DNA of 64,000 nucleotides from Kangiella taiwanensis (GTDB taxonomy: Bacteria; Pseudomonadota; Gammaproteobacteria; Enterobacterales; Kangiellaceae), in the NCBI RefSeq assembly GCF_020005165.1, contig NZ_JAHCLT010000002.1, positions 558,001 to 622,000 on the forward strand, in the 5' to 3' direction. The position numbers and the translations under genes are program-made. Shown in pieces: positions 1-64,000 of the stretch. A model generated the notes under the pieces. It was not told the origin of the DNA. It did not search any database and saw only the letters and a list, made by a program, of their open reading frames with translations. Position 1 is the first letter of the stretch, and each line of letters opens with the position of its first letter.

Positions 1-12
1 ATTAAGGTCCTC

Positions 13-1002
13 ATGTTAGAACATATTGCGTATATCGTTATCGGTATTACTCTTTTAATGTGGAGCGCGGATCGCTTCACAGACGGTGCGGCTGCTATTG
101 CACGCAACTTGGGCGTATCACGTCTCATCGTGGGTTTGACTATTGTGGCTATCGGGTCCTCCGCCCCTGAGATTTTCGTCTCAATCCTCGACTCACTCAA
201 AACTTGTGCTCCCGACAAACCTGACTGTGGCCCCGAAGTAGCTATCGGTAATGCCCTTGGCTCTAATATCACCAATATCGCATTAGTGCTTGGTATTACA
301 GCTCTGGTTCGCCCTCTGATGATCCACTCAGGGTTGCTAAAGCGTGAAATACCCATCCTATTTTTAAGTTCAGCCGCCGCTTTTGTGTTTTTCTGGGATT
401 ATAAATTAAGCCACACTGAAGGCTTTATCCTCCTAACAGGACTGGTTTTATACTTTATCTGGTTGGTTCGTGTTGGCATACAGTCACGAAAAAATCACGA
501 TCCGATGGTCGATGAAATGATTGAAGAGCTACCCGAAGGCATGCCCACGGGTAAAGCGACGTTTTGGGTTATTGTTGGCCTAGTGCTTCTTGTCGGAAGC
601 TCAAAATTATTAATCGAAGGCGCCAGCGGTATCGCCCTAGCCTTCGGTGTCTCAGAAACAGTGATCGGTTTAACCATTGTTGCCCTTGGCACCAGCTTGC
701 CAGAACTTGGAGCATCGGTAGCCAGCGTTCTGAAAAATGAACATGAAATCGCCATTGGTAACGTCATTGGCTCGAACATCTTTAATCTTCTTGGTGTACT
801 GGGCATCCCTGCAGCGATTGCGGCGCCGACGATTGAGAAGAATATTCTGAATATTGACTATCCTCTGATGCTAGGGTTAATTATTGCTATGGCAGTCATG
901 GCTTATGGCTTCCGTGGACCAGGCAAAATCAACCGTATTGAAGGGACTATTTTAGTTGCTGTCTTCCTAGGGTATTATATAGTTCGGTTCTTCGTGCTAT
1001 AG
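13..1002 (+). CDS. yrbG: CaCA-family sodium/calcium antiporter (YrbG-like)
   Basis: A 329-residue polytopic inner-membrane protein of the calcium/cation antiporter family. Two inverted alpha repeats are visible: GSSAPE near residues 48-53 with GNALGSN at 79-85, and the matching GTSLPE near 226 with GNVIGSN about 20 residues later. The acidic residues in these repeats form the cation site in the family. An AAGG ribosome binding site lies just before the ATG. It is the first gene of the kdsD-kdsC-lptCAB series, the same order as in E. coli and many gammaproteobacteria. The physiological ion is not certain from sequence. Confidence 0.93.
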   Translation: MLEHIAYIVIGITLLMWSADRFTDGAAAIARNLGVSRLIVGLTIVAIGSSAPEIFVSILDSLKTCAPDKPDCGPEVAIGNALGSNITNIALVLGITALVRPLMIHSGLLKREIPILFLSSAAAFVFFWDYKLSHTEGFILLTGLVLYFIWLVRVGIQSRKNHDPMVDEMIEELPEGMPTGKATFWVIVGLVLLVGSSKLLIEGASGIALAFGVSETVIGLTIVALGTSLPELGASVASVLKNEHEIAIGNVIGSNIFNLLGVLGIPAAIAAPTIEKNILNIDYPLMLGLIIAMAVMAYGFRGPGKINRIEGTILVAVFLGYYIVRFFVL

Positions 1003-1047
1003 ACACCCCGAAAAAACCATACAACCCAAAGAGTTAGGGAGCAAAGT

Positions 1048-2028
1048 TTGAGTCAGAAACCGACTAAAGCACAACTATTAGACAGTGCCGCACGCGTGAT
1101 CAGTATCGAGAGCCAAGCTGTATCAGCGTTAGCTCAACAGCTCAATGATGATTTTGTTGCAGCTTGCCAACGTTTGCTCGACTGCAAGGGCAAAGTCGTC
1201 GTTATTGGCATGGGTAAATCAGGCCATATTGGGGGCAAAATGGCTGCCACACTTGCCAGCACAGGCACTCCCGCTTTTTTTGTACACCCAGCTGAGGCGA
1301 GTCATGGCGACTTAGGCATGATTGAGGAGCGTGATGTGGTAATTGCCCTCTCTAATTCTGGTGAAACCCATGAAGTAACAGCATTAATCCCTGTGATTAA
1401 ACGCCGTGACATTCCACTAATCAGCATCACCAGTAACCCGAATTCAAGCTTAGCTAAAGCCAGCGAAACGCACCTCACGGTCAAAGTCGAGCAAGAAGCC
1501 TGTCCTCATAACTTGGCGCCAACGGCATCGACTACCGCAGTATTAGCATTAGGCGATGCCATAGCCGTCAGCCTACTGGAAGCCAAAGGTTTTACGCCCG
1601 ATGATTTTGCCCTATCCCATCCAGGCGGCAGTTTGGGCAAACGTTTACTCTTGCATGTGGATGACTTAATGCACACAGCTGAAAATTTTCCAGCTGTCTC
1701 GCCACAGACTTCAATCAAAGACGCTTTATTGGAAATTACCGACAAGCGACTAGGCATGACAGCAATCCTAGACAGCGATAAGCATTTAATGGGTATTTTC
1801 ACAGATGGTGACTTACGCCGAGCCTTCGAGAAAGGAATTAGCGTCGACACCGCAATCGAGCAGGTCATGACCACTGGCGGTAAAACCATTGCTGCTGATG
1901 CGCTAGCAGTAGACGCTGTTGGTTTGATGGAACAAAACAGCATTACCTGCCTTATTGTGGTTGATGGTGACAATAAACCCATTGGCGCGGTTCATATGCA
2001 CGACCTTCTTAAAGCAGGAGTTGTTTAA
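1048..2028 (+). CDS. kdsD: D-arabinose 5-phosphate isomerase
   Basis: Converts ribulose 5-phosphate to arabinose 5-phosphate, the first step toward Kdo for lipopolysaccharide. The 326-residue product has an N-terminal SIS sugar isomerase domain (GMGKSGHIG near residue 54, then the FFVHPAEASHGDLGM segment) and two C-terminal CBS repeats (from about residue 210), matching family length and order. The start is TTG, preceded by AGGGAGC. Its last base overlaps the ATG of kdsC, so the two are translationally coupled. Confidence 0.96.
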   Translation: MSQKPTKAQLLDSAARVISIESQAVSALAQQLNDDFVAACQRLLDCKGKVVVIGMGKSGHIGGKMAATLASTGTPAFFVHPAEASHGDLGMIEERDVVIALSNSGETHEVTALIPVIKRRDIPLISITSNPNSSLAKASETHLTVKVEQEACPHNLAPTASTTAVLALGDAIAVSLLEAKGFTPDDFALSHPGGSLGKRLLLHVDDLMHTAENFPAVSPQTSIKDALLEITDKRLGMTAILDSDKHLMGIFTDGDLRRAFEKGISVDTAIEQVMTTGGKTIAADALAVDAVGLMEQNSITCLIVVDGDNKPIGAVHMHDLLKAGVV

Positions 2029-2567
2029 TGGACAAACCCACTTATTCACAAGAACTGCTACGCAAAGCGCGAGAAATTAAACTTTTAATTTGTGACGTTG
2101 ACGGCGTCCTTAGCAATGGCCAAGTGATTATCGGTAACCAAGGCGAAGAACTTAAAACCTTTAACATTAAAGATGGTTTGGGTTTAAAGAGCCTGATGAA
2201 TAATAAAGTCGACGTAGCCATCATCACAGGCCGTCGCTCCGAGATTGTCGAGAAACGCTGTCGTGAGCTGGGCATTAAACACTGTTACCAAGGTCAATCC
2301 GACAAAGTAGCCGCTTACGAAGAGCTCTGTGACAAACTTTCCCTTGAACCAAGCCAAGTATGTCACGTGGGTGACGACTTGCCCGACTTGCCGTTAATGC
2401 GGCGTTCAGGCCTTGGTGTTACAGTAGCAGATGGACATTGGTTTGTACGTCAAAAAGCTGACTGGGTCACTAGCAACCAGGGTGGGTTTGGTGCCGTTCG
2501 AGAAGTCACAGACCTTATTCTCGAAAGTAAGGGTCAACTTGAAAAGCTTCATCAGGAGTACTGTTAG
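2028..2567 (+). CDS. kdsC: 3-deoxy-D-manno-octulosonate 8-phosphate phosphatase
   Basis: HAD-superfamily phosphatase of 179 residues that removes the phosphate from Kdo 8-phosphate in the cytoplasm. The catalytic DVDGVLSNG motif is near residues 23-31, and the VGDDLPDLPLM motif near residues 113-123 carries the Mg2+-binding aspartates. It is a capless tetrameric-type KdsC by length. One-base overlaps with kdsD upstream and lptC downstream place it in the same operon. Confidence 0.96.
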   Translation: MDKPTYSQELLRKAREIKLLICDVDGVLSNGQVIIGNQGEELKTFNIKDGLGLKSLMNNKVDVAIITGRRSEIVEKRCRELGIKHCYQGQSDKVAAYEELCDKLSLEPSQVCHVGDDLPDLPLMRRSGLGVTVADGHWFVRQKADWVTSNQGGFGAVREVTDLILESKGQLEKLHQEYC

Positions 2568-3121
2568 TGAAATTTCTAAAAGGCCGTCACATTCTATGGT
2601 TGCTGGTACCAGCCGCGTTTATGGTCGCTTTTTTGTGGGACAGCTCGGTAGAACAGAAACCTGACTTCGTTGCAGCAGATAACGATCCCGACTACTACCT
2701 TGTAAATACCACAACCCTTGAGTTTAATCCCGAAGGACTAAGAACTCGAAAGTTTACTAGTGAGAAAACCTCACACTTTAAGGACATTATGCAAACAAGG
2801 CTTGAACAACCCAAGTTCAGCATGATGTCGCCCGAGCAGAATTGGAAGGTATCAGCAAATCAGGCCGTAAGTAACGAACTCAGTGAACAGCTAGACTTGT
2901 CAGGTAACGTTACGATCACTTTAAATTCGAAAGAGTCGAGCCCACCAATGACCCTTTCAATGCCTGAGCTCAGAGTCGACTTCACCACTCAAACCGCTTT
3001 TACCGATTCAGAAGTTGAATTAAATAACTCGATTTTCCGTCAAACAGCAAAAGGGATGAGCGCTGACTTGAAATCGAATACGATAGAATTTAAATCTCAG
3101 GTTGTTTCAGAAGAACTATGA
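2567..3121 (+). CDS. lptC: Lipopolysaccharide export protein LptC
   Basis: 184-residue single-pass membrane protein that passes LPS from the LptBFG transporter to the periplasmic LptA bridge. It has one N-terminal membrane anchor (residues 7-24, after a KGR start) and a beta-rich periplasmic domain typical of LptC. The GTG start overlaps the TAG of kdsC by one base, and its end overlaps the ATG of lptA by four. Identification rests on length, topology and position between kdsC and lptA. Confidence 0.93.
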   Translation: MKFLKGRHILWLLVPAAFMVAFLWDSSVEQKPDFVAADNDPDYYLVNTTTLEFNPEGLRTRKFTSEKTSHFKDIMQTRLEQPKFSMMSPEQNWKVSANQAVSNELSEQLDLSGNVTITLNSKESSPPMTLSMPELRVDFTTQTAFTDSEVELNNSIFRQTAKGMSADLKSNTIEFKSQVVSEEL

Positions 3122-3951
3122 AATCATTGAATATCTTAACATTATGTTTTACTGCCCTGCTGCTAGGGCAACCAGCTCAAGCTGCACAATTTGAGAAATC
3201 TCGACTTAAAGCCGACAATTCTTATCTCGATGCATCGAAGGACACTCCAACCGTTGTTTATGAAAACAACGTTGTTTACGAGCATGGGCAAATGGTTATT
3301 CGGGCCGACAAGTTGATTAAGACAGGTGAAGACGCTGGCACCATAACGGCGGAAGGTTCACCAGTGAATATCCATTATGTTGATGAGTTTGGTGAAACTA
3401 CGGATATCGAAGCGCCAAGTATCAGTTATGAGCAAAAAACGGGGGAATTAGCTGCTGATGGTGACATCACCATTGTGCAAACCTCAGAGCAAGACGTGCT
3501 GACGCTCCTCGGCAATAAATTACGAGCTAACCAGAGAATTACAAACGGTTTTAGTTTTGTTCTTACCGGAAACCCTACAAAGTTCATCCTAAAGCAACCG
3601 AATCAGGGTGATATCACTGCTGTCGCCGACACATTGCGCTCAAATGGCAAAGACCGAAAAACTCAGTTGGTTGGCTCGGTGAACTTAAGTCAGGGCTCTT
3701 CAAATACATCAGCCGCTTTACTGACCTATGACGGTCAAACAAAACGTATTTCAGCAGACCAAAGCTCTGATGGCTCACAGCAGGTAGTCACAGAGTTCTA
3801 CTGGCAGGACGAGCCGCAAAAAGAAAAGACTGAAACAGAAAAGGCTTTAGAGGAAAGCTCTGAAGACCAGTCAAATGAGTCCAGCGAGCTAGAAGATGCC
3901 TCAAACCTAGAAGAGGCCGACACTGTAGCCAAAGAAAGGGACAACCAATAA
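3118..3951 (+). CDS. lptA: Lipopolysaccharide transport periplasmic protein LptA
   Basis: 277-residue periplasmic protein that forms the LPS bridge across the periplasm. A signal peptide ends near AQA-AQ (residue 23). An OstA/LptA beta-jelly-roll domain follows, with the usual [17 protein letters not shown] strand pattern near residues 50-65. It is longer than E. coli LptA (185 residues) because of a charged, Glu/Ser-rich low-complexity C-terminal tail from about residue 225 to the end. The overlap with lptC and the one-base gap to lptB show operon structure. Confidence 0.93.
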
Positions 3952-3952
3952 T

Positions 3953-4678
3953 ATGACGGCATTACGCGCACAAAATTTAGCTAAAAGTTACAAAACAAGG
4001 AAAGTCGTAGAAAGCGTTTCGCTAGAAGTTGATCAAGGCTCAATCGTTGGCTTATTAGGGCCAAATGGTGCTGGGAAAACGACCTCCTTCTATATGATTG
4101 TTGGCTTGGTTCCTTCCGATGCTGGACAAATTTTTCTGGCAGATGAAGACATTACTGGGGCAGCTATGCACGCTCGTGCTAAGAAAGGTATTGGTTATCT
4201 ACCACAAGAAGCCTCTATTTTTCGCAAGCTTTCGGTGCAAGATAACATCATGTCGATCCTTCAACTTCGAAAAGACTTAAACGAGCAGCAGCGCGAAGAA
4301 AAGCTCGATGAATTACTGGCAGAATTCCATATCGAACACATTCGCCTGAGTCTCGGTATGAGCTTATCAGGCGGTGAGCGCCGTCGCGTTGAAATCGCTA
4401 GAGCGTTAGCAAATGACCCTAAATTTATTCTCCTTGATGAACCTTTTGCCGGCGTCGACCCCATATCGGTAATTGAAATCAAAAGCATCATCATGCAGCT
4501 CAAAGAACGTGGCTTAGGTGTACTAATCACGGATCACAACGTGCGCGAAACCTTGGATGTTTGTGAACGAGCTTACATTGTGGATAGCGGCAACATCATT
4601 GCAGACGGCGATACCGATACTATTTTAGAAAACCCAGTCGTTAGACAGCGATACCTCGGTGAACACTTTAAGATGTAG
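3953..4678 (+). CDS. lptB: LPS export ABC transporter ATPase LptB
   Basis: 241-residue cytoplasmic ATPase that powers LPS extraction by LptB2FG. Visible motifs are Walker [12 protein letters not shown] (residues 35-45), the ABC signature LSGGERRR near residue 140, Walker [12 protein letters not shown] and the switch histidine in ITDHN. Length and motifs match LptB closely. It starts one base after the lptA stop region and closes the kds-lpt operon. The rpoN gene that normally follows is not here. Confidence 0.97.
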
Positions 4679-5160
4679 CGATAATCTATAGTCTGGAGTT
4701 CGTACTCGTATAAATTTCAGACAGAAACCCTCCCAAGCTATTGAAAAATATTTGCCAATCCCCAGATTAATAAGTAAGCCTTGCAAGATAACGAATCTCA
4801 AGGTAACTTGTAGTTAAAGGGTAATAAAAAGGAAACGATTGGCTTACGTGGCAACAACTCATCGCCTACAATTCACATCCCTTCTTATTTGGTTCAAATC
4901 ACAACCAAAGAATGTGTTTAAGCCAATCACTTTACAAGCAACGAATCAAGCAAACCGTTTTACCCTGCATACTTTCTTCAACAGTTGTCTCCAACACATA
5001 ACAGGAGGTGAACTATCAAAACACGTCAATTTAATACTTCTCATTTATTGTTACCAACCTTACCGTCTACGTGTGGAACCTTCCCACCTTAGATACCGTA
5101 ATCAGTTTCAAAACGATTACAGAAATTTCCATTAAATCAATGATAGAAGGAAAGTTAATT
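4679..5160 (+). other. 482-bp gene-poor spacer between lptB and hpf
   Basis: This is the position of rpoN (sigma-54) in most gammaproteobacteria, but no RpoN-like reading frame or recognisable fragment is present in any frame. The stretch is AT-rich and contains a strong Shine-Dalgarno-like AGGAGG at 5003-5008. That site is followed only by an ATC-initiated 25-codon open frame (5015-5092) with an in-frame TGA just upstream. The conventional hpf ribosome binding site (GAAGGAAAG) lies at the end of the region. Longer frames called across it have no recognisable similarity. Confidence 0.7.
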
Positions 5161-5448
5161 ATGCAAATCAATCTAACAGGGCGTCACTTAGAAATTACAG
5201 AACCACTAAAAGAATTTGTCGACGAAAAATTCTCAAAACTAGAACGACACTTTGATCACATCAATAATGTTTACGTTATCTTAAGTGTTGAGAAAATTCG
5301 TCAAATTGCCGAAGCGACCGTCCACGTCAATGGCGGCGAGATTTTCGCCAACAGTGAATCAGAAGATATGTATGCTGCGATTGATTTATTGATTGATAAA
5401 TTAGACCGACAAGTGATAAAACATAAGGAAAAGATGACACGTCACTAA
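5161..5448 (+). CDS. hpf: Ribosome hibernation promoting factor (short HPF/YfiA family)
   Basis: 95-residue short-form HPF that binds the 30S decoding region and promotes 100S ribosome dimers in stationary phase. It starts with MQINLTGRHLEIT, carries the EKFSKLERHFDHINNVYVIL segment and ends with DRQVIKHKEKMTRH, as family members do. I chose the ATG at 5161 over a start 30 codons upstream because the family begins exactly here and GAAGGAAAG precedes it. It sits in the former rpoN-ptsN neighbourhood. Confidence 0.95.
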   Translation: MQINLTGRHLEITEPLKEFVDEKFSKLERHFDHINNVYVILSVEKIRQIAEATVHVNGGEIFANSESEDMYAAIDLLIDKLDRQVIKHKEKMTRH

Positions 5449-5455
5449 ATACATA

Positions 5456-5938
5456 ATGCACATATTAGACACGATTGCGCCCGAGCGATGTCAGCTCGGG
5501 CTGCAAGCCACCAGCAGGAAGAAAGCCTTACAAGCCGTAGCCAACCATTTCAGCAAGGATAACGAAGCTCTCGATTCTTTTGAAATACTGCAAGCCTTCA
5601 CTGAACGTGAACAACTTGGTAGTACTGCCATTGGTCATGGTATTGCTTTGCCACATGGACGACTAGAAGCTTGTGAGCAGCCTGTCGCTATTTTGGCAAC
5701 GTTAGAAAATTCGGTGGACTTCTTTGCTTCTGATAGAGAAAACGTGGATATTATATTCGCTTTGTTAATTCCAAAAGAACTAGACTTCAGAGATTTGCAC
5801 GGCATTGAACTTATTAAAGCGATATTTGATAACAAAACATTATGTGCTCAGATCCGAAATGCTCACAACAATGAAGCATTATTTGATATTATTGAACATG
5901 CCATTAAAGAATATAGCACTAAGGAAGAAGCTTCGTGA
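5456..5938 (+). CDS. ptsN: Nitrogen PTS EIIA component (EIIA-Ntr)
   Basis: 160-residue regulatory phosphocarrier of the nitrogen-related PTS. It normally receives phosphate from NPr and controls potassium uptake and other targets. The phosphorylatable histidine is His67 in the GIALPHGRLE motif. The end overlaps the GTG start of rapZ by four bases. No NPr (ptsO) gene follows rapZ, so its phosphate donor must be encoded elsewhere or be missing. Confidence 0.95.
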   Translation: MHILDTIAPERCQLGLQATSRKKALQAVANHFSKDNEALDSFEILQAFTEREQLGSTAIGHGIALPHGRLEACEQPVAILATLENSVDFFASDRENVDIIFALLIPKELDFRDLHGIELIKAIFDNKTLCAQIRNAHNNEALFDIIEHAIKEYSTKEEAS

Positions 5939-6783
5939 AACTGGTTATCGTCAGCGGACGCTCGGGGTCAGGCAAGTCCGTTGTTCTTAAAGCATTAGAA
6001 GATGCTGGCTATTATTGCATTGACAATTTACCGCTGAGTTTAACGCTCAACGTGATCAATGATCACATTTTGAAGAATGAACTCATCGCCATCAGCGTAG
6101 ATGCTCGCAACCCATCGGATCTTGAAAAGTTCTCCGATGAAATGGAGCAAATCAAAGCTGCCGCGCCACACGCCCGTATTCTGTTTATTGATGCCGATGA
6201 AAATGTCTTACTGAAACGGTTCAGCGAAACTCGCCGTCGTCACCCCCTGACTAAGCAAGGTTACTCGCTTCGTGATGCAATCAATGAAGAGAATCAATTG
6301 CTCGCGCCAGTTAGGGCTCTCGCCGACTTAGTGGTCAATACATCCGAGCTCACTCCACACGAACTACGGGAGCGTGTTCGAGAGCGCGTCAGCTCTAACA
6401 AAGCCCCACAAATGGACATCAGGCTGGTATCATTCGGCTTTAAGCATGGCGCACCTAAAGATGCTGACTTTGTGTTTGATGTACGTTGCCTGCCTAATCC
6501 CTATTGGGTTGAAGAGCTACGAGACTTTACAGGAAAAGACCAAGAAATTGCTGATTACTTATCCTCCAGCTCCCTTGTGATGGAATACACTTGGCAGCTT
6601 AAGGTCTTCCTGACCACTTGGATTCCTGAGTTCAGTAAACAAGACCGCAGCTATTTCACTTGTGCGATTGGCTGTACTGGTGGTCGCCACCGTTCCGTTT
6701 ACATGGTCGAGACTTTAGGGCATTACCTGAAACAGCACTATCCCAATATTTCCGTTGAACATAGTCGCCTGAACAAATTGTAA
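5935..6783 (+). CDS. rapZ: RNase adapter protein RapZ
   Basis: 282-residue P-loop protein. In E. coli it binds GlcN6P and the sRNA GlmZ and guides RNase E cleavage, setting GlmS levels. Walker A GRSGSGKS is at residues 8-15, and the C-terminal regulatory domain ends with the conserved CTGGRHRSVYMVE segment. The GTG start overlaps ptsN. No glmZ-like gene was recognised nearby. Confidence 0.95.
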   Translation: MKLVIVSGRSGSGKSVVLKALEDAGYYCIDNLPLSLTLNVINDHILKNELIAISVDARNPSDLEKFSDEMEQIKAAAPHARILFIDADENVLLKRFSETRRRHPLTKQGYSLRDAINEENQLLAPVRALADLVVNTSELTPHELRERVRERVSSNKAPQMDIRLVSFGFKHGAPKDADFVFDVRCLPNPYWVEELRDFTGKDQEIADYLSSSSLVMEYTWQLKVFLTTWIPEFSKQDRSYFTCAIGCTGGRHRSVYMVETLGHYLKQHYPNISVEHSRLNKL

Positions 6784-6884
6784 ATCTTATTAAACAACAC
6801 TCTGGACGCCTAAATCTTGCTGGATAAGACGCGACAGCTACGTTAGAATAAGCAATAAAATCAACCACTAACGAGGCAAGAGCT

Positions 6885-8264
6885 ATGGCTGAGAACCAAA
6901 ACAATCAGACTCGTCAAGAACAGCTACAGCTTCTTAATTCCGCGCTTGATAGTGGTCACCTTATCCCCGTCCGCAACTTATTGGAAGAGCTCCACTCGGC
7001 GGACATTGCACACCTTCTTGAATCGACTCCCCCGCGAGTTCGTAACGTCATCTGGCAGTTGCTGGATAAAGAGCGTGAAGGTGATGTATTACAGCACTTA
7101 AACGATGAAATTCGCCAAAACTTCATCGAAAACATGCAGCCACAAGAGCTGGCCAACGCGCTAGCCGATCTTGATACCGATGACGTGGTGGATATTCTTG
7201 GTGATTTATCCAATAACGTCAGTAACCAAGTTCTTCGCCTACTGGATGAACAGAATCGTGCTCTTATCGAGCATGCACTGACATATCCAGAAGACACTGC
7301 AGGCGGTTTGATGAATATTGATACCATCATGATTCGACCCAGGGTATCGGTTGAGGTCGTGTTACGGTATTTGCGTATTCGTGGCAGTATGCCACCTAAT
7401 ACCGACCATTTGTACGTGGTGAACTCAAGGGACGTGCTTATAGGCTCAGTTCCTATCAGTGCGATCTTGACCTGTGACCCTGACACGTCAATCACGCAAA
7501 TTGTCGACGAAGAGATGTTCACGATTCCTGCAGACATGAAAGACACTGAAGTGGCACAAATCTTTGAGCGTCATGATTTAGTATCCGCACCGGTATTGGA
7601 TGAAGAAGGCCGCCTACTAGGCCGTATTACGATTGATGATGTGGTTGACGTCATCCGCGAAGAAGCGGATCACTCATTAATGTCGATGGCTGGCTTAGAT
7701 GAATTAGAGGACACCTTTGGTCCCGTCATGGTGACTGCTCGAAAACGAGCTATCTGGCTGGGTATTAACTTATTAACCGTTATTCTTGCGGCACTCGTTA
7801 TCGGGCTTTTCGAAAGTACGATAGGCAAAGTGACGCTACTCGCTGTATTACTGCCGATTGTCCCAAGTATGGGCGGTATCGCGGGTACTCAAACCCTTAC
7901 GCTGGTTATTCGTGGTATGTCGCTGGGCCATATTAGTGACGGTAACCAGTCTTATTTATTAAAGAAAGAACTAGCCGTCAGTGTCATTAACGGCATTCTA
8001 TGGGCCATTATTATTTCAACCCTAGTGTATGCCTTCTCATATTACAAAGAATCAGGTATCAACCACATGCACCTCGCCATCACGATTGGCGGTGCTATGC
8101 TATTTAATCTTGTTACAGGCGTGCTCAGCGGAGCTAGTATTCCGCTGATTCTAAAAAAGCTCAATATTGACCCCGCCATTGCTGGCGGTGTGGTGTTAAC
8201 GACTGTGACCGATGTTGCGGGTTTCTTTGCACTACTTGGGCTAGCGACTTACTTTTTCGCCTAA
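6885..8264 (+). CDS. mgtE: Magnesium transporter MgtE
   Basis: 459-residue Mg2+ channel. An N-terminal superhelical domain (roughly 30-130) is followed by paired CBS domains (about 130-255) and five predicted transmembrane helices from about residue 285. The pore-lining segment contains PIVPSMGGIAGTQTLTLV, as in MgtE. Cytosolic Mg2+ bound to the N and CBS domains closes the channel in the family. It directly follows rapZ, where other gammaproteobacteria carry ptsO first. Confidence 0.96.
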   Translation: MAENQNNQTRQEQLQLLNSALDSGHLIPVRNLLEELHSADIAHLLESTPPRVRNVIWQLLDKEREGDVLQHLNDEIRQNFIENMQPQELANALADLDTDDVVDILGDLSNNVSNQVLRLLDEQNRALIEHALTYPEDTAGGLMNIDTIMIRPRVSVEVVLRYLRIRGSMPPNTDHLYVVNSRDVLIGSVPISAILTCDPDTSITQIVDEEMFTIPADMKDTEVAQIFERHDLVSAPVLDEEGRLLGRITIDDVVDVIREEADHSLMSMAGLDELEDTFGPVMVTARKRAIWLGINLLTVILAALVIGLFESTIGKVTLLAVLLPIVPSMGGIAGTQTLTLVIRGMSLGHISDGNQSYLLKKELAVSVINGILWAIIISTLVYAFSYYKESGINHMHLAITIGGAMLFNLVTGVLSGASIPLILKKLNIDPAIAGGVVLTTVTDVAGFFALLGLATYFFA

Positions 8265-8280
8265 CAATCCAACCCCTGCA

Positions 8281-9663
8281 TCAAGCAGCGATAGTCATAC
8301 TCCTAATGGCAACCGAACCCGTAAGAATGCTCGAGCGGCTATCGACATCATCGCCAAGTGCCACGATAGATTGGAACATATCTTCTAAATTACCAGCGAT
8401 CGTGATTTCTTGAACATAGTGCTTTATTTGGCCATTCTCAAACCAGAAACCACTGGCACCCCGCGAATAATTACCGGTGACGATATTAACCCCTTGCCCC
8501 ATGACTTCCGTGACCAATAGTCCGGTTCCCAAGTCTTTCATCATAGATTGCAATGACTGCTTTGGTGAATCAATCAGAATATTATGAATACCACCAGCAT
8601 TACCCGTCGTTTCCATTCCGAGTCGTCTTGCAGAATAACCACTCAGGAAATAACCTTCGAGCTGCCCCTGCTCCACTATCGTTCGTTTTGCTGTGGCTAC
8701 GCCATCACTATCATAATTAGAGCTACCCAACCCTTTTAAGATAAAAGGATCTTCTATAATCGTGATTTCCTTAGGTAAAATGGTTTCGCCTAGCTTATCA
8801 AGCATGAACGAAGATCTTTGGTATAAAGCCCCACCTTTGAGCGCACCAAACAAATGAGTCCATAACCCCCGTGCAACTTCAGGATTGAATATCACAGGAA
8901 ACTTACCGGAACTGCAGGTGCCTTGGATCAGCTTGCTTTGAATTCGATTTGCGGCTTCTGCTCCAACCAAGTTCGGTGCCAGTAAGTCTGCATACTCGCG
9001 GCCTAACGTATAGTAACCATCTCGCAGCATTCCTTTGTCGGTTTGCCCAATCAGCACATTCGACAAGCTGTATCGCGTGGTTTTATTAAAACCACAAAAA
9101 TCATGGCTGTTAGCATAGCAGGACACGGAACGGTGACTATAACAGTTAGCCCCTTCTGACTGCTTAATGTGTGTGTTGTCCAAAGCAGAAGACTCAGCAA
9201 GCTTGGCAGCTTCGAGCATATCATCAATACTCAAAGCAAACGGATGATCTAGAGACAAGTCTTTAAACTCTGAAGCCATTCGACTGGCTTCCACTAAACC
9301 AGCATAAGGATCTGGCTCGGTAAATTTAGCGATATTACAAGCTGCTTCTAAGCCCTGAAGGGCAGCCGCCTCGGTTAAATCATTGATAGATACCGTGCCT
9401 TTGCGTTGCTCAAAATAGACGTTTATACCTAAGTGGCTGTCTTGGTTATATTCAAGCGTTTCGAGTTCACCATTACGGACTTCGACACTATTACCGATGG
9501 TGTTGTAACTCCATACTTCTGCGTCATCTGCGCCAAGTTTTTTTGCCTGACTAATAACGGCATCAGCAATACTCTGCATCGTCCCAGAGGTTTGCTTCTG
9601 CTGTTCTGCGATCTCAACTAACGTTAACTGCTTGTTGTTACCTTGTGCCAATCGATTCACCAT
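8281..9663 (-). CDS. pmbA: Metalloprotease-associated protein PmbA/TldE
   Basis: 460-residue TldE subunit of the TldD/TldE metalloprotease. In E. coli the complex processes microcin B17 and degrades the CcdA antitoxin. It lacks the HExxH motif, as expected for TldE. It shares the family segments GLGSSNYDSDGVAT, GYSARRLGMETTGNAGG and the C-terminal ITIAGNL. It converges with mgtE. Its partner tldD lies about 700 bp away on the same strand, separated by the oppositely oriented yjgA. Confidence 0.94.
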   Translation of the reverse strand: MVNRLAQGNNKQLTLVEIAEQQKQTSGTMQSIADAVISQAKKLGADDAEVWSYNTIGNSVEVRNGELETLEYNQDSHLGINVYFEQRKGTVSINDLTEAAALQGLEAACNIAKFTEPDPYAGLVEASRMASEFKDLSLDHPFALSIDDMLEAAKLAESSALDNTHIKQSEGANCYSHRSVSCYANSHDFCGFNKTTRYSLSNVLIGQTDKGMLRDGYYTLGREYADLLAPNLVGAEAANRIQSKLIQGTCSSGKFPVIFNPEVARGLWTHLFGALKGGALYQRSSFMLDKLGETILPKEITIIEDPFILKGLGSSNYDSDGVATAKRTIVEQGQLEGYFLSGYSARRLGMETTGNAGGIHNILIDSPKQSLQSMMKDLGTGLLVTEVMGQGVNIVTGNYSRGASGFWFENGQIKHYVQEITIAGNLEDMFQSIVALGDDVDSRSSILTGSVAIRSMTIAA

Positions 9664-9786
9664 TCTGTTATTCGTTACTTTTTATATTAATTACTTCAGT
9701 TAAATTATTGCTCAAGCTCTTACTCAAACTACCACTTGTTGCTGGAAAGCGTTATCATTAAGCCAAACCAGAAACTAAATACCTTC

Positions 9787-10314
9787 ATGACTGAACACTT
9801 TGATGACAACAGCGACCTTGAACACGATAAGTCCAAGTCGCAAGTCAAAAAGGAGCTCCTTGAGCTTACAGCTTTAGGAGAACGTTTAAGTAAACTGTCA
9901 AAACAACATTGGCTTGATTTACCTATATCCAACACCCTGAAACATGCGCTCAATGAAGTCTCAAAGATCAATCATCATACTGGTTTAAAGCGCCATATTA
10001 AGTACATCGGCAAATTATTGCGCAACGAAGATGTCGAAGCCATTGAGCAACAACTAATACTCGATAACCAGCAACACACTTTAGAAGTTCAGCGCGAAAA
10101 GCTATGTGAACACTGGCGAAACCGATTGTTGGCAGAAGGCGATGCAGCAACATTTGAACTCTTACAAATCACTTCAAACCTCGATCGCCAACAGCTGCGC
10201 CAACTAGTGCGTAATGCTTCAAAAGAACAACAACTCAACAAACCGCCTAAATACCAACGTGAGCTTTACCGTTATTTACGTGATAACGCCGAGTTTCACG
10301 ACAATCACAATTAG
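9787..10314 (+). CDS. yjgA: DUF615 ribosome-associated protein YjgA (DarP)
   Basis: About 175 residues, charged and alpha-helical. The DUF615 family is linked in E. coli to late 50S subunit maturation (DarP). Recognisable segments are KRHIKYIGKLLRNEDVEAI, the DRQQLRQLVRNASKEQ stretch and the C-terminal KPPKYQRELYRYLRD. I chose the ATG at 9787 because family members begin with a short acidic N-terminus. An upstream in-frame ATG at 9736 would add 17 atypical residues. It lies between pmbA and tldD and converges on tldD. Confidence 0.9.
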   Translation: MTEHFDDNSDLEHDKSKSQVKKELLELTALGERLSKLSKQHWLDLPISNTLKHALNEVSKINHHTGLKRHIKYIGKLLRNEDVEAIEQQLILDNQQHTLEVQREKLCEHWRNRLLAEGDAATFELLQITSNLDRQQLRQLVRNASKEQQLNKPPKYQRELYRYLRDNAEFHDNHN

Positions 10315-10320
10315 CCTAGC

Positions 10321-10400
10321 CAGCCATGACTTTAAACAGCCATGACTCTAAAAAGCCATGGTCCTAAACAGACATTGCTCTAAGAAGACATAGTCCCGCC
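10321..10400. repeat. Degenerate 16-bp tandem repeat, five copies
   Basis: Five consecutive 16-base units start at 10321, 10337, 10353, 10369 and 10385. The first two differ at one position (cagccatgactttaaa and cagccatgactctaaa) and the later ones diverge progressively. The array fills the gap between the convergent yjgA and tldD genes. Its last two units include the tldD stop codon and the last codons of tldD. Confidence 0.8.
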
Positions 10401-11822
10401 GACCGTTAACTTATCCACCTTCAACGTCGGCTGGCCGACACAGACAGGAACACTTTGCCCATCTTTGCCGCAAACGCCAATGCCTGGGTCCAGTTGGCTG
10501 TCATTACCCACCATACTCGCGTACTTTAAAACTTCTGGACCGTTTCCAGCCAAAGTTGCTCCTTTTATCGGAGCCGTTAACTTACCATCTTCAATTAAAT
10601 AAGCTTCGCTCGCACTGAACACAAAATTACCCGATGTAATGTCTACCTGACCACCGGCAAAATTCGGCGCATAAATTCCTTTTTTGACACTACGAATAAT
10701 GTCTTCAGGGTCAGACTGACCACCTAGCATCAGCGTATTGGTCATTCGTGGCATCGGTAAGTGGGCATAAGACTCTCGACGACCATTACCTGTAGGTGCT
10801 TGGCCCATCAGCCGAGCATTATGTTTATCCTGCATATACCCTTTTAGAACCCCGTTTTCAATCAACACGTTTGATTGGCTGGGCGTTCCTTCATCATCGA
10901 CATTTAGAGAACCTCTTTGCTTGTCCAGTGTGCCATCGTCTATCACCGTACATAACTCGGATGCAACCTTCTGACCGATACGGCCAGCGTAAGCTGAAGA
11001 GCCTTTACGATTAAAATCACCTTCTAGACCATGACCAACCGCTTCATGTAGCAATACTCCTGGCCAGCCATTACCTAAAACAACCTCCATCGTTCCGGCC
11101 GGAGCCTCAACAGCATCGAGATTGATTACGGCTTGTTCAACGGCTTTTTTGGCCAATGCTTCCAAATCCAAGCTCATTAAGTGATACCAATCGTAGCGCC
11201 CACCCATGCCTGAGCTGCCTCGCTCTCTACGCCCATCATGCTCCGCGACCACAGTCACATTCAACCGAATCATAGGTCGAATATCAGCAGCCAAGGTACC
11301 ATCGATACCAGCAACCAGCATATGCTCATCCGCAGCAGATAAACTGACGATCACTTGCTTCACTTTTTCGTCTAACTGACGTGCTGTGGCATCCAACTGC
11401 CTTAGCAGTGCAATTTTATGAGACTGCTCTACTTTACCTAACGTTTTACTAGCAGTGTAAAGCCTGCGTTGTTCGTTGGTCTGGTTAAAACTGACCGTTT
11501 TAGACTGACCTGCACGGCTAATACTCGTTGCCGCTGTTAAGGCATTATTCAAGGCAGTTTTTTCAAATTGGTTGGCATAAGCAAAGCCCGTTTTCTCGCC
11601 ATCAATGCTACGGATACCTAAGCCTTTATTTAAGTTAAAGCTGGCGTCTTTGACCAGACCATCCTCTAGCTGCCAATATTCCATCACCACTTCCTGTACG
11701 AAAATATCCGCATAGTCTAGTTGGTAACGGCTCATAGACTCAACTGCTTTGGTTATAGCCTCTACGGACAGATCCGACTCTAGAAATAAATGGCTCTCGA
11801 CCTCTTGTATGATACTTGTCAT
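10380..11822 (-). CDS. tldD: Metalloprotease TldD
   Basis: 480-residue catalytic subunit of the TldD/TldE protease. The zinc-binding HExxH motif is visible in LLHEAVGHGLEGD (about residue 260), with the C-terminal zinc ligand region around DPGIGVCGKDGQSVPV. It is the last gene of the mreBCD-maf-rng-yhdP-nit-tldD series. The extreme C-terminus (MSS) is encoded inside a 16-bp tandem repeat and seems to be an added tail. Confidence 0.96.
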   Translation of the reverse strand: MTSIIQEVESHLFLESDLSVEAITKAVESMSRYQLDYADIFVQEVVMEYWQLEDGLVKDASFNLNKGLGIRSIDGEKTGFAYANQFEKTALNNALTAATSISRAGQSKTVSFNQTNEQRRLYTASKTLGKVEQSHKIALLRQLDATARQLDEKVKQVIVSLSAADEHMLVAGIDGTLAADIRPMIRLNVTVVAEHDGRRERGSSGMGGRYDWYHLMSLDLEALAKKAVEQAVINLDAVEAPAGTMEVVLGNGWPGVLLHEAVGHGLEGDFNRKGSSAYAGRIGQKVASELCTVIDDGTLDKQRGSLNVDDEGTPSQSNVLIENGVLKGYMQDKHNARLMGQAPTGNGRRESYAHLPMPRMTNTLMLGGQSDPEDIIRSVKKGIYAPNFAGGQVDITSGNFVFSASEAYLIEDGKLTAPIKGATLAGNGPEVLKYASMVGNDSQLDPGIGVCGKDGQSVPVCVGQPTLKVDKLTVGGTMSS

Positions 11823-11842
11823 TCTCTACCTTATACTTCGCG

Positions 11843-12658
11843 CTACAAACGTCGGTGCGTATGTACTGGAAAGCGCTTTTTAATTTTCTCAATGTGTTCA
11901 ATATCGATGGCTCTATTGATAAATCCTTCCTGCTGGGACATTGAACCTAACACGTCTCCCCACGGTCCGATAAACATACTATGGCCAAACGTTTTGCGTT
12001 TATTATCATGCTCACCCGTTTGATTGGAGGCGGCGACAAAACATAAATTCTCAACAGCTCTTGCTTGTAATAATAGCTGCCAATGAACCTCACCAGTTTT
12101 CTGAGTAAACGCCGATGGTGCCAATATGATTTGAACACCCTGCTGTTGATATAAACGATAAAGCTCAGGGAAGCGCAAGTCATAACAAACTGACAAACCA
12201 AACGTCACACCCATCAATTCAAAAACTTTAGTCTCATCGCCTGCCAGTGTGTTGTTCGATTCTGAATAAACTTCATCGGCTTTGACTGCCACATCAAACA
12301 TATGAATTTTATCATAATAGGTGACTAGCTCGCCTTGCTTGTCATAGACATAGCAGCGTGCGAACGGTCTATCATCTACGCCAGATGCCACTGCAATTGT
12401 GCCACCAATAACAGCTACCTGGTTTTCCTTCGCCACACGTTGCATCCAACCTTGTATCGGGCCACCTAAATGTTGTTCAACAAAATCTAGCTTCTGCCCA
12501 TTGTACTTTTCCATTAAAGCAAAGGTTTCAGGCAACACCACCATGTCTGCACCATCAGCAGCAGACGCCTTAATTAATTTTTCAGCCTGTTGTAAATTAT
12601 CCTCAATCACACTGGACGAAGATAGCTGAATCAAACCTATGGTAATTTCTTTAGACAT
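11843..12658 (-). CDS. Carbon-nitrogen hydrolase (nitrilase superfamily, Nit-like)
   Basis: 271-residue member of the nitrilase superfamily with the full catalytic triad: Glu44 (LPETF), Lys117 (DKIHMFDV) and Cys158 (SVCYDLRFPELYR). Its closest general resemblance is to the Nit1/YbeM-type omega-amidases, which repair deaminated glutathione or hydrolyse alpha-keto acid amides. The exact substrate cannot be read from the sequence. It begins one base into the yhdP stop region and precedes tldD, a common order in gammaproteobacteria. Confidence 0.9.
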   Translation of the reverse strand: MSKEITIGLIQLSSSSVIEDNLQQAEKLIKASAADGADMVVLPETFALMEKYNGQKLDFVEQHLGGPIQGWMQRVAKENQVAVIGGTIAVASGVDDRPFARCYVYDKQGELVTYYDKIHMFDVAVKADEVYSESNNTLAGDETKVFELMGVTFGLSVCYDLRFPELYRLYQQQGVQIILAPSAFTQKTGEVHWQLLLQARAVENLCFVAASNQTGEHDNKRKTFGHSMFIGPWGDVLGSMSQQEGFINRAIDIEHIEKIKKRFPVHTHRRL

Positions 12659-15600
12659 TAATTCTGCTCACCTTCTGATTCTGACTGCTCACGACCTTCT
12701 TCAGGCTCTTCGGCTTGCTCTTGCAGATCAGGTAAATTCTCAGGTAGTACCTCTTTCGGTAGGGCTTCTGGCACCTCTTCTACTTCGGGAACAGCCACTT
12801 CTTTTGACTTTTTACTGACCTCAACCACCGTTGGGTTAGTCAAGCTACCACTCACTTTGTACTCAATACTCACCACGACATCGATCACGGGTTCGAATAT
12901 TTTATTCACCAGTAACATGATCAGCCCAGTGGTTGGTTCGACAGCCCAGCCCGCCAAAACAGGTAAACTTGAGCCAAGTTTGGGGACAACCGTTACATTC
13001 TGATCAACAGTCTGTTTTACGAGATTCGTCGAGCCATTCACTCTAACATCTGCAGCAGCACCGTCAATAAACACGTTATCACTGTGGACTACACCATTCT
13101 TAATCGTGAACTCACCAGTGATTTTGTCAAAGAAGAATCCATCTTCAAACAAATCACTAAAGTCTAAAGACAACCGACGTCTAACGCTTTGTAAAGAAAA
13201 GAGACTGAACACCCGAGCTTGGCGGTCACTTAACTCTTTCACTACACCTTCACCAGTTTCTAATCGAATGTTACCATTCAAATTGTTCAGGCTAATATCG
13301 TGAAAGCCACCTTCCCAGTTGAGCTTAATAGCACCAGTCGCTTGTGCTTCTTTTAGACCATCGCCATAGCCCCAACGCTTCAGCAAGCTACCAGTATCAA
13401 TCGTAGTAAAATTAATATTAACCTCGCTACGATTTCCTTTCCATTGACCTTCTAAGTAAGCAGAGAGCTGGCCCTGAATTTGACTATCACCCTTAACAAC
13501 CACTGCACCATCTTCCAAGCTGGATACCAAGGTTAGCTTACCCGTATCAATGCCATTAATGGTGCAGTCTAGGCACTCCAACTGCCAATGGTCTAGCGAC
13601 GACTTATTGATACTCACTTCGGAGTCAGAAAGACGACTGAATGAATCTAGCTCGATATCGAGTTTCTGCACAGTGACATGCTTTCTACCATCAGAATAAA
13701 GAGTTAAATGACCAGCGCCTTCTCTAGCCTCAACATTAAACCTCACACTCTCGTCTTCCAGTAAAGAATCGGTGAACACAACATCATGTAATGACTGTCC
13801 GGCAATAGTAAAAAGCGCTGTTCGAATCGAAATATGGTCAATCCATTCTGGCCAGTAAAAATCGCCCTGTTTTTTTACCTGCAAACTATTCAGCCATTCA
13901 TTACTGTGAATTTCTGCGAAGAATCCCTGAATCGCAACGCCTTTTTTGGGTACATCTATAGAGTGCGTGGCTAGGTCTCCCATTGCAATCACACCATTAA
14001 TATCCTCAGGAGTGTCTACCCCAAAGTCCAGTTGAGAAGAAATGGTATCTCTATAGATGGTTCTTGCATGTATGCGATTATTTTTTCGGTACAGCGTGGA
14101 TAGAAAAGAGCTTTTTTCATCTTTGCTTTTACTCAACCACGATGGCCCATTAATTTCTGTCCCGCTTAAATCACTACGTACAATGAGTGACTCCGAGCCC
14201 TCACTATCTTGTCGATAGTGCAGATTGACCAAGCTATTACCTTCAACATAAATAGGTAACTCAACATTCAACGAAGCAACGGCTTTCGCTACGTCAAAAT
14301 TAGAATTGGCATTGATATTAACCAAGTCATCGTTATTAGTGTACTCATCTACACCAATATCAATGGTAACTGGGCTCTGCCATAACTTGGCTTTGATATC
14401 CTCTGCATATGCACCTCGCTCGGTATAATGCAATTTACCCTGCAAGCCATTTAAACCTAGTTGATAACTTCTAAGCTCAATATCTTGTCCAGCGAAGGTG
14501 ATCTCCCCATCCAAAGTTGTATCGTCGCTGTCTTCACTTAATGGAACTGTTACCTTTAGTCGATTGCTTAGCCGACCACTAAATTCAAGATCGAGCAGTT
14601 CTTCGCCTAACCACTCTTTAAGAGGCGAGTTGAGAAAAAGGTTCTGATAAGGCTCATAGGAAACGTGGTTGTTGATATCTAATTTTAATATCGACCCTTC
14701 AGTAAACAGTGACTCAATCACACCATTAACACTATCTACACCATTACCTAAAATCTGCCCCTTACTGGCCCGTAGCAACATCTCATTGTTGGAGAACTGA
14801 ACATCAGCGTTTAAACCTTCAACAATTGGCCAATCTGGATCAAACTTGAAGGTGCTCTCTGAAACTTTTGCTTGGATATCAAACTGTCCTTGATGATCCA
14901 CATACGGGAAATCTTCGATGTTGCCACGCCAAGTGAGCTTTGCTAAATCTACGCTACCGCTAATTAATGCCATGTCCAGAAACTCTAAAACATCCTCTTC
15001 GAGTTCATTCCTTGGCCAATACTTTTCAAGGGCAGCGATATTAATCTGACTAGCCTCGGCATAAACAGATAGATCGACATCGTTGTCCAATCCCCTGATC
15101 GCTCCATTTGCCAATACCGATAAGTCATCATTCACAAACTCAAGATGATTAATGCGCGCCAAGGGCCTATCAATAAAGCTTACCCAAGCATCTAATTGAA
15201 GTTGCTCAATTGGAATAGCTGATTGAAATACACCAGCCCACGCCAGTGTTTTAGCGCCTGCATTAAACTGTAAATTCCAGCCCTTACCCTCATCACGAAT
15301 AATGACCTGATCCAATTGAACAGCCGGAGAAACATCGCTTTGCTCTGTGGAAAGGTTCACCAATTCAGCATGACCATATTTTGGTACTAGGCCTTCTTCA
15401 ATTTGCTCAGCTTCGATATCAAGACTGACTAACTCGCCTTGAGGCTTGACCTTGAGAAGTATGTCCCTAATGCTTGGGGCTAGAAATGGACTAGCTAATG
15501 TTGAAAAATAACCGATAGGAGTGTTTCTTGCTTCCAATAACCACCCAACTTTTGATGGCTGCCTCCCATCACGGACTAATTTAAAATAGCTGTCATAGCG

Positions 15601-16545
15601 TTTGAGTTGCTCAGATTCTAAACGCTCAACCACATGAAATTGGTCACTGGAAAAGATAGATAATCCATCTTCTGTTAGATAATTAATTTCCGCATCAAGC
15701 TGCGCGACTTGAGAGCTAGTACTACTCGCAGAAAACAACAAACGTCCAGACTTAGGTGTCTCACCTTCATACTCAAACCAAAACTCACTATCCGCTAACT
15801 CAACCGGTATACCTTGCGGTAAATCAAAAAATGACGAACTATCAACGACATCAAAATCTCTGAGCAGTCCATAAAGTTTAATTGGATTATCATTAGCGAA
15901 CGGCTGGCCACTCGACTCAATTATCAACTTACCGTAGGTCGCAAAAGAGCTTTGAGTTTCAATGATGAGCTGCCTCTGCTTGCCAAGCTTAGTAAAGGTT
16001 AATGTCTCAATCCGAATAGTCCGTAACGCCTCATCCTTATGCAGGTTTAAACTAAGATCATTAATTTGAATGGATTCTTGATCAATGATTTCTGGATAGC
16101 GCTTTAACAACAAGGTGATATCAGTTGAGATAGCCCCCTCATCTTGATCAAATCGGGGCATCAGAAGCTCAGCATTAACCTGGTTAAGATCAATGCTTTC
16201 GGTAATTAAATAACCTTTGAAGAGACTTTCCCAAAAATTTAAGGTGATGTGTGCTTTCTCAACATTGTAAGATTGTGATTTTGATTCGTTGGACCAAGTT
16301 GCTCCATTAATAAAAATACTGGGTTTAAACTCTGACCAATCAATATCTAAACTTGAATAATTGAAGGAGCCTCCTACTTGCTCCTCCACCAAGGCGATCA
16401 TGCGCTCTTTATTATCGGTCCAGTACGGCAGAGAAAGCTTAACGACAGAAACAAACAATACGAAAACAATGACGAGTATCGACACCAACCACAAGATATA
16501 GGTCAGAAAACGTCGCAATAGCCTTGTCAAAGATTTCGCCATCAA
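12658..16545 (-). CDS. yhdP: AsmA-like protein YhdP
   Basis: 1295-residue inner-membrane-anchored periplasmic protein. A single membrane segment (about residues 14-34) follows a basic MMAKSLTRLLRRF start. The rest is a long beta-rich repeat with AsmA-like C-terminal domains around residues 1050-1230. It ends with a Glu/Pro-rich tail. In E. coli YhdP acts with TamB and YdbH in carrying phospholipids to the outer membrane. It overlaps the nitrilase gene by one base and follows rng by eight bases. Confidence 0.94.
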   Translation of the reverse strand: MMAKSLTRLLRRFLTYILWLVSILVIVFVLFVSVVKLSLPYWTDNKERMIALVEEQVGGSFNYSSLDIDWSEFKPSIFINGATWSNESKSQSYNVEKAHITLNFWESLFKGYLITESIDLNQVNAELLMPRFDQDEGAISTDITLLLKRYPEIIDQESIQINDLSLNLHKDEALRTIRIETLTFTKLGKQRQLIIETQSSFATYGKLIIESSGQPFANDNPIKLYGLLRDFDVVDSSSFFDLPQGIPVELADSEFWFEYEGETPKSGRLLFSASSTSSQVAQLDAEINYLTEDGLSIFSSDQFHVVERLESEQLKRYDSYFKLVRDGRQPSKVGWLLEARNTPIGYFSTLASPFLAPSIRDILLKVKPQGELVSLDIEAEQIEEGLVPKYGHAELVNLSTEQSDVSPAVQLDQVIIRDEGKGWNLQFNAGAKTLAWAGVFQSAIPIEQLQLDAWVSFIDRPLARINHLEFVNDDLSVLANGAIRGLDNDVDLSVYAEASQINIAALEKYWPRNELEEDVLEFLDMALISGSVDLAKLTWRGNIEDFPYVDHQGQFDIQAKVSESTFKFDPDWPIVEGLNADVQFSNNEMLLRASKGQILGNGVDSVNGVIESLFTEGSILKLDINNHVSYEPYQNLFLNSPLKEWLGEELLDLEFSGRLSNRLKVTVPLSEDSDDTTLDGEITFAGQDIELRSYQLGLNGLQGKLHYTERGAYAEDIKAKLWQSPVTIDIGVDEYTNNDDLVNINANSNFDVAKAVASLNVELPIYVEGNSLVNLHYRQDSEGSESLIVRSDLSGTEINGPSWLSKSKDEKSSFLSTLYRKNNRIHARTIYRDTISSQLDFGVDTPEDINGVIAMGDLATHSIDVPKKGVAIQGFFAEIHSNEWLNSLQVKKQGDFYWPEWIDHISIRTALFTIAGQSLHDVVFTDSLLEDESVRFNVEAREGAGHLTLYSDGRKHVTVQKLDIELDSFSRLSDSEVSINKSSLDHWQLECLDCTINGIDTGKLTLVSSLEDGAVVVKGDSQIQGQLSAYLEGQWKGNRSEVNINFTTIDTGSLLKRWGYGDGLKEAQATGAIKLNWEGGFHDISLNNLNGNIRLETGEGVVKELSDRQARVFSLFSLQSVRRRLSLDFSDLFEDGFFFDKITGEFTIKNGVVHSDNVFIDGAAADVRVNGSTNLVKQTVDQNVTVVPKLGSSLPVLAGWAVEPTTGLIMLLVNKIFEPVIDVVVSIEYKVSGSLTNPTVVEVSKKSKEVAVPEVEEVPEALPKEVLPENLPDLQEQAEEPEEGREQSESEGEQN

Positions 16546-16553
16546 ATATCCAA

Positions 16554-18047
16554 CTACATTAAGACCACATCGAATTGCTCAGGCGAATACAAACTTTCTA
16601 CCTGCAACTTAATAGGTTTATCAATTTCAACCTCAAGATCACCAAGGCTACTGGCTTCTTCGTCCAATAAACAGTCCACCACTTCCTGACTTGCCAATAC
16701 TAAGAACTTTTGAACATCATAGGTTCGTGCAGCACGGCTCAACTCTCGGAAGATTTCATAACACACAGTCACCGCTGTTTTTACATAACCCCGACCATTG
16801 CACTGCTGACAAGGCTCGCACAATAAACGCTCAAGACTTTCTCTGGAGCGCTTACGGGTCATTTCAACAAGCCCTAATGTTGAGACTTCGGTTATTTGTG
16901 TTTTGACATGATCTTTCTCTAGAAGTTTCTCCAGAGTTCTAAGCACCTGTCGCTTGTGCTCCTCTTCCTTCATATCTATAAAATCGACGATAATAATACC
17001 GCCTAAATTTCTAAGTCTTAACTGTCGGGCTAAAGCAGTCGCAGCTTCAAGGTTAGTCCTAAAAATGGTCTCTTCTAAATTTTTATGACCAACAAATGCT
17101 CCTGTATTGACGTCGACCGTAGTCATGGCTTCAGTCTGATCGATAATTAAATACCCCCCAGACTTTAATTGGACTTTCCTTTCTAAGGCTTTCTTGATTT
17201 CTTCTTCAACGTTGTATAAATCAAAAATCGGGCGCTCACTTTGATACAACTCAATCCGGCTTTCCATTTCAGGAAGAAACTCTCTGACAAAGTCAATGAT
17301 TCGCCCAACAGTCGCCTCATCATCAATACGAACACGCTCAACATCATCAGCAAAAATATCGCGCATGATCCTAAGCTCTAAACCTAAATCTTCATGAACC
17401 AAGCCCGGTGCGTTTACTTGTTTCGAGCGCTCGGTAATACCGTTCCATAGTTTTGCCAAAAAAAGCGCATCTCGGACTAACTCTTTTTCTGAAGCACCTT
17501 CTGCTGCTGTGCGAATAATAAAACCATTATCCAGTTCCTCGTGCTCTTCGAGTAACTCACGCAGTCGAAGACGCTCATCTTGGTCGTCTATTCGTTGTGA
17601 CACACCGACATGTTCGGTATCGGGCATCAGTACCAAGTAACGCGAAGGAATCGTAATGTGCGTTGTCAGCCGAGCACCTTTACTACTGATGGGGTCTTTA
17701 ATCACCTGCACAATGATTTTTTGCCCTTCATGCAATACTGTAGTGATATCGGTCTCTTGTGCTTGCTGCTTGTCTAATAATTGTGAACCTTCTATCGCTT
17801 GCTTACTCCCTTCAGCTTTATCGGTAACAATATCCGCTAAGTGCAGGAATGCCGCTTTCTCATGACCAATATCAACAAAGGCAGCCTGCATCCCTGGCAT
17901 CACACGTCTCACCACACCCTTATAAATATTACCAACAATCCCTCGGTTCTCCCGACGTTCAATGTGGACTTCTTGCAACACGCCGTTCTCCACAATCGAA
18001 GCTCGTGTTTCTTGAGGCGTAATGTTAATGAGTATTTCGTCGCGCAT
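16554..18047 (-). CDS. rng: Ribonuclease G
   Basis: 497-residue endoribonuclease of the RNase E/G family, involved in 16S rRNA 5' maturation and mRNA decay. It shows an N-terminal S1 domain (FVDIGHEKAAFLHLAD), the catalytic aspartate motifs TTVDVNTGAFVG and IIVDFIDM, and the Zn-link CEPCQQC motif near residue 415. Length matches E. coli RNase G rather than RNase E. It lies in the usual maf-rng-yhdP order. Confidence 0.97.
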   Translation of the reverse strand: MRDEILINITPQETRASIVENGVLQEVHIERRENRGIVGNIYKGVVRRVMPGMQAAFVDIGHEKAAFLHLADIVTDKAEGSKQAIEGSQLLDKQQAQETDITTVLHEGQKIIVQVIKDPISSKGARLTTHITIPSRYLVLMPDTEHVGVSQRIDDQDERLRLRELLEEHEELDNGFIIRTAAEGASEKELVRDALFLAKLWNGITERSKQVNAPGLVHEDLGLELRIMRDIFADDVERVRIDDEATVGRIIDFVREFLPEMESRIELYQSERPIFDLYNVEEEIKKALERKVQLKSGGYLIIDQTEAMTTVDVNTGAFVGHKNLEETIFRTNLEAATALARQLRLRNLGGIIIVDFIDMKEEEHKRQVLRTLEKLLEKDHVKTQITEVSTLGLVEMTRKRSRESLERLLCEPCQQCNGRGYVKTAVTVCYEIFRELSRAARTYDVQKFLVLASQEVVDCLLDEEASSLGDLEVEIDKPIKLQVESLYSPEQFDVVLM

Positions 18048-18069
18048 GATATTTCTGCCTGTTTCCAGC

Positions 18070-18675
18070 TTAGTCTAAGCTGCTTAATGCAAACTGAACC
18101 TTGGCCTGCTCAAGTAATTGACGGGTCTCATAAATCGGCAAACCAACCACGTTGGTGTAACTGCCCTTTATCGTCTCAATTAAACTGCCACCTAAGCCTT
18201 GTATCGCATAACCACCCGCTTTTCCCAATGGCTCTTGAGTCTGGCAGTAAGCCCTAATCGTCTTTTCTTTAAGTGCAGCAAACTGAACATCGGTTTCAAC
18301 CGTGGTTTGTAGAAATGTATCTTCCATAGCAATCACAACGCTCGACATGACCAAGTGTCTTTCACCACTCAACCTCAGCAGCAACTCAACTGCATGCTCC
18401 AAATCATCAGGTTTCCCTAACGGCTCATTATTATGTACCACTGTGGTGTCGGCACTGAGTATAGGCAAGACAGCCATACCGTCCATTTTCTGTTTTGCAG
18501 ATTGTGCTTTACCCAGAGCAACTCGCTCTACGTAGTCTTTTGGCGACTCTTTCGGTAGACGCGTTTCATCAAAGTTATTCTCAATCTGGATATAGTCCAC
18601 TCCCAGTTGCGTCAACAGCTCTTGCCGACGAGGAGAGCCAGAGGCGAGATAAATTTTTGAAAAACTCGGAACCAT
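18070..18675 (-). CDS. maf: Nucleoside triphosphate pyrophosphatase Maf (YhdE-like)
   Basis: 201-residue Maf-family house-cleaning pyrophosphatase that hydrolyses dTTP, UTP and modified pyrimidine nucleotides. It has the SGSPRRQELL signature near the N-terminus and the SADTTVV motif with catalytic Asp. Its position between mreD and rng fits the YhdE subfamily rather than YceF. An in-frame M at the start (MVPSFSKIYLASGSPRR) is consistent with family length. Confidence 0.94.
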   Translation of the reverse strand: MVPSFSKIYLASGSPRRQELLTQLGVDYIQIENNFDETRLPKESPKDYVERVALGKAQSAKQKMDGMAVLPILSADTTVVHNNEPLGKPDDLEHAVELLLRLSGERHLVMSSVVIAMEDTFLQTTVETDVQFAALKEKTIRAYCQTQEPLGKAGGYAIQGLGGSLIETIKGSYTNVVGLPIYETRQLLEQAKVQFALSSLD

Positions 18676-18702
18676 ATGAATCTGCCCTCAATAAATAAAG
18701 CA

Positions 18703-19191
18703 TTAACTGACTTTGAAGTAGCGACGAATATCACGTAGTAAAATAAACAGCCAAGGCCATAACAAAGCGTTGATGGCTGACGAAATCCAGTAGCTGAGAT
18801 CGCTTTCAGGACTTCCTGTCACCCGAGATAACCATAAAACCAGTGCCAAATATAACAAACTAAAACCACCCATGGTTAACGCCTGCTTCCAGATTGGGTA
18901 AATCCGTATACGGAGATAATTAAGCTGCAAAATAAACGCGATAACACATAGAGTAAAACTGTGCATACCTAGGGTACTACCCAATAGCGCATCGAATATC
19001 AGTCCCCAGATAAATGCCCAAAGCAACCCAATCCGGTGGGGTAACGCTATCACCCAGTACGAAAAGACTAACAGAAGCCAGTCAGGTCGATACGGTAACC
19101 ACGACTCGGGGAGTGGGATCACACTAAGAATCAACGCAATCAAAAGCGTTAAAATAATGACCCAAGTGCCACGTTTTTGCTTATTCTGCAT
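18703..19191 (-). CDS. mreD: Rod shape-determining protein MreD
   Basis: 162-residue inner-membrane protein with about five hydrophobic helices, part of the Rod elongasome with MreB, MreC, RodA and PBP2. The PYRPDWLLLVFSYWVIALPHRIG segment is typical of gammaproteobacterial MreD. The start overlaps the end of mreC by 11 bases, indicating translational coupling. Confidence 0.94.
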   Translation of the reverse strand: MQNKQKRGTWVIILTLLIALILSVIPLPESWLPYRPDWLLLVFSYWVIALPHRIGLLWAFIWGLIFDALLGSTLGMHSFTLCVIAFILQLNYLRIRIYPIWKQALTMGGFSLLYLALVLWLSRVTGSPESDLSYWISSAINALLWPWLFILLRDIRRYFKVS

Positions 19192-20062
19192 TATCGCCTC
19201 CCTCTAGTTCAGAGTCAGACGTTTTGCTCTCAGAGCCTTGCTCAGGGTCATGATATGGCCACAACAGCAAAACATGATTGGCACGGTTAATATTCGCCGT
19301 TGGCTCCGCCAAAATTTCAGCATAAGGCTGTGCCGATTGGCGCACCACAGAAATCACTTTCGCCACAGGGTAACCATCAGGGAATTTCTGCCCTAGGCCA
19401 GAACTCAGCAGCAAGTCACCCTCTTCAATATCAATCGTATTCGGTAGATGACGTAAGTAAAGCGTCCTACCGTTGCCTTGCGCAATCGCACGAACACCGT
19501 TTCTATCAACTCGGACAGGGATCGCATGCTTTTGATCATTTAACAAAATCATTCGCGATGTCGAGGTCGATACCTCTGTCACCTGCCCCATAATCCCCTC
19601 AGCATCAACTACCGGCTGCCCTACAAAGACACCATCTAGACTGCCCTTGTTGAGCAACAATTCATTAGCAAACAAACTGCTATCGATGTTGAGTACTTCC
19701 GCAATCACGCGTTTTCCGCGCAGGGTCCGAGATGAACCCAACAAAGCACGCAACCGAGCATTCTCAGATTCCAAACCAATCAATCGTTGGTTCTGTGCTT
19801 TCAAGATCAGAAGCTCGTCTTTTAAACGGCGGTTTTCATTGAGAAGGTCATTACGACTGACAATATTACTGTCGGCCCAAGCGGCAACTTCATTGGGGAG
19901 GTTTGCTAAGAAGTAAATCGGGGCCAATACCGTGGATACACCTTTACGAGCGCTACTCAAATAATCGTAACGATAATCCAGTACCATCAAGACAGCAGCC
20001 AAAATTAAACTCATGACCAGCTGTAAAACCAAGGATGGGCCTCGTGTGAATAGATTTTTGAT
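19181..20062 (-). CDS. mreC: Rod shape-determining protein MreC (probable ATC start)
   Basis: About 294 residues. One N-terminal transmembrane helix, a coiled coil (roughly 70-110) and a beta-rich periplasmic domain link MreB to cell-wall synthesis. Using the first standard start (TTG at 20032) would delete the conserved N-terminal FTRGPS, which matches FSRGPS in E. coli MreC. In-frame reading upstream gives TAG, GCC, ATC, AAA, AAT, CTA. The only possible initiator before the conserved residues is therefore the ATC at 20060-20062, six bases after a strong GGGAGGAG. I infer AUC initiation. The gene overlaps mreD downstream. Confidence 0.88.
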   Translation of the reverse strand: MKNLFTRGPSLVLQLVMSLILAAVLMVLDYRYDYLSSARKGVSTVLAPIYFLANLPNEVAAWADSNIVSRNDLLNENRRLKDELLILKAQNQRLIGLESENARLRALLGSSRTLRGKRVIAEVLNIDSSLFANELLLNKGSLDGVFVGQPVVDAEGIMGQVTEVSTSTSRMILLNDQKHAIPVRVDRNGVRAIAQGNGRTLYLRHLPNTIDIEEGDLLLSSGLGQKFPDGYPVAKVISVVRQSAQPYAEILAEPTANINRANHVLLLWPYHDPEQGSESKTSDSELEGGDNAE

Positions 20063-20146
20063 GGCCTACTCCTCCCGCCAGAGTAAATTCAAATAGTTAG
20101 TCCACATCAATAGACATTAGTTTAGCAATTTTTATGGAATAGATAC

Positions 20147-20175
20147 AAAAATCGGGCAATCTAAGTGCCCGATTT
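20147..20175 (-). terminator. Rho-independent terminator after mreB
   Basis: Inverted repeat with an 11-base arm (aaaatcgggca and its complement) and a 7-base loop, followed on the minus strand by a T-run. It lies between mreB and mreC and probably lowers transcription of mreCD relative to mreB. Confidence 0.8.
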
Positions 20176-20194
20176 TAATGGAGTTTTTGTTCGA

Positions 20195-21271
<1,077 letters not shown>

Positions 21272-21476
21272 TCAAATTCGTTAAAATAATTGTCAATCAA
21301 AAGGGCTTAAAACCAATAGCGACAAGGCTTGTGAGAATATTCTCAATCGCGTTACTCTAACAATACTCGCCAAACTCGGCAAGCTTAAAAGCCTAGCATA
21401 CAAGATTATTTTCACAGATTGGCGACTTGGTGAGCCTTTTATCCCCAAACACTTAAGAACTGACCTATTTTGGGCC

Positions 21477-22316
21477 TTAAAGTTCAGCTTTTCGCCCAAA
21501 AGTCATTCTGTCTAACCCAGCGTAATCTTGCTCGGTCCCGACCTCGACAAACCCCTGCTCCGTTAAAATGTTCCTTACCGCAGGACCTTGCTCAAAACCA
21601 TGTTCGAACATCAACCAACCCGAAGGCTTGAGGTGCTGTGCTGCTTGTCGTGCAATGATTTTGATATCGGACAAACCTTTATCTTCAGCCACTAACGCCG
21701 TTATCGGCTCATATTTAAGACTATCCAAGTGAGGATCATGCTGTTCGACATAGGGAGGATTGCTGACAATCACATCAAACGAGTCGCCATTCCAGTTATC
21801 CAGCCATGAAGATTGATGACAAGTGACGTTACCCAGCGCGTACTGCCGACGATTGTGTTCAGCGACTGCCAACGCACCTTGGCTGATATCCATTGCCCAA
21901 ACCGTTGCTTTCGGACGTTCGCTGGCGATGGATAAAGCAATGGCGCCCGTCCCAGTGCCTAAGTCAGCCACCAGACATGCATCGTTCTGAGGTATCTTAC
22001 TGAGCGCGAATTCGACCAAGTGCTCAGTTTCCGGGCGGGGAATCAAGGTATCGGTCGTGACTTTTAAACTTAATGTCCAAAAATCTTGCTTGCCAGTAAT
22101 ATAGGCAACAGGCTCACCGTCGCTTCGACGTTTAACAAGCTCCTGATAATGTTCTAGGTCATCATCACTCAGAGTGTTATCCGGCCACGTCTTAAGCCAA
22201 GTTCGATTTTGGCCTAAGGCGTGAGCCAAAATAACTTCGGCGTCTAGTTTGGCTGTGTCAACAAGTGAAAGTTCTGAAACAGCCCAATTCAGTGCTTCTT
22301 GAACTGTTTTGCTCAA
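21477..22316 (-). CDS. prmC: Release factor glutamine methyltransferase PrmC
   Basis: 279-residue SAM-dependent methyltransferase that methylates the GGQ glutamine of RF1 and RF2. The SAM-binding LGTGTGAIALS motif and the catalytic SNPPY motif are present. It follows prfA by 17 bases in the same direction, so enzyme and substrate are co-transcribed. Confidence 0.96.
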   Translation of the reverse strand: MSKTVQEALNWAVSELSLVDTAKLDAEVILAHALGQNRTWLKTWPDNTLSDDDLEHYQELVKRRSDGEPVAYITGKQDFWTLSLKVTTDTLIPRPETEHLVEFALSKIPQNDACLVADLGTGTGAIALSIASERPKATVWAMDISQGALAVAEHNRRQYALGNVTCHQSSWLDNWNGDSFDVIVSNPPYVEQHDPHLDSLKYEPITALVAEDKGLSDIKIIARQAAQHLKPSGWLMFEHGFEQGPAVRNILTEQGFVEVGTEQDYAGLDRMTFGRKAEL

Positions 22317-22333
22317 AGGTTATATCCCGCTAA

Positions 22334-23428
22334 TTAATCAGATTGACCCGACAGGGCTGCCAACTGATCGGCTTGATGCTCTTGAACCAGTGGCTCAAGG
22401 ATCTGGTCAATATCCCCTTCCATGATTTCATCCAACTTATACAAGGTTAAATTGATACGGTGATCGGTCATACGACCTTGCGGGTAGTTATAGGTACGAA
22501 TACGATCCGAACGATCACCCGTGCCGACTAAGTTGCGGCGCATCTCAGTCTGTTCAGACTGCTGCTTCGCTTCTTCCGCGGCTTGCAAACGCGACTGTAA
22601 CACAGACATGGCTTTAGCACGGTTTTTGTGCTGTGAGCGCTCGTCCTGACACTCAACCACCACACCGGTCGGCAAGTGAGTAATACGAATCGCCGAGTCG
22701 GTTTTGTTAACGTGCTGACCACCCGCGCCAGACGCACGGAACGTATCGACTTTTAAATCTGCTGGGTTGATATCAATCGCATCCAACTCATCCGCTTCTG
22801 GCATTACGGCCACGGTACAAGCCGAGGTATGGATACGGCCTTGCGACTCAGTTTCTGGAACACGTTGAACACGATGCGCGCCAGACTCAAATTTTAAGTG
22901 CGAGAACACGCCATCACCAACGATACGCAGAATAATTTCTTTATAGCCACCGTGCTCACCTTGGCTTTCGCTGATCACTTCGACTTGCCAGCGCTTCTTT
23001 TCCGCATATTTACTGTACATACGGAACAAATCGCCAGCGAAAATCGCCGCCTCATCACCACCAGTTCCAGCACGGATTTCAAGGAAAGTATTTTTGTCAT
23101 CATTGGGATCGCGCGGTAACAACAACTTTTGCAGGTCAACTTCCAACTGTTCAATGGTTGCCTTTGATGCTTTTAACTCTTCCTGAGCCATTTCACGCAT
23201 GTCAGGATCGTCGTCTTTCAGCATTTCTTCTGCATTTTCAAGATTTTCAACCGCTTCTTGATACTCCTGAAAGGCTTTTACGACCTCTTCTAGCTGAGAA
23301 TATTCTTTCGAAAGATCGCGAAATTTATTTTGATCAGAAATAATCTCAGGGTCGCCCAACAAAGCTTCTAATTCTTCGTGGCGATCAACCAGACCTTCTA
23401 ACTTTTGACTAACAGAATCCTGCAACAT
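22334..23428 (-). CDS. prfA: Peptide chain release factor 1
   Basis: 364-residue RF1, recognising UAA and UAG stop codons. The peptidyl-tRNA hydrolysis motif [10 protein letters not shown] is present near residue 230. Full length and colinear with the family. It sits between hemA and prmC, the standard gammaproteobacterial order. Confidence 0.98.
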
Positions 23429-23491
23429 GCTATTTTCTTTAATCCTATGGGTAAAATTCTTTTTAAAACAACCAGTAAGATGTGGTTTTAC

Positions 23492-24760
23492 TTAATCATC
23501 AGAGCTTTTGTCAAGCTGGAATAGCTGCCGCGTAATCTCATGACGGTCCAACTCTTCATCATCTTCTCGCAACCACACCATCGGCTGGTGCAAAAACTTT
23601 TTGGTCAAACGGTGTGAAAAATGCTCTAACGCAGCTTCAATATCATTACCGTTCTTTAACTGTGTTTTGGCCCGCTCCAATTCTGCCTGAGCAATGTCAG
23701 CGAATACTTGGTGCAGCTCACGCACTGTATCATGCTTCTGGCGGCCAGCATGCCACTTTTCAAAATCCTCGGCAAACTCATCCAGTATCACTAAGGCTTC
23801 TTCAGCTGCTTCTTGGCGAGCCTGCATATTTTCTTGAATCACGCCTTCCAAATCGTCAACGCTATAGAGGTAGACATCATCCAACTTAGCCACCGAGCTT
23901 TCGATATCTCGTGGTACCGCCAAATCCACCATAAACATACTTTTTCGGCGACGCTCTTGAATCGCGGTTTCGACCATACCTTTACCGATAATCGGCAACA
24001 TACTTCCCGTCGAACTAATCACGATATCCGCCTGCGCTAAATAATGAGGAATAGCGTCGAGCCCCACCGCTTTACCACCGAACTCGTCAGCCAATTTATG
24101 AGCATTGGCTAAGGTTCGATTCGCCATGATCATCTGCTTAACGCCGCTTTGCTCTAAGTGGCGCGCGGCCAACTCGATGGTTTCACCTGCACCAACGAAC
24201 AACACTGTTAACTTGGAGAAATCTGCGAAAATATGTCGAGCCAAAGTCACCGCCGCATACGCCACCGACACGGGATTCGAACCGATATCAGTTTCGTGAC
24301 GCACGCGTTTAGCAGCAGCGAAAGTTTTCTGGAACAAACGCTCCATGATCTGCTCCACCGCTCCTGCGCGCCTAGCTTTTTGATAGCAAGCTTTTAGCTG
24401 CCCCAAGATTTGAGGTTCACCAAGCACCATCGAGTCCAAACCACTGGCAACCTGCATTAAATGCTTCACCGCATCCAAGCCTTTGTGATAATAAATCGAC
24501 GCTTCCAAGTCATCATTCAGCTCTTTTTTGGCTTTCAACCAAACCAGTAACTGCTCTTTGATTTGCTCATGGCTTAACGACTCATTCGATAGATAAAACT
24601 CAACTCGATTACAGGTTGATAATAAAGCGACTTCAGAACCGCCCGTTTTCTCTTTAACCTCCGCCATGATTTCACCCAACTCATGATCGGCAAAAGCAAC
24701 CGTCTCACGGATGGCGAGTGGCGCAGTTTTATGGTTAATTCCTAAAACAATCAAAGACAT
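23492..24760 (-). CDS. hemA: Glutamyl-tRNA reductase
   Basis: 422-residue NADPH-dependent enzyme that makes glutamate-1-semialdehyde from glutamyl-tRNA, the first step of tetrapyrrole synthesis by the C5 pathway. The catalytic cysteine is in STCNRVEFY (about residue 50), followed by the GLDSMVLGEPQILGQ motif and a Rossmann NADPH domain. It heads the hemA-prfA-prmC operon. A convincing promoter lies upstream. Confidence 0.98.
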   Translation of the reverse strand: MSLIVLGINHKTAPLAIRETVAFADHELGEIMAEVKEKTGGSEVALLSTCNRVEFYLSNESLSHEQIKEQLLVWLKAKKELNDDLEASIYYHKGLDAVKHLMQVASGLDSMVLGEPQILGQLKACYQKARRAGAVEQIMERLFQKTFAAAKRVRHETDIGSNPVSVAYAAVTLARHIFADFSKLTVLFVGAGETIELAARHLEQSGVKQMIMANRTLANAHKLADEFGGKAVGLDAIPHYLAQADIVISSTGSMLPIIGKGMVETAIQERRRKSMFMVDLAVPRDIESSVAKLDDVYLYSVDDLEGVIQENMQARQEAAEEALVILDEFAEDFEKWHAGRQKHDTVRELHQVFADIAQAELERAKTQLKNGNDIEAALEHFSHRLTKKFLHQPMVWLREDDEELDRHEITRQLFQLDKSSDD

Positions 24761-24855
24761 AGGTTAGAAGCAGCTATCAAAAAGGTCTCTCACAAAAGGC
24801 ATGACGGTCTTAGCAAAAGCACTAGCGAAAACACTAAGACATGCAATTGGCGCGA

Positions 24856-24885
24856 ATTATAACACCGCTTCAATGCGTCCGCTAA
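24856..24885 (-). promoter_or_regulatory. Predicted hemA promoter (extended -10)
   Basis: On the minus strand TGTTATAAT (extended -10, TATAAT at 24856-24861) is followed by a GC-rich discriminator (TCGCGCC). A weak -35 (TTAGCG) lies at 24880-24885 with an 18-base spacer. It gives a leader of about 90 bases before hemA. Confidence 0.6.
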
Positions 24886-25106
24886 TTTTAAAAATTCGTC
24901 AAAAAGACATTTTTGCGCTGTACTCCCACCTTTTTCCTGATAATCTGTCGATAGGTCGCTTCATTTCGATGAAAGCCTTTATGTACTCCTCACTCACACG
25001 CTATTTGAGCCTTTTGGTTCAAGATGAACTGAAAACGATTGGCTTTTAAATACAGGATGCGGAGCACCTTCACAAAAAGTTTATCGGAATCTTTTATACT
25101 ATACGG
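24886..25106. other. Intergenic region between divergent hemA and TPR lipoprotein gene
   Basis: With the hemA leader this makes a 346-bp divergent spacer. A short frame at 24801-25049 shows no recognisable similarity and looks spurious. A TATACT-like element (25095-25100) lies only a few bases before the ATG at 25107, with no good -35. Confidence 0.5.
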
Positions 25107-27083
25107 ATGAATAGACGTTTTTCGGCTAAAACCATACTCGTTTCAACTTGCTGTATTTTGCTCGCCGCATGTTCAACAACACAGCCTCAAAAGATTGAAA
25201 CACCCACGGAAGCCAGTGTCCCCAAAACACCGGAGCACCCTTCTGTTACCAATTTATCAGCCGAAGACCGCGGTCAGCTTTACTTCAGTATCCTTCTGGC
25301 GAACATTGCCAACAAACAAAAACTTTACGACGTTGCTCAAAGCAACTACTTTTACGCAGCTGAACAAACGGGCAGTAAGGAGTTATCCTCTCGTGCCGCC
25401 ATGGTCGCCCTTATTGAGCGTGACTACACCAATGCTCTGGAAGCTATCGATTTATGGGTGGCATCAGATCCCAATGATAAGAATGCCTACAAAATTGCAT
25501 TGATCGCGAGCCTAGCTCAAAACAAGCAACAACAAGCTCAAGGCTATTTACATCAATTACTTCCGCTGCTACCTGAAAGTGACGATGAAAAACTTTACGA
25601 ACTTCTTCGCATGGCCAGTTTCCAAGAAGAAGCAGACTTCATCGCCTTTTTTGAGCAGGTCAATCAGCCGCTATCATCACCGATCATAGCCACGGCCGAA
25701 GCCTATTTGCGTCTAAAGTCGAGCCAGCCCCTTGAGCAATACGATCGTATCTTGTCGCTACTGGATTTCACGCTCTCCAAACAACCGAATTTCTTGTCAG
25801 CGATTGAGTTAAAAGGAGAAGCGTTGGCGCTAAATTCCGACCAACAGCGTCAACACTACCTCAGCCAAGTGCTACAGAATAACCAATTAACGCTTGATCA
25901 AACTTATAAAATTGGTGAGTTACTCTATACTCAAAGAAGCTTTGCTGACGCTTTAACAGCTTTCAGCCGTGTGCTCGAGGAGCGTCCCAAAGACAAACAA
26001 ACTCAGTTCCTTGAAGCCAGCAGCTACTACGCCATGGAAAATTATGCCAAAGCCAGCCAACTTTTCTGGCAACTGGCGCAGGACAACTACAAAACCGAAA
26101 TTAGCAGTTACTACTGCGCAGATTCAGCATCACGCGTGGATGACTTCATTAAGGCCTACAGCTGCTACGAAATGGTTCCCATCGGTCGTTACTACATGAC
26201 TGCACGCACCGAACTGGCACAGCTCTATGCTGAAAACGACATGATGCAACGAGCAATCAATAGTTTACGGTCGGCGCAACGCACCGTCGGTCTCGATGAT
26301 CGACAACGCTTGTTAGAGTTTGAAATCAACCTGCTTACCCAGTCGGGCGATTACGAGCAAGCCGAGCGACGCATTACTTCTGCGTTGCAGGTCAGCCCAA
26401 ACAAACCTTTCTTGTTCTATTTAAAGTTACAGTTGTTAAACCAAACGCAATCCGTTGCTGAGTTCATTGCATCCGTTAAGTCGTTACAACAAAGCGTGGA
26501 GACCCCACAGCTAAAGAACGACATTGTGCTGATTGGCGCTAATTTCCTGCAAGGTCGCAACAGTTACTTGCTGGCTTACCAGCTGCTCGAAGACGCGGTG
26601 GAGAATGAGCCAGACAATGTCGAGCTCTTGTACAGCAAAGCTCTGGCAGCTGAGCCATTAGAATATTACAGCTCAATGGAGCGCGATTTACGGCAGGTAC
26701 TTAAGATCGATCCAGACCATCACCACGCCAAAAACTCGCTAGGCTATACCCTCGCCGATTTGAATCGTTCTTTAGAAGAAGCGAAGAGCCTGATCGAAAG
26801 CGCCTACCAAGTGCAGCCTGATAATGTTGCCATTCAAGACTCCATGGGCTGGGTTCACTACCGTCTTGGCAATTATGATGAAGCCTTAAAATACCTCGAG
26901 ATGGCTTACAAACAACAGGAAAGTCCAGAAATCGCTTCGCACCTAGGTGAAGTGCTTTGGAGCATGGATTTACAGGAGCGAGCCATTGCGGTGTGGCAAA
27001 AAGCCTTGCGTATGAACCCTAATAACCAGTATATTTTGCGCACACTAAGGCGTTTCCCAGAGGCTAACCTATTAAACCGTTAG
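25107..27083 (+). CDS. Tetratricopeptide repeat lipoprotein
   Basis: 658-residue predicted lipoprotein with a lipobox LLAACSTT (Cys about residue 22) and many TPR-like helix pairs throughout, clearest at residues 250-330 and 520-650. A homologous TPR protein sits next to lolB and hemA in Pseudomonas and relatives. Function is not established; a scaffold at the outer membrane is an inference. It begins a plus-strand series with lolB and ispE. Confidence 0.88.
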   Translation: MNRRFSAKTILVSTCCILLAACSTTQPQKIETPTEASVPKTPEHPSVTNLSAEDRGQLYFSILLANIANKQKLYDVAQSNYFYAAEQTGSKELSSRAAMVALIERDYTNALEAIDLWVASDPNDKNAYKIALIASLAQNKQQQAQGYLHQLLPLLPESDDEKLYELLRMASFQEEADFIAFFEQVNQPLSSPIIATAEAYLRLKSSQPLEQYDRILSLLDFTLSKQPNFLSAIELKGEALALNSDQQRQHYLSQVLQNNQLTLDQTYKIGELLYTQRSFADALTAFSRVLEERPKDKQTQFLEASSYYAMENYAKASQLFWQLAQDNYKTEISSYYCADSASRVDDFIKAYSCYEMVPIGRYYMTARTELAQLYAENDMMQRAINSLRSAQRTVGLDDRQRLLEFEINLLTQSGDYEQAERRITSALQVSPNKPFLFYLKLQLLNQTQSVAEFIASVKSLQQSVETPQLKNDIVLIGANFLQGRNSYLLAYQLLEDAVENEPDNVELLYSKALAAEPLEYYSSMERDLRQVLKIDPDHHHAKNSLGYTLADLNRSLEEAKSLIESAYQVQPDNVAIQDSMGWVHYRLGNYDEALKYLEMAYKQQESPEIASHLGEVLWSMDLQERAIAVWQKALRMNPNNQYILRTLRRFPEANLLNR

Positions 27084-27136
27084 TCTAGCGTCCCAAACTT
27101 ACATTCCAACAAACATAAGGTTGTTCCCAACACGTT

Positions 27137-27823
27137 ATGTCGATAAAAACCATAAAAAATCTCGTTATCAGCTCATTGTTCATACTTTTGCTTGCCGCTT
27201 GTGAAACCGTACCCGTCAAACAAGAAACCACCGTTTGGGACGACCCTCTGTGGCAAAAGCATTACAAGCTATTAAAAACTTTTGAGCAGTACCAACTCAA
27301 AGGACGAATCGGAATCACGCACCCTGACGACAGTTTTTCCTCAAACTTTTTATGGCAACAGCAAGAACCCAACCGCTTCACCTTTAGAATGTATGGCGCT
27401 TTTGGGCAAACCTACATGATCTTAAAAGTCCAGCCGAGCCTCAGCACGCTATCGACTGGTGACGACCAACACTACGAAGGCTTTGATGCTCGCCAACTGC
27501 TTTATGGTGTCTCAGGCTGGGATATTCCAGTCACCTTAATGCAGGACTGGATCAAGGGCTTGCCCACAGGCATCAACAAAAGTGACCTCTTGATTAACGC
27601 CGACGGCACCCTACAACAGATTAAGTACCTTAATTATACGGTCGACTATGTACGCTATGACGTCGCCGAGCAACCTAAAACCAGTATGAGTAACAACGGT
27701 GACGACACTATTGAGCTAAAGATGCCAGATAAGATCCGCATCGTTCAGGACAATGGCGAGCAAGGTGAGAACAAAATCGTCCTCTCGATTCGTTCTTGGG
27801 ATTTAGCTCAAAGCGGAGACTAG
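27137..27823 (+). CDS. lolB: Outer-membrane lipoprotein LolB
   Basis: 228-residue lipoprotein receptor that accepts lipoproteins from LolA and inserts them into the outer membrane. Lipobox LLLAACET is near residue 21, followed by the LolB beta-barrel fold (KLLKTFEQYQLKGRIGI, then NFLWQQ and the FDARQLLYGVSGWDIP segment). The neighbours hemA, prfA and ispE are the standard lolB context. It ends four bases before the ispE ATG. Confidence 0.94.
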   Translation: MSIKTIKNLVISSLFILLLAACETVPVKQETTVWDDPLWQKHYKLLKTFEQYQLKGRIGITHPDDSFSSNFLWQQQEPNRFTFRMYGAFGQTYMILKVQPSLSTLSTGDDQHYEGFDARQLLYGVSGWDIPVTLMQDWIKGLPTGINKSDLLINADGTLQQIKYLNYTVDYVRYDVAEQPKTSMSNNGDDTIELKMPDKIRIVQDNGEQGENKIVLSIRSWDLAQSGD

Positions 27824-27826
27824 CCG

Positions 27827-28699
27827 ATGAGTTTCGAACATCCAACGGGCTTCACTAACGAACAGGGCTATTCCTTTTGGCCTGCTCCAGCTAAGCTTAA
27901 CCTTGAGTTACGAATCCTAGGGCAGCGCGATGATGGTTATCACGAACTGCAAACCCTGTTCCAAATCCTCGATATTGGCGACGAGTTATGGATAAAGCCC
28001 AACGATTCTGGCGAAGTCACACTCGAATCCGACTACGACGAAGTCCCTAGCGACGACAATCTAGTCATCAAAGCCGCTCGCGCACTCCTCCCTTATAGAA
28101 AGTCCTCTGATGGTGCCTCTATCAAACTGGATAAAAAACTACCGTCGGGAGCTGGGCTTGGTGGCGGCAGTTCTGACGCAGCCACAACCTTGGTCGCGTT
28201 GAACCATTTATGGTCACTTGGACTACCTAACGAGCAGCTCTGTGAGATTGGAAAAAATCTTGGTGCCGATGTGCCGGTTTTTGTGAAAGGCAAAACCGCT
28301 TGGGCTGAAGGCATTGGTGAAATTTTAACCGAGACCAAAGTGCCCGAAAAGTGGTATTTAATTGTCTATCCTGATGTAAAAATAAACACTTCGAAAATTT
28401 TTTCACATCCAGCGTTGACAAGAGACAACAAACCGATTAAATTACGCGCCACTCGCACAGAGGCAAGTTTAGAACTTGGTTACAACGCCTTTGAGCCTCT
28501 TGTCGCGAAGCTCTATCCGGAAGTACTGGAAGCTCTTGAGTTTCTTAGTAAATTTGGAAAAGCAACGCTGACAGGAACTGGAAGTTGTGTGTTCTTAACC
28601 TTTGACAATGAGCGAGAAGTCCGTAAAATAGCGGCACTGTGCAAGCAGCGCTGGCTAACCTTAACAGCACGAGGAATCAACACCTCTCCGCTCGTTTAA
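27827..28699 (+). CDS. ispE: 4-diphosphocytidyl-2-C-methyl-D-erythritol kinase
   Basis: 290-residue GHMP kinase that phosphorylates CDP-methylerythritol in the MEP isoprenoid pathway. It has the N-terminal PAPAKLNLELRI motif and the ATP-binding LPSGAGLGGGSSDAA loop near residues 106-120. It is followed directly by tRNA-Gln, as in many gammaproteobacteria. Confidence 0.97.
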   Translation: MSFEHPTGFTNEQGYSFWPAPAKLNLELRILGQRDDGYHELQTLFQILDIGDELWIKPNDSGEVTLESDYDEVPSDDNLVIKAARALLPYRKSSDGASIKLDKKLPSGAGLGGGSSDAATTLVALNHLWSLGLPNEQLCEIGKNLGADVPVFVKGKTAWAEGIGEILTETKVPEKWYLIVYPDVKINTSKIFSHPALTRDNKPIKLRATRTEASLELGYNAFEPLVAKLYPEVLEALEFLSKFGKATLTGTGSCVFLTFDNEREVRKIAALCKQRWLTLTARGINTSPLV

Positions 28700-28712
28700 G
28701 GTGCAACATTGC

Positions 28713-28787
28713 AGGGGTATCGCCAAGCGGTAAGGCAGCGGCTTTTGATGCCGCCATTCGTTGGTTCAAATCCAGCTACCCCTGCCA
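28713..28787 (+). tRNA. tRNA-Gln (anticodon TTG)
   Basis: 75-base cloverleaf. Acceptor stem AGGGGTA (28713-28719) pairs with TACCCCT (28777-28783), discriminator G and encoded CCA at 28785-28787. The anticodon stem GCGGC/GCCGC encloses loop TTTTGAT with anticodon TTG. The T arm is 28760-28776. It lies between ispE and prs, a conserved location. Confidence 0.97.
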
Positions 28788-28850
28788 TTTTCTTTACTTT
28801 AAACATCAACTCTCTGCTTGTGAATTTGGGGCAAAACACAGGGCTTTCCG

Positions 28851-29798
28851 ATGTCAGATTTAATGCTTTTTAGTGGTAACGCCACTCCTGATCTCGCTCA
28901 ACGTATCTCTACCTATCTCAAAGTTCCTCTTGGTAAAATCAACTCGTCTAGTTTTAGCGATGGCGAATGCAATGTTGAAATCCTTGAGAATGTTCGTGGT
29001 AAAGACGTTTTCATTATTCAATCAACCTGTGCGCCTACGAATGACAACTTAATGGAGTTGATCATTATGGCTGACGCGTTAAAGCGTGCTTCAGCAAAGC
29101 GTATTACAGCGGTTGTTCCTTACTTTGGTTATGCACGCCAAGATCGCCGAGTTCGCTCAGCGCGTGTACCGATTAGTGCCAAAGTCGTCGCTGACATGAT
29201 CAGTGGTGTTGGTTTTGACCGCGTATTAACGGTTGACCTACACGCCGATCAGATTCAGGGTTTCTTTAATATTCCAGTAGACAACGTTTACGCGACGCCA
29301 GTGCTTCTTGATCACATCACAGCACAAGCTGGCAAAAACCTGATGGTTGTATCGCCAGACGTAGGCGGCGTTGTTCGTGCTCGCGCTATCGCGAAACGTT
29401 TAAACGACGCAGACCTTTCAATCATTGATAAACGTCGTCCGCGCGCTAACGAAGTCGGCGTGATGAACATCATCGGTGATGTGACAGGTCGTGACTGCGT
29501 TATCGTTGATGACATGGTTGATACGGCTGGCACGCTTTGCCAAGCAGCGAAAGCACTAAAAGATAACGGTGCGAATAGCGTTTCGGCTTACGCGACTCAC
29601 CCAGTTTTATCGGGTAAAGCTATCGACAACCTGAATAACTCAGATCTTGATGCGCTTGTTATTACCAATACGATTCCTTTGAGCGACGAAGCAACAGCTT
29701 GCGATCGTATTGAAGTACTGGACTTAGCACCGCTATTAGGTGAGTCGATTCGCCGTGTGAACACTGAAGAATCGATTTCGACTATGTTCTTGGATTAA
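28851..29798 (+). CDS. prs: Ribose-phosphate pyrophosphokinase
   Basis: 315-residue PRPP synthetase supplying nucleotide, NAD, histidine and tryptophan synthesis. The [17 protein letters not shown] flexible loop, the [12 protein letters not shown] region ([12 protein letters not shown] here) and the PRPP-binding loop [10 protein letters not shown] are all present. Full length, followed by a clear terminator. Confidence 0.98.
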
Positions 29799-29863
29799 GG
29801 TGTTCTTAGACTAAAAGTCTTGGACTAGCGTATGACGCTATAATCCATTGCTCGAACACATCA

Positions 29864-29892
29864 AAATCCCGCGCATTGCCGCGGGATTTTTG
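29864..29892 (+). terminator. Rho-independent terminator after prs
   Basis: GC-rich stem (aatcccgcg and its complement) with a 6-base loop and a trailing T-run (29887-29892), about 65 bases after the prs stop. Confidence 0.88.
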
Positions 29893-29975
29893 TATCTAGC
29901 CCCCCTTTCACACAAAATCACACCCAAAATCCGCCGAAATGCCCAAAAAACCTTGAAATTAGCCCTAAAGAGGCT

Positions 29976-30004
29976 AGCTTCTTACTTCTTGATCACGGTA
30001 TAAT
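29976..30004 (+). promoter_or_regulatory. Predicted rplY promoter
   Basis: Perfect TATAAT at 29999-30004 followed by a GC-rich tcgcgtcc discriminator, as in growth-rate regulated ribosomal promoters. The -35 position (29976-29981) is weak. It lies after the prs terminator and about 75 bases before rplY. Confidence 0.55.
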
Positions 30005-30080
30005 TCGCGTCCGATTTTTTCGGGTTGAGCCTGGTCGCAAGGCTTAACCTTTACTTACACTCAACTTGTGGAGAAACACA

Positions 30081-30770
30081 ATGAGCGATTTTACATTAAA
30101 AGCTGAATCACGCAGCGATATAGGGAAAGGTGCGAGCCGCCGCCTACGTCGCCTTGCGGACAAAATCCCTGCCATCGTTTATGGCGGTAAAGAAGACGCT
30201 AAGTCAATCACTCTAGAGCATGACGAAATCAACAACATGCTTGACGACGAAGCAGCGTACTCTTCAATCATCAACCTAGTAATCGACGGTGAAACTGAAG
30301 AAGTTCTTATCAAAGACCTTCAACGTCACCCATACAAACTAAAATTACTACACGTTGACTTCAAACGCATCGTACGTGGTGAAAACATGGAAGCTAACGT
30401 TCCATTGCACTTCATCAACGAAGATAAAGCACCTGGTAAGAAAGACGGTGGCGTAATGTCTCACCAATTAACAACGGTTGAGATCTCATGTCGTCCACGT
30501 AACTTACCTGAGTACATCGAAGTTGACCTAGGTGAGATGAACATTGGTGACTCTATCCACTTGAGTGAAATCACATTGCCAGAAGGCGTTGAGCTAGTTG
30601 CCTTCATGCACGGTGATGTTGAAGAGAACGACCTAACTGTAGCTAACATGGTACCGCCAGCGGTTGAAGAAGTTGAAGACGACGCTGACGAAGTTGATGA
30701 AACTGAAGTTCCAGCTAGCGAACAGAAAGGTGACGAAGGCGACGACGCAGAAGAAAAGAACGAAGATTAA
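30081..30770 (+). CDS. rplY: 50S ribosomal protein L25, long CTC/TL5 form
   Basis: 229-residue general stress/CTC-type L25 that binds 5S rRNA. The N-terminal L25 domain (about 1-95, with GKGASRRLRRLADKIPAIVYGG) is followed by the TL5 C-terminal beta domain and a very acidic tail (from about residue 195, mostly E and D). E. coli L25 is only 94 residues. I chose the ATG at 30081 because GGAGA precedes it and MSDFTLKAESR is the family start. A TTG 15 bases upstream is less likely. Confidence 0.95.
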   Translation: MSDFTLKAESRSDIGKGASRRLRRLADKIPAIVYGGKEDAKSITLEHDEINNMLDDEAAYSSIINLVIDGETEEVLIKDLQRHPYKLKLLHVDFKRIVRGENMEANVPLHFINEDKAPGKKDGGVMSHQLTTVEISCRPRNLPEYIEVDLGEMNIGDSIHLSEITLPEGVELVAFMHGDVEENDLTVANMVPPAVEEVEDDADEVDETEVPASEQKGDEGDDAEEKNED

Positions 30771-30804
30771 TTCTTCGTTCACTTCGAACGCCTTGAGTTA
30801 GACA

Positions 30805-31398
30805 ATGTCTAGCATCAAATTAATTGTGGGTCTGGCCAATCCAGGCTCACAATATCAAGATACCCGTCATAACGCTGGTGCCTGGTATGTCGAAGAACTG
30901 GCACGAGCTTATAACATCCCCTTCAAAGTCGAAAGTAAGTTCCATGGCCTCTTCGCCAAAGGCTTAATTGGCTCTGAAGAAATCAAATTATTAATCCCCA
31001 CCACTTTTATGAACGTCAGCGGCAAAGCCATTCAGGCCGTCGCTAACTTTTATAAAATTGCTCCCGAAGAAATCCTCGTCGCACACGATGAGCTGGATAT
31101 CGACCCGGGCACGCTAAAGCTCAAAAAAGGTGGCGGACACGGTGGTCACAACGGTTTGCGTGACACCATCAGTAAATTAGGTAACAACAAAGACTTCATC
31201 CGCTTGCGCGTTGGCATCGGCCATCCAGGACACAAAAGCCAAGTCACGGGTTACGTGCTCGGCAAGCCGAGTCCTGATGATCGTAACGCCATCAACCTCG
31301 CCATCGATGAAGCGGTACGCGAAACCCCAACGCTATTAAATGGCGACTGGGACAAAGCCGTACAACGACTACACAGCGTAAAAATTGGCGCTGAATAA
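30805..31398 (+). CDS. pth: Peptidyl-tRNA hydrolase
   Basis: 197-residue enzyme that recycles peptidyl-tRNA released during aborted translation. [17 protein letters not shown] contains the active-site Asn and His, and the [25 protein letters not shown] segment holds the catalytic Asp. It lies between rplY and ychF, the common order. Confidence 0.97.
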
Positions 31399-31424
31399 CC
31401 CAAACAATCGTAGAGAGACGTAAC

Positions 31425-32516
31425 ATGGCACTAAATTGTGGAATCGTGGGCTTGCCCAATGTTGGAAAATCAACACTTTTCAATGCACTGACAGACGCAG
31501 GCATCGACGCCGCCAACTACCCTTTCTGTACGATTGAGCCGAATACTGGCGTAGTACCAATCCCTGATCCGCGCTTAGACGCCATCGCAGCGATCGCTAA
31601 GCCACAAAAAATCTTACCAGCGACCATGGAGTTTGTGGATATCGCAGGTTTGGTTGCGGGCGCCTCTAAAGGCGAAGGCTTAGGTAACAAATTCCTCGCC
31701 AACATCCGTGAAACTCACGCTATCGCCCACGTGGTGCGCTGCTTCGCCAACGACGACGTGGTACACGTCGATGGTAAAGTCGATCCATTGGCTGATATCG
31801 AAACGATTAACACAGAGCTAGCGCTTGCGGATCTTGAAGCGGTTGAAAAACGCATCATCAAAACCGCGAAAGTCGCTAAAAGCGGCGACAAAGACGCCAA
31901 AATCGAATTAGAGCTGCTAGAGAAATCGAAAGCCTGCCTCGACGAAGGTAACGCCCTACGCAGCATGGACTTAGACAAAGACGAGCGCAAACTCATGCGC
32001 AAGTTCCAGCTGATCACGATTAAGCCGACCATGTACATCGCCAACGTCAGCGAAGACGGTTTCGAAAATAATCCTCTCCTAGACCAAGTTCGTGAGTTCG
32101 CCGCCTCAGAAAACGCCGAAGTGGTGCCAATCTGCGCCTCTATCGAATCTGAAATCGCTGCTCTAGATGATGAAGACAAAATCGACTTCCTCAACGACCT
32201 AGGCCTAGAAGAACCTGGCTTAAACCGAGTAATCCGCGCTGGTTACAACTTGCTAGAGCTACAGACCTACTTCACCGCAGGTGAAAAGGAAGTCCGCGCA
32301 TGGCAAGTTAAAGTCGGCGCCACAGCCCCGCAGGCCGCTGGCGTGATTCACACAGACTTCGAAAAAGGCTTCATCCGCGCCGAAGTCGTGGCTTACGACG
32401 ACTACATCGCAGGAAACGGCGAAGCAGGCGCTAAAGAAGCCGGAAAATGGCGCCTAGAAGGCAAAGACTACATCGTCAAAGACGGCGACGTCATGCACTT
32501 CCGCTTCAACGTATAA
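31425..32516 (+). CDS. ychF: Ribosome-binding ATPase YchF
   Basis: 363-residue OBG-family P-loop protein that prefers ATP over GTP and links to translation and oxidative-stress control. Walker [16 protein letters not shown] (residues 8-22), a coiled-coil region in the middle, and a C-terminal TGS domain (about 278-361) are visible. It directly follows pth. Confidence 0.97.
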
Positions 32517-32642
32517 CCGATTACAAAAAAGGCGCATATTTTCAAATAGCACGTCATTACCCGGCCTGACCGGGTAACCTCGGCTCATAAACATCGGACT
32601 TCCGATTAAAGAAAAAAATCTGATTGTTTTATCGTTTTAGGC

Positions 32643-32672
32643 TTGACATAAAGCCCCGAAATCACGAAAATA
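32643..32672 (+). promoter_or_regulatory. Predicted tRNA-Met promoter
   Basis: Consensus TTGACA at 32643-32648, with an AAAATA -10-like element about 18 bases later. The following cgcgcc discriminator is typical of stringently controlled tRNA promoters. It ends about 17 bases before the mature tRNA. Confidence 0.6.
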
Positions 32673-32688
32673 CGCGCCACTGAATTAA

Positions 32689-32765
32689 GGCTATGTAGCT
32701 CAGCTGGTTAGAGCACAGCATTCATAATGCTGGGGTCGGTGGTTCAAGTCCACCCATAGCTACCA
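32689..32765 (+). tRNA. tRNA-Met (anticodon CAT)
   Basis: 77-base elongator-type methionine tRNA. Acceptor GGCTATG (32689-32695) pairs with CATAGCT (32755-32761). The anticodon stem AGCAT/ATGCT encloses loop TCATA with CAT as anticodon. CCA is encoded at 32763-32765. A strong terminator follows, so it is a single-gene transcript. Confidence 0.96.
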
Positions 32766-32769
32766 TATT

Positions 32770-32805
32770 AAAAAAGGCTTACAGAGCAATCTGTAAGCCT
32801 TTTTT
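32770..32805 (+). terminator. Terminator after tRNA-Met
   Basis: Nine-base GC-containing stem (ggcttacag and its complement) extended by A-run and T-run arms, six-base loop, six T residues. The symmetric A/T arms could let it work in both directions, also ending the minus-strand gene that lies beyond. Confidence 0.9.
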
Positions 32806-32847
32806 GTTACCTAGTATCTTATCTAGTTCATCTCAAGTACAGGAACT

Positions 32848-32860
32848 GTACTCTTACCCC
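32848..32860. repeat. Left inverted repeat flanking the SIR2-STAND gene
   Basis: GTACTCTTACCCC at 32848-32860 is the inverted counterpart, with one mismatch in 13, of 36048-36060. The similarity continues inward in an AATTRTT-like stretch. It lies just 9 bases beyond the stop codon of the intervening gene. No obvious target-site duplication is seen. Confidence 0.65.
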
Positions 32861-32868
32861 ATCAATTG

Positions 32869-35800
32869 TTATTTCAATATATGTATATTCTTAGCTTTTG
32901 GCCCTTTCATTGTAAAAACTAAGTTAAAACTTACATTTTTGTTCAGAATATTATCATCATCAACATCATCATTGAAATCGTCTTGATGCGCAAAAACAGT
33001 ATCACGCAGCTCGTTTGAATAAATAAAATAGAAATTACCATGGTCTTGTTTAATGTACCCACTATATATCATTGGGGAATTATTTGAGTCTAGAACTATA
33101 CCTTTTTCGTTATTTTTCACTGCCGGAGAGATTCTAGCTGATTTTAAGTGCGAAAAAATCTCATTAGCTACACTGTAGTCTCCATAAAGATAATGATGCC
33201 TTGCATACCAAAGTTGAGCTAGGTAATTACCATCAAATTTTGCAAAACTACGTTTTAAATATGTTTCTATCTGAGGTAATAGTCCTTCATCATTTTTACT
33301 AATTAATATTTTAGCTATTTCAAAGTTGATCGCCATGTTATTTGGCTGCTTAGCAAGGGAATCACCTAAAATCTTGATAGCCTCCTTCTCTTTATTTGAT
33401 TTAACAAGATTTCTCGCATGTCTTATAGTTACATAAAAGTTGTCTGAATTTATAGAATAAGCTTTTTCTATAAGTTCTCTTGCTTTCTCAAAGTTCTGTA
33501 AAAAATTTTCTAATCTTGCTTCAACTTCAAGGACATGTGTATCAGAGGGAAATAGTTGCAGAGCTTTATTAATTGTTGACTGTGCTTTCTTTACAGTATC
33601 TACGAACACTTCATCATCACTTAAACTTTCAGTAGCTTCTCTCATGTCATTAAGTTCATCAAGTAAAGTATATAAGTAACCTACATGGTTTCTAGAATCA
33701 TTTGGTTTTCCTGACATTAATTCTTTAAAGATGTCTTTAGCATTTTCTCTATATTTACTTTTTAGTAAAACGTTAGGCTCCTTCCTAGAAAGTTTTCGTA
33801 ATATTGTACCCTCTGTATGCTTTATTGCCCTATTAGTATCTCCGTATTCAGACTGATTCTTAGCTTCTGCTATAAAACTCAATGCGCTTTTTAGGTTTCC
33901 GTTTGAGTGATGTATTTCAAACATTGCTTTTTGATGGTTTATATGTGATGAATCTGCACCAATTTTTTCAAAAATATCGTAAATACCTAAGGCATATGAT
34001 TTATCAGAGAACATCGTTGCAAGCTTTTTACCGGATATTATTTTCCTAAAAGCCTGGTTGTCGGATGTATAGTCTAAATTCATTTTACTTGCCAACCTGA
34101 CTATTTGTTCGTACTTTTCTTCTTGGCTTCCAATTGTGTGGTTAAATACTATTTCAGCAATATATGGATGCCTGGAAGAGTAGGCATAATCTCTAGAGTA
34201 ATAATCCATAAATACTGTTACAACATGTTCAAGAGGAGCTAAAAAGTGCTTATTGAAGTCCTCAATCTTTATACCTGATACGCGTGATATTAAACCTGCT
34301 CTAACTGGCACACCAAGTCTATTTAAAGTACATATATCTTTGTATATAATCTTAGCTTGGGTAGGTACTATTCTTTTAAATTCATCAACAATGATTTCTT
34401 CAAATGTTTTTCCAGAAGTAACTTCGTGCAATGCTACTAACAGCAACTTATCCAACTTATCTTCAAAATGTACGATGAGATCATTTTCGTTATAGTTATT
34501 TAAGACACTATCTTCAAAGCATTTATGCTTTGTAAGTTCTTTGATTAAACTTGGTATAGCTTTTGCGGATAGCTTACCTAACTCAAACGTGTTATCAATT
34601 AAACTATCACACTCATTGGTATCTTGGTTCCACTCATTATTTCTAGCGGATACTATTATTAATACATTTAGGTCCGCAGACTTTATTGCATTCACCAAGT
34701 TCATAAACTCTGCAGATGAATGAAGAACATCATCTATTACTAAAATCACTCTCCTGTTAAACGAGCTTAAAACTTCCATTACCAAGTCTAATCTCAATAC
34801 ACCTCCCTTGTTTAAATAAAATAATGGTTCTTCAAAATCAAATGCCATAGACCATGAAAATCTCTTTAAAACAATAGTTTTACCACTACCCGCAAACCCT
34901 TTTAATAAAATAACAGTTGGAGATTTTTCATCTAAGTGGTCTATGGTACTTGAAATGATTCTATTGCAGACTCTTCTCTCCACATCTAATTTTTGGTGTA
35001 TGCCACCCCAACCTATATCAAGGCCTCTATAGAAATCTTTTGGAGTAACCCCCGTAACTGTCATTTCATTATGGATAAACTTTAATTCTGAATTTATGTA
35101 CTCTATAGCATCAGGCGATATTGAAATATCTTTAGGTATATATTTATATATAGGGTTATCTCTTTGCTCATTCACTACTGAAAAGTCGTATTTTCTTGTG
35201 TCAATTGAGCCATCAAGGAAACTTACAAACTGTTCCAGAGTTGCTTTAATCGGATGTATCCTGTGTGAAGACCACATTCTGCTGTCAAATTCATTAAGGC
35301 CAGGGTCAACAGTTACATACATCTGCCGCTCAATATTATTATCAGTGAGATCAAACAAAATAGAGTTGATATTTGGATCACTTATAGAGTAACCAATAAA
35401 AATTATCGGTTTATCTCTGGCGTTATCGCGCAAATGCCGAAACAATTTAATCCTATTCTTTTTGTGCTTAGCATATTCTTCGGTGGTTAATGTCAAAGGG
35501 GCTTCTGAGCCTATGTTTGTAATGCATCCATGTAGCTTAAAATATGGAAGATTATCTTTATCTTTTATTATTTCACTGAAATCCTGTTCATCTGAAAGTA
35601 TAGGTGCTAATTCTTGCCTTCTGTTTTTGTTTTCTGAATATGCATTTTCCAAAACCAAATCATAATTTGTGGTAAAGATAGAGTGCCATTTAAAATTGGA
35701 TATTGCGCGATGATAACTTTCCGGTGATAGGTTAATTAATCTATCTTTAATGAATTGCTCAACAACCCTCCTACTGCTTTCGTTCTTTGCATAATTAGCT

Positions 35801-36018
35801 ACAGTAATTAACGGTTTTTCTTTCATTTCTCCATCTAGGTATTCATCACATAATTCATTCCTAAGCTGCTCACCTGATGGTGGAGACTTTCCTTCTGAGC
35901 ATTTTGAGCCTTTGCTAAACCCGGAGCCAAGAAATAGAATTACATTTCCTTTTTCAATTTGTTGTTTGATATAAGAGGGAAATTCTTCTTTTTTGATATT
36001 ATTCGTCATGACTACCAT
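32869..36018 (-). CDS. SIR2-STAND NTPase-TPR protein with C-terminal cold-shock domain (putative anti-phage effector)
   Basis: 1049 residues, strongly AT-rich relative to its neighbours. The N-terminal SIR2-like domain (about 15-270) keeps the NADase signature: GSGFS 31-35, Asn118 in TTNYD, His163 in KLHG, and GYSxxDP 209-215. A STAND/NACHT-like ATPase follows (about 345-600), with Walker A GFAGSGKT 374-381, Walker B VILVIDD 424-430 and an SAR motif at 457-459. Then come helical TPR-like repeats (about 690-970). Residues 983-1049 match a cold-shock OB-fold: NFYFI 995-999 (RNP1-like), VFAH 1008-1011 (RNP2-like), then NVSF and KGPKAKNI. SIR2-STAND proteins of the Avs type deplete NAD on phage recognition. 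Sensing through the cold-shock domain is my inference. A second ATG at 36009 is possible as start. Confidence 0.88.
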   Translation of the reverse strand: MVVMTNNIKKEEFPSYIKQQIEKGNVILFLGSGFSKGSKCSEGKSPPSGEQLRNELCDEYLDGEMKEKPLITVANYAKNESSRRVVEQFIKDRLINLSPESYHRAISNFKWHSIFTTNYDLVLENAYSENKNRRQELAPILSDEQDFSEIIKDKDNLPYFKLHGCITNIGSEAPLTLTTEEYAKHKKNRIKLFRHLRDNARDKPIIFIGYSISDPNINSILFDLTDNNIERQMYVTVDPGLNEFDSRMWSSHRIHPIKATLEQFVSFLDGSIDTRKYDFSVVNEQRDNPIYKYIPKDISISPDAIEYINSELKFIHNEMTVTGVTPKDFYRGLDIGWGGIHQKLDVERRVCNRIISSTIDHLDEKSPTVILLKGFAGSGKTIVLKRFSWSMAFDFEEPLFYLNKGGVLRLDLVMEVLSSFNRRVILVIDDVLHSSAEFMNLVNAIKSADLNVLIIVSARNNEWNQDTNECDSLIDNTFELGKLSAKAIPSLIKELTKHKCFEDSVLNNYNENDLIVHFEDKLDKLLLVALHEVTSGKTFEEIIVDEFKRIVPTQAKIIYKDICTLNRLGVPVRAGLISRVSGIKIEDFNKHFLAPLEHVVTVFMDYYSRDYAYSSRHPYIAEIVFNHTIGSQEEKYEQIVRLASKMNLDYTSDNQAFRKIISGKKLATMFSDKSYALGIYDIFEKIGADSSHINHQKAMFEIHHSNGNLKSALSFIAEAKNQSEYGDTNRAIKHTEGTILRKLSRKEPNVLLKSKYRENAKDIFKELMSGKPNDSRNHVGYLYTLLDELNDMREATESLSDDEVFVDTVKKAQSTINKALQLFPSDTHVLEVEARLENFLQNFEKARELIEKAYSINSDNFYVTIRHARNLVKSNKEKEAIKILGDSLAKQPNNMAINFEIAKILISKNDEGLLPQIETYLKRSFAKFDGNYLAQLWYARHHYLYGDYSVANEIFSHLKSARISPAVKNNEKGIVLDSNNSPMIYSGYIKQDHGNFYFIYSNELRDTVFAHQDDFNDDVDDDNILNKNVSFNLVFTMKGPKAKNIHILK

Positions 36019-36047
36019 TACTTGATTCTCGTTCCATTTTAATAATT

Positions 36048-36060
36048 GGGGTCAGAGTAC
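36048..36060. repeat. Right inverted repeat flanking the SIR2-STAND gene
   Basis: GGGGTCAGAGTAC at 36048-36060, about 30 bases upstream of the gene start, is the partner of 32848-32860 in inverted orientation. Together they bracket exactly one gene. Confidence 0.65.
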
Positions 36061-36086
36061 GTTTAAAATAACTTTTCCTTGCGATT

Positions 36087-36335
36087 TTAAGTAGTAGGTG
36101 TATCGGCAACTGCTTTCTCTTTTTTAGATTTTTCAGCTACGTGAGAATGCTTTTCACTATCATGGCTATGAGCTATATCACCATCCCGATGATAGTGGTA
36201 ACCAGAGCATAGGCCTTTCTCTTTAGATTTCTTGCTACAATTATGACCGCCCTTTTTATCTAATCTACCGCTATGGCCGTCTGCTGCAAACGTGAATGCA
36301 AATAGAAATGCTCCAAGTAACCACTTAGTTTTCAT
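36087..36335 (-). CDS. Small secreted YHYH-domain protein
   Basis: 82 residues with a signal peptide (cleavage near FAADG, residue 20) and a histidine- and cysteine-rich core containing HSGRLDKKGGHNCSKKSK, two cysteines and the CSGYHYH motif that names the YHYH family. A charged Lys/His tail follows. The role is unknown; metal binding in the periplasm is plausible from the His content. GGGAGA lies before the ATG. Confidence 0.78.
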   Translation of the reverse strand: MKTKWLLGAFLFAFTFAADGHSGRLDKKGGHNCSKKSKEKGLCSGYHYHRDGDIAHSHDSEKHSHVAEKSKKEKAVADTPTT

Positions 36336-36461
36336 TTTATTTCTCCCTTTGTCTTCCCTGAAACAATGTAAACTGCGTCACACTTTTTTGCAACTGCTCA
36401 TTTAATGCACAATTGCATTGTTAGTTTTAGGGAAACAAAATAGGTAAGTTATTTTTAGAGT

Positions 36462-36518
36462 CACTGGATCCCGCTATTACCTAAAGGTATTCCCTACAGT
36501 CACAGTAGCGGGATGACA
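36462..36518. repeat. Dispersed palindromic repeat (CACTGGATCCCGC family), copy 1
   Basis: Begins CACTGGATCCCGC and ends GCGGGATGACA, with an AAAGGTATTCCCT centre. A second copy with the same ends and a similar centre is at 53248-53303. The ends are complementary, so the unit can fold into a hairpin. Confidence 0.75.
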
Positions 36519-36582
36519 ATCAGAATAATGCTTAGAGACGAAGGAGAGTAAAGAGTACCGATCTATTTATGCTCAAAGAGTA

Positions 36583-36607
36583 GATTCCCGCTTTCGCGGG
36601 AATGACA
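36583..36607. repeat. Short palindromic repeat (half-unit)
   Basis: GATTCCCGCTTTCGCGGGAATGACA: a perfect ttcccgc/gcgggaa stem with a short loop and the same ATGACA end as the longer repeat units. It lies 27 bases beyond the dbpA stop on the minus strand and may also help terminate it. Confidence 0.6.
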
Positions 36608-36633
36608 AATTTATTTGGTATTTTGAGGCAAAT

Positions 36634-38016
36634 CTAAATCTTCCTTGCTCTAAATTTCTTGCCTTTCATTTTGCCGCCGTTTAATAGTTGTAGTGCGGCG
36701 TCGAGGATGTCGTTTTTCACGGCGACGTAGGCCCAGCTGTTGGCGATTTGGATTTTGCCAACGTCGTTGCCTTCGATTCTGTAGTCTGCTGTAAGTGCGC
36801 CGAGAATATCGCCGGGGCGGAGTTTTTGCTTTTTACCTCCGTCGATTTGGATGGTAGACATTGGGGCTTTGTAGGTTGGTTGGTTTAATAGCTTTGTGTC
36901 GGGTAGTCCGAAAGTTTCTAATTCTTGACCTAAATATTCACCAAGACGCTTGAGTTTGTGCTTTTCTTTATTGATAACGATTGAGCAGGCGTGGCCTTTA
37001 TTGCCTGCGCGGCCAGTTCGGCCGACACGGTGGACGTGGACTTCGGAATCGCTGGCGATGTGGTAGTTAATCACTAAGTCGAGCGAGTCGATATCGAGAC
37101 CACGGGCGGCGACGTCGGTGGCGACCATGATCGAGACGCTGTTGTTGGTGAAACGCACGAGGGCTTGGTCACGCTCTTTCTGGTCAAGATCGCCATGTAG
37201 CGCTAGGACGCTGAAGCCGTGACTTTTTAGGTATTGGGTTAAGTCTTTGACGTGGCGCTTGGTGTTACAGAAGATCACGGTGGAGTCAGGGCGGAATTGT
37301 AGTAGCAATAATCGTACGGCAACATCACGCTCGCCTTCGTCGCTGATTCGGTAGAAGTCTTGCTCGATGCTGGCGCTGGTGTGTTGATCTTCGCTTTCAA
37401 TCAATAGCGGATCGTACATAACGCGCTCGGCGACAGCAGCGATTTCTTTAGGGTAAGTCGCGCTGAATAGCAATGTCTGGCGCTGCCTTGGGATCTCGTC
37501 AACAATATCGTCCATGGCGTCTTGAAAGCCCATGTCTAGCATTCTATCGGCTTCGTCGAGCACTAAGGTCGTGACATCATCCAACTCTAAAGTTTGCTTT
37601 TCCAGATGGTCAAGAATACGGCCAGGCGTTCCAACCACGATATGCGCACCATGCTTAAGCGAGTCCGCTTGTGGGCGCAGCGGCGTTCCGCCACATAGCG
37701 TTAAAATTTTCACATTAGCGATTGGGCGTGCTAAACGGCGTATTTCTTCCGCCACCTGCTCTGCCAGTTCGCGTGTTGGGCACATCACCACCGATTGCAC
37801 TGAAAAGTTCTTTGGGTCGAGTTTTTCGAGAATGCCTAAACCAAACACCGCAGTTTTACCCGAGCCGGTTTTCGCTTTGGCGATGACGTCTTTACCGTCG
37901 AGCACCTGCGGCAATGCTTGCGCCTGAATCGGTGTCATGCCTTCAAACCCTAACTCAGCAAGGTTAGCAGTCAGCTCAGGTTTAAGGTTTAAAGTTGCAA
38001 AAGCGGCGTGACTCAT
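36634..38016 (-). CDS. dbpA: ATP-dependent RNA helicase DbpA
   Basis: 460-residue DEAD-box helicase that acts on 23S rRNA hairpin 92 during 50S assembly. Motifs: Q motif (GFEGMTPIQAQALP), AKTGSGKT, PTRELAEQ, VLDEADRMLDMGF, SAT, and the HRVGRTGRAGNKG motif VI. The C-terminal DbpA RNA-binding domain (about 385-460, ending KKFRARKI) distinguishes it from other DEAD-box proteins. Confidence 0.96.
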   Translation of the reverse strand: MSHAAFATLNLKPELTANLAELGFEGMTPIQAQALPQVLDGKDVIAKAKTGSGKTAVFGLGILEKLDPKNFSVQSVVMCPTRELAEQVAEEIRRLARPIANVKILTLCGGTPLRPQADSLKHGAHIVVGTPGRILDHLEKQTLELDDVTTLVLDEADRMLDMGFQDAMDDIVDEIPRQRQTLLFSATYPKEIAAVAERVMYDPLLIESEDQHTSASIEQDFYRISDEGERDVAVRLLLLQFRPDSTVIFCNTKRHVKDLTQYLKSHGFSVLALHGDLDQKERDQALVRFTNNSVSIMVATDVAARGLDIDSLDLVINYHIASDSEVHVHRVGRTGRAGNKGHACSIVINKEKHKLKRLGEYLGQELETFGLPDTKLLNQPTYKAPMSTIQIDGGKKQKLRPGDILGALTADYRIEGNDVGKIQIANSWAYVAVKNDILDAALQLLNGGKMKGKKFRARKI

Positions 38017-38191
38017 GGGGATATCCTGATGATTTCGGGGTTTAGTGCTCTAGTAAGCAAAGAGATGGTTCTTGCGGGTAGTATGACAGCGTTATAGCTA
38101 CCACAACTGAGTAAATTATAAACACTACTCGCTAGCTATGAAAGGAGTTATTCGGTTTTCTGCTTAAAGGAGATGGGGAGTTGCTGGGCAT

Positions 38192-38218
38192 AAAAAAAGC
38201 CGTGATAAACACGGCTTT
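38192..38218 (-). terminator. Terminator after the 281-residue lipoprotein gene
   Basis: Stem aaagccgtg/cacggcttt with a 5-base loop, followed on the minus strand by seven T residues. It lies 16 bases beyond the stop codon at 38234. Confidence 0.88.
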
Positions 38219-38233
38219 AGCTATTAACGTTGA

Positions 38234-39079
38234 TTAGTTCGCTTGGTCGGCTAACCACCGGACGTATGTCCAACCGGTTTTTGATTGACCGTCGATATCA
38301 AAGCTAATCTTGATATCTTCAAAAGGAAACTCTGCTTTCTTATCGAAGTAGTTCTTTTGCGAACTATAGGTGTATTCACCGAGTTCCTCAATAGTCACCG
38401 TAACCGCTGAAGATGATTTATTAGCTGTGCAGTTTCCGCTATTTAGGAACTGTGTAACTTCGGAGTTGTTTGATTTGCCTCTGAGTAGAATATCAAGCTT
38501 AGTAACATCTTGAGGTGTCTGGCAGCTCACAAAAACATTGTTTGGCTTAACGCTTAGCTTCTCACCAATCAATTTATCAAACTGTGGATCATACGATAAA
38601 CCTAACCAGCGAGGGTCGTCAGCTAACACATGACCACGATCCGTTGATGCTACATCATCAAAAAGAATTCGGTATTGCTTCTCATCGATCTCAATATGAA
38701 GAGTTATATCCTGAGAAAAATCATCGCCAAGTTCATCAAACTCAACTTTAGCTAATGTCGCGTTATCCCAGCCACCGTTCATTTTGCCGTAGGCTATAAT
38801 TTCCTTTATGGCTTTTTCGACTTTGCGCTTTTGCTTCGCCACATGCTGACTCACCTCGGCTGGACTTGGCTTTTTACTCGCCTCTCCTTCCTTACTTTTT
38901 TCAGCAACCATCCAATAGTAGTCGTCTTCATTAGCAGTTAATTCAATAATTGCCTCGGACTGACCTTGTTTTAATTTATCAAAAAGATCTTCACCAAATG
39001 CTTGAGGATCTTCGCTACTGCCACACGCCACAAGTAAAATTGACGCACTTAGTACGCCCAAAGTTTTAGAAAAATTCAT
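38234..39079 (-). CDS. Hypothetical lipoprotein
   Basis: 281 residues. Signal peptide with lipobox LLVACGS (Cys about residue 19), so probably an anchored lipoprotein. Short lysine-rich stretches around residues 60-90 and only a few cysteines later. I recognise no family. It is a single-gene unit with its own terminator, next to a DUF3592 membrane protein on the same strand. Confidence 0.72.
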   Translation of the reverse strand: MNFSKTLGVLSASILLVACGSSEDPQAFGEDLFDKLKQGQSEAIIELTANEDDYYWMVAEKSKEGEASKKPSPAEVSQHVAKQKRKVEKAIKEIIAYGKMNGGWDNATLAKVEFDELGDDFSQDITLHIEIDEKQYRILFDDVASTDRGHVLADDPRWLGLSYDPQFDKLIGEKLSVKPNNVFVSCQTPQDVTKLDILLRGKSNNSEVTQFLNSGNCTANKSSSAVTVTIEELGEYTYSSQKNYFDKKAEFPFEDIKISFDIDGQSKTGWTYVRWLADQAN

Positions 39080-39280
39080 AGATTACCCAGAATTGTTGTT
39101 TGTTAAGTTGTAATAGTTTTACTGGCTGTTAAACCTTATTGTTTCGTTAACGGAATGAACAAGCCAAGAAGCAGTATAGATAAGCCCCTGATTAATATCA
39201 ATTTTTTATCGTTCTAATCAATATGTATGTGTATAAAAGACTTTATGAACCACAAAAAGTACATCTTACTTGTTGTTTGG

Positions 39281-40996
39281 TTAAAGCCGCCTCCCCAACT
39301 CGTTGTTGAGGTGCTGAATAAAGTCATCCACATCGTTTGAATTCAGCAAGTACTTGGCGATAACTTCTTTTCGACCATCTTTTGAGTTGACCGCAATATG
39401 ATAATACTTCTTGTCACCAGAGCTCATATTACTACCTCGGCTGATACTCTGAATATCACTTTTATCGAAGCGATAGGTCTTGTTAAATAAGGTTCCTTTC
39501 CGGCAGATAAGAGCCCCGGAGCTCACCGCTATGCGGCTCTTGAAGAAGATGACATGCAGTCCAATACTTAATAACAGTAAGCCTATACCGCCGAAGGCAA
39601 TGAGGAAAAGGTAACTGGACTCCGCCATAAAAATACCTACGCCTATTGAGGAGAACACCAAGCCGATGATAAAGGTCGATATGCCAACGGCTTTGTGGCG
39701 GAAAGGCCTGAAGTAATACTCTCTCCCATGATTTGAAAACGACTCGACAATATCCAGATAACGCCAATCACCCCCTTTCGAGGAAGCTGAATCGTAGGAC
39801 TCTGGCTGTACGAACAAGTCGTCTTCCGGTAACTCGGCGTCTAGTCGATGTGCCACCACAAATGCAGGCAGTTCGAACATCAGTTGTAAGTCTGGTCCTT
39901 TTTGTTTTTGCTCGACTTTGAGGACCCATTCAATTTTATTATTGACGTCCGAGTCACTTGACTCAGGCCAGCCTTCTGGAATCTTTACTTCAAAATCTAC
40001 CGCAAACTGTTGCGACTGATGTTGCTTAACTGCCAGTCTTTGATCATCTTGCCATAGGATTTTGGTGGTTGTCCTCGTTTCTTTGCCTGTACGTCGTCGC
40101 GTCACTCTCTGGCAGGTTAGCGTTAGCATGACTTCTGAGCTCTTAAGATCGCCATCAATGATGACGGTTCCCTTATTTCGACCACCAATGACCAAAGGTG
40201 TTTCATTCAAAACAAGTTTCGAATCGCCGAATGCTTTTTCCCTTCGGTAATAGATAACGGTTATGGCAATGAGTCCTATACCAACGAGCGGGAACAAAAA
40301 CACCAACAGCTGTAGTGGCTCCTTGAAATAATTGCCCTCGTGAAGCACTCCAATAGCACCCGGCAACGAAATCAGATTCCAAATAATGGCAAAGCCGAGC
40401 ATGACCTTATAGGCGCTTTTGGTTTGACATCTAAAATCATTGCCCTGCCACTCTTTACGCCACAACCATGGTTCTTCACTATGAGTTTCTTGTAAGGCTT
40501 CTTTCTCAGCTAATCGCTTCGCGCCCCACCGACTCCACAGAATAATACCAAGACCCACACCACCGAATACGACTAAAAATATCGAGTAAAAGCCCAGCAT
40601 TCCCCAGCGCATGGTGCGGTCAAGCACGCTTTCTTCTGGGTTTTCAGGGTTCACAAAAGCCGTTAAGCGCTGCTGGTTTCTTGCTCGGTTTAGCTTGCTG
40701 TAGAGTTGCTGCTGGTAATCACCGATATTATCGGTACCTGAATAGAATGAAATTTGCTCGGACTGGTAGTCTTTTCCATTAAAATGATACCGGTAAGTTC
40801 CCTGCACACCATAGGTTGTGCTTCCATCATTTGTCGAAGTTACTTGGTTTAAACTGATCGCTTCAGCATCAACCTGTGACCAATCTTGGGCGCGCCAGAC
40901 ATTGATGCTGGCATACAATCCCCAAAGAAATATCCCCAAACCGGCTAGGAAAAAGATGCCTCCAAAGACAGTTAAACAGCCCGTACCTTTTTTCAT
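39281..40996 (-). CDS. DUF3592-type membrane protein
   Basis: 571 residues with hydrophobic helices at about 8-30, 132-155, 198-220, 227-250 and a pair near 438-490. The first extracytoplasmic region (SWSQVDAEAIS-like start WSQVDAEAIS, YRYHFNGKDYQSEQISF, then VNPENPEESVL) is typical of DUF3592. The middle holds a beta-rich soluble segment (about 255-395). The C-terminal part resembles a PH-like, membrane-attached domain. No function is known. Confidence 0.75.
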   Translation of the reverse strand: MKKGTGCLTVFGGIFFLAGLGIFLWGLYASINVWRAQDWSQVDAEAISLNQVTSTNDGSTTYGVQGTYRYHFNGKDYQSEQISFYSGTDNIGDYQQQLYSKLNRARNQQRLTAFVNPENPEESVLDRTMRWGMLGFYSIFLVVFGGVGLGIILWSRWGAKRLAEKEALQETHSEEPWLWRKEWQGNDFRCQTKSAYKVMLGFAIIWNLISLPGAIGVLHEGNYFKEPLQLLVFLFPLVGIGLIAITVIYYRREKAFGDSKLVLNETPLVIGGRNKGTVIIDGDLKSSEVMLTLTCQRVTRRRTGKETRTTTKILWQDDQRLAVKQHQSQQFAVDFEVKIPEGWPESSDSDVNNKIEWVLKVEQKQKGPDLQLMFELPAFVVAHRLDAELPEDDLFVQPESYDSASSKGGDWRYLDIVESFSNHGREYYFRPFRHKAVGISTFIIGLVFSSIGVGIFMAESSYLFLIAFGGIGLLLLSIGLHVIFFKSRIAVSSGALICRKGTLFNKTYRFDKSDIQSISRGSNMSSGDKKYYHIAVNSKDGRKEVIAKYLLNSNDVDDFIQHLNNELGRRL

Positions 40997-41176
40997 GTTA
41001 TTCGCCCTTAACTTCGTTAAAACTAAAGTACCAAAATTTACCTAATGAAAACAGTGCCTTAGATTATTGATAGCCGATATTTTAAGTAGGGTTAACCCGT
41101 TAGGGCGATACCCAGGCTTCTTTGAACGTCGTATAAATGAGCCTCTTACCACCATAAATATTTACAAGGAGTATAT

Positions 41177-41899
41177 ATGAATCAGCCAGAAAGAACGGTT
41201 TATCAAGGCCAAAAGCTGGTCGCAGTGTTAGAAGATGTCACCAATGGACAAACTCTCATGAAGCGCGAGTATGAAGTTCTTGAAGTACCGGAAGACGGCA
41301 ACTTCGAGCAAGGATTAAAGACAAAACTGGTCGATGAGCAATGGGTTACACCACAAGCCCAAGAGCTTCACACACTTCAGGAAGGTAAATCCGATCCTGC
41401 TAAAACGGCACTCGAAGTTACTAAGTTTGCTTGGGAGTTTATTAAAGACAATAAAGCCGTTAGCAATGCTAAAGACACCACCACGTCTGTCATCATTAAA
41501 GATACTGACCCACTGGATTACGAAAAAGCTCGAGAAGGCAAAAGTGTAGATGTGCGCTTTTATGTGCATGATGCCTGGATTAAGGACTGGATCCTTGTCG
41601 ATACTACATCACGCCTCGAAGGAACCTATTACGCCACACCATCAAAGCCAGATATTGCTCATGGTCACTATATGCCTTCAGTACACTTCAATGTAGTAAA
41701 AATCCATGTGGGCTTCTCGTTTAGACTGGATGCTCATGCTGAAGTCACAGAACCCTCAAACTTAGGATCAAAAGACAATGTTCAGCCGCAAGTGAAGATT
41801 TTTGCCAAGTTCAAAGTCAGTTGGCTTGATAGCAATACCCACACGGCAGCTTTCATTGCTAATGGTGTTAATGGCTTTAGATTCGCTGGCTGGAATTAA
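41177..41899 (+). CDS. Hypothetical protein
   Basis: 240 residues, no signal peptide and no membrane segment, apparently beta-rich with several Trp and aromatic residues toward the end (FRFAGWN C-terminus). A good AAGGAG precedes the ATG. Cytoplasmic location is likely. I do not recognise the family. It is isolated between oppositely oriented accessory genes. Confidence 0.68.
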   Translation: MNQPERTVYQGQKLVAVLEDVTNGQTLMKREYEVLEVPEDGNFEQGLKTKLVDEQWVTPQAQELHTLQEGKSDPAKTALEVTKFAWEFIKDNKAVSNAKDTTTSVIIKDTDPLDYEKAREGKSVDVRFYVHDAWIKDWILVDTTSRLEGTYYATPSKPDIAHGHYMPSVHFNVVKIHVGFSFRLDAHAEVTEPSNLGSKDNVQPQVKIFAKFKVSWLDSNTHTAAFIANGVNGFRFAGWN

Positions 41900-42084
41900 A
41901 TAGATCAAAGGCAAACAAGAGAAACCTGCAAGTAGTCACATAGCCCATCGGGTCAAACCGACTGGGCTATTACCGCCAGTAAATACAACCACATGATAAA
42001 AAGCGTGAACCAATCGCTCGTTCCTTTGAAAAAATACAAATATCAGAAGTTATACTTTGTACCCAGTCACTTTATAGCTCATAG

Positions 42085-42764
42085 CTATTGATTACGGTTA
42101 TAATCCTCTGCAATATCTGTCCAATCATCTCGCCATTGCTTTTCAAAATACACATCAACTTTCCTCAAATCCTCATTCTCATCCTCTCTCCATTCATCCC
42201 AATCATCTTCATCCCAATCATCTCGCTCATCATATACGCTTAGCTGATTGTTGTTGATTGCTGATATTATAAAATCAAGAAATTCATCAAAAGTATTGGC
42301 GATAACGGAAATAGGTTCTGGCTCAGCACTCGGTAAATAAATAACTTGTCCAAATTTACCATTTTTGTCTGGGTCAAAATCTATACATAGGTATTGACCA
42401 GACTGATCTGAGGCAAACGGTAGGCGTTTCGGGTTATATAAACTAGCTTTCACCATTCCATCTTGATAAAGACTGTCAGGCTTATGATCTTTATAAGACT
42501 TAAAACGCTCTATTTCAGCTATAACATTTTGCACGCTAGAGAAAAACAACCCCATTGTTAACAATCTTTTCTCGCCCTCTCCATTCGCAAAGCGTAAAAG
42601 CTCTTTATAAGTTAGAGGAAGTTCATAACCAATCATTACTTCAAGGTGGTTTAACTGCTCTTGTGAAGCTCCTGTATTAAAACAATGCTCTGTTATTTCT
42701 ATTTTGGAACGAATGGCATTAAAAAACTCTTTTACTTTATTATTGCTGCTTATCAAATTAATCA
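42085..42764 (-). CDS. SMI1/KNR4 (SUKH) family protein
   Basis: About 225 residues with the SUKH fold: IGYELPLTYKELLRFANGEG (conserved LPxxYxxLLxxxNG), then LPFASDQSGQYLCIDFDPD and the final SVIANTFDEFLDFI helix. SUKH proteins are frequent immunity proteins of contact-dependent and polymorphic toxins. The C-terminal 40 residues are rich in Asp, Glu and Trp. An open frame extends to 42828, but a GTG at 42764 or TTG at 42755 near an AAGG fits better. It follows the ankyrin gene on the same strand. Confidence 0.78.
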
Positions 42765-42861
42765 CCTTATTATTATAAAAATAGTTGGGGGTACAGAAAT
42801 TGAAATCACCCCCAACTCTTGGTCTCAACGGTTAGTTATTGAAAGTAAATAGACCTTAACG

Positions 42862-44043
42862 CTACTTCAGACTTTCAAGAAAGCCAGTAATTTCCTTTCG
42901 CCCTTGTAGGCGCTTTGAAGTAACCAAAGGCGTTAAGCCATTTGCATCCTTAACGTTCACATCGGCTCCCAACTCAACTAATACTTTTACTGCTTCTAAA
43001 GACTTTCCCCATACAGCGGCATGTAATGCAGTTCTGTCATACTTTGCTTTACGGTTAATCTCTGCACCATACTCTACAAATAGCTTAACAAGCTTTGGTT
43101 GATTGGACTCGGCCGCCAAATGTAAAGGAAGTTTGTTAAATTTAATAGGTAAATTAACTTTCAACCGATCTTTTTCATAGAGCTTCTTCACTTTGGCTAC
43201 ATTACCTTCTTTAATAAGCTCATAAGCTTTGTTAGAAAACTGTTTTACTTTTTCAGCTTTAAGCTTAGCTTTCTCAATAAACACAGCTTTTTGTGCTAGG
43301 TACTCTTCAACTTCTTGGGAAGACATCAAGACCGCAACATTAGAACCACCTTGTTCAAACCGAACTACCTCACCACCAACACTATAAAAGTTAGCAGCGC
43401 CACTTAACCCTTCAATAGCAAAATGATTAACCTCGCGTTCATCAGATTGGATACTTGTTTTACCGACATACTTGATCGTCACTTCTTTAGAATCATTTTT
43501 GTTCAAAAAAGCATTCTTTAGGGTTTTGTCAGAAAACATAACACGTGTTTCAAAGCCGTCTTCAGCTGGAAGCTGCGGTAAATATCTTAAAAAGACATTC
43601 AGAGTCAACGTATCCTGCGGATAGCTACGCTCTACCACTTTTGAGCCATAATCTAACTCATAATCCATCTCATCGAAGTCTGCTTCAATTTCACGCTTTA
43701 GCTCACCTCTTCGGTACTGCCTATTAACGATAGAAATCGGCATAAGGTAGTTATCACTTTTAGCCTCAGTAGCAAATAACCCTGAGCGAGTTCCAAAATC
43801 TAAAGTATCGCTAAAACTAACTATGTCGTCATCAACATCAGTTTCCATGGCAAGCATCGCTTGTAACTTAAAAGATACCTTTAACCCATCCTTTTCTGTT
43901 TTCATTTCAGAGCCCAGTTTATAGTGAACCTTGCTAGGTATTTTGCTTGGATCTAAAGATAATTCGTCCCATTTCACAGAAGCCGATACGTCCATACTGG
44001 CCACTGTCAACGCCATCAACACCACAAAACTTTTAAATAACAT
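42862..44043 (-). CDS. Secreted ankyrin-repeat protein
   Basis: 393 residues. A signal peptide ends near ASVKWDE (about residue 22). The N-terminal 260 residues are of no recognised family. Three ankyrin repeats fill about 297-393 (LPLHLAAESNQPKLVKLFVEYGAEI, TALHAAVWGKSLEAVKVLVELGADV, GLTPLVTSK). It is upstream of the SUKH gene on the same strand, about 100 bp away. A toxin-immunity or envelope role is possible but unproven. Confidence 0.78.
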   Translation of the reverse strand: MLFKSFVVLMALTVASMDVSASVKWDELSLDPSKIPSKVHYKLGSEMKTEKDGLKVSFKLQAMLAMETDVDDDIVSFSDTLDFGTRSGLFATEAKSDNYLMPISIVNRQYRRGELKREIEADFDEMDYELDYGSKVVERSYPQDTLTLNVFLRYLPQLPAEDGFETRVMFSDKTLKNAFLNKNDSKEVTIKYVGKTSIQSDEREVNHFAIEGLSGAANFYSVGGEVVRFEQGGSNVAVLMSSQEVEEYLAQKAVFIEKAKLKAEKVKQFSNKAYELIKEGNVAKVKKLYEKDRLKVNLPIKFNKLPLHLAAESNQPKLVKLFVEYGAEINRKAKYDRTALHAAVWGKSLEAVKVLVELGADVNVKDANGLTPLVTSKRLQGRKEITGFLESLK

Positions 44044-44244
44044 TTCTTCCTTTCTCCTTCGATGATTTATTATAATGTTTACTAGTTTTCAAACTGCTGC
44101 ATAGTCTATTCAGGCCATAACTTAATAGCAAGGCTCCGGGCTGCCCTAAATTCGACCTGTTTCCCAATCAATAAGCTGGTAGTACCCCTTTACCCCAAAA
44201 AAACGTTACAATAGCGCCATATTTTTATCTGGAGTTGTATTTTT

Positions 44245-45426
44245 ATGATTATTAAGCCGAAAGTACGTGGTTTCGTTTGTACCACGGCGCACCCTCAGGG
44301 TTGTATCGCTCACGTCAATGAGCAGATTGAATACGTTAAGAATAATAAGCCTGAAGTTACGGCTGATAGCCCTAAAAATGTGTTGGTTATTGGTTCTTCG
44401 ACGGGTTATGGCTTGGCGTCGCGTATTGTGTCGGCGTTTGGTTATGGCGCTAAGACTTTAGGTTTGTTCTTTGAGAAAGAAGCCACTGAGAATAAGACGG
44501 GGACTGCGGGTTGGTACAATAATCGTGGTTTCGAGTTGGCGGCTGATGAAGCTGGGCTTTGGAATAAGTCGATCAATGGTGATGCTTTCTCGCACCAAGC
44601 AAAAGAAGATGCGATTAAGATCATTAAAGAAGAGATGGGCAAGATTGACCTAGTGGTTTATTCATTAGCCTCTCCACGCCGTCAAGATCCTGACTCTGGC
44701 GACGTTTATAAGTCTGCGTTAAAGCCTATCGGTGAAGCGGTCACTGAAAAAACCTTGAATACTGACAAAGGTATTGTTCACGACATTTCAATCGAGCCGG
44801 CGACGGAAGACGATATTCAAAACACGATTAAAGTCATGGGCGGCGAAGACTGGGAGCTTTGGATGAAGGCTCTGGACGAAGCTGGCGTCTTGGCGGATAA
44901 CGTGAAAACGACGGCTTATACTTATATTGGTAAAAAACTGACTTGGCCAATTTATGGTCACGCCACCATTGGTAAGGCAAAAGAAGACTTAGACCGCGCT
45001 TCGCATGCTATTCATGAGATGTTGCAAGACAAGTATAACGGTACGGCTAACGTTGCGGTACTGAAGGCTGTAGTGACTCAAGCAAGCTCAGCGATTCCTG
45101 TCATGCCGCTATACATTTCATTACTCTATAAAGTCATGAAGGAAAACGGTGTTCATGAAGGGCCAATCGAGCAGATTCGTGAGCTTATTGCCGATCAAAT
45201 GTACGGTAACGATGCGACATACGACGATACTCGCCGTTTCCGCGTTGACCTAAAAGAGTTAGACGACAAGATTCAGGGCGAAGTTGAGCGTCTTTGGGAA
45301 ATCGCTAACACAGAAAACATTGGCGAGATCTCAGACTACAAAGGCTACCAGCATGAATTCTTCAAGCTGTTTGGCTTCGAAGTTGATGGCGTGGATTACG
45401 ATAAGGACACAAGCCCTATCGTTTAA
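44245..45426 (+). CDS. fabV: Trans-2-enoyl-CoA/ACP reductase FabV
   Basis: 393-residue NADH-dependent enoyl reductase of the SDR-like FabV family, a triclosan-resistant alternative to FabI that completes each cycle of fatty-acid elongation. Rossmann loop VIGSSTGYGLASRI near residue 48, and the FabV Y-x8-K motif with Tyr237 and Lys246 (IYGHATIGKAK). Length and start (MIIKPKVRGFVC) match the family. A strong terminator follows. Confidence 0.97.
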   Translation: MIIKPKVRGFVCTTAHPQGCIAHVNEQIEYVKNNKPEVTADSPKNVLVIGSSTGYGLASRIVSAFGYGAKTLGLFFEKEATENKTGTAGWYNNRGFELAADEAGLWNKSINGDAFSHQAKEDAIKIIKEEMGKIDLVVYSLASPRRQDPDSGDVYKSALKPIGEAVTEKTLNTDKGIVHDISIEPATEDDIQNTIKVMGGEDWELWMKALDEAGVLADNVKTTAYTYIGKKLTWPIYGHATIGKAKEDLDRASHAIHEMLQDKYNGTANVAVLKAVVTQASSAIPVMPLYISLLYKVMKENGVHEGPIEQIRELIADQMYGNDATYDDTRRFRVDLKELDDKIQGEVERLWEIANTENIGEISDYKGYQHEFFKLFGFEVDGVDYDKDTSPIV

Positions 45427-45465
45427 GTCAATGCTTGCTCTTACTAGGGCATTTACTGTAAAAAT

Positions 45466-45492
45466 AAAAGGCACCGCTACGGTGCCTTTTTT
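45466..45492 (+). terminator. Rho-independent terminator after fabV
   Basis: Stem aaaaggcaccg/cggtgcctttt with a 3-base loop and trailing T-run, about 40 bases after the stop. Confidence 0.93.
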
Positions 45493-45680
45493 ATTGGCAC
45501 GATTTGTAGAAATACTTTGCAGTATGACCCAAGCCATATTTGCATTAATAATTCTTATGAAATACTCTTTAATGCAGATGTGGTTTTGGCCTTAAGTCAC
45601 CACTGCATAACCTGTCAGAATAATTTACATTTCTTTGAAAAACAAACACTTCCAAACGTGTGTTAGTTAACATTTTTACA

Positions 45681-45827
45681 TTGTACGGTATAGAAAAATA
45701 CAATTAATACAGTTAATCTATATTCATTGTTTGAGCTTCATTGTCTTCCCCAATACTCAAACGAGTTAACTTAGATAGGTTTATCAATGCGCAAGCCATT
45801 AGCCCACCACCTGGTGGGCTCTTTTTT
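45681..45827 (+). ncRNA. Candidate small RNA ending at an orphan terminator
   Basis: A GC-rich hairpin with six T residues (45801-45827) lies after the fabV terminator with no plus-strand gene between them. A possible promoter, TTGTAC (45681-45686) and TAATAC (45705-45710) with an 18-base spacer, would give a transcript of about 110 bases. The convergent gene at 45842 would not use this terminator well, because its T-run is only on the plus strand. Inference only. Confidence 0.35.
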
Positions 45828-45841
45828 GCCTGAAAGAAAAG

Positions 45842-46390
45842 TTAATGATTAATTCTGATGTAATGATTAATATCTTCGATAACTCGATTCAATGCCTTAT
45901 TGTCAGCACCCCAGCCTGACCAAGCACTTGCGTCAGCATAAAATTCAGGCTGACCAATAACTACATTGTTAGAAACATCTTCAAACTTAACGTCCATTAA
46001 TGAAGCGGTACCTCCAGCCATCGCACCCGCAAAAATACGTGTTGCCGTATTGATGTACTTTATTTCTTTTATACGTGGAGAAATAGCTAACGTTCTTTTA
46101 TCAGATGGAGTAATGGTGTCCCCTTCCTCTAGTATCACAAACTCTTTATTAGAAAAGGTCGCACTCAACAACTCTTTTAAGTAGCCATCCATTTTATCTC
46201 TGGCGTCTATATTTGCCCCATCATCTGCAAAGTCAGGGCTTATAGTTATAGGGTACAAAGCTACCCTTTCAAAGGCTTTAAATGGTACTTTGGGTGGTAA
46301 TGCTGGACCTTGAGGTTGGGTTAATCTTGTTGCGCATGCAGTTAAAAATAAAACGCCAAGCAAGACGATAAATAATTTATAGTTCTTCAT
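45842..46390 (-). CDS. Hypothetical lipoprotein (DUF4410-like)
   Basis: 182-residue predicted lipoprotein, lipobox FLTACATR (Cys19). The composition and a central SATFSNKEFVILEEGDTI strand pattern, followed by ISPRIKEIKYINTATR and a Gly/Ala stretch (AGAMAGGTASLM), resemble DUF4410/YajG-type outer-membrane lipoproteins. Function is unknown. Confidence 0.68.
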   Translation of the reverse strand: MKNYKLFIVLLGVLFLTACATRLTQPQGPALPPKVPFKAFERVALYPITISPDFADDGANIDARDKMDGYLKELLSATFSNKEFVILEEGDTITPSDKRTLAISPRIKEIKYINTATRIFAGAMAGGTASLMDVKFEDVSNNVVIGQPEFYADASAWSGWGADNKALNRVIEDINHYIRINH

Positions 46391-46477
46391 ATGTATCCCT
46401 GTTTTTTTGGTTTGAGTAAAAATCCTGCGAAATAATCTCAGATTTGGTGCAAAAGCGCAATGAGTTATAAATTCTTA

Positions 46478-47092
46478 TTACTTCAGCCAAGCCAACATCT
46501 GATACAACATGGCGATTCGCGTATCCAACCGGCTTTCCTCTAATACAGCCTGCTTCTGTGCTTCGGATACTGGCAAAAACTCTGTCAGCCGCTCCACAAT
46601 AAAATCCATGTGCTGCCAGCGTTCTGGGGCCTCAAGAATTTCGACTTGGGGGTGTTTACCTAGATCCATTAAGAGATCAATCAATTCATTTTGATGTTCA
46701 GTGATCGGCTCTTGCGGTAGGTTCTCTAAGAATGAGATGTTGGCGCTAATGAGCTTATCGGGGAGAATTGAAGTTGAGTTAATTCTGACACGCTGCTTAC
46801 CGAGGCAGGTAATCAATAAAATACCGTCTTCCCTTTGATCAAAGTCGACGATTTCAACGTAAGTGCCGTAATCAAAAGGCGTCGCCGGGATCCCTGTTTC
46901 GTTGCCTTTTTTAATGAGGCAAGTAGCAAAACCTTGTTCATTAGATAGTTGTCTAGCAATCATGTCCAGATAGCGTTGCTCGAAAATTTGCAATCGAAGC
47001 ACACTATCTGGGAACACAACCCGCTGGAGCGGGAATATGGGAAGAACTTGATTCTCGCTTCTGATGCTCTCTGCGCTAGGCACGTAAGCCAA
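46478..47092 (-). CDS. LON-substrate-binding-domain protein
   Basis: 204 residues made only of the Lon N-terminal (LAN/PUA-like) domain: LPIFPLQRVVFPDSVLRLQIFEQRYLDMI near residue 17, then FDYGTYVEIVDFDQ and LITCLGKQRVRI. No ATPase or protease part. Such stand-alone LON-domain proteins are widespread, and a folding or substrate-binding role is only inferred. Its start overlaps the end of the ABC permease by 17 bases. Confidence 0.85.
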   Translation of the reverse strand: MAYVPSAESIRSENQVLPIFPLQRVVFPDSVLRLQIFEQRYLDMIARQLSNEQGFATCLIKKGNETGIPATPFDYGTYVEIVDFDQREDGILLITCLGKQRVRINSTSILPDKLISANISFLENLPQEPITEHQNELIDLLMDLGKHPQVEILEAPERWQHMDFIVERLTEFLPVSEAQKQAVLEESRLDTRIAMLYQMLAWLK

Positions 47093-47837
47093 TACCTCGG
47101 TTCAGTAGGTACATCGCGAAGAAGGTTAATAAGCCGATAAAGACAAAGATAATGCCGAAGGCGATACCAATCTGAATATCAGACTTACCAAGGAAGCCAT
47201 AGCGGAAAGCATTCACCATATAAATGATAGGATTTAATTTGGACACGCCTTGCCAAAACTCAGGTAGCAAACTGATCGAGTAGAAGACACCACCCAAATA
47301 GGTTAACGGCGTCAAAATAAAGGTCGGGACAATCGCAACGTCATCAAACTTCTTGGCAAAAACCGCGTTAATTAAACCGCCAATGGCGAATAGTATCGAG
47401 GTCAATAAGACCACGCTAATCACCACCCAGAAATTGTGGATCTGCAAATCTACAAAGAACGATGCGATAACGGTTACAACAAGCCCGGTCAACAAGCCAC
47501 GCAAAACACCGCCGCCGACATAACCCGCGAGAATCACCCAGTTGGATACTGGCGAAACCATCATTTCTTCAATCGAACGTTGATACTTTGAGCTAAAGAA
47601 CGACGATACAACGTTACCGTAAGAGTTTGTGATCACTGACATCATGATCAAACCCGGCACGATATACTCCATATAGTCGAAACCGTCCATCTCGCCAACA
47701 CGAGAACCAATCAAATTACCGAAGATCACAAAATATAAGGTCATGGTGATCGCTGGTGGTAATAAGGTTTGTGTCCAAATACGAGTCCAGCGAGTAATTT
47801 CTTTAACAACAATGGTTTGGAAAGCAACTAAATTCAT
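47076..47837 (-). CDS. yadH: ABC-2 type transporter permease (YadH-like)
   Basis: 253-residue inner-membrane permease with about six helices and the ABC-2 signature region around SSFFSSKYQRSIEEMMVSPVSNW. The partner ATPase ends four bases past its start. The cargo of YadGH-type exporters is unknown. Confidence 0.88.
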   Translation of the reverse strand: MNLVAFQTIVVKEITRWTRIWTQTLLPPAITMTLYFVIFGNLIGSRVGEMDGFDYMEYIVPGLIMMSVITNSYGNVVSSFFSSKYQRSIEEMMVSPVSNWVILAGYVGGGVLRGLLTGLVVTVIASFFVDLQIHNFWVVISVVLLTSILFAIGGLINAVFAKKFDDVAIVPTFILTPLTYLGGVFYSISLLPEFWQGVSKLNPIIYMVNAFRYGFLGKSDIQIGIAFGIIFVFIGLLTFFAMYLLNRGIGLRA

Positions 47838-48769
47838 GACTTCTGCCCTCCGTGTGGATTTTCAACCAGACGCACAAATAACTCCTCTAAGCGGTTTGCT
47901 TTGTTGCGCATACTCAACACCGTAATATCGTGCTTGCTCAGTTCTTGGAACACGCCATTCACACCAGCACCTTTATGGACATCGACTTCAATCGTGTTTT
48001 CGTCGCGCACTCGTACCTCGTACCCATTCAGCTGTGGCAGCTCCGCTGGTAAACCCGTAGTGTCTAAAACGAAAGTTTCCATATCGAGTTTGGCCAGCAG
48101 ACTTTTCATGCTGGTATTTTCAGCAATTTCGCCGTGATTGATAATAGCGATGTTGCGGCACAAGCTCTCAGCTTCTTCGAGGTAGTGGGTTGTTAGAACA
48201 ATGGTGGTTTTCTTCTCGCGGTTTAATTCTTGCATGAAGTCCCACATCGAACGACGTAATTCAATATCGACGCCAGCCGTTGGCTCGTCCAGAATTAGCA
48301 GTTTAGGATCGTGAATCAATCCACGCGCAATCATCAAACGACGCTTCATACCACCAGACAGTTCTCGTGATTGAGCATCACGCTTGTCCCATAAACCCAA
48401 CTGTTCGAGCAAAGGCTGTGCACGCTTTTTCGCTTCTTTGCGCGGAATGCCGTAATAACCCGCTTGTTGCACCACGATCTGCTCAACGCCCTCGAACATG
48501 TTGAAGTTAAACTCTTGTGGCACTAACCCTAATTGCTTTTTGGCGTTGGTCAGGTCGCTATCGATATCGTGACCGAACACCTCAACCTTACCGGCGCTCT
48601 TGTTGACCAAAGCGCTAATAATGCCGATAGCTGTAGATTTACCCGCACCATTTGGCCCAAGTAACGCAAAAAAATCACCCTGCTCTACTTCGAGGCTAAT
48701 ACCTTTTAACGCTTGTGTGCCATTATCGTAGGTCTTGCATAAGTCTTTAATAGATAATGCTTTTGTCAT
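47834..48769 (-). CDS. yadG: ABC-2 type transporter ATPase (YadG-like)
   Basis: 311-residue ATPase. Walker [10 protein letters not shown] (residues 38-46), signature LSGGMKRRL near residue 138, Walker [13 protein letters not shown] and H-loop TTHY. The C-terminal extension (about 225-311) is typical of the drug- or polysaccharide-export ABC-2 class. Overlaps the permease gene by four bases. Confidence 0.9.
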
Positions 48770-48830
48770 TTAAGTACCATGTTTTTATTTGTCACATCAC
48801 TCCACAAGTAAACTCAGGAGCGCGGATATT

Positions 48831-48910
48831 GTCATCCTGAACTGGATTCAGGATCTCATAAAACGTAAATCTCATACCAGAAAAGATCCTGAGTCAAGCT
48901 CAGGATGACA
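48831..48910. repeat. Dispersed inverted repeat (GTCATCCTGA... type)
   Basis: Arms GTCATCCTGAACTGGATTCA/GGATCT (48831-48856) and AGATCCTGAGTCAAGCTCA/GGATGAC (48884-48909) are imperfectly complementary around a 27-base centre. It occupies the gap between yadG and ubiX and shares the GGATGAC end with the other repeat family. Confidence 0.65.
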
Positions 48911-48919
48911 GCGAAGCCG

Positions 48920-49543
48920 TCAATTACCGCTGTAACCCCAGCGATGTCCAAGGTCGTGCTCTAGATCCAAATGATCAAGAATACGCGCCACCATGAAGTC
49001 GATCAAATCATCAATCGATGTCGGTTCGTTATAAAAGCCAGGAGACGCAGGCATAATAGTGACGCCCATCTGCGATAAGCGAGTCATATTCTCTAAATGA
49101 ATCGTATTAAACGGTGTTTCACGCGGGACTAGAATCAACTGCCCCCGCTCCTTCATCACCACATCCGCGGCACGCTCAATTAAATTATCTGAAGCACCGT
49201 TAGCGATGGCGCTCAAGGTTCCAGTGCTACAGGGGCAGACAATCATCTGCTTTGGCGCACTCGACCCGCTCGCCACCGGTGACATCCAGTTATCGCTGGA
49301 AAAGGCTTCAAGCGTATCGACTGGAAGGCCTAACTGTTGGGTCAGCTCTTTCTCAATGGTGCTGGGTGATTTGTTAACTTGCACACCGCATTCAGTAGCC
49401 AAGACCACGCGCGCAGCACTGGACAGCATGAGGTACACTTTTTGATAATGCTTCGATAACTCTTGCAGCAGCTTCAACGCATAAGGCGCTCCTGATGCTC
49501 CAGTCACCGCTAAGGTAATTGCCTTGTCTTGATTATTGCTCAT
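48920..49543 (-). CDS. ubiX: Flavin prenyltransferase UbiX
   Basis: 207-residue enzyme that makes prenylated FMN, the cofactor of UbiD in ubiquinone synthesis. The N-terminal flavoprotein motif [15 protein letters not shown] and the segment FDLxEN-like [15 protein letters not shown], followed by MPASPGFY, are typical. The end of mpl overlaps its start by four bases. Confidence 0.95.
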
Positions 49544-50892
49544 TCAGCCAGTTGCTCCAGCAGTTTTTGATGAATGCCACCAAAACCGCCATTACTCATT
49601 ACAAGAATTTGGTCACCCGATTGTACCATCTTTGAAACTGCTTGCAGAATGGTAGGCACGTCTTCTAATATCTGGACGCTTTTGAGCTTTTCAAGCTGTT
49701 CTTGCGGGAACGTCCAGTCGTATTCAGCAGGTTTGTGAATGATCACTTCGTCTGCTTCTTCCAGCGTAGGGATTAAAGTATCTTTATGAATCCCTGATCG
49801 CATGGTCGCTGAGCGTAAATCTAAAATTGCGATGATGGTCTTATCGCCGACCTTTTTTCTGAAACCTGATAAGGTGGTTTGAATCGCTGTTGGGTGATGT
49901 GCGAAGTCATCATACACTGCAACTCCGCCCGCCTCGCCTTTCAGTTCCATTCGACGCTTAACGTTTTGAAACTCAGACAAAGCATCACAGCAGTGGTGTG
50001 CAGGAACGCCTGCATGACGTGCCGCAGCAATCGAGGCCAAGCCATTGACCACGTTATGCATGCCGATGAGAGTCCAATTCACCTCACCTTGCTTTTCGCC
50101 CGCAAAAAACACTTCGAAGTGGCTACCGTCCTCTGCTAATAACTTAAACTGCCAGCCATTGTCAGGGCCGATTAGCTCTTTCTGCGACCAAAAGCCCATA
50201 TCAACAACATCTTGCAGATACTGCTCATCTTCCGGGTAAATGACCAGGCCATTGCCTGGGACGATTCTGATTAATTGATGGAACTGAGTTTTGATGGCGT
50301 CGATATCTTTAAAAATATCCGCATGATCAAACTCAAGATTGTTCATTATTAAGGTGCGCGGCCGATAATGTACAAACTTAGATCGTTTATCGAAAAAAGC
50401 CGTGTCGTATTCATCCGCTTCGACCACAAAAAACGGCGAATCGGTTAAGCGCGCCGATAATCCAAAGTTCTCAGGAATACCGCCAATTAAGAACCCAGGA
50501 TTAAGATTGGCATACTCTAGAATCCATGCCGTCATACTCGACGTGGTGGTTTTACCATGCGTTCCCGAGGCTGCTAGTACCCACTTATCGTTTAGAATAT
50601 TCTCCGATAACCACTGCGGCCCAGAGCGATAATTCAAACCCTGCTCAAGCACATACTCCACCGAAGGATTACCGCGAGACATCGCATTACCCACCACCAC
50701 ACAATCCGTATGCTCGGGGATATGCTTCGGATCAAAGCCCTGAATCAGTTCAATGCCCTGCTCCTCCAGCTGAGTGCTCATCGGCGGATAAACGTTCTGA
50801 TCACTACCACTGACCGAAATCCCCTGCTGCTTAGCCAGCAAAGCAATCCCGCCCATAAAAGTACCGCAGATGCCTAAAATATGAATATGCAT
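49540..50892 (-). CDS. mpl: UDP-N-acetylmuramate:L-Ala-gamma-D-Glu-meso-DAP ligase
   Basis: About 450-residue Mur ligase that recycles the peptidoglycan tripeptide. It has the N-terminal [15 protein letters not shown], the ATP motif [11 protein letters not shown] near residue 105, and the C-terminal Mur domain. I chose the ATG at 50892 because E. coli Mpl begins with the same [13 protein letters not shown] start at 50931 would add 13 atypical residues. It overlaps ubiX by four bases. Confidence 0.94.
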
Positions 50893-51213
50893 GTATGAAT
50901 TATCAATAATCTGATGAAACTTTGCTGACAATCATAAGCCAAGCATGATTTTTCGTCATCTTTTCAGGAAAGAAATCTCAAAATACGGTAAAATCGCCAC
51001 AATTTTGCAGGTTTCATCACCTGTCATGACACATTCAGTTAATGAGCTGAACTATTCGCGTCACGAGCAAAACGGTAAGCGCGGCAAAATTAGCGATAAA
51101 CGATGATTTTATGTACTAATAAATGAAGAGTTTTGAGCTAATTTTAACAATGCTTACTGTGGCGCAGTAGCTAATAGGAAGCTCGATAGCACAAGTTTTA
51201 CAGAGGAAACTCT
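50893..51213. other. Intergenic region between divergent mpl and PPi-phosphofructokinase genes
   Basis: 321 bases. A TAAAAT element at 50989-50994 has no good -35 at the right distance, so I do not call a promoter. A good AGAGGAAAC ribosome binding site ends it. No gene is visible. Confidence 0.5.
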
Positions 51214-52479
51214 ATGCCAAAGAAAAAATATAACGCCTTCTACGCCCAATCCGGCGGCGTAACAGCAGTCATCAACGCGACAGCCTGTGGCGTGATTGAA
51301 ACAGCGCGCAAATCACTCAACATCAATAAAGTCTACGCAGGCCGTAACGGTATTATCGGTGCTTTGCGTGAAGAATTAATCGACACCAGCAAAGAAACTA
51401 AGAAAGACATTGCTGCACTAAAGCATACGCCTTCTGGTGCTTTCGGTTCTTGCCGCTATAAGCTGAAAAGCCTTGAAGAGAACAAAGCCGAGTATGAGCG
51501 TTTAATCGAAGTATTTAAAGCACATGACATTCGCTATTTCTTCTATAACGGCGGCGGCGATTCGCAAGATACGGCGCACAAAGTGTCTCAATTAAGCGAA
51601 AAGATGGGCTTCCCAATCACTTGTATCGGTATTCCAAAAACCGTGGATAACGATTTACCGATTACCGACAACTGCCCAGGCTTCGGTTCGGTTGCTAAGT
51701 ATGTTGCGGTTTCGATTCGTGAAGCAGCGTTTGACGTTAAGTCGATGGCGGAAAGCTCGACTAAAGTTTTCGTGATGGAAGTGATGGGACGTCACGCAGG
51801 CTGGATTGCAGCGGCAGGCGGTTTAGCCTGCGAAAAAGATGGCGACGCGCCACACATTATTCTGTTCCCAGAAATCGCTTTCAATAAAGAAAAGTTCTTA
51901 AAGAAAGTCGAGCGCACCGTTAAGAAACACGGTTACTGCGCGATTGTCGTTTCTGAAGGCGCGGCTTATAAAGACGGCACCTTCCTTGCTGACGCAGGCA
52001 CAGTGGATGCCTTTGGTCACAAGCAACTTGGCGGCGTTGCACCAGTAGTAGCTCAAATGATCAAAGGTGAGCTTGGTTACAAGTATCACTGGGCAGTGTG
52101 CGATTACTTACAACGTGCAGCACGTCATATCGCCTCTGAAACAGACGTTGAGCAAGCCTATGCCATGGGTCAAGCAGCAGTTGAGTTTGCTGACGCTGGT
52201 AAAAACGCCGTCATGCCGACCATCGTTCGCAAGAATACAAAAACCTACCGCTGGACGGTTGGCGAAGCGAAATTAGCGGACGTTGCTAACGTTGAAAAAA
52301 TGATGCCACGCAAATACATCTCACGTGACGGCTTCGGCATTACCGAAGAATGTCGTGAATACTTACAGCCACTAATTGTCGGCGAAGCCTACCCACCTTA
52401 CAAAAACGGCTTGCCACAATATGTGGAGCTTAAAAACGAACTGATCAAAAAGAAGTTAAAAACTAAATTTGAAATTTAA
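51214..52479 (+). CDS. pfp: Pyrophosphate-dependent 6-phosphofructokinase
   Basis: 421-residue enzyme converting fructose 6-phosphate and PPi to fructose 1,6-bisphosphate, reversibly. The PPi type is indicated by Asp116 in YNGGGDSQDTA, at the position where ATP-dependent PFKs have Gly, and by Lys142 in GIPKTVDND (Asp145 catalytic), where ATP enzymes have Gly or Thr. Length fits the non-allosteric group. It saves ATP in glycolysis and can run in gluconeogenesis. It is divergent from mpl and followed by a terminator. Confidence 0.93.
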   Translation: MPKKKYNAFYAQSGGVTAVINATACGVIETARKSLNINKVYAGRNGIIGALREELIDTSKETKKDIAALKHTPSGAFGSCRYKLKSLEENKAEYERLIEVFKAHDIRYFFYNGGGDSQDTAHKVSQLSEKMGFPITCIGIPKTVDNDLPITDNCPGFGSVAKYVAVSIREAAFDVKSMAESSTKVFVMEVMGRHAGWIAAAGGLACEKDGDAPHIILFPEIAFNKEKFLKKVERTVKKHGYCAIVVSEGAAYKDGTFLADAGTVDAFGHKQLGGVAPVVAQMIKGELGYKYHWAVCDYLQRAARHIASETDVEQAYAMGQAAVEFADAGKNAVMPTIVRKNTKTYRWTVGEAKLADVANVEKMMPRKYISRDGFGITEECREYLQPLIVGEAYPPYKNGLPQYVELKNELIKKKLKTKFEI

Positions 52480-52496
52480 TAGTCTTATTTGCTAGT

Positions 52497-52523
52497 AAAA
52501 AGGCCTCGGTTGAGGCCTTTTTT
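52497..52523 (+). terminator. Rho-independent terminator after the PFK gene
   Basis: Stem aggcctc/gaggcct with a 4-base loop flanked by A-run and T-run, 18 bases after the stop. Confidence 0.9.
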
Positions 52524-52577
52524 ATTGCTGAATCAATTCTGATGGTAGTTTCAAGTTTACTACTATCAAGCTCCACA

Positions 52578-52641
52578 ACATAACGCCCGGGCTCAGGGCC
52601 GAGTAGCGAAGCGGAGCATCCCTTGGAGCCCATTGTTAGGC
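52578..52641 (-). other. Integron attC recombination site
   Basis: On the minus strand it begins GCCTAAC (R'', 52641-52635), continues AATGGGCTCC, has a GC-rich inner palindrome and a GAGCCC arm complementary to GGGCTC, and ends GGGC-GTTATGT (R' type, cleavage between G 52584 and T 52583). 64 bases is within the attC size range. It directly follows the stop codon of the 141-residue ORF. Confidence 0.85.
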
Positions 52642-53087
52642 TTACAGTGGTGAGCATTTACCAATTTCCAAAAGTGGTGTATCACTTGAGCTGTCTGTAA
52701 TTTCATTAACTGAAGGTAATACATTGTAATAACCTAATGTGTACGACAAAATATAGCGGCCATTATCTTTTTGCATTTTGAACTCTCCGCCAAGCCCTGA
52801 ACAAAACAGGTAGCCTTGTTCGTTAAATGTTTGTTCACAATAAGCGAGTGGATACTTTGAACCAATTTGGGTTACTTTCAGCACATATTTTCCAAAATCA
52901 GATTTTGAAATTATGTATTTGTTTTCATCTGTTCTAAAGCTTGTTTCTTTCCAGCGCTTTGTCGATTCACTATATGAGAAGCCTGTTGACATATCGGCGA
53001 CGCAAATGTACTGCTCAGCAAAGCAGGGCGAAGTTGTTAAGAGAAGGACTAATACTCCATATTTCATAATTTCTCCTATGAGCCTAA
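52584..53087 (-). mobile_element. Lone integron gene cassette
   Basis: 504-bp unit read on the minus strand. Its 5' edge is GTTAGGC at 53088-53082, then the ORF with AGGAG ribosome site, then attC. The edge heptamer GTTAGGC is the exact complement of the attC R'' box GCCTAAC, as expected if the cassette was once circular and integrated at a G/TT site. No second attC and no integrase gene is in the window, so this is a solitary inserted cassette. Confidence 0.85.
52642..53067 (-). CDS. Cassette-encoded small secreted protein
   Basis: 141 residues with a signal peptide (cleavage near CFAEQ, residue 18) and six cysteines in all (five after the signal), including CVADMSTGFSYSESTKRW and the C-terminal GKCSPL. 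The motif C-x-A-D-x-S-T-G-F with a following WK-like segment is common in cassette-borne hypothetical proteins. No enzymatic motif is seen. It has its own AGGAG at 53072-53076, six bases before the ATG. Confidence 0.78.
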   Translation of the reverse strand: MKYGVLVLLLTTSPCFAEQYICVADMSTGFSYSESTKRWKETSFRTDENKYIISKSDFGKYVLKVTQIGSKYPLAYCEQTFNEQGYLFCSGLGGEFKMQKDNGRYILSYTLGYYNVLPSVNEITDSSSDTPLLEIGKCSPL

Positions 53088-53216
53088 CATTATATTACCA
53101 GACAGCGCTGATAACCTTTGATATTAGAATATTTATTTTCATTGTCGTGTTTGCTTTGCTGATAGTAGCAAGATCAGTAGGTTAGGGGAAGTGTGTGAGT
53201 GGGTAACTTGTCTTTT

Positions 53217-53234
53217 GGCGGGCCAAGGCCCGCC
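53217..53234. repeat. GC-rich palindrome
   Basis: GGCGGGC-CAAG-GCCCGCC, 18 bases. It is 14 bases from the dispersed repeat copy at 53248 and may be part of the same decayed repeat cluster. Confidence 0.55.
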
Positions 53235-53247
53235 CTACTATTAAAGA

Positions 53248-53303
53248 CACTGGATCCCGCGGTTAGCAACCCAAGGGAGTGCCCTCGGTACCGCGGGATG
53301 ACG
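53248..53303. repeat. Dispersed palindromic repeat (CACTGGATCCCGC family), copy 2
   Basis: Starts CACTGGATCCCGC and ends CGCGGGATGAC, with a centre AAGGGAGTGCCCT similar to that of the copy at 36462-36518. It lies just after the TonB-like gene on its strand. Confidence 0.75.
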
Positions 53304-53317
53304 AAATAAAAATTGGA

Positions 53318-53938
53318 TCACTCCTGATCCATATTAAACTCAATCTTGACGGTTTGGCCGACGCTGGCAATAGGCTGTCCATTTGTCATGGCGGGTTTGA
53401 ATTTCCACTTACGTAAGGCCCTCATCGCTTCTCTATCAAAAATCTTGCGTGGCTCAGAGTCCATAACGGCGATATTAGACAAGGTGCCGCTGGTATCGAC
53501 GTCGTATGTCAGTAGTACCCAACCTTCAAGCCCGCGTTGTTGCGCCATAATAGGGTAATTCGGTTGTGTGCGGTACATGGGCATGGCTTCGGACTCCTGA
53601 GAAAAATCCACTGCAGGTACATCTCCTATACCATCTGGTAGGCCGATAACGTCTGGCGTCTCAATAGACACCCACTTCTCTGTTGGAGCATCAATCTCGC
53701 TTGTGTCTATGGGATCGCCATCACTTTTTGGCGCTGGTTCAATCGCTGGTGGTTGTGGCGGTTTTACCACTTCAGGTGTCGGCTTAGGCTTTTCCTCAGG
53801 AATGGTTATGTCACTGAGCTCTACCGTTGGTGGCGGCTCTTCTTCTTTAATGTGCTGATCTTTGATCAGTAGGCTCATACAAAATAACAAGCCTGCAGTG
53901 ACTACGGCGGCGAGTATGACAGATAGAATTGTTCTCAT
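53318..53938 (-). CDS. tonB: TonB-family energy transducer
   Basis: 206-residue protein with one N-terminal membrane helix (about 5-28), a Pro/Glu/Lys-rich periplasmic spacer (about 36-75) and a C-terminal TonB domain (QPNYPIMAQQRGLEGWVLLTYDVDTSG, then REAMRALRKWKFKPAMTNG). I chose the ATG at 53938 because AAGGGGA precedes it. An upstream start adds nine residues. No exbB or exbD gene is adjacent. Confidence 0.88.
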   Translation of the reverse strand: MRTILSVILAAVVTAGLLFCMSLLIKDQHIKEEEPPPTVELSDITIPEEKPKPTPEVVKPPQPPAIEPAPKSDGDPIDTSEIDAPTEKWVSIETPDVIGLPDGIGDVPAVDFSQESEAMPMYRTQPNYPIMAQQRGLEGWVLLTYDVDTSGTLSNIAVMDSEPRKIFDREAMRALRKWKFKPAMTNGQPIASVGQTVKIEFNMDQE

Positions 53939-54089
53939 AATGTTCCCCTTTTTTAGTACTTTCAATTCTATAAACGGCTAAACCAATAAAAGGGGTTAAA
54001 TTTTTTGTCATTTGTTTATAATTAGCCCAATGACGATAAACAATAACCATTGAGAACCATAATAACGACGAAGGATCGGAGCGCTTGCC

Positions 54090-55556
54090 ATGCTTTTATT
54101 ACCCGCTGAAAACGGTATTTCTAAGAAAAACCCGCCCTACTTAACTATTTTATTAATCCTAATGAATGTATGGGTATTTTACTTCCTACAGGGTGATGGA
54201 GAGAAAGTACACACTCAGGCATTAGAGTATTATAAGCAATCGGAGTTACTCGACGAGGAAAAAGATGCCTTTTACGACTACCTCCTTAATAACGATATAG
54301 ACACCTATAACAATCTAAAAAGATTCTCTAACCGCTTATCTGATAGAGAGCTGATTAGCTATATTATTATCCGGAAAGATTTTGCACAGCACATAGAATC
54401 TCTAAGCTCGTACTCTCTTGAATGGAAAAACAAAAGGCAAAAACTTGAAGACATTCTTCAAAAAGATTTCACTAATAAATACCTTCTCAAAAACTATTCA
54501 CCTAATGTTATAGATGCGCTAGTAGCCATGTTCATGCATGCAGACCACATGCATCTATTTTTCAACATGCTTTTCCTGTTCCTTTTTGGTTTCAATTTGG
54601 AGTTATTGATGGGAAGAGGAAAGACTCTCTTTCTATATCTGTTATCTGGTTTTGGGGCCGCTGGCTTTTATATAGTCACCTCATCAACAATTTATGGCTC
54701 TAGTCTCGGTGCGTCGGGAGCGGTTTCGGGCTTAATGGGCGGCTTCTGCGGCTGGTATGGACTTAAGAATATTCGCTACTTCTATTGGCTATTCGTGATT
54801 TTTGATTATGTAAAGCTGCCTGCGGCTTTGGTGTTTTTCTACTTCTTAGCAAAAGAATACATCATGTCGGTCATCAGCGATGACAATGTTGCTTATATGG
54901 CTCACTTTGGTGGTTTAGTTGCGGGCTTTATCTGTGCGCTACTATTTAAGTATTTACCTAAGAGCCGTACTGATAACAACGATGCCGAAGTTTCCGTCCC
55001 TGAAGTAGATACTCATCCATTGAAGGCTAAGTATGACGAAGCCTGTTCAGCTTTTCAGCAGCTGGAGTTTGATCGTGCCAGAACACTGTTTTCACAATTG
55101 ATTGAGCAGGATCCGCAGAACATTGACTACTACACCAAGCTTTACGCACTGGAAAAGATTAACCCAAGCTCACAAACATTCAATGCACTGTGTAACCGCA
55201 TCGTGCTACGAAATGTTAAGGATCATCAGTTTGCCAAACTTACAGACGTTGCTCTGGGTGAGTTAACCGGCAATGGTCAAGGGTTGAAAGTGCTGCCGGC
55301 TGAAACCTTAATTCAGTACGCCTTACACTTGGTCAAGAAGGGCCAACTGCATCAAGCTAAGCCGATCATTAACTTTGTGGTCAAGCACTATGACTTTAAT
55401 GAGCAGCTACCAAAGCTTTTATTTCAGTTCGGTCTTGCTTGTGAAAAAAATGATGACCACACCACCTATCAAAAGGTGTTTACTTACCTAAGTAAAAAAC
55501 ACCCTGATACGTTTATTGGTCAAGAAGCTAAAAAAGCTTTAGCAAAGCCCAGCTAA
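54090..55556 (+). CDS. Rhomboid intramembrane protease with C-terminal TPR-like region
   Basis: 488 residues. A first hydrophobic helix (17-33) is followed by a soluble insert of about 100 residues (36-135), then the rhomboid core: HMHLFFN (His155, Asn159), catalytic Ser209 in GASGAVSG, and His272 in AHFGG. A helical tail of about 175 residues (315-488) with TPR-like pairs follows. Rhomboids cleave membrane proteins within the lipid bilayer. The substrate is unknown. It converges with a membrane B-box protein 31 bp away. Confidence 0.88.
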   Translation: MLLLPAENGISKKNPPYLTILLILMNVWVFYFLQGDGEKVHTQALEYYKQSELLDEEKDAFYDYLLNNDIDTYNNLKRFSNRLSDRELISYIIIRKDFAQHIESLSSYSLEWKNKRQKLEDILQKDFTNKYLLKNYSPNVIDALVAMFMHADHMHLFFNMLFLFLFGFNLELLMGRGKTLFLYLLSGFGAAGFYIVTSSTIYGSSLGASGAVSGLMGGFCGWYGLKNIRYFYWLFVIFDYVKLPAALVFFYFLAKEYIMSVISDDNVAYMAHFGGLVAGFICALLFKYLPKSRTDNNDAEVSVPEVDTHPLKAKYDEACSAFQQLEFDRARTLFSQLIEQDPQNIDYYTKLYALEKINPSSQTFNALCNRIVLRNVKDHQFAKLTDVALGELTGNGQGLKVLPAETLIQYALHLVKKGQLHQAKPIINFVVKHYDFNEQLPKLLFQFGLACEKNDDHTTYQKVFTYLSKKHPDTFIGQEAKKALAKPS

Positions 55557-55587
55557 AGCTTTTCTAGGATATGAAGCTCTTCACAGA

Positions 55588-57024
55588 CTAAGCCGATGGT
55601 GCCTTTTGTTGCATTGATTGACACACTTGCCTCAACTGCTCGGCTTCTCTTTGGTGGGAGCCGCGAGGGTATTTGCTCAGTAATTTATTGACCATGCCAA
55701 GTGCTTTAGCGTCATCGTTCATGACTTCTGATTCGAACTTCGCTCGAGATAGCATTAACCAAGGTAAGTTAACGTCATTTTGCATTTTTTCAGATATCGA
55801 AGTGAGCTTGTTAACATCCTCAAGATAGCGCTTATGCTTCATTTGATTAATCAATACGGATCTTGCCATTGCATTCATTGGCCTAAAGTGGGGTTCATAA
55901 GCAACGATTTCTTGATATAAGCGAACCGCCTCCACACCAATCCCAGACAAGTTTGGATTTTGGAAGTAATTATTAGCTGCTTTTATCGCTCCAGCAGGAT
56001 TTTGTCGCACGATGTTCAAACGCACCAAACGCTCTAACGCTTTAACCGTGTGCTTTTTGTCTTGTGCTAAATCGTAAAGCACATCTTCTGCATCCTCAAA
56101 ACGCCCTTCTTGAATATAGACATCAGCTTTCGCCATTAAGCGCTTTTCAAGCGCTGACTCACTGTCGTTGTCCAGCAAGTTTTCAGCATCAATGCCGTAA
56201 CCCAGCTCATTGTGATATTGGAATGCGACATAACCAAACATACTGAATTTTACGATATAAAAATACGCCAACGCTGCAAAGAGCATTGGATAGGCGATGG
56301 ATTGTGGTAACCAGAAATGAAGCTGACTTTGTGCGAACTCAAGTCCCGTATCAATCAAGAAGGAAAAGCCAAAGAGTAATAAGTAGGGCCACCCAATAGC
56401 TTTAACGCAACTCGCTATTCGTGCTGGGTTTATCGCTGAAGTAACATGCTTCTCCATCGCTAAAATGATAAGCATGGCCGGATTAGCAAACGAAACGACG
56501 GCAATGTAGGGCAGAATGAAGCCGCTGCCAAAAATATGATACCCTATAAAACCAATGCCGATTATTGTCAAAAAGAGACCAATGACTTTGCCCGTCATCG
56601 AATCGGAATTAAAGGTTAACGCTTCATCATAACTGGGCGCATCGAACTTTCCCCTCGCCGTTCTGGTTAACACAGTGAAGACATATCCGATTCCAATTGA
56701 GTAAAGTGCCAGCAACAATAACAACTGAATCATCATGATTGGAATAAAGTCCGTGATCAGGCCGATCACAAACGCAATGCCCATGTACGTCAGTAAAAAG
56801 TTATAGGCATTCTTTTGCCAAGGATATTTATTAAATTCGGACAGTTTATTCCAGAAAGGCGTGACTTTATCGCTGACACCGTAGGATTCTAGGTGTGTTC
56901 GACACAGCAAACAGCGCGGCGCAATTTCACGCTCATGAATATCACAACAGTTCACGCAAAACGAAATGTCACACTGATGACAATACCACTGCGCTTTTTC
57001 ATGGGTATGGTACTTACAATTCAT
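55588..57024 (-). CDS. Membrane protein with N-terminal B-box zinc finger and TPR-like tail
   Basis: 478 residues. The first 45 form a cysteine/histidine zinc site (CKYHTHEKAQWYCHQCD, then FCVNCCDIH and CLLCRTH). About six transmembrane helices (roughly 75-275) follow, then helical repeats (about 300-470). The combination is seen in other gammaproteobacterial proteins of unknown function. It ends convergently with the rhomboid gene. Confidence 0.78.
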   Translation of the reverse strand: MNCKYHTHEKAQWYCHQCDISFCVNCCDIHEREIAPRCLLCRTHLESYGVSDKVTPFWNKLSEFNKYPWQKNAYNFLLTYMGIAFVIGLITDFIPIMMIQLLLLLALYSIGIGYVFTVLTRTARGKFDAPSYDEALTFNSDSMTGKVIGLFLTIIGIGFIGYHIFGSGFILPYIAVVSFANPAMLIILAMEKHVTSAINPARIASCVKAIGWPYLLLFGFSFLIDTGLEFAQSQLHFWLPQSIAYPMLFAALAYFYIVKFSMFGYVAFQYHNELGYGIDAENLLDNDSESALEKRLMAKADVYIQEGRFEDAEDVLYDLAQDKKHTVKALERLVRLNIVRQNPAGAIKAANNYFQNPNLSGIGVEAVRLYQEIVAYEPHFRPMNAMARSVLINQMKHKRYLEDVNKLTSISEKMQNDVNLPWLMLSRAKFESEVMNDDAKALGMVNKLLSKYPRGSHQREAEQLRQVCQSMQQKAPSA

Positions 57025-57175
57025 TCCCTATTCCTTGAGTCATTATTATTTGAGACTTTTTATAAGCCATACACTTTAGCAAAGCTTAAGCAATATGAGA
57101 ATTAAAGGAATGGATTTTAGGGGATAAAGTATGCCGCTGATGCATGAAACAACACCAGCGACACATTTAGGGGCT

Positions 57176-59176
57176 TTAAAGCAGTGGCGCTATGACCAAA
57201 GACACAATCGCCATCACATTAATTAAAATGTTCATTGATGGGCCTGACGTATCTTTAAATGGATCGCCAACGGTATCGCCAACGACCGTGGCCGCATGGG
57301 TTTCAGAGCCTTTACCGCCATGGTTCCCTTTCTCCACGAATTTCTTCGCGTTATCCCAAGCACCACCGGCATTCGCCATCATCAAGGCTAATGCTACGGC
57401 ACTGATCAAAGCGCCACCTAACATGCCACCCAGCGCTTCCGCCCCGAGCAAGAAGCCAACCAGTGGCGGCGCTGATACTGCAATTACGCCCGGTAGAACC
57501 ATTTTTTTCAAGGCAGCGGTGGTCGCAATATCCACACACTTTTTCGTATCTGGATCTGCTGTGCCTTCAAGCAAGCCTTTAATTTCACGGAACTGCCGAC
57601 GAATTTCATGGATCATGGCAAACGCCGCATCCCCTACTGCAGTCATGGTAATTGAAGCGATTAAGAACGGAATAACACAACCAATAAAGAGCCCCATCAA
57701 TACGGTGGGATCACCAATATGCAGCATGAAACTCGACCCTCTATGGGCCTCCAACGTTTCGACAAAGGCTGCGATAATGGCTAACGCTGCAAGAGCCGCT
57801 GCGCCGATAGCAAAGCCTTTACCAATCGCTGCGGTTGTGTTGCCGAGCTCATCAAGCGAGTCAGTGATCTTACGCGTATCTTCTCCTAACCCACCCATCT
57901 CGGCAATACCACCTGCGTTATCAGCAACTGGGCCATAAGCATCAATTGCCATGGTAATACCAACCGTCGCCAACATGCCCACTGCGGCAATGCCTACGCC
58001 ATACAGGCCCGCCAATTCGGTTGAAATATAAATAATGGCAGCGATAGTTAAGATCGGAAGTACCACCGATTGCATACCTACCGACAAACCAGTGATCATA
58101 ACGGTTGCAGAGCCGGTTTCACCAGACTGGGCAATTTTGCGCACTGGCTTAGCCGAGGTGTAGTACTCAGTGACTAAGCCAATAATGATGCCGCCAACAG
58201 CACCACATAATACCGCCATCCAGACATTGGTCGAAACGCCCATGGAGTTCAATAGAAAGTAAGCCGCTGCAATAAACAGTACCGCCGAGCCGATGGTACC
58301 AATTCGTAATGCCACTTCAGGGCTTTTGCGCGACATCATTTTGACCATCAGTATGCCCAAGATTGAGCAAATCAGACCGACTGAGGCTAACGCCAGTGGC
58401 GCCGACATGAGTGCGTTCTTGCTGCCTAAATCACTACCCACTAACGTCGCAGCGATGGCAATGGAGGCAATCATAGAGCCACAGTAAGACTCAAAAATAT
58501 CCGAGCCCATGCCAGCCACATCGCCTACGTTGTCGCCCACGTTGTCCGCAATGACGCCTGGGTTGCGTGGATCGTCCTCAGGAATACCGGCTTCGACTTT
58601 ACCCACAAGATCGGCACCGACGTCCGCAGACTTGGTGTAAATACCACCACCGACACGACTGAACAGTGCCACCGATGAGGCGCCCATGCCGAAGCCATGA
58701 ATATAATGTGCGCTGGTAGGATCCGAGCCGAAGTACCAGTACAGTGCCCCGAGACCAATCAAACCAAGCGACGCCACGCAAAGGCCCATGATAGAGCCGC
58801 CAAAGAAAGCCACGCTTAAGGCCTCTGCGGGTCCTTTGCTGTGTGCCGCAGTAGTGGTTCGTACATTGGCTTTGGTTGCGGTGTACATACCGATATAGCC
58901 AGCCAGTGCTGATGATATAGCTCCTACCGCAAATGCTAGAGCAGTATTGGCACCGAGCGGAGAAACCCAGAGTATAATAAGCAAAATGCCCGCGAAAATT
59001 GCGAGCATTTTATATTCTCTGTGCATGAACGTCATGGCACCTGTGTGGATAGCATCCGAAATCTTCTTGATGGCGCTATCCCCTTCAGGGTATTTTTTTA
59101 CCACGCCATAAATAACAAACGCGATAATCAATCCCAGCACACCTAGTGCTGGTGGCAGGTAAAGCATCTCTTGCAT
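57176..59176 (-). CDS. hppA: Membrane-bound cation-translocating pyrophosphatase (K+-dependent type)
   Basis: 666-residue polytopic pump that couples PPi hydrolysis to H+ or Na+ export. The catalytic loop [22 protein letters not shown] and the [16 protein letters not shown] motif are present. Ala449 and Gly452 in [10 protein letters not shown] place it in the K+-dependent subfamily; the K+-independent group has Lys and Thr there. Whether H+ or Na+ is pumped cannot be decided here. It is divergent from the soluble pyrophosphatase gene. Confidence 0.94.
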
Positions 59177-59296
59177 AAAGCCCCCATTTAGATTTATCTC
59201 TTTGAAAGTTATATAAATTTTTTTCTTTGCGTCCTCAGTCTATAGCAGTTTTAACAATTGTACAATTTATATACAAGATGATTGTTGATTAACCAA

Positions 59297-59325
59297 TTTA
59301 TTTTGTGAACAAAGACCGCTATAAT
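59297..59325 (+). promoter_or_regulatory. Predicted ppa promoter
   Basis: Perfect TATAAT at 59320-59325 with a TTTATT -35-like element 17 bases upstream and a GC-rich start region. A GGGG/CCCC hairpin follows in the leader. It is 58 bases before the ppa ATG. Confidence 0.6.
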
Positions 59326-59382
59326 ACGCGCCCTCTGGGGGCTGCTGCCCCAACGCACTAACACGCAAATAAAGGTAAAGTA

Positions 59383-59913
59383 ATGAGTTTGGATAACGTA
59401 CCTGCTGGTAAAAACATCCCAGAAGAAATTAACGTCATTATCGAGATCCCTGCACACAGTGATCCGATCAAGTATGAAGTGGACAAGGACACAGGCGCAG
59501 TATTCGTAGACCGTTTCATGGCGACCTGCATGCACTACCCAACAAACTATGGTTATGTGAACCAAACTTTGTCAGCAGACGGCGATCCGGTTGACGTTTT
59601 GGTACCAACACCTTTCCCTTTAATCCCAGGTTGTGTCATTCCATGTCGTCCAGTTGGCGTATTAAAAATGACGGATGAGTCTGGTGAAGACGCGAAAGTT
59701 GTTGCGATTCCTACGGGTAAATTAAGCAGCATGTACCAAGGTATCCACGAAGTTGACGAGCTGCCAGAATTATTACGTAACCAAATCGAGCACTTCTTCC
59801 AGCACTATAAAGATCTTGAGCCAGGCAAGTGGGTTAAGATTGCTGGTTGGGAAGGCGCAGAGTCTGCTAAGAAAGAAATCCTAGACAGCATCGAAATGTT
59901 CAAAAACAGCTAA
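59383..59913 (+). CDS. ppa: Inorganic pyrophosphatase
   Basis: 176-residue family I soluble pyrophosphatase that clears PPi made in biosynthesis. Conserved [12 protein letters not shown], the signature DGDPVDVLV and the KKEILDSI tail are visible. RBS AAAGGTAAAG. It lies divergent from hppA, so PPi-hydrolysing pump and soluble enzyme share an upstream region. Confidence 0.96.
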
Positions 59914-59935
59914 TCTGTTTTAAGACAGCCTCATT

Positions 59936-59974
59936 AAAAAGCCCGCTAAACTCTTCTTGTTCGCGGGCTTTTTT
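59936..59974 (+). terminator. Rho-independent terminator after ppa
   Basis: Stem gcccgc/gcgggc extended by A/T arms with a 16-base loop and T-run, 23 bases after the stop. Confidence 0.85.
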
Positions 59975-60007
59975 CTGCCTGATGACTTTGGACAGGCTCG
60001 CTCAGTG

Positions 60008-60535
60008 CTAAACGACTAACTGACGCAGCAACTGACGCTCTTTTTGGTACAGCCAAAATAATCGCTGTTGAATACGGCCACTCTCTGGCTTTTGGGCTAG
60101 CGCCTCACGGTATTGCTGCTGTGCTTGGCGCAAGCTATCTAATGAATCCAGCGTTTGTGGCGACACAAGATGATTGCCGTCACGCACCATATGACCTAAT
60201 TTCGCGTAATAAGACGCGTTACCTTGCTGAAGACTTTCTATAGTCAACACAAACACTTCTGGTGTTCTAGGCTGGTCTTTTTCAGCTTCTTCTTGTGCCA
60301 CAGGCTGAGTATTGATAGCCGACGGGACACTTTGATTTAGGAATACTGGCGATAATGCCGCGATGAATAATACGCTTGCAGCAACGGCATAAAGCCACCA
60401 CGGACGTTTAGTATCTTGCGGCATGTTTCTAGTGTCATCATGAATTGCTTGCTCAATCGCTTGCCAACGATCAGGGGCATGCGCCTCATTCGGCAAGTTT
60501 TGAAGCTGCTTTAATAGATCAGTCTCATTACTCAT
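60008..60535 (-). CDS. Probable anti-sigma factor
   Basis: 175 residues. A cytoplasmic N-terminal part (about 1-42), one membrane helix (about 45-66, YAVAASVLFIAALSPVF) and an extracytoplasmic helical region with Gln-rich stretches. It overlaps the stop of the ECF sigma gene by four bases, the usual sign of an anti-sigma partner. No zinc-binding ZAS motif is visible, so it may be another class. The ligand is unknown. Confidence 0.75.
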   Translation of the reverse strand: MSNETDLLKQLQNLPNEAHAPDRWQAIEQAIHDDTRNMPQDTKRPWWLYAVAASVLFIAALSPVFLNQSVPSAINTQPVAQEEAEKDQPRTPEVFVLTIESLQQGNASYYAKLGHMVRDGNHLVSPQTLDSLDSLRQAQQQYREALAQKPESGRIQQRLFWLYQKERQLLRQLVV

Positions 60536-61098
60536 ACTGGTTTCTCACTAGGATTATTTAGCAAATCCCTCATCAGCGTTCGTGCTCGATTGAGATGGGC
60601 TTTGCTGGTACCAGCAGCAATATCCAATTGCTGACTGATTTCTTGGTGGGTCATCCCCATCAAGTCATGCAATACTAGCACGTGCCGTGCCTGCGCTGGT
60701 AATTGAACAATCGTTTTTTCAAGATCTATTTGAGCGCTGTTATGCGTAGCAGACAGACTTTGCTCAACCTCTCGCTCCCAATCATGACCCTGCACTAAAT
60801 CAAGCGTACTTTTCCGCTTATCTGCTAATACAGTGTTCACGGCGATACGATGTAGCCAAGTTGAAAACTGGCTATCGCCTTTGAAGGAAGCGAGCGCCTG
60901 CCATGCTTTTATAAACGTCTCTTGCATAAAGTCTTCAGCGTGCGTGCGACAACCTGACATTCTTAAACAAAGAAGAAAGATCTGATTGGAGTGATGTCTA
61001 TAGAGTATTTCAAACGCGCTCACCGATCCTTCCTGAGCCTTTTTTACGAGGCTAAGAACAGATTCCGGCTCTAGTGTTACCGCTTCAATCGCTGACAA
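60532..61098 (-). CDS. ECF-family RNA polymerase sigma factor
   Basis: 188-residue sigma-70 group 4 factor. Region 2 (LCLRMSGCRTHAEDFMQETFIKAW, STWLHRIAVNT) and region 4 (LPAQARHVLVLHDLMGMTHQEISQQL, then GTSKAHLNRAR) are clear, with no region 3. It directly precedes its probable anti-sigma gene. Targets are unknown. Confidence 0.92.
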   Translation of the reverse strand: MSAIEAVTLEPESVLSLVKKAQEGSVSAFEILYRHHSNQIFLLCLRMSGCRTHAEDFMQETFIKAWQALASFKGDSQFSTWLHRIAVNTVLADKRKSTLDLVQGHDWEREVEQSLSATHNSAQIDLEKTIVQLPAQARHVLVLHDLMGMTHQEISQQLDIAAGTSKAHLNRARTLMRDLLNNPSEKPV

Positions 61099-61163
61099 AC
61101 GTTTTACTGCTTAGTGTTTTCTTATTAGATGATGATTGCAGTAAAAAGGTTTAAAGGCAAAGT

Positions 61164-61290
61164 AAAAAAAGCCCCGCATTGGGGCGCGGGGCAAAAAAGA
61201 GTCATTTCTAAACAAGATTTGGGGAAGAACATGACTCAATCGGCTTCCATGCCAACTACTATTCAACAATATCTATAGAGTACAAAAAGT
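61164..61290 (-). ncRNA. Candidate small RNA with a C-rich loop and strong terminator
   Basis: On the minus strand GAGTCAT and ATGACTC arms enclose a loop with CTTCCCC. Next comes the GCCCCGC/GCGGGGC hairpin and seven T residues (ending about 61164), a strong terminator not close to any upstream minus-strand gene (the nearest ends at 61524). A promoter-like TTGATT and TATAGAT lie at about 61265-61295 but with short spacing. On the plus strand the same region has a 15-codon frame (61231-61278) with GGGGAAG before its ATG. A read-through 3' end of the DUF2333 gene is an alternative. Confidence 0.35.
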
Positions 61291-61523
61291 AATCAACACT
61301 GATACTTTAACGAGACTGGCGTGAAGTTTTCGTCAAGACCCGATGTACTTGTAAATCAATAACTTAACTAACAATGAGCTACAGCAAGCTCTATAAAAAC
61401 GTGGCTAAATCAACGTTTTTACGCTAGGAGTTATTATCGGTTCTTAAGATAGGAAGGTAAAATTGATTGATTTGATACCCATGATAGTCGTTTACTATCA
61501 TGGGCTTAATTCTGCGATACAAG
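61291..61523. other. Intergenic region upstream of the candidate small RNA
   Basis: About 230 bases without a gene. It contains a hairpin CCCATGATAGT/ACTATCATGGG (61478-61505) next to the DUF2333 stop, but without a good T-run on either strand. Confidence 0.5.
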
Positions 61524-62531
61524 CTAACCGCGCTTTAACAGCTCAATAAGATCGATGATCGCCGCGTTAGCACGAGAAATATAGGAAGACATCACCAGCG
61601 AGTGGTTCGCTAAGAAGCCAAATTCGCTGCCGTTAACAATCATCGGACTCCAAATGGTTTCCTGGGTAGCTTCTAACTCCATGATGATTTGCTGGAATGA
61701 TGCGACGGCATTCTTGTCTCGCAAGACGCGCTCGAAATCATGCTCCACTGCCTTTAAGAATTGGATGATTGCCCAAGTCGAGCCACGAGCCTCCCAAAAC
61801 ACATCATCGATCTCCATCCATGGTGTTCTAACCGTTACCAACTGCCCTTTGCCTGTTGATTGCTGTGCCGAAGGATCATTGGCTAAATCCGTATTCATCC
61901 GAGTACGACCAACGCTGGCACTTAAACGTTGCGACAGACCACCCAAGCGCTTACTGACGAGGTAAAGCCACGAACGCAAATTATCTGCACGAGCATAGAA
62001 CTGCGTTTCCGTATCAGATGGGTCAGTCAAACGGTCACGATAATCGCGCAATAAGTCGACACCTTTTTGATATTCACGCTCCGCTCGCGGGAACATCCAC
62101 TTTTTATGGTGAATATTAAAGGCTGGTTCTGCGAACTTTAACGCCTCATCTTCGAGAGACTGCGACTGTGAGCGACTAATGTCGTTTCTCAGCACCTGCA
62201 CGATGTCACGAATTTGTACCAAAGCACCAAACTCATAGGACGGCATATTGTCCATAAACACGCTAGGCGGCAAGATGTCATTGCTCAGATACCCGCCACT
62301 TTTATTCAATAATGACTCTGCAACCTGTGCTACCGTTTCAACCGTGACATAACCAATTGGCGCCTCGCCTGGGAATTCCTGCCCGATTTTCTTGGTATCG
62401 ACCGGCTCCGGCTCACTGCTCCACATAAAGATAAAAACGAGCATTAGGATTAGCAACAACACAACGGCTGTCACAATCCAAGTCAACTTTTTACGCTTTT
62501 TGGAAGCCTGTGGTTGAGTATCAAAATTCAT
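61524..62531 (-). CDS. DUF2333 family protein
   Basis: 335 residues. One N-terminal membrane helix (about 17-40) and a helical extracytoplasmic region with Arg- and Trp-rich segments (LRSWLYLVSKRLGGLSQRLSAS, then VFWEARGSTWAIIQFLKAVEHDF) that fit DUF2333. The family is common in marine gammaproteobacteria and has no known function. It is divergent from nothing and stands next to the copper chaperone gene. Confidence 0.85.
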   Translation of the reverse strand: MNFDTQPQASKKRKKLTWIVTAVVLLLILMLVFIFMWSSEPEPVDTKKIGQEFPGEAPIGYVTVETVAQVAESLLNKSGGYLSNDILPPSVFMDNMPSYEFGALVQIRDIVQVLRNDISRSQSQSLEDEALKFAEPAFNIHHKKWMFPRAEREYQKGVDLLRDYRDRLTDPSDTETQFYARADNLRSWLYLVSKRLGGLSQRLSASVGRTRMNTDLANDPSAQQSTGKGQLVTVRTPWMEIDDVFWEARGSTWAIIQFLKAVEHDFERVLRDKNAVASFQQIIMELEATQETIWSPMIVNGSEFGFLANHSLVMSSYISRANAAIIDLIELLKRG

Positions 62532-62558
62532 GGCTCACCCTAAATCTATTGATTGATG

Positions 62559-63014
62559 CTATTGATTAGCATCGCGTACTTCAGCGGTAACATCAAGTGA
62601 CGGCTTGTTAGCAAAGTGTAACCTGATGTTATAACTTGTCGCGCCCTGAGACATGTCTAGCCCCATAATCATCACGTGCTTACCGCCTGGCTCAAAATTC
62701 ACGGACTGTTCTATCACAACCGTATCTAAATGCTGCATTTTAGCCATATCATCAACAACTTTTGTCTCGTGCATCATGACATGACCAGCATCATCCATTG
62801 ATACTCCGGTTAACGTTACAGCACTGCCAGTATGGTTGGTTATGGTCATGAAGGCAGCAGTATTGCTCACACCTGGCGGCATTTTGCGTATCCACGCATC
62901 AGTGACTTCAATACCCTCTTTCGGCGGCTCTTGATTACAAGCAACAAGCGTAAGTCCTAATATGCTTATAATTAGTAACTTGCTGATAGTGTTAACACAG
63001 TCAAAACGGTTCAT
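62559..63014 (-). CDS. Periplasmic copper chaperone PCu(A)C
   Basis: 151-residue lipoprotein (lipobox LVACNQE, Cys about 26) of the PCu(A)C family, which delivers Cu(I) to cytochrome c oxidase CuA centres. Metal ligands are the conserved His/Met set: VMMHET, MAKMQHL, then GGKHVMIMGLDM. It fits the H(M)x10Mx21HxM pattern of the family. It probably forms a small operon with the gene after it on the minus strand. Confidence 0.9.
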   Translation of the reverse strand: MNRFDCVNTISKLLIISILGLTLVACNQEPPKEGIEVTDAWIRKMPPGVSNTAAFMTITNHTGSAVTLTGVSMDDAGHVMMHETKVVDDMAKMQHLDTVVIEQSVNFEPGGKHVMIMGLDMSQGATSYNIRLHFANKPSLDVTAEVRDANQ

Positions 63015-63076
63015 AATAATTCCATTGGCAAACAGTCTGAAAGTCGTTATTGTACTTTGAACTATCCGTAAACTCT

Positions 63077-63769
63077 ATGTTTGTCATGACTACATTGTTC
63101 CCTATTCCAGCCACACCACAACTTCCAATTCTCGGTAGTGACTTATCATTTCCAGTGAGACGAGTTTACTGTGTTGGTCGAAATTATGCTGCTCATGCCA
63201 AAGAAATGGGCCACGATGAACGCGAACTTCCTTTCTTCTTTACCAAACCAGCTGATAGTTTAGTGATTACGCCAAAAGCTCTGGCCTACCCGCCAATGAC
63301 CAATGAACTTCACCACGAAGTTGAGCTGGTTATTGCGATTAGTAAAGAACTGGTTGAAGCCGATGAACACCAAGCTGCAGATAGCATTTACGGCTACGCC
63401 TTAGGGATTGATTTAACCAAGCGCGATCTTCAGGCGGAAGCCAAACAAAAAGGACGGCCTTGGGACTTATCCAAAGGCTTTGATCAGTCTGCACCCATTT
63501 CCGCTATACAGCCTATCGCTGATTTAGATGAAATCAATAACGGACTTATTTCTCTGTCCGTCAATCAAACGCTTAAACAAGAGGGGCAACTTTCAGATAT
63601 GGTGTGGGCACCAACAGAAATTCTTGTGGAACTATCAAAACATGTCACATTAAAGCCAGGTGATTTAATTTTTACAGGAACCCCGTCGGGTGTTGGTGTG
63701 GTAGAGCGTGGGGACAAAATAGAGGCCAAGCTCAACCAAGAACTTAGCCTCGACTTTTACATTGAGTAG
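63077..63769 (+). CDS. Fumarylacetoacetate hydrolase family protein
   Basis: About 230 residues. The FAH catalytic and metal site is visible: VGRNYAAHAKEMG near the start, ELHHEVELVIAI with the metal-binding Glu pair, then LGIDLTKRDLQAEAK and the GTPSGVG motif near the end. Members act on acylpyruvates or oxaloacetate; the substrate here is not known. I chose the ATG at 63077 (63086 also possible). The longer TTG start at 63050 is unlikely. Confidence 0.88.
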   Translation: MFVMTTLFPIPATPQLPILGSDLSFPVRRVYCVGRNYAAHAKEMGHDERELPFFFTKPADSLVITPKALAYPPMTNELHHEVELVIAISKELVEADEHQAADSIYGYALGIDLTKRDLQAEAKQKGRPWDLSKGFDQSAPISAIQPIADLDEINNGLISLSVNQTLKQEGQLSDMVWAPTEILVELSKHVTLKPGDLIFTGTPSGVGVVERGDKIEAKLNQELSLDFYIE

Positions 63770-63774
63770 CTATA

Positions 63775-64000
63775 CTACAAACTGTTATAAATAAACGTCA
63801 CGATTTGGTCTGGCTTGATGAAGGCTTGGCCATTTTTAGCATCAAACTTTTCACTAGGCTTAGCGGCGATCGTCTCTTCAAGGCTTTTGCCCTCGCCTTT
63901 TAGTTCGGCCACATTGTGACGAAGCTCTTTGAGCATTGCCACGTACAAAGCCATCTCTTTTCGAGTTGCCATAGGTCCATGACCAGGGATGATTTGTGTT
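63775..64000 (-). CDS. Metallo-beta-lactamase-fold hydrolase (C-terminal part, cut by window edge)
   Basis: Only the C-terminal part is present; the frame is open past base 64000. Codons at 63973-63999 encode TQIIPGHGP, the conserved zinc-site His region of MBL-fold hydrolases, followed by a helical tail ending with VTFIYNSL. An internal ATG at 63972 is not the true start. The wider identity cannot be given without the rest of the gene. Confidence 0.8.
   Translation of the reverse strand, partial: TQIIPGHGPMATRKEMALYVAMLKELRHNVAELKGEGKSLEETIAAKPSEKFDAKNGQAFIKPDQIVTFIYNSL

Follow-up and report, generated by a model that had tools for sequence, protein, structure and literature searches.

Integrons are described as one platform, in which a single attI adjoins intI. 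The sedentary chromosomal type has the order intI-attI-Pc-array; its attI, attC and cassette anatomy recur at the locus described here, and the genus Kangiella has one such integron beside comM. Most attI copies in Kangiella, however, are far from intI, scattered singly and followed by one or a few cassettes each. CALINs, like our locus, are cassettes without a neighbouring integrase, and those found at conserved secondary loci in Xanthomonas are the nearest report (PMC12444791). A CALIN comprises two or more attC sites and no intI, with a default threshold of 2 attC (PMC12444791), whereas our locus has one attC and carries, at its 5' end, a recognisable attI copy, a feature not described in the CALIN reports consulted. 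Single-cassette chromosomal insertions away from the integron are also known at attG sites (Loot et al. 2024, so far as they are described in PMC11023631), but an attG is neither attC nor attI (PMC12444791), and the Kangiella target is homologous to the native attI. An attI outside its usual place is likewise seen in the delta-attI cassettes of mobile integrons; there the attI lies in a cassette, inside the array of the mobile integron (PMC12901181), while in Kangiella it is scattered over chromosomal loci, and ordinary attC cassettes lie downstream of it. Attachment-site-like off-target sites, resembling attI, have been reported as well (PMC10127599). In the searchable literature, with most subscription papers outside its reach, we found no earlier description of dispersed native attI copies and nothing relevant on Kangiella together with integrons.

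The window, a 64,000-nucleotide stretch of the Kangiella taiwanensis genome, contains a cassette between two genes that we take, from recognition of their sequences, to be pfp and a tonB-like gene (Table 1). The first-pass annotation had described this solitary cassette with its 141-residue ORF, its 64-bp attC and an upstream GTTAGGC complementary to the R'' box, and each of these elements was confirmed.

Table 1. Features of the cassette locus and its neighbours, in positions of the 64-kb window.
Feature	Position	Strand	Basis or remark
pfp (presumed), pyrophosphate-dependent phosphofructokinase, left neighbour	51214..52479	+	ORF list and comparison
attC, 64 nt	52578..52641	-	R'' GCCTAAC 52635-52641; R' GTTATGT 52578-52584; fold and attC scan
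Circularisable gene cassette, 504 bp	52584..53087	-	Stretch between two G/TT crossover points
Cassette ORF, 141 aa	52642..53067	-	Sequence and ORF list
attI/cassette junction box GTTAGGC	53082..53088	-	Crossover between 53088 and 53087; position matches aligned copies
Solo attI (R1 model match, E 8e-20)	53083..53187	+	Best conserved part 53085-53146
Conserved 'tail' ATAGTAGCAAGATCAGTAGGTTAGGGGAAGTG	53162..53194	+	End of attI module of about 150 bp at many loci
Gene for TonB-like protein (presumed), right neighbour	53318..53965	-	ORF list and comparison

The ORF starts 14 nt past the GTTAGGC box, ends directly at R'' and is followed by an attC bearing both R''/R' and L''/L' boxes, the arrangement that defines a gene cassette. 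The R and L boxes of the attC bottom strand pair when folded. The fold energy itself is unremarkable (z -0.65), so the case for an attC rests on the boundary match rather than on energy: the 5' boundary GTTAGGC is the exact complement of R'' GCCTAAC. The R' box reads GTTATGT, its last letters being flank sequence, and an attC pattern requiring RRRY in R' therefore misses this site; a fold-based finder was used instead. An attC scan of the 64-kb window returned the cassette attC and two weaker candidates, against 0-2 per shuffled strand. The earlier claim that no further attC is present thus holds in that there is one clear attC, with the two weaker candidates as a qualification.

When the 150 bp to the right of the cassette were used as a query, many matches were found in Kangiella, and in two genomes the match immediately preceded the gene for a full-length integron integrase. 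These were K. aquimarina DSM 16071 (G005) and a Kangiella MAG (G011), in which TAACATTATATTACCGGACAACGCCGATAACC... occupies the gap between intI and the first cassette, that is, the attI. The window copy is 85-88% identical to these two over 65 bp, and it is through these homologues in intact integrons, rather than through an intI at the window locus, that the flank is recognised as attI. Because the flank matches the attI of G005 and G011, the window cassette sits in an attI without a nearby integrase gene. Beside the crossover this attI carries ATTATA, which reads TATAAT on the sense strand of the cassette and may help its expression; no consensus promoter with a matching -35 box was found there. 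The window holds no further attI copy, and the host genome has two in total. The first-pass annotation had noted no integrase in the window, and this extends to the whole genome, where no intI scored above the family cut-off and the partial recombinase matches were of the kind seen in all 14 control genomes. The host thus has no complete integron, with intI adjoining attI, beside comM or elsewhere, and because it has no integrase left the window cassette is probably frozen.

In nine of 20 Kangiella genomes an intI exceeds the family cut-off, and in all nine it adjoins a gene that we read, from its protein (an ATPase of the Mg-chelatase type), as comM. In several other Kangiella the neighbour of this gene is what remains of intI, or attI alone: intI is internally deleted in G013, fragmented in G009 and reduced to N-terminal scraps in G019 and G008, and only attI is left in G014. 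Because comM adjoins intI or its remnants across the genus, the sequences point to one ancestral sedentary integron beside comM, in the order cassettes-attI-intI. The host genome has lost both intI and attI at comM. The suggestion that the window cassette is the last piece of a lost array survives loosely in this loss; the pfp-tonB site itself is one of many solo attI sites. In G013 (C1:73.5-75.1 kb), comM and the deleted intI lie between two outward-pointing attI-cassette units.

R1, a sequence model made from 30 attI copies, matched strongly throughout the genus, with E values down to 1e-30; the highest number for a complete chromosome was 11 matches (G013). In 20 genomes of the family outside Kangiella it gave no convincing match. 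The exact attI pattern matched only records named Kangiella in the GTDB collection of 84,980 species. The first-pass annotation would have given up its reading had the same sequence been present in relatives that never carried integrons; the attI hits proved to be confined to Kangiella, a genus with integrons. Neither the exact pattern in viral contigs nor the window attI region in plasmids found a match, and on these grounds we rejected derivation of the attI from a phage or a plasmid. We collected 52 copies from 16 of the 20 Kangiella genomes, six at the comM integron and 46 solo, usually far from intI. They fall into 28 right-flank clusters, of which about 25 are solo loci once short contigs and tandem pairs are taken into account. 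In most copies the flank shares 75-97% identity over 65 bp with an attI native to a Kangiella integron. Three attI types were distinguished, each resembling a different native attI and each with solo copies, and different types occur together within one genome.

A cassette that came from a circular intermediate has a 5' boundary complementary to its R''. Both a first ORF and a readable AAC crossover were available for 41 copies, and in these we searched from -40 to +150 nt relative to the ORF stop for the exact 7-nt complement of the copy's own 5' boundary. It was present in 30 (26 of 36 when five native sites were set aside), against a mean of 0.35 matches and a maximum of 4 over 2000 trials with permuted boundaries, so the agreement between R'' and the 5' boundary is not due to chance. 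Chance resemblance to an attC was ruled out by this test together with the attC scan. The sequences after the first ORFs resemble attC, and many were accepted by the fold-based finder. The earlier claim of a single cassette inserted by an integrase is supported, and the solitary integron cassette in the window is real. Because the exact R'' is absent from 10 of the 36 solo copies, some solo cassettes have decayed or end otherwise. One solo attI (G005:C1:1592957) is followed by an unusually long cassette, whose ORF encodes 866 aa and has an exact R'' where it ends.

The addresses are shared more widely than the cargo. Ten solo loci are common to two to five species, and no two first ORFs over all loci were similar (BLASTP, 1e-5). 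In the four species nearest the host, pfp is 99-100% identical and the genes in the pfp-tonB interval are all different; G004, G001 and G014 carry their cargo at the same attI, and G006 has attC-bearing cassettes beside the tail motif only. The comparison of this interval proposed by the first-pass annotation was successful in part: the interval is cassette-free (about 50-100 bp) in more distant Kangiella, but the closest species hold other cassettes and no empty GTT site could be read. More generally, none of the orthologous intervals examined offered a clean empty site, other genes being present instead. One of the two G014 cassettes in the pfp-tonB interval, a 364-aa gene, matches a cassette of the integrase-linked array of G011 over 1102 bp at 92% identity, with the identity beginning at the crossover; solo sites and integrase-linked arrays thus share a cassette supply. 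In G014 the interval holds two tandem attI copies, each with its own cassette and with about 450 bp of flank duplicated (C33:26.2-28.0 kb). Three species have other single genes, and no recognisable attI, in the interval orthologous to G006:1040878, where G006 has an attI with its cassette (L169, L170 and L171); these are possibly decayed cassettes or products of another insertion route. Short GGGGTCAGAGTAAA...TTTACTCTGACCCC repeats with a REP-type look occur in or between cassettes of several Kangiella (L040, L041, L009, L077 and L078).

We consider it very probable, judging from sequence comparison, that the one cassette in the window entered a solo attI, a member of a dispersed Kangiella family, through IntI-mediated attI x attC recombination. 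Copies of attI, some of which retain part of the intI leader, sit at about 25 loci other than the ancestral comM integron, and each holds its own cassette or short array; in the mechanism that we propose, the integrase would act in trans, or would have done so before its loss. Many solo-attI hosts, including the window genome, are now without an intact intI. IntI presumably made the insertions, and solo sites should be active where intI survives. A bolder reading, which we put forward tentatively although it is quite possible, is a distributed integron, with attI as a dispersed, mobile, multi-copy module and one trans-acting integrase exchanging single cassettes at many addresses.

How the attI copies spread can be judged from where they end. 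Type-A copies extend into the intI leader for varying lengths (114-320 bp), and one solo site, in G018 C5, keeps half of intI (about 150 aa). Because some solo copies keep part of intI in this way, some family members may be whole integrons minus intI. Type-B copies, among them that of the window, stop at the tail ATAGTAGCAARATCAGTATGTTAGGGAAAG about 150 bp past the crossover, and what lies beyond is unrelated; this form occurs at about 12 loci. In the window copy a deletion has shortened the distance from crossover to tail end to about 110 bp. At G009:997 kb the tail adjoins an attI of another type. We also saw the type-B tail with a degenerate attI at G004:393 kb and without any attI at G004:383 kb and G006:1006 kb; it may be an independent repeat.

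The possible, if somewhat doubtful, alternative is that complete units of attI, intI and array were inserted repeatedly at different loci and that intI was later lost each time, so that attI and one or two cassettes were left. The leader pieces of type-A copies and the half intI of G018 C5 are what such losses would leave behind; the internal deletion of the comM-linked intI in G013 and the presence of several attI types within one genome also agree with it. Random decay, however, would not end type-B copies at one motif (...GGGAAGTG) at about 12 unrelated loci, no type-B locus that we read contains an intI, and in G009 the tail occurs with a second attI type. Since the type-B form ends at its tail at about 12 loci and the tail also accompanies another attI type, we favour a compact module that moved over whole integrons that decayed at random, but both may have happened.

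For such a module, one rather unlikely route is that attI moves in composite or delta-attI cassettes excised and re-inserted by IntI itself. IntI1 mobilises attI-bearing cassettes in the laboratory (PMC12901181), and the tandem attI-cassette-attI of G014 resembles the delta-attI arrangement, but on its right side the type-B module does not end in a G/TT crossover box, and with its duplicated flank the G014 tandem fits a simple duplication too. Less likely still is a MITE, a small transposon-like element of which the tail would form one end. The sharp right edge common to many loci suggests such an element, as does a near-inverted copy of part of the tail just outside the attC in the window; this copy is absent from the other type-B loci, we found no inverted repeats common to the attI copies, and neither a transposase nor a target duplication was seen. 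Least credible of all is insertion at an unrelated site of the attG type, with the shared flank a coincidence; a secondary site was one of the two options of the first-pass annotation. Insertion of this kind is well established (Loot et al. 2024, to the extent cited in PMC11023631) and some intervals hold genes without a recognisable attI, but at the window locus it is contradicted by a flank that is a copy of a genuine attI and that recurs at about 25 loci, in most copies with close similarity to native attI sites.

Lone cassettes and CALINs can thus arise from dispersed attI copies as well as by loss of the integrase or insertion at attG, and methods that need intI or at least two attC overlook such sites. 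If the sites are active, each solo cassette would stand first behind its own attI, not deep in a silent array. Kangiella is a ready test of this, with species that have and lack intI and with different cargo at the same addresses.

The 141-aa protein encoded by the window cassette has a putative signal peptide, judged by eye from its N-terminus, and cysteines in the mature part. It matched no family in Pfam or NCBIfam, its predicted fold was of low confidence (pLDDT 58) with no credible PDB match, and no homologues were found in the GTDB contig scan, in viral contigs or in phages; the one plasmid match, at 24%, was too weak to use. A homologue 44% identical over the whole protein was found in a distant gammaproteobacterium. 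Its gene is followed by an attC-like site and has three further attC sites upstream, that is, it lies in a cassette cluster. Since this distant homologue is also a cassette gene, the 141-aa gene belongs to the floating cassette pool.
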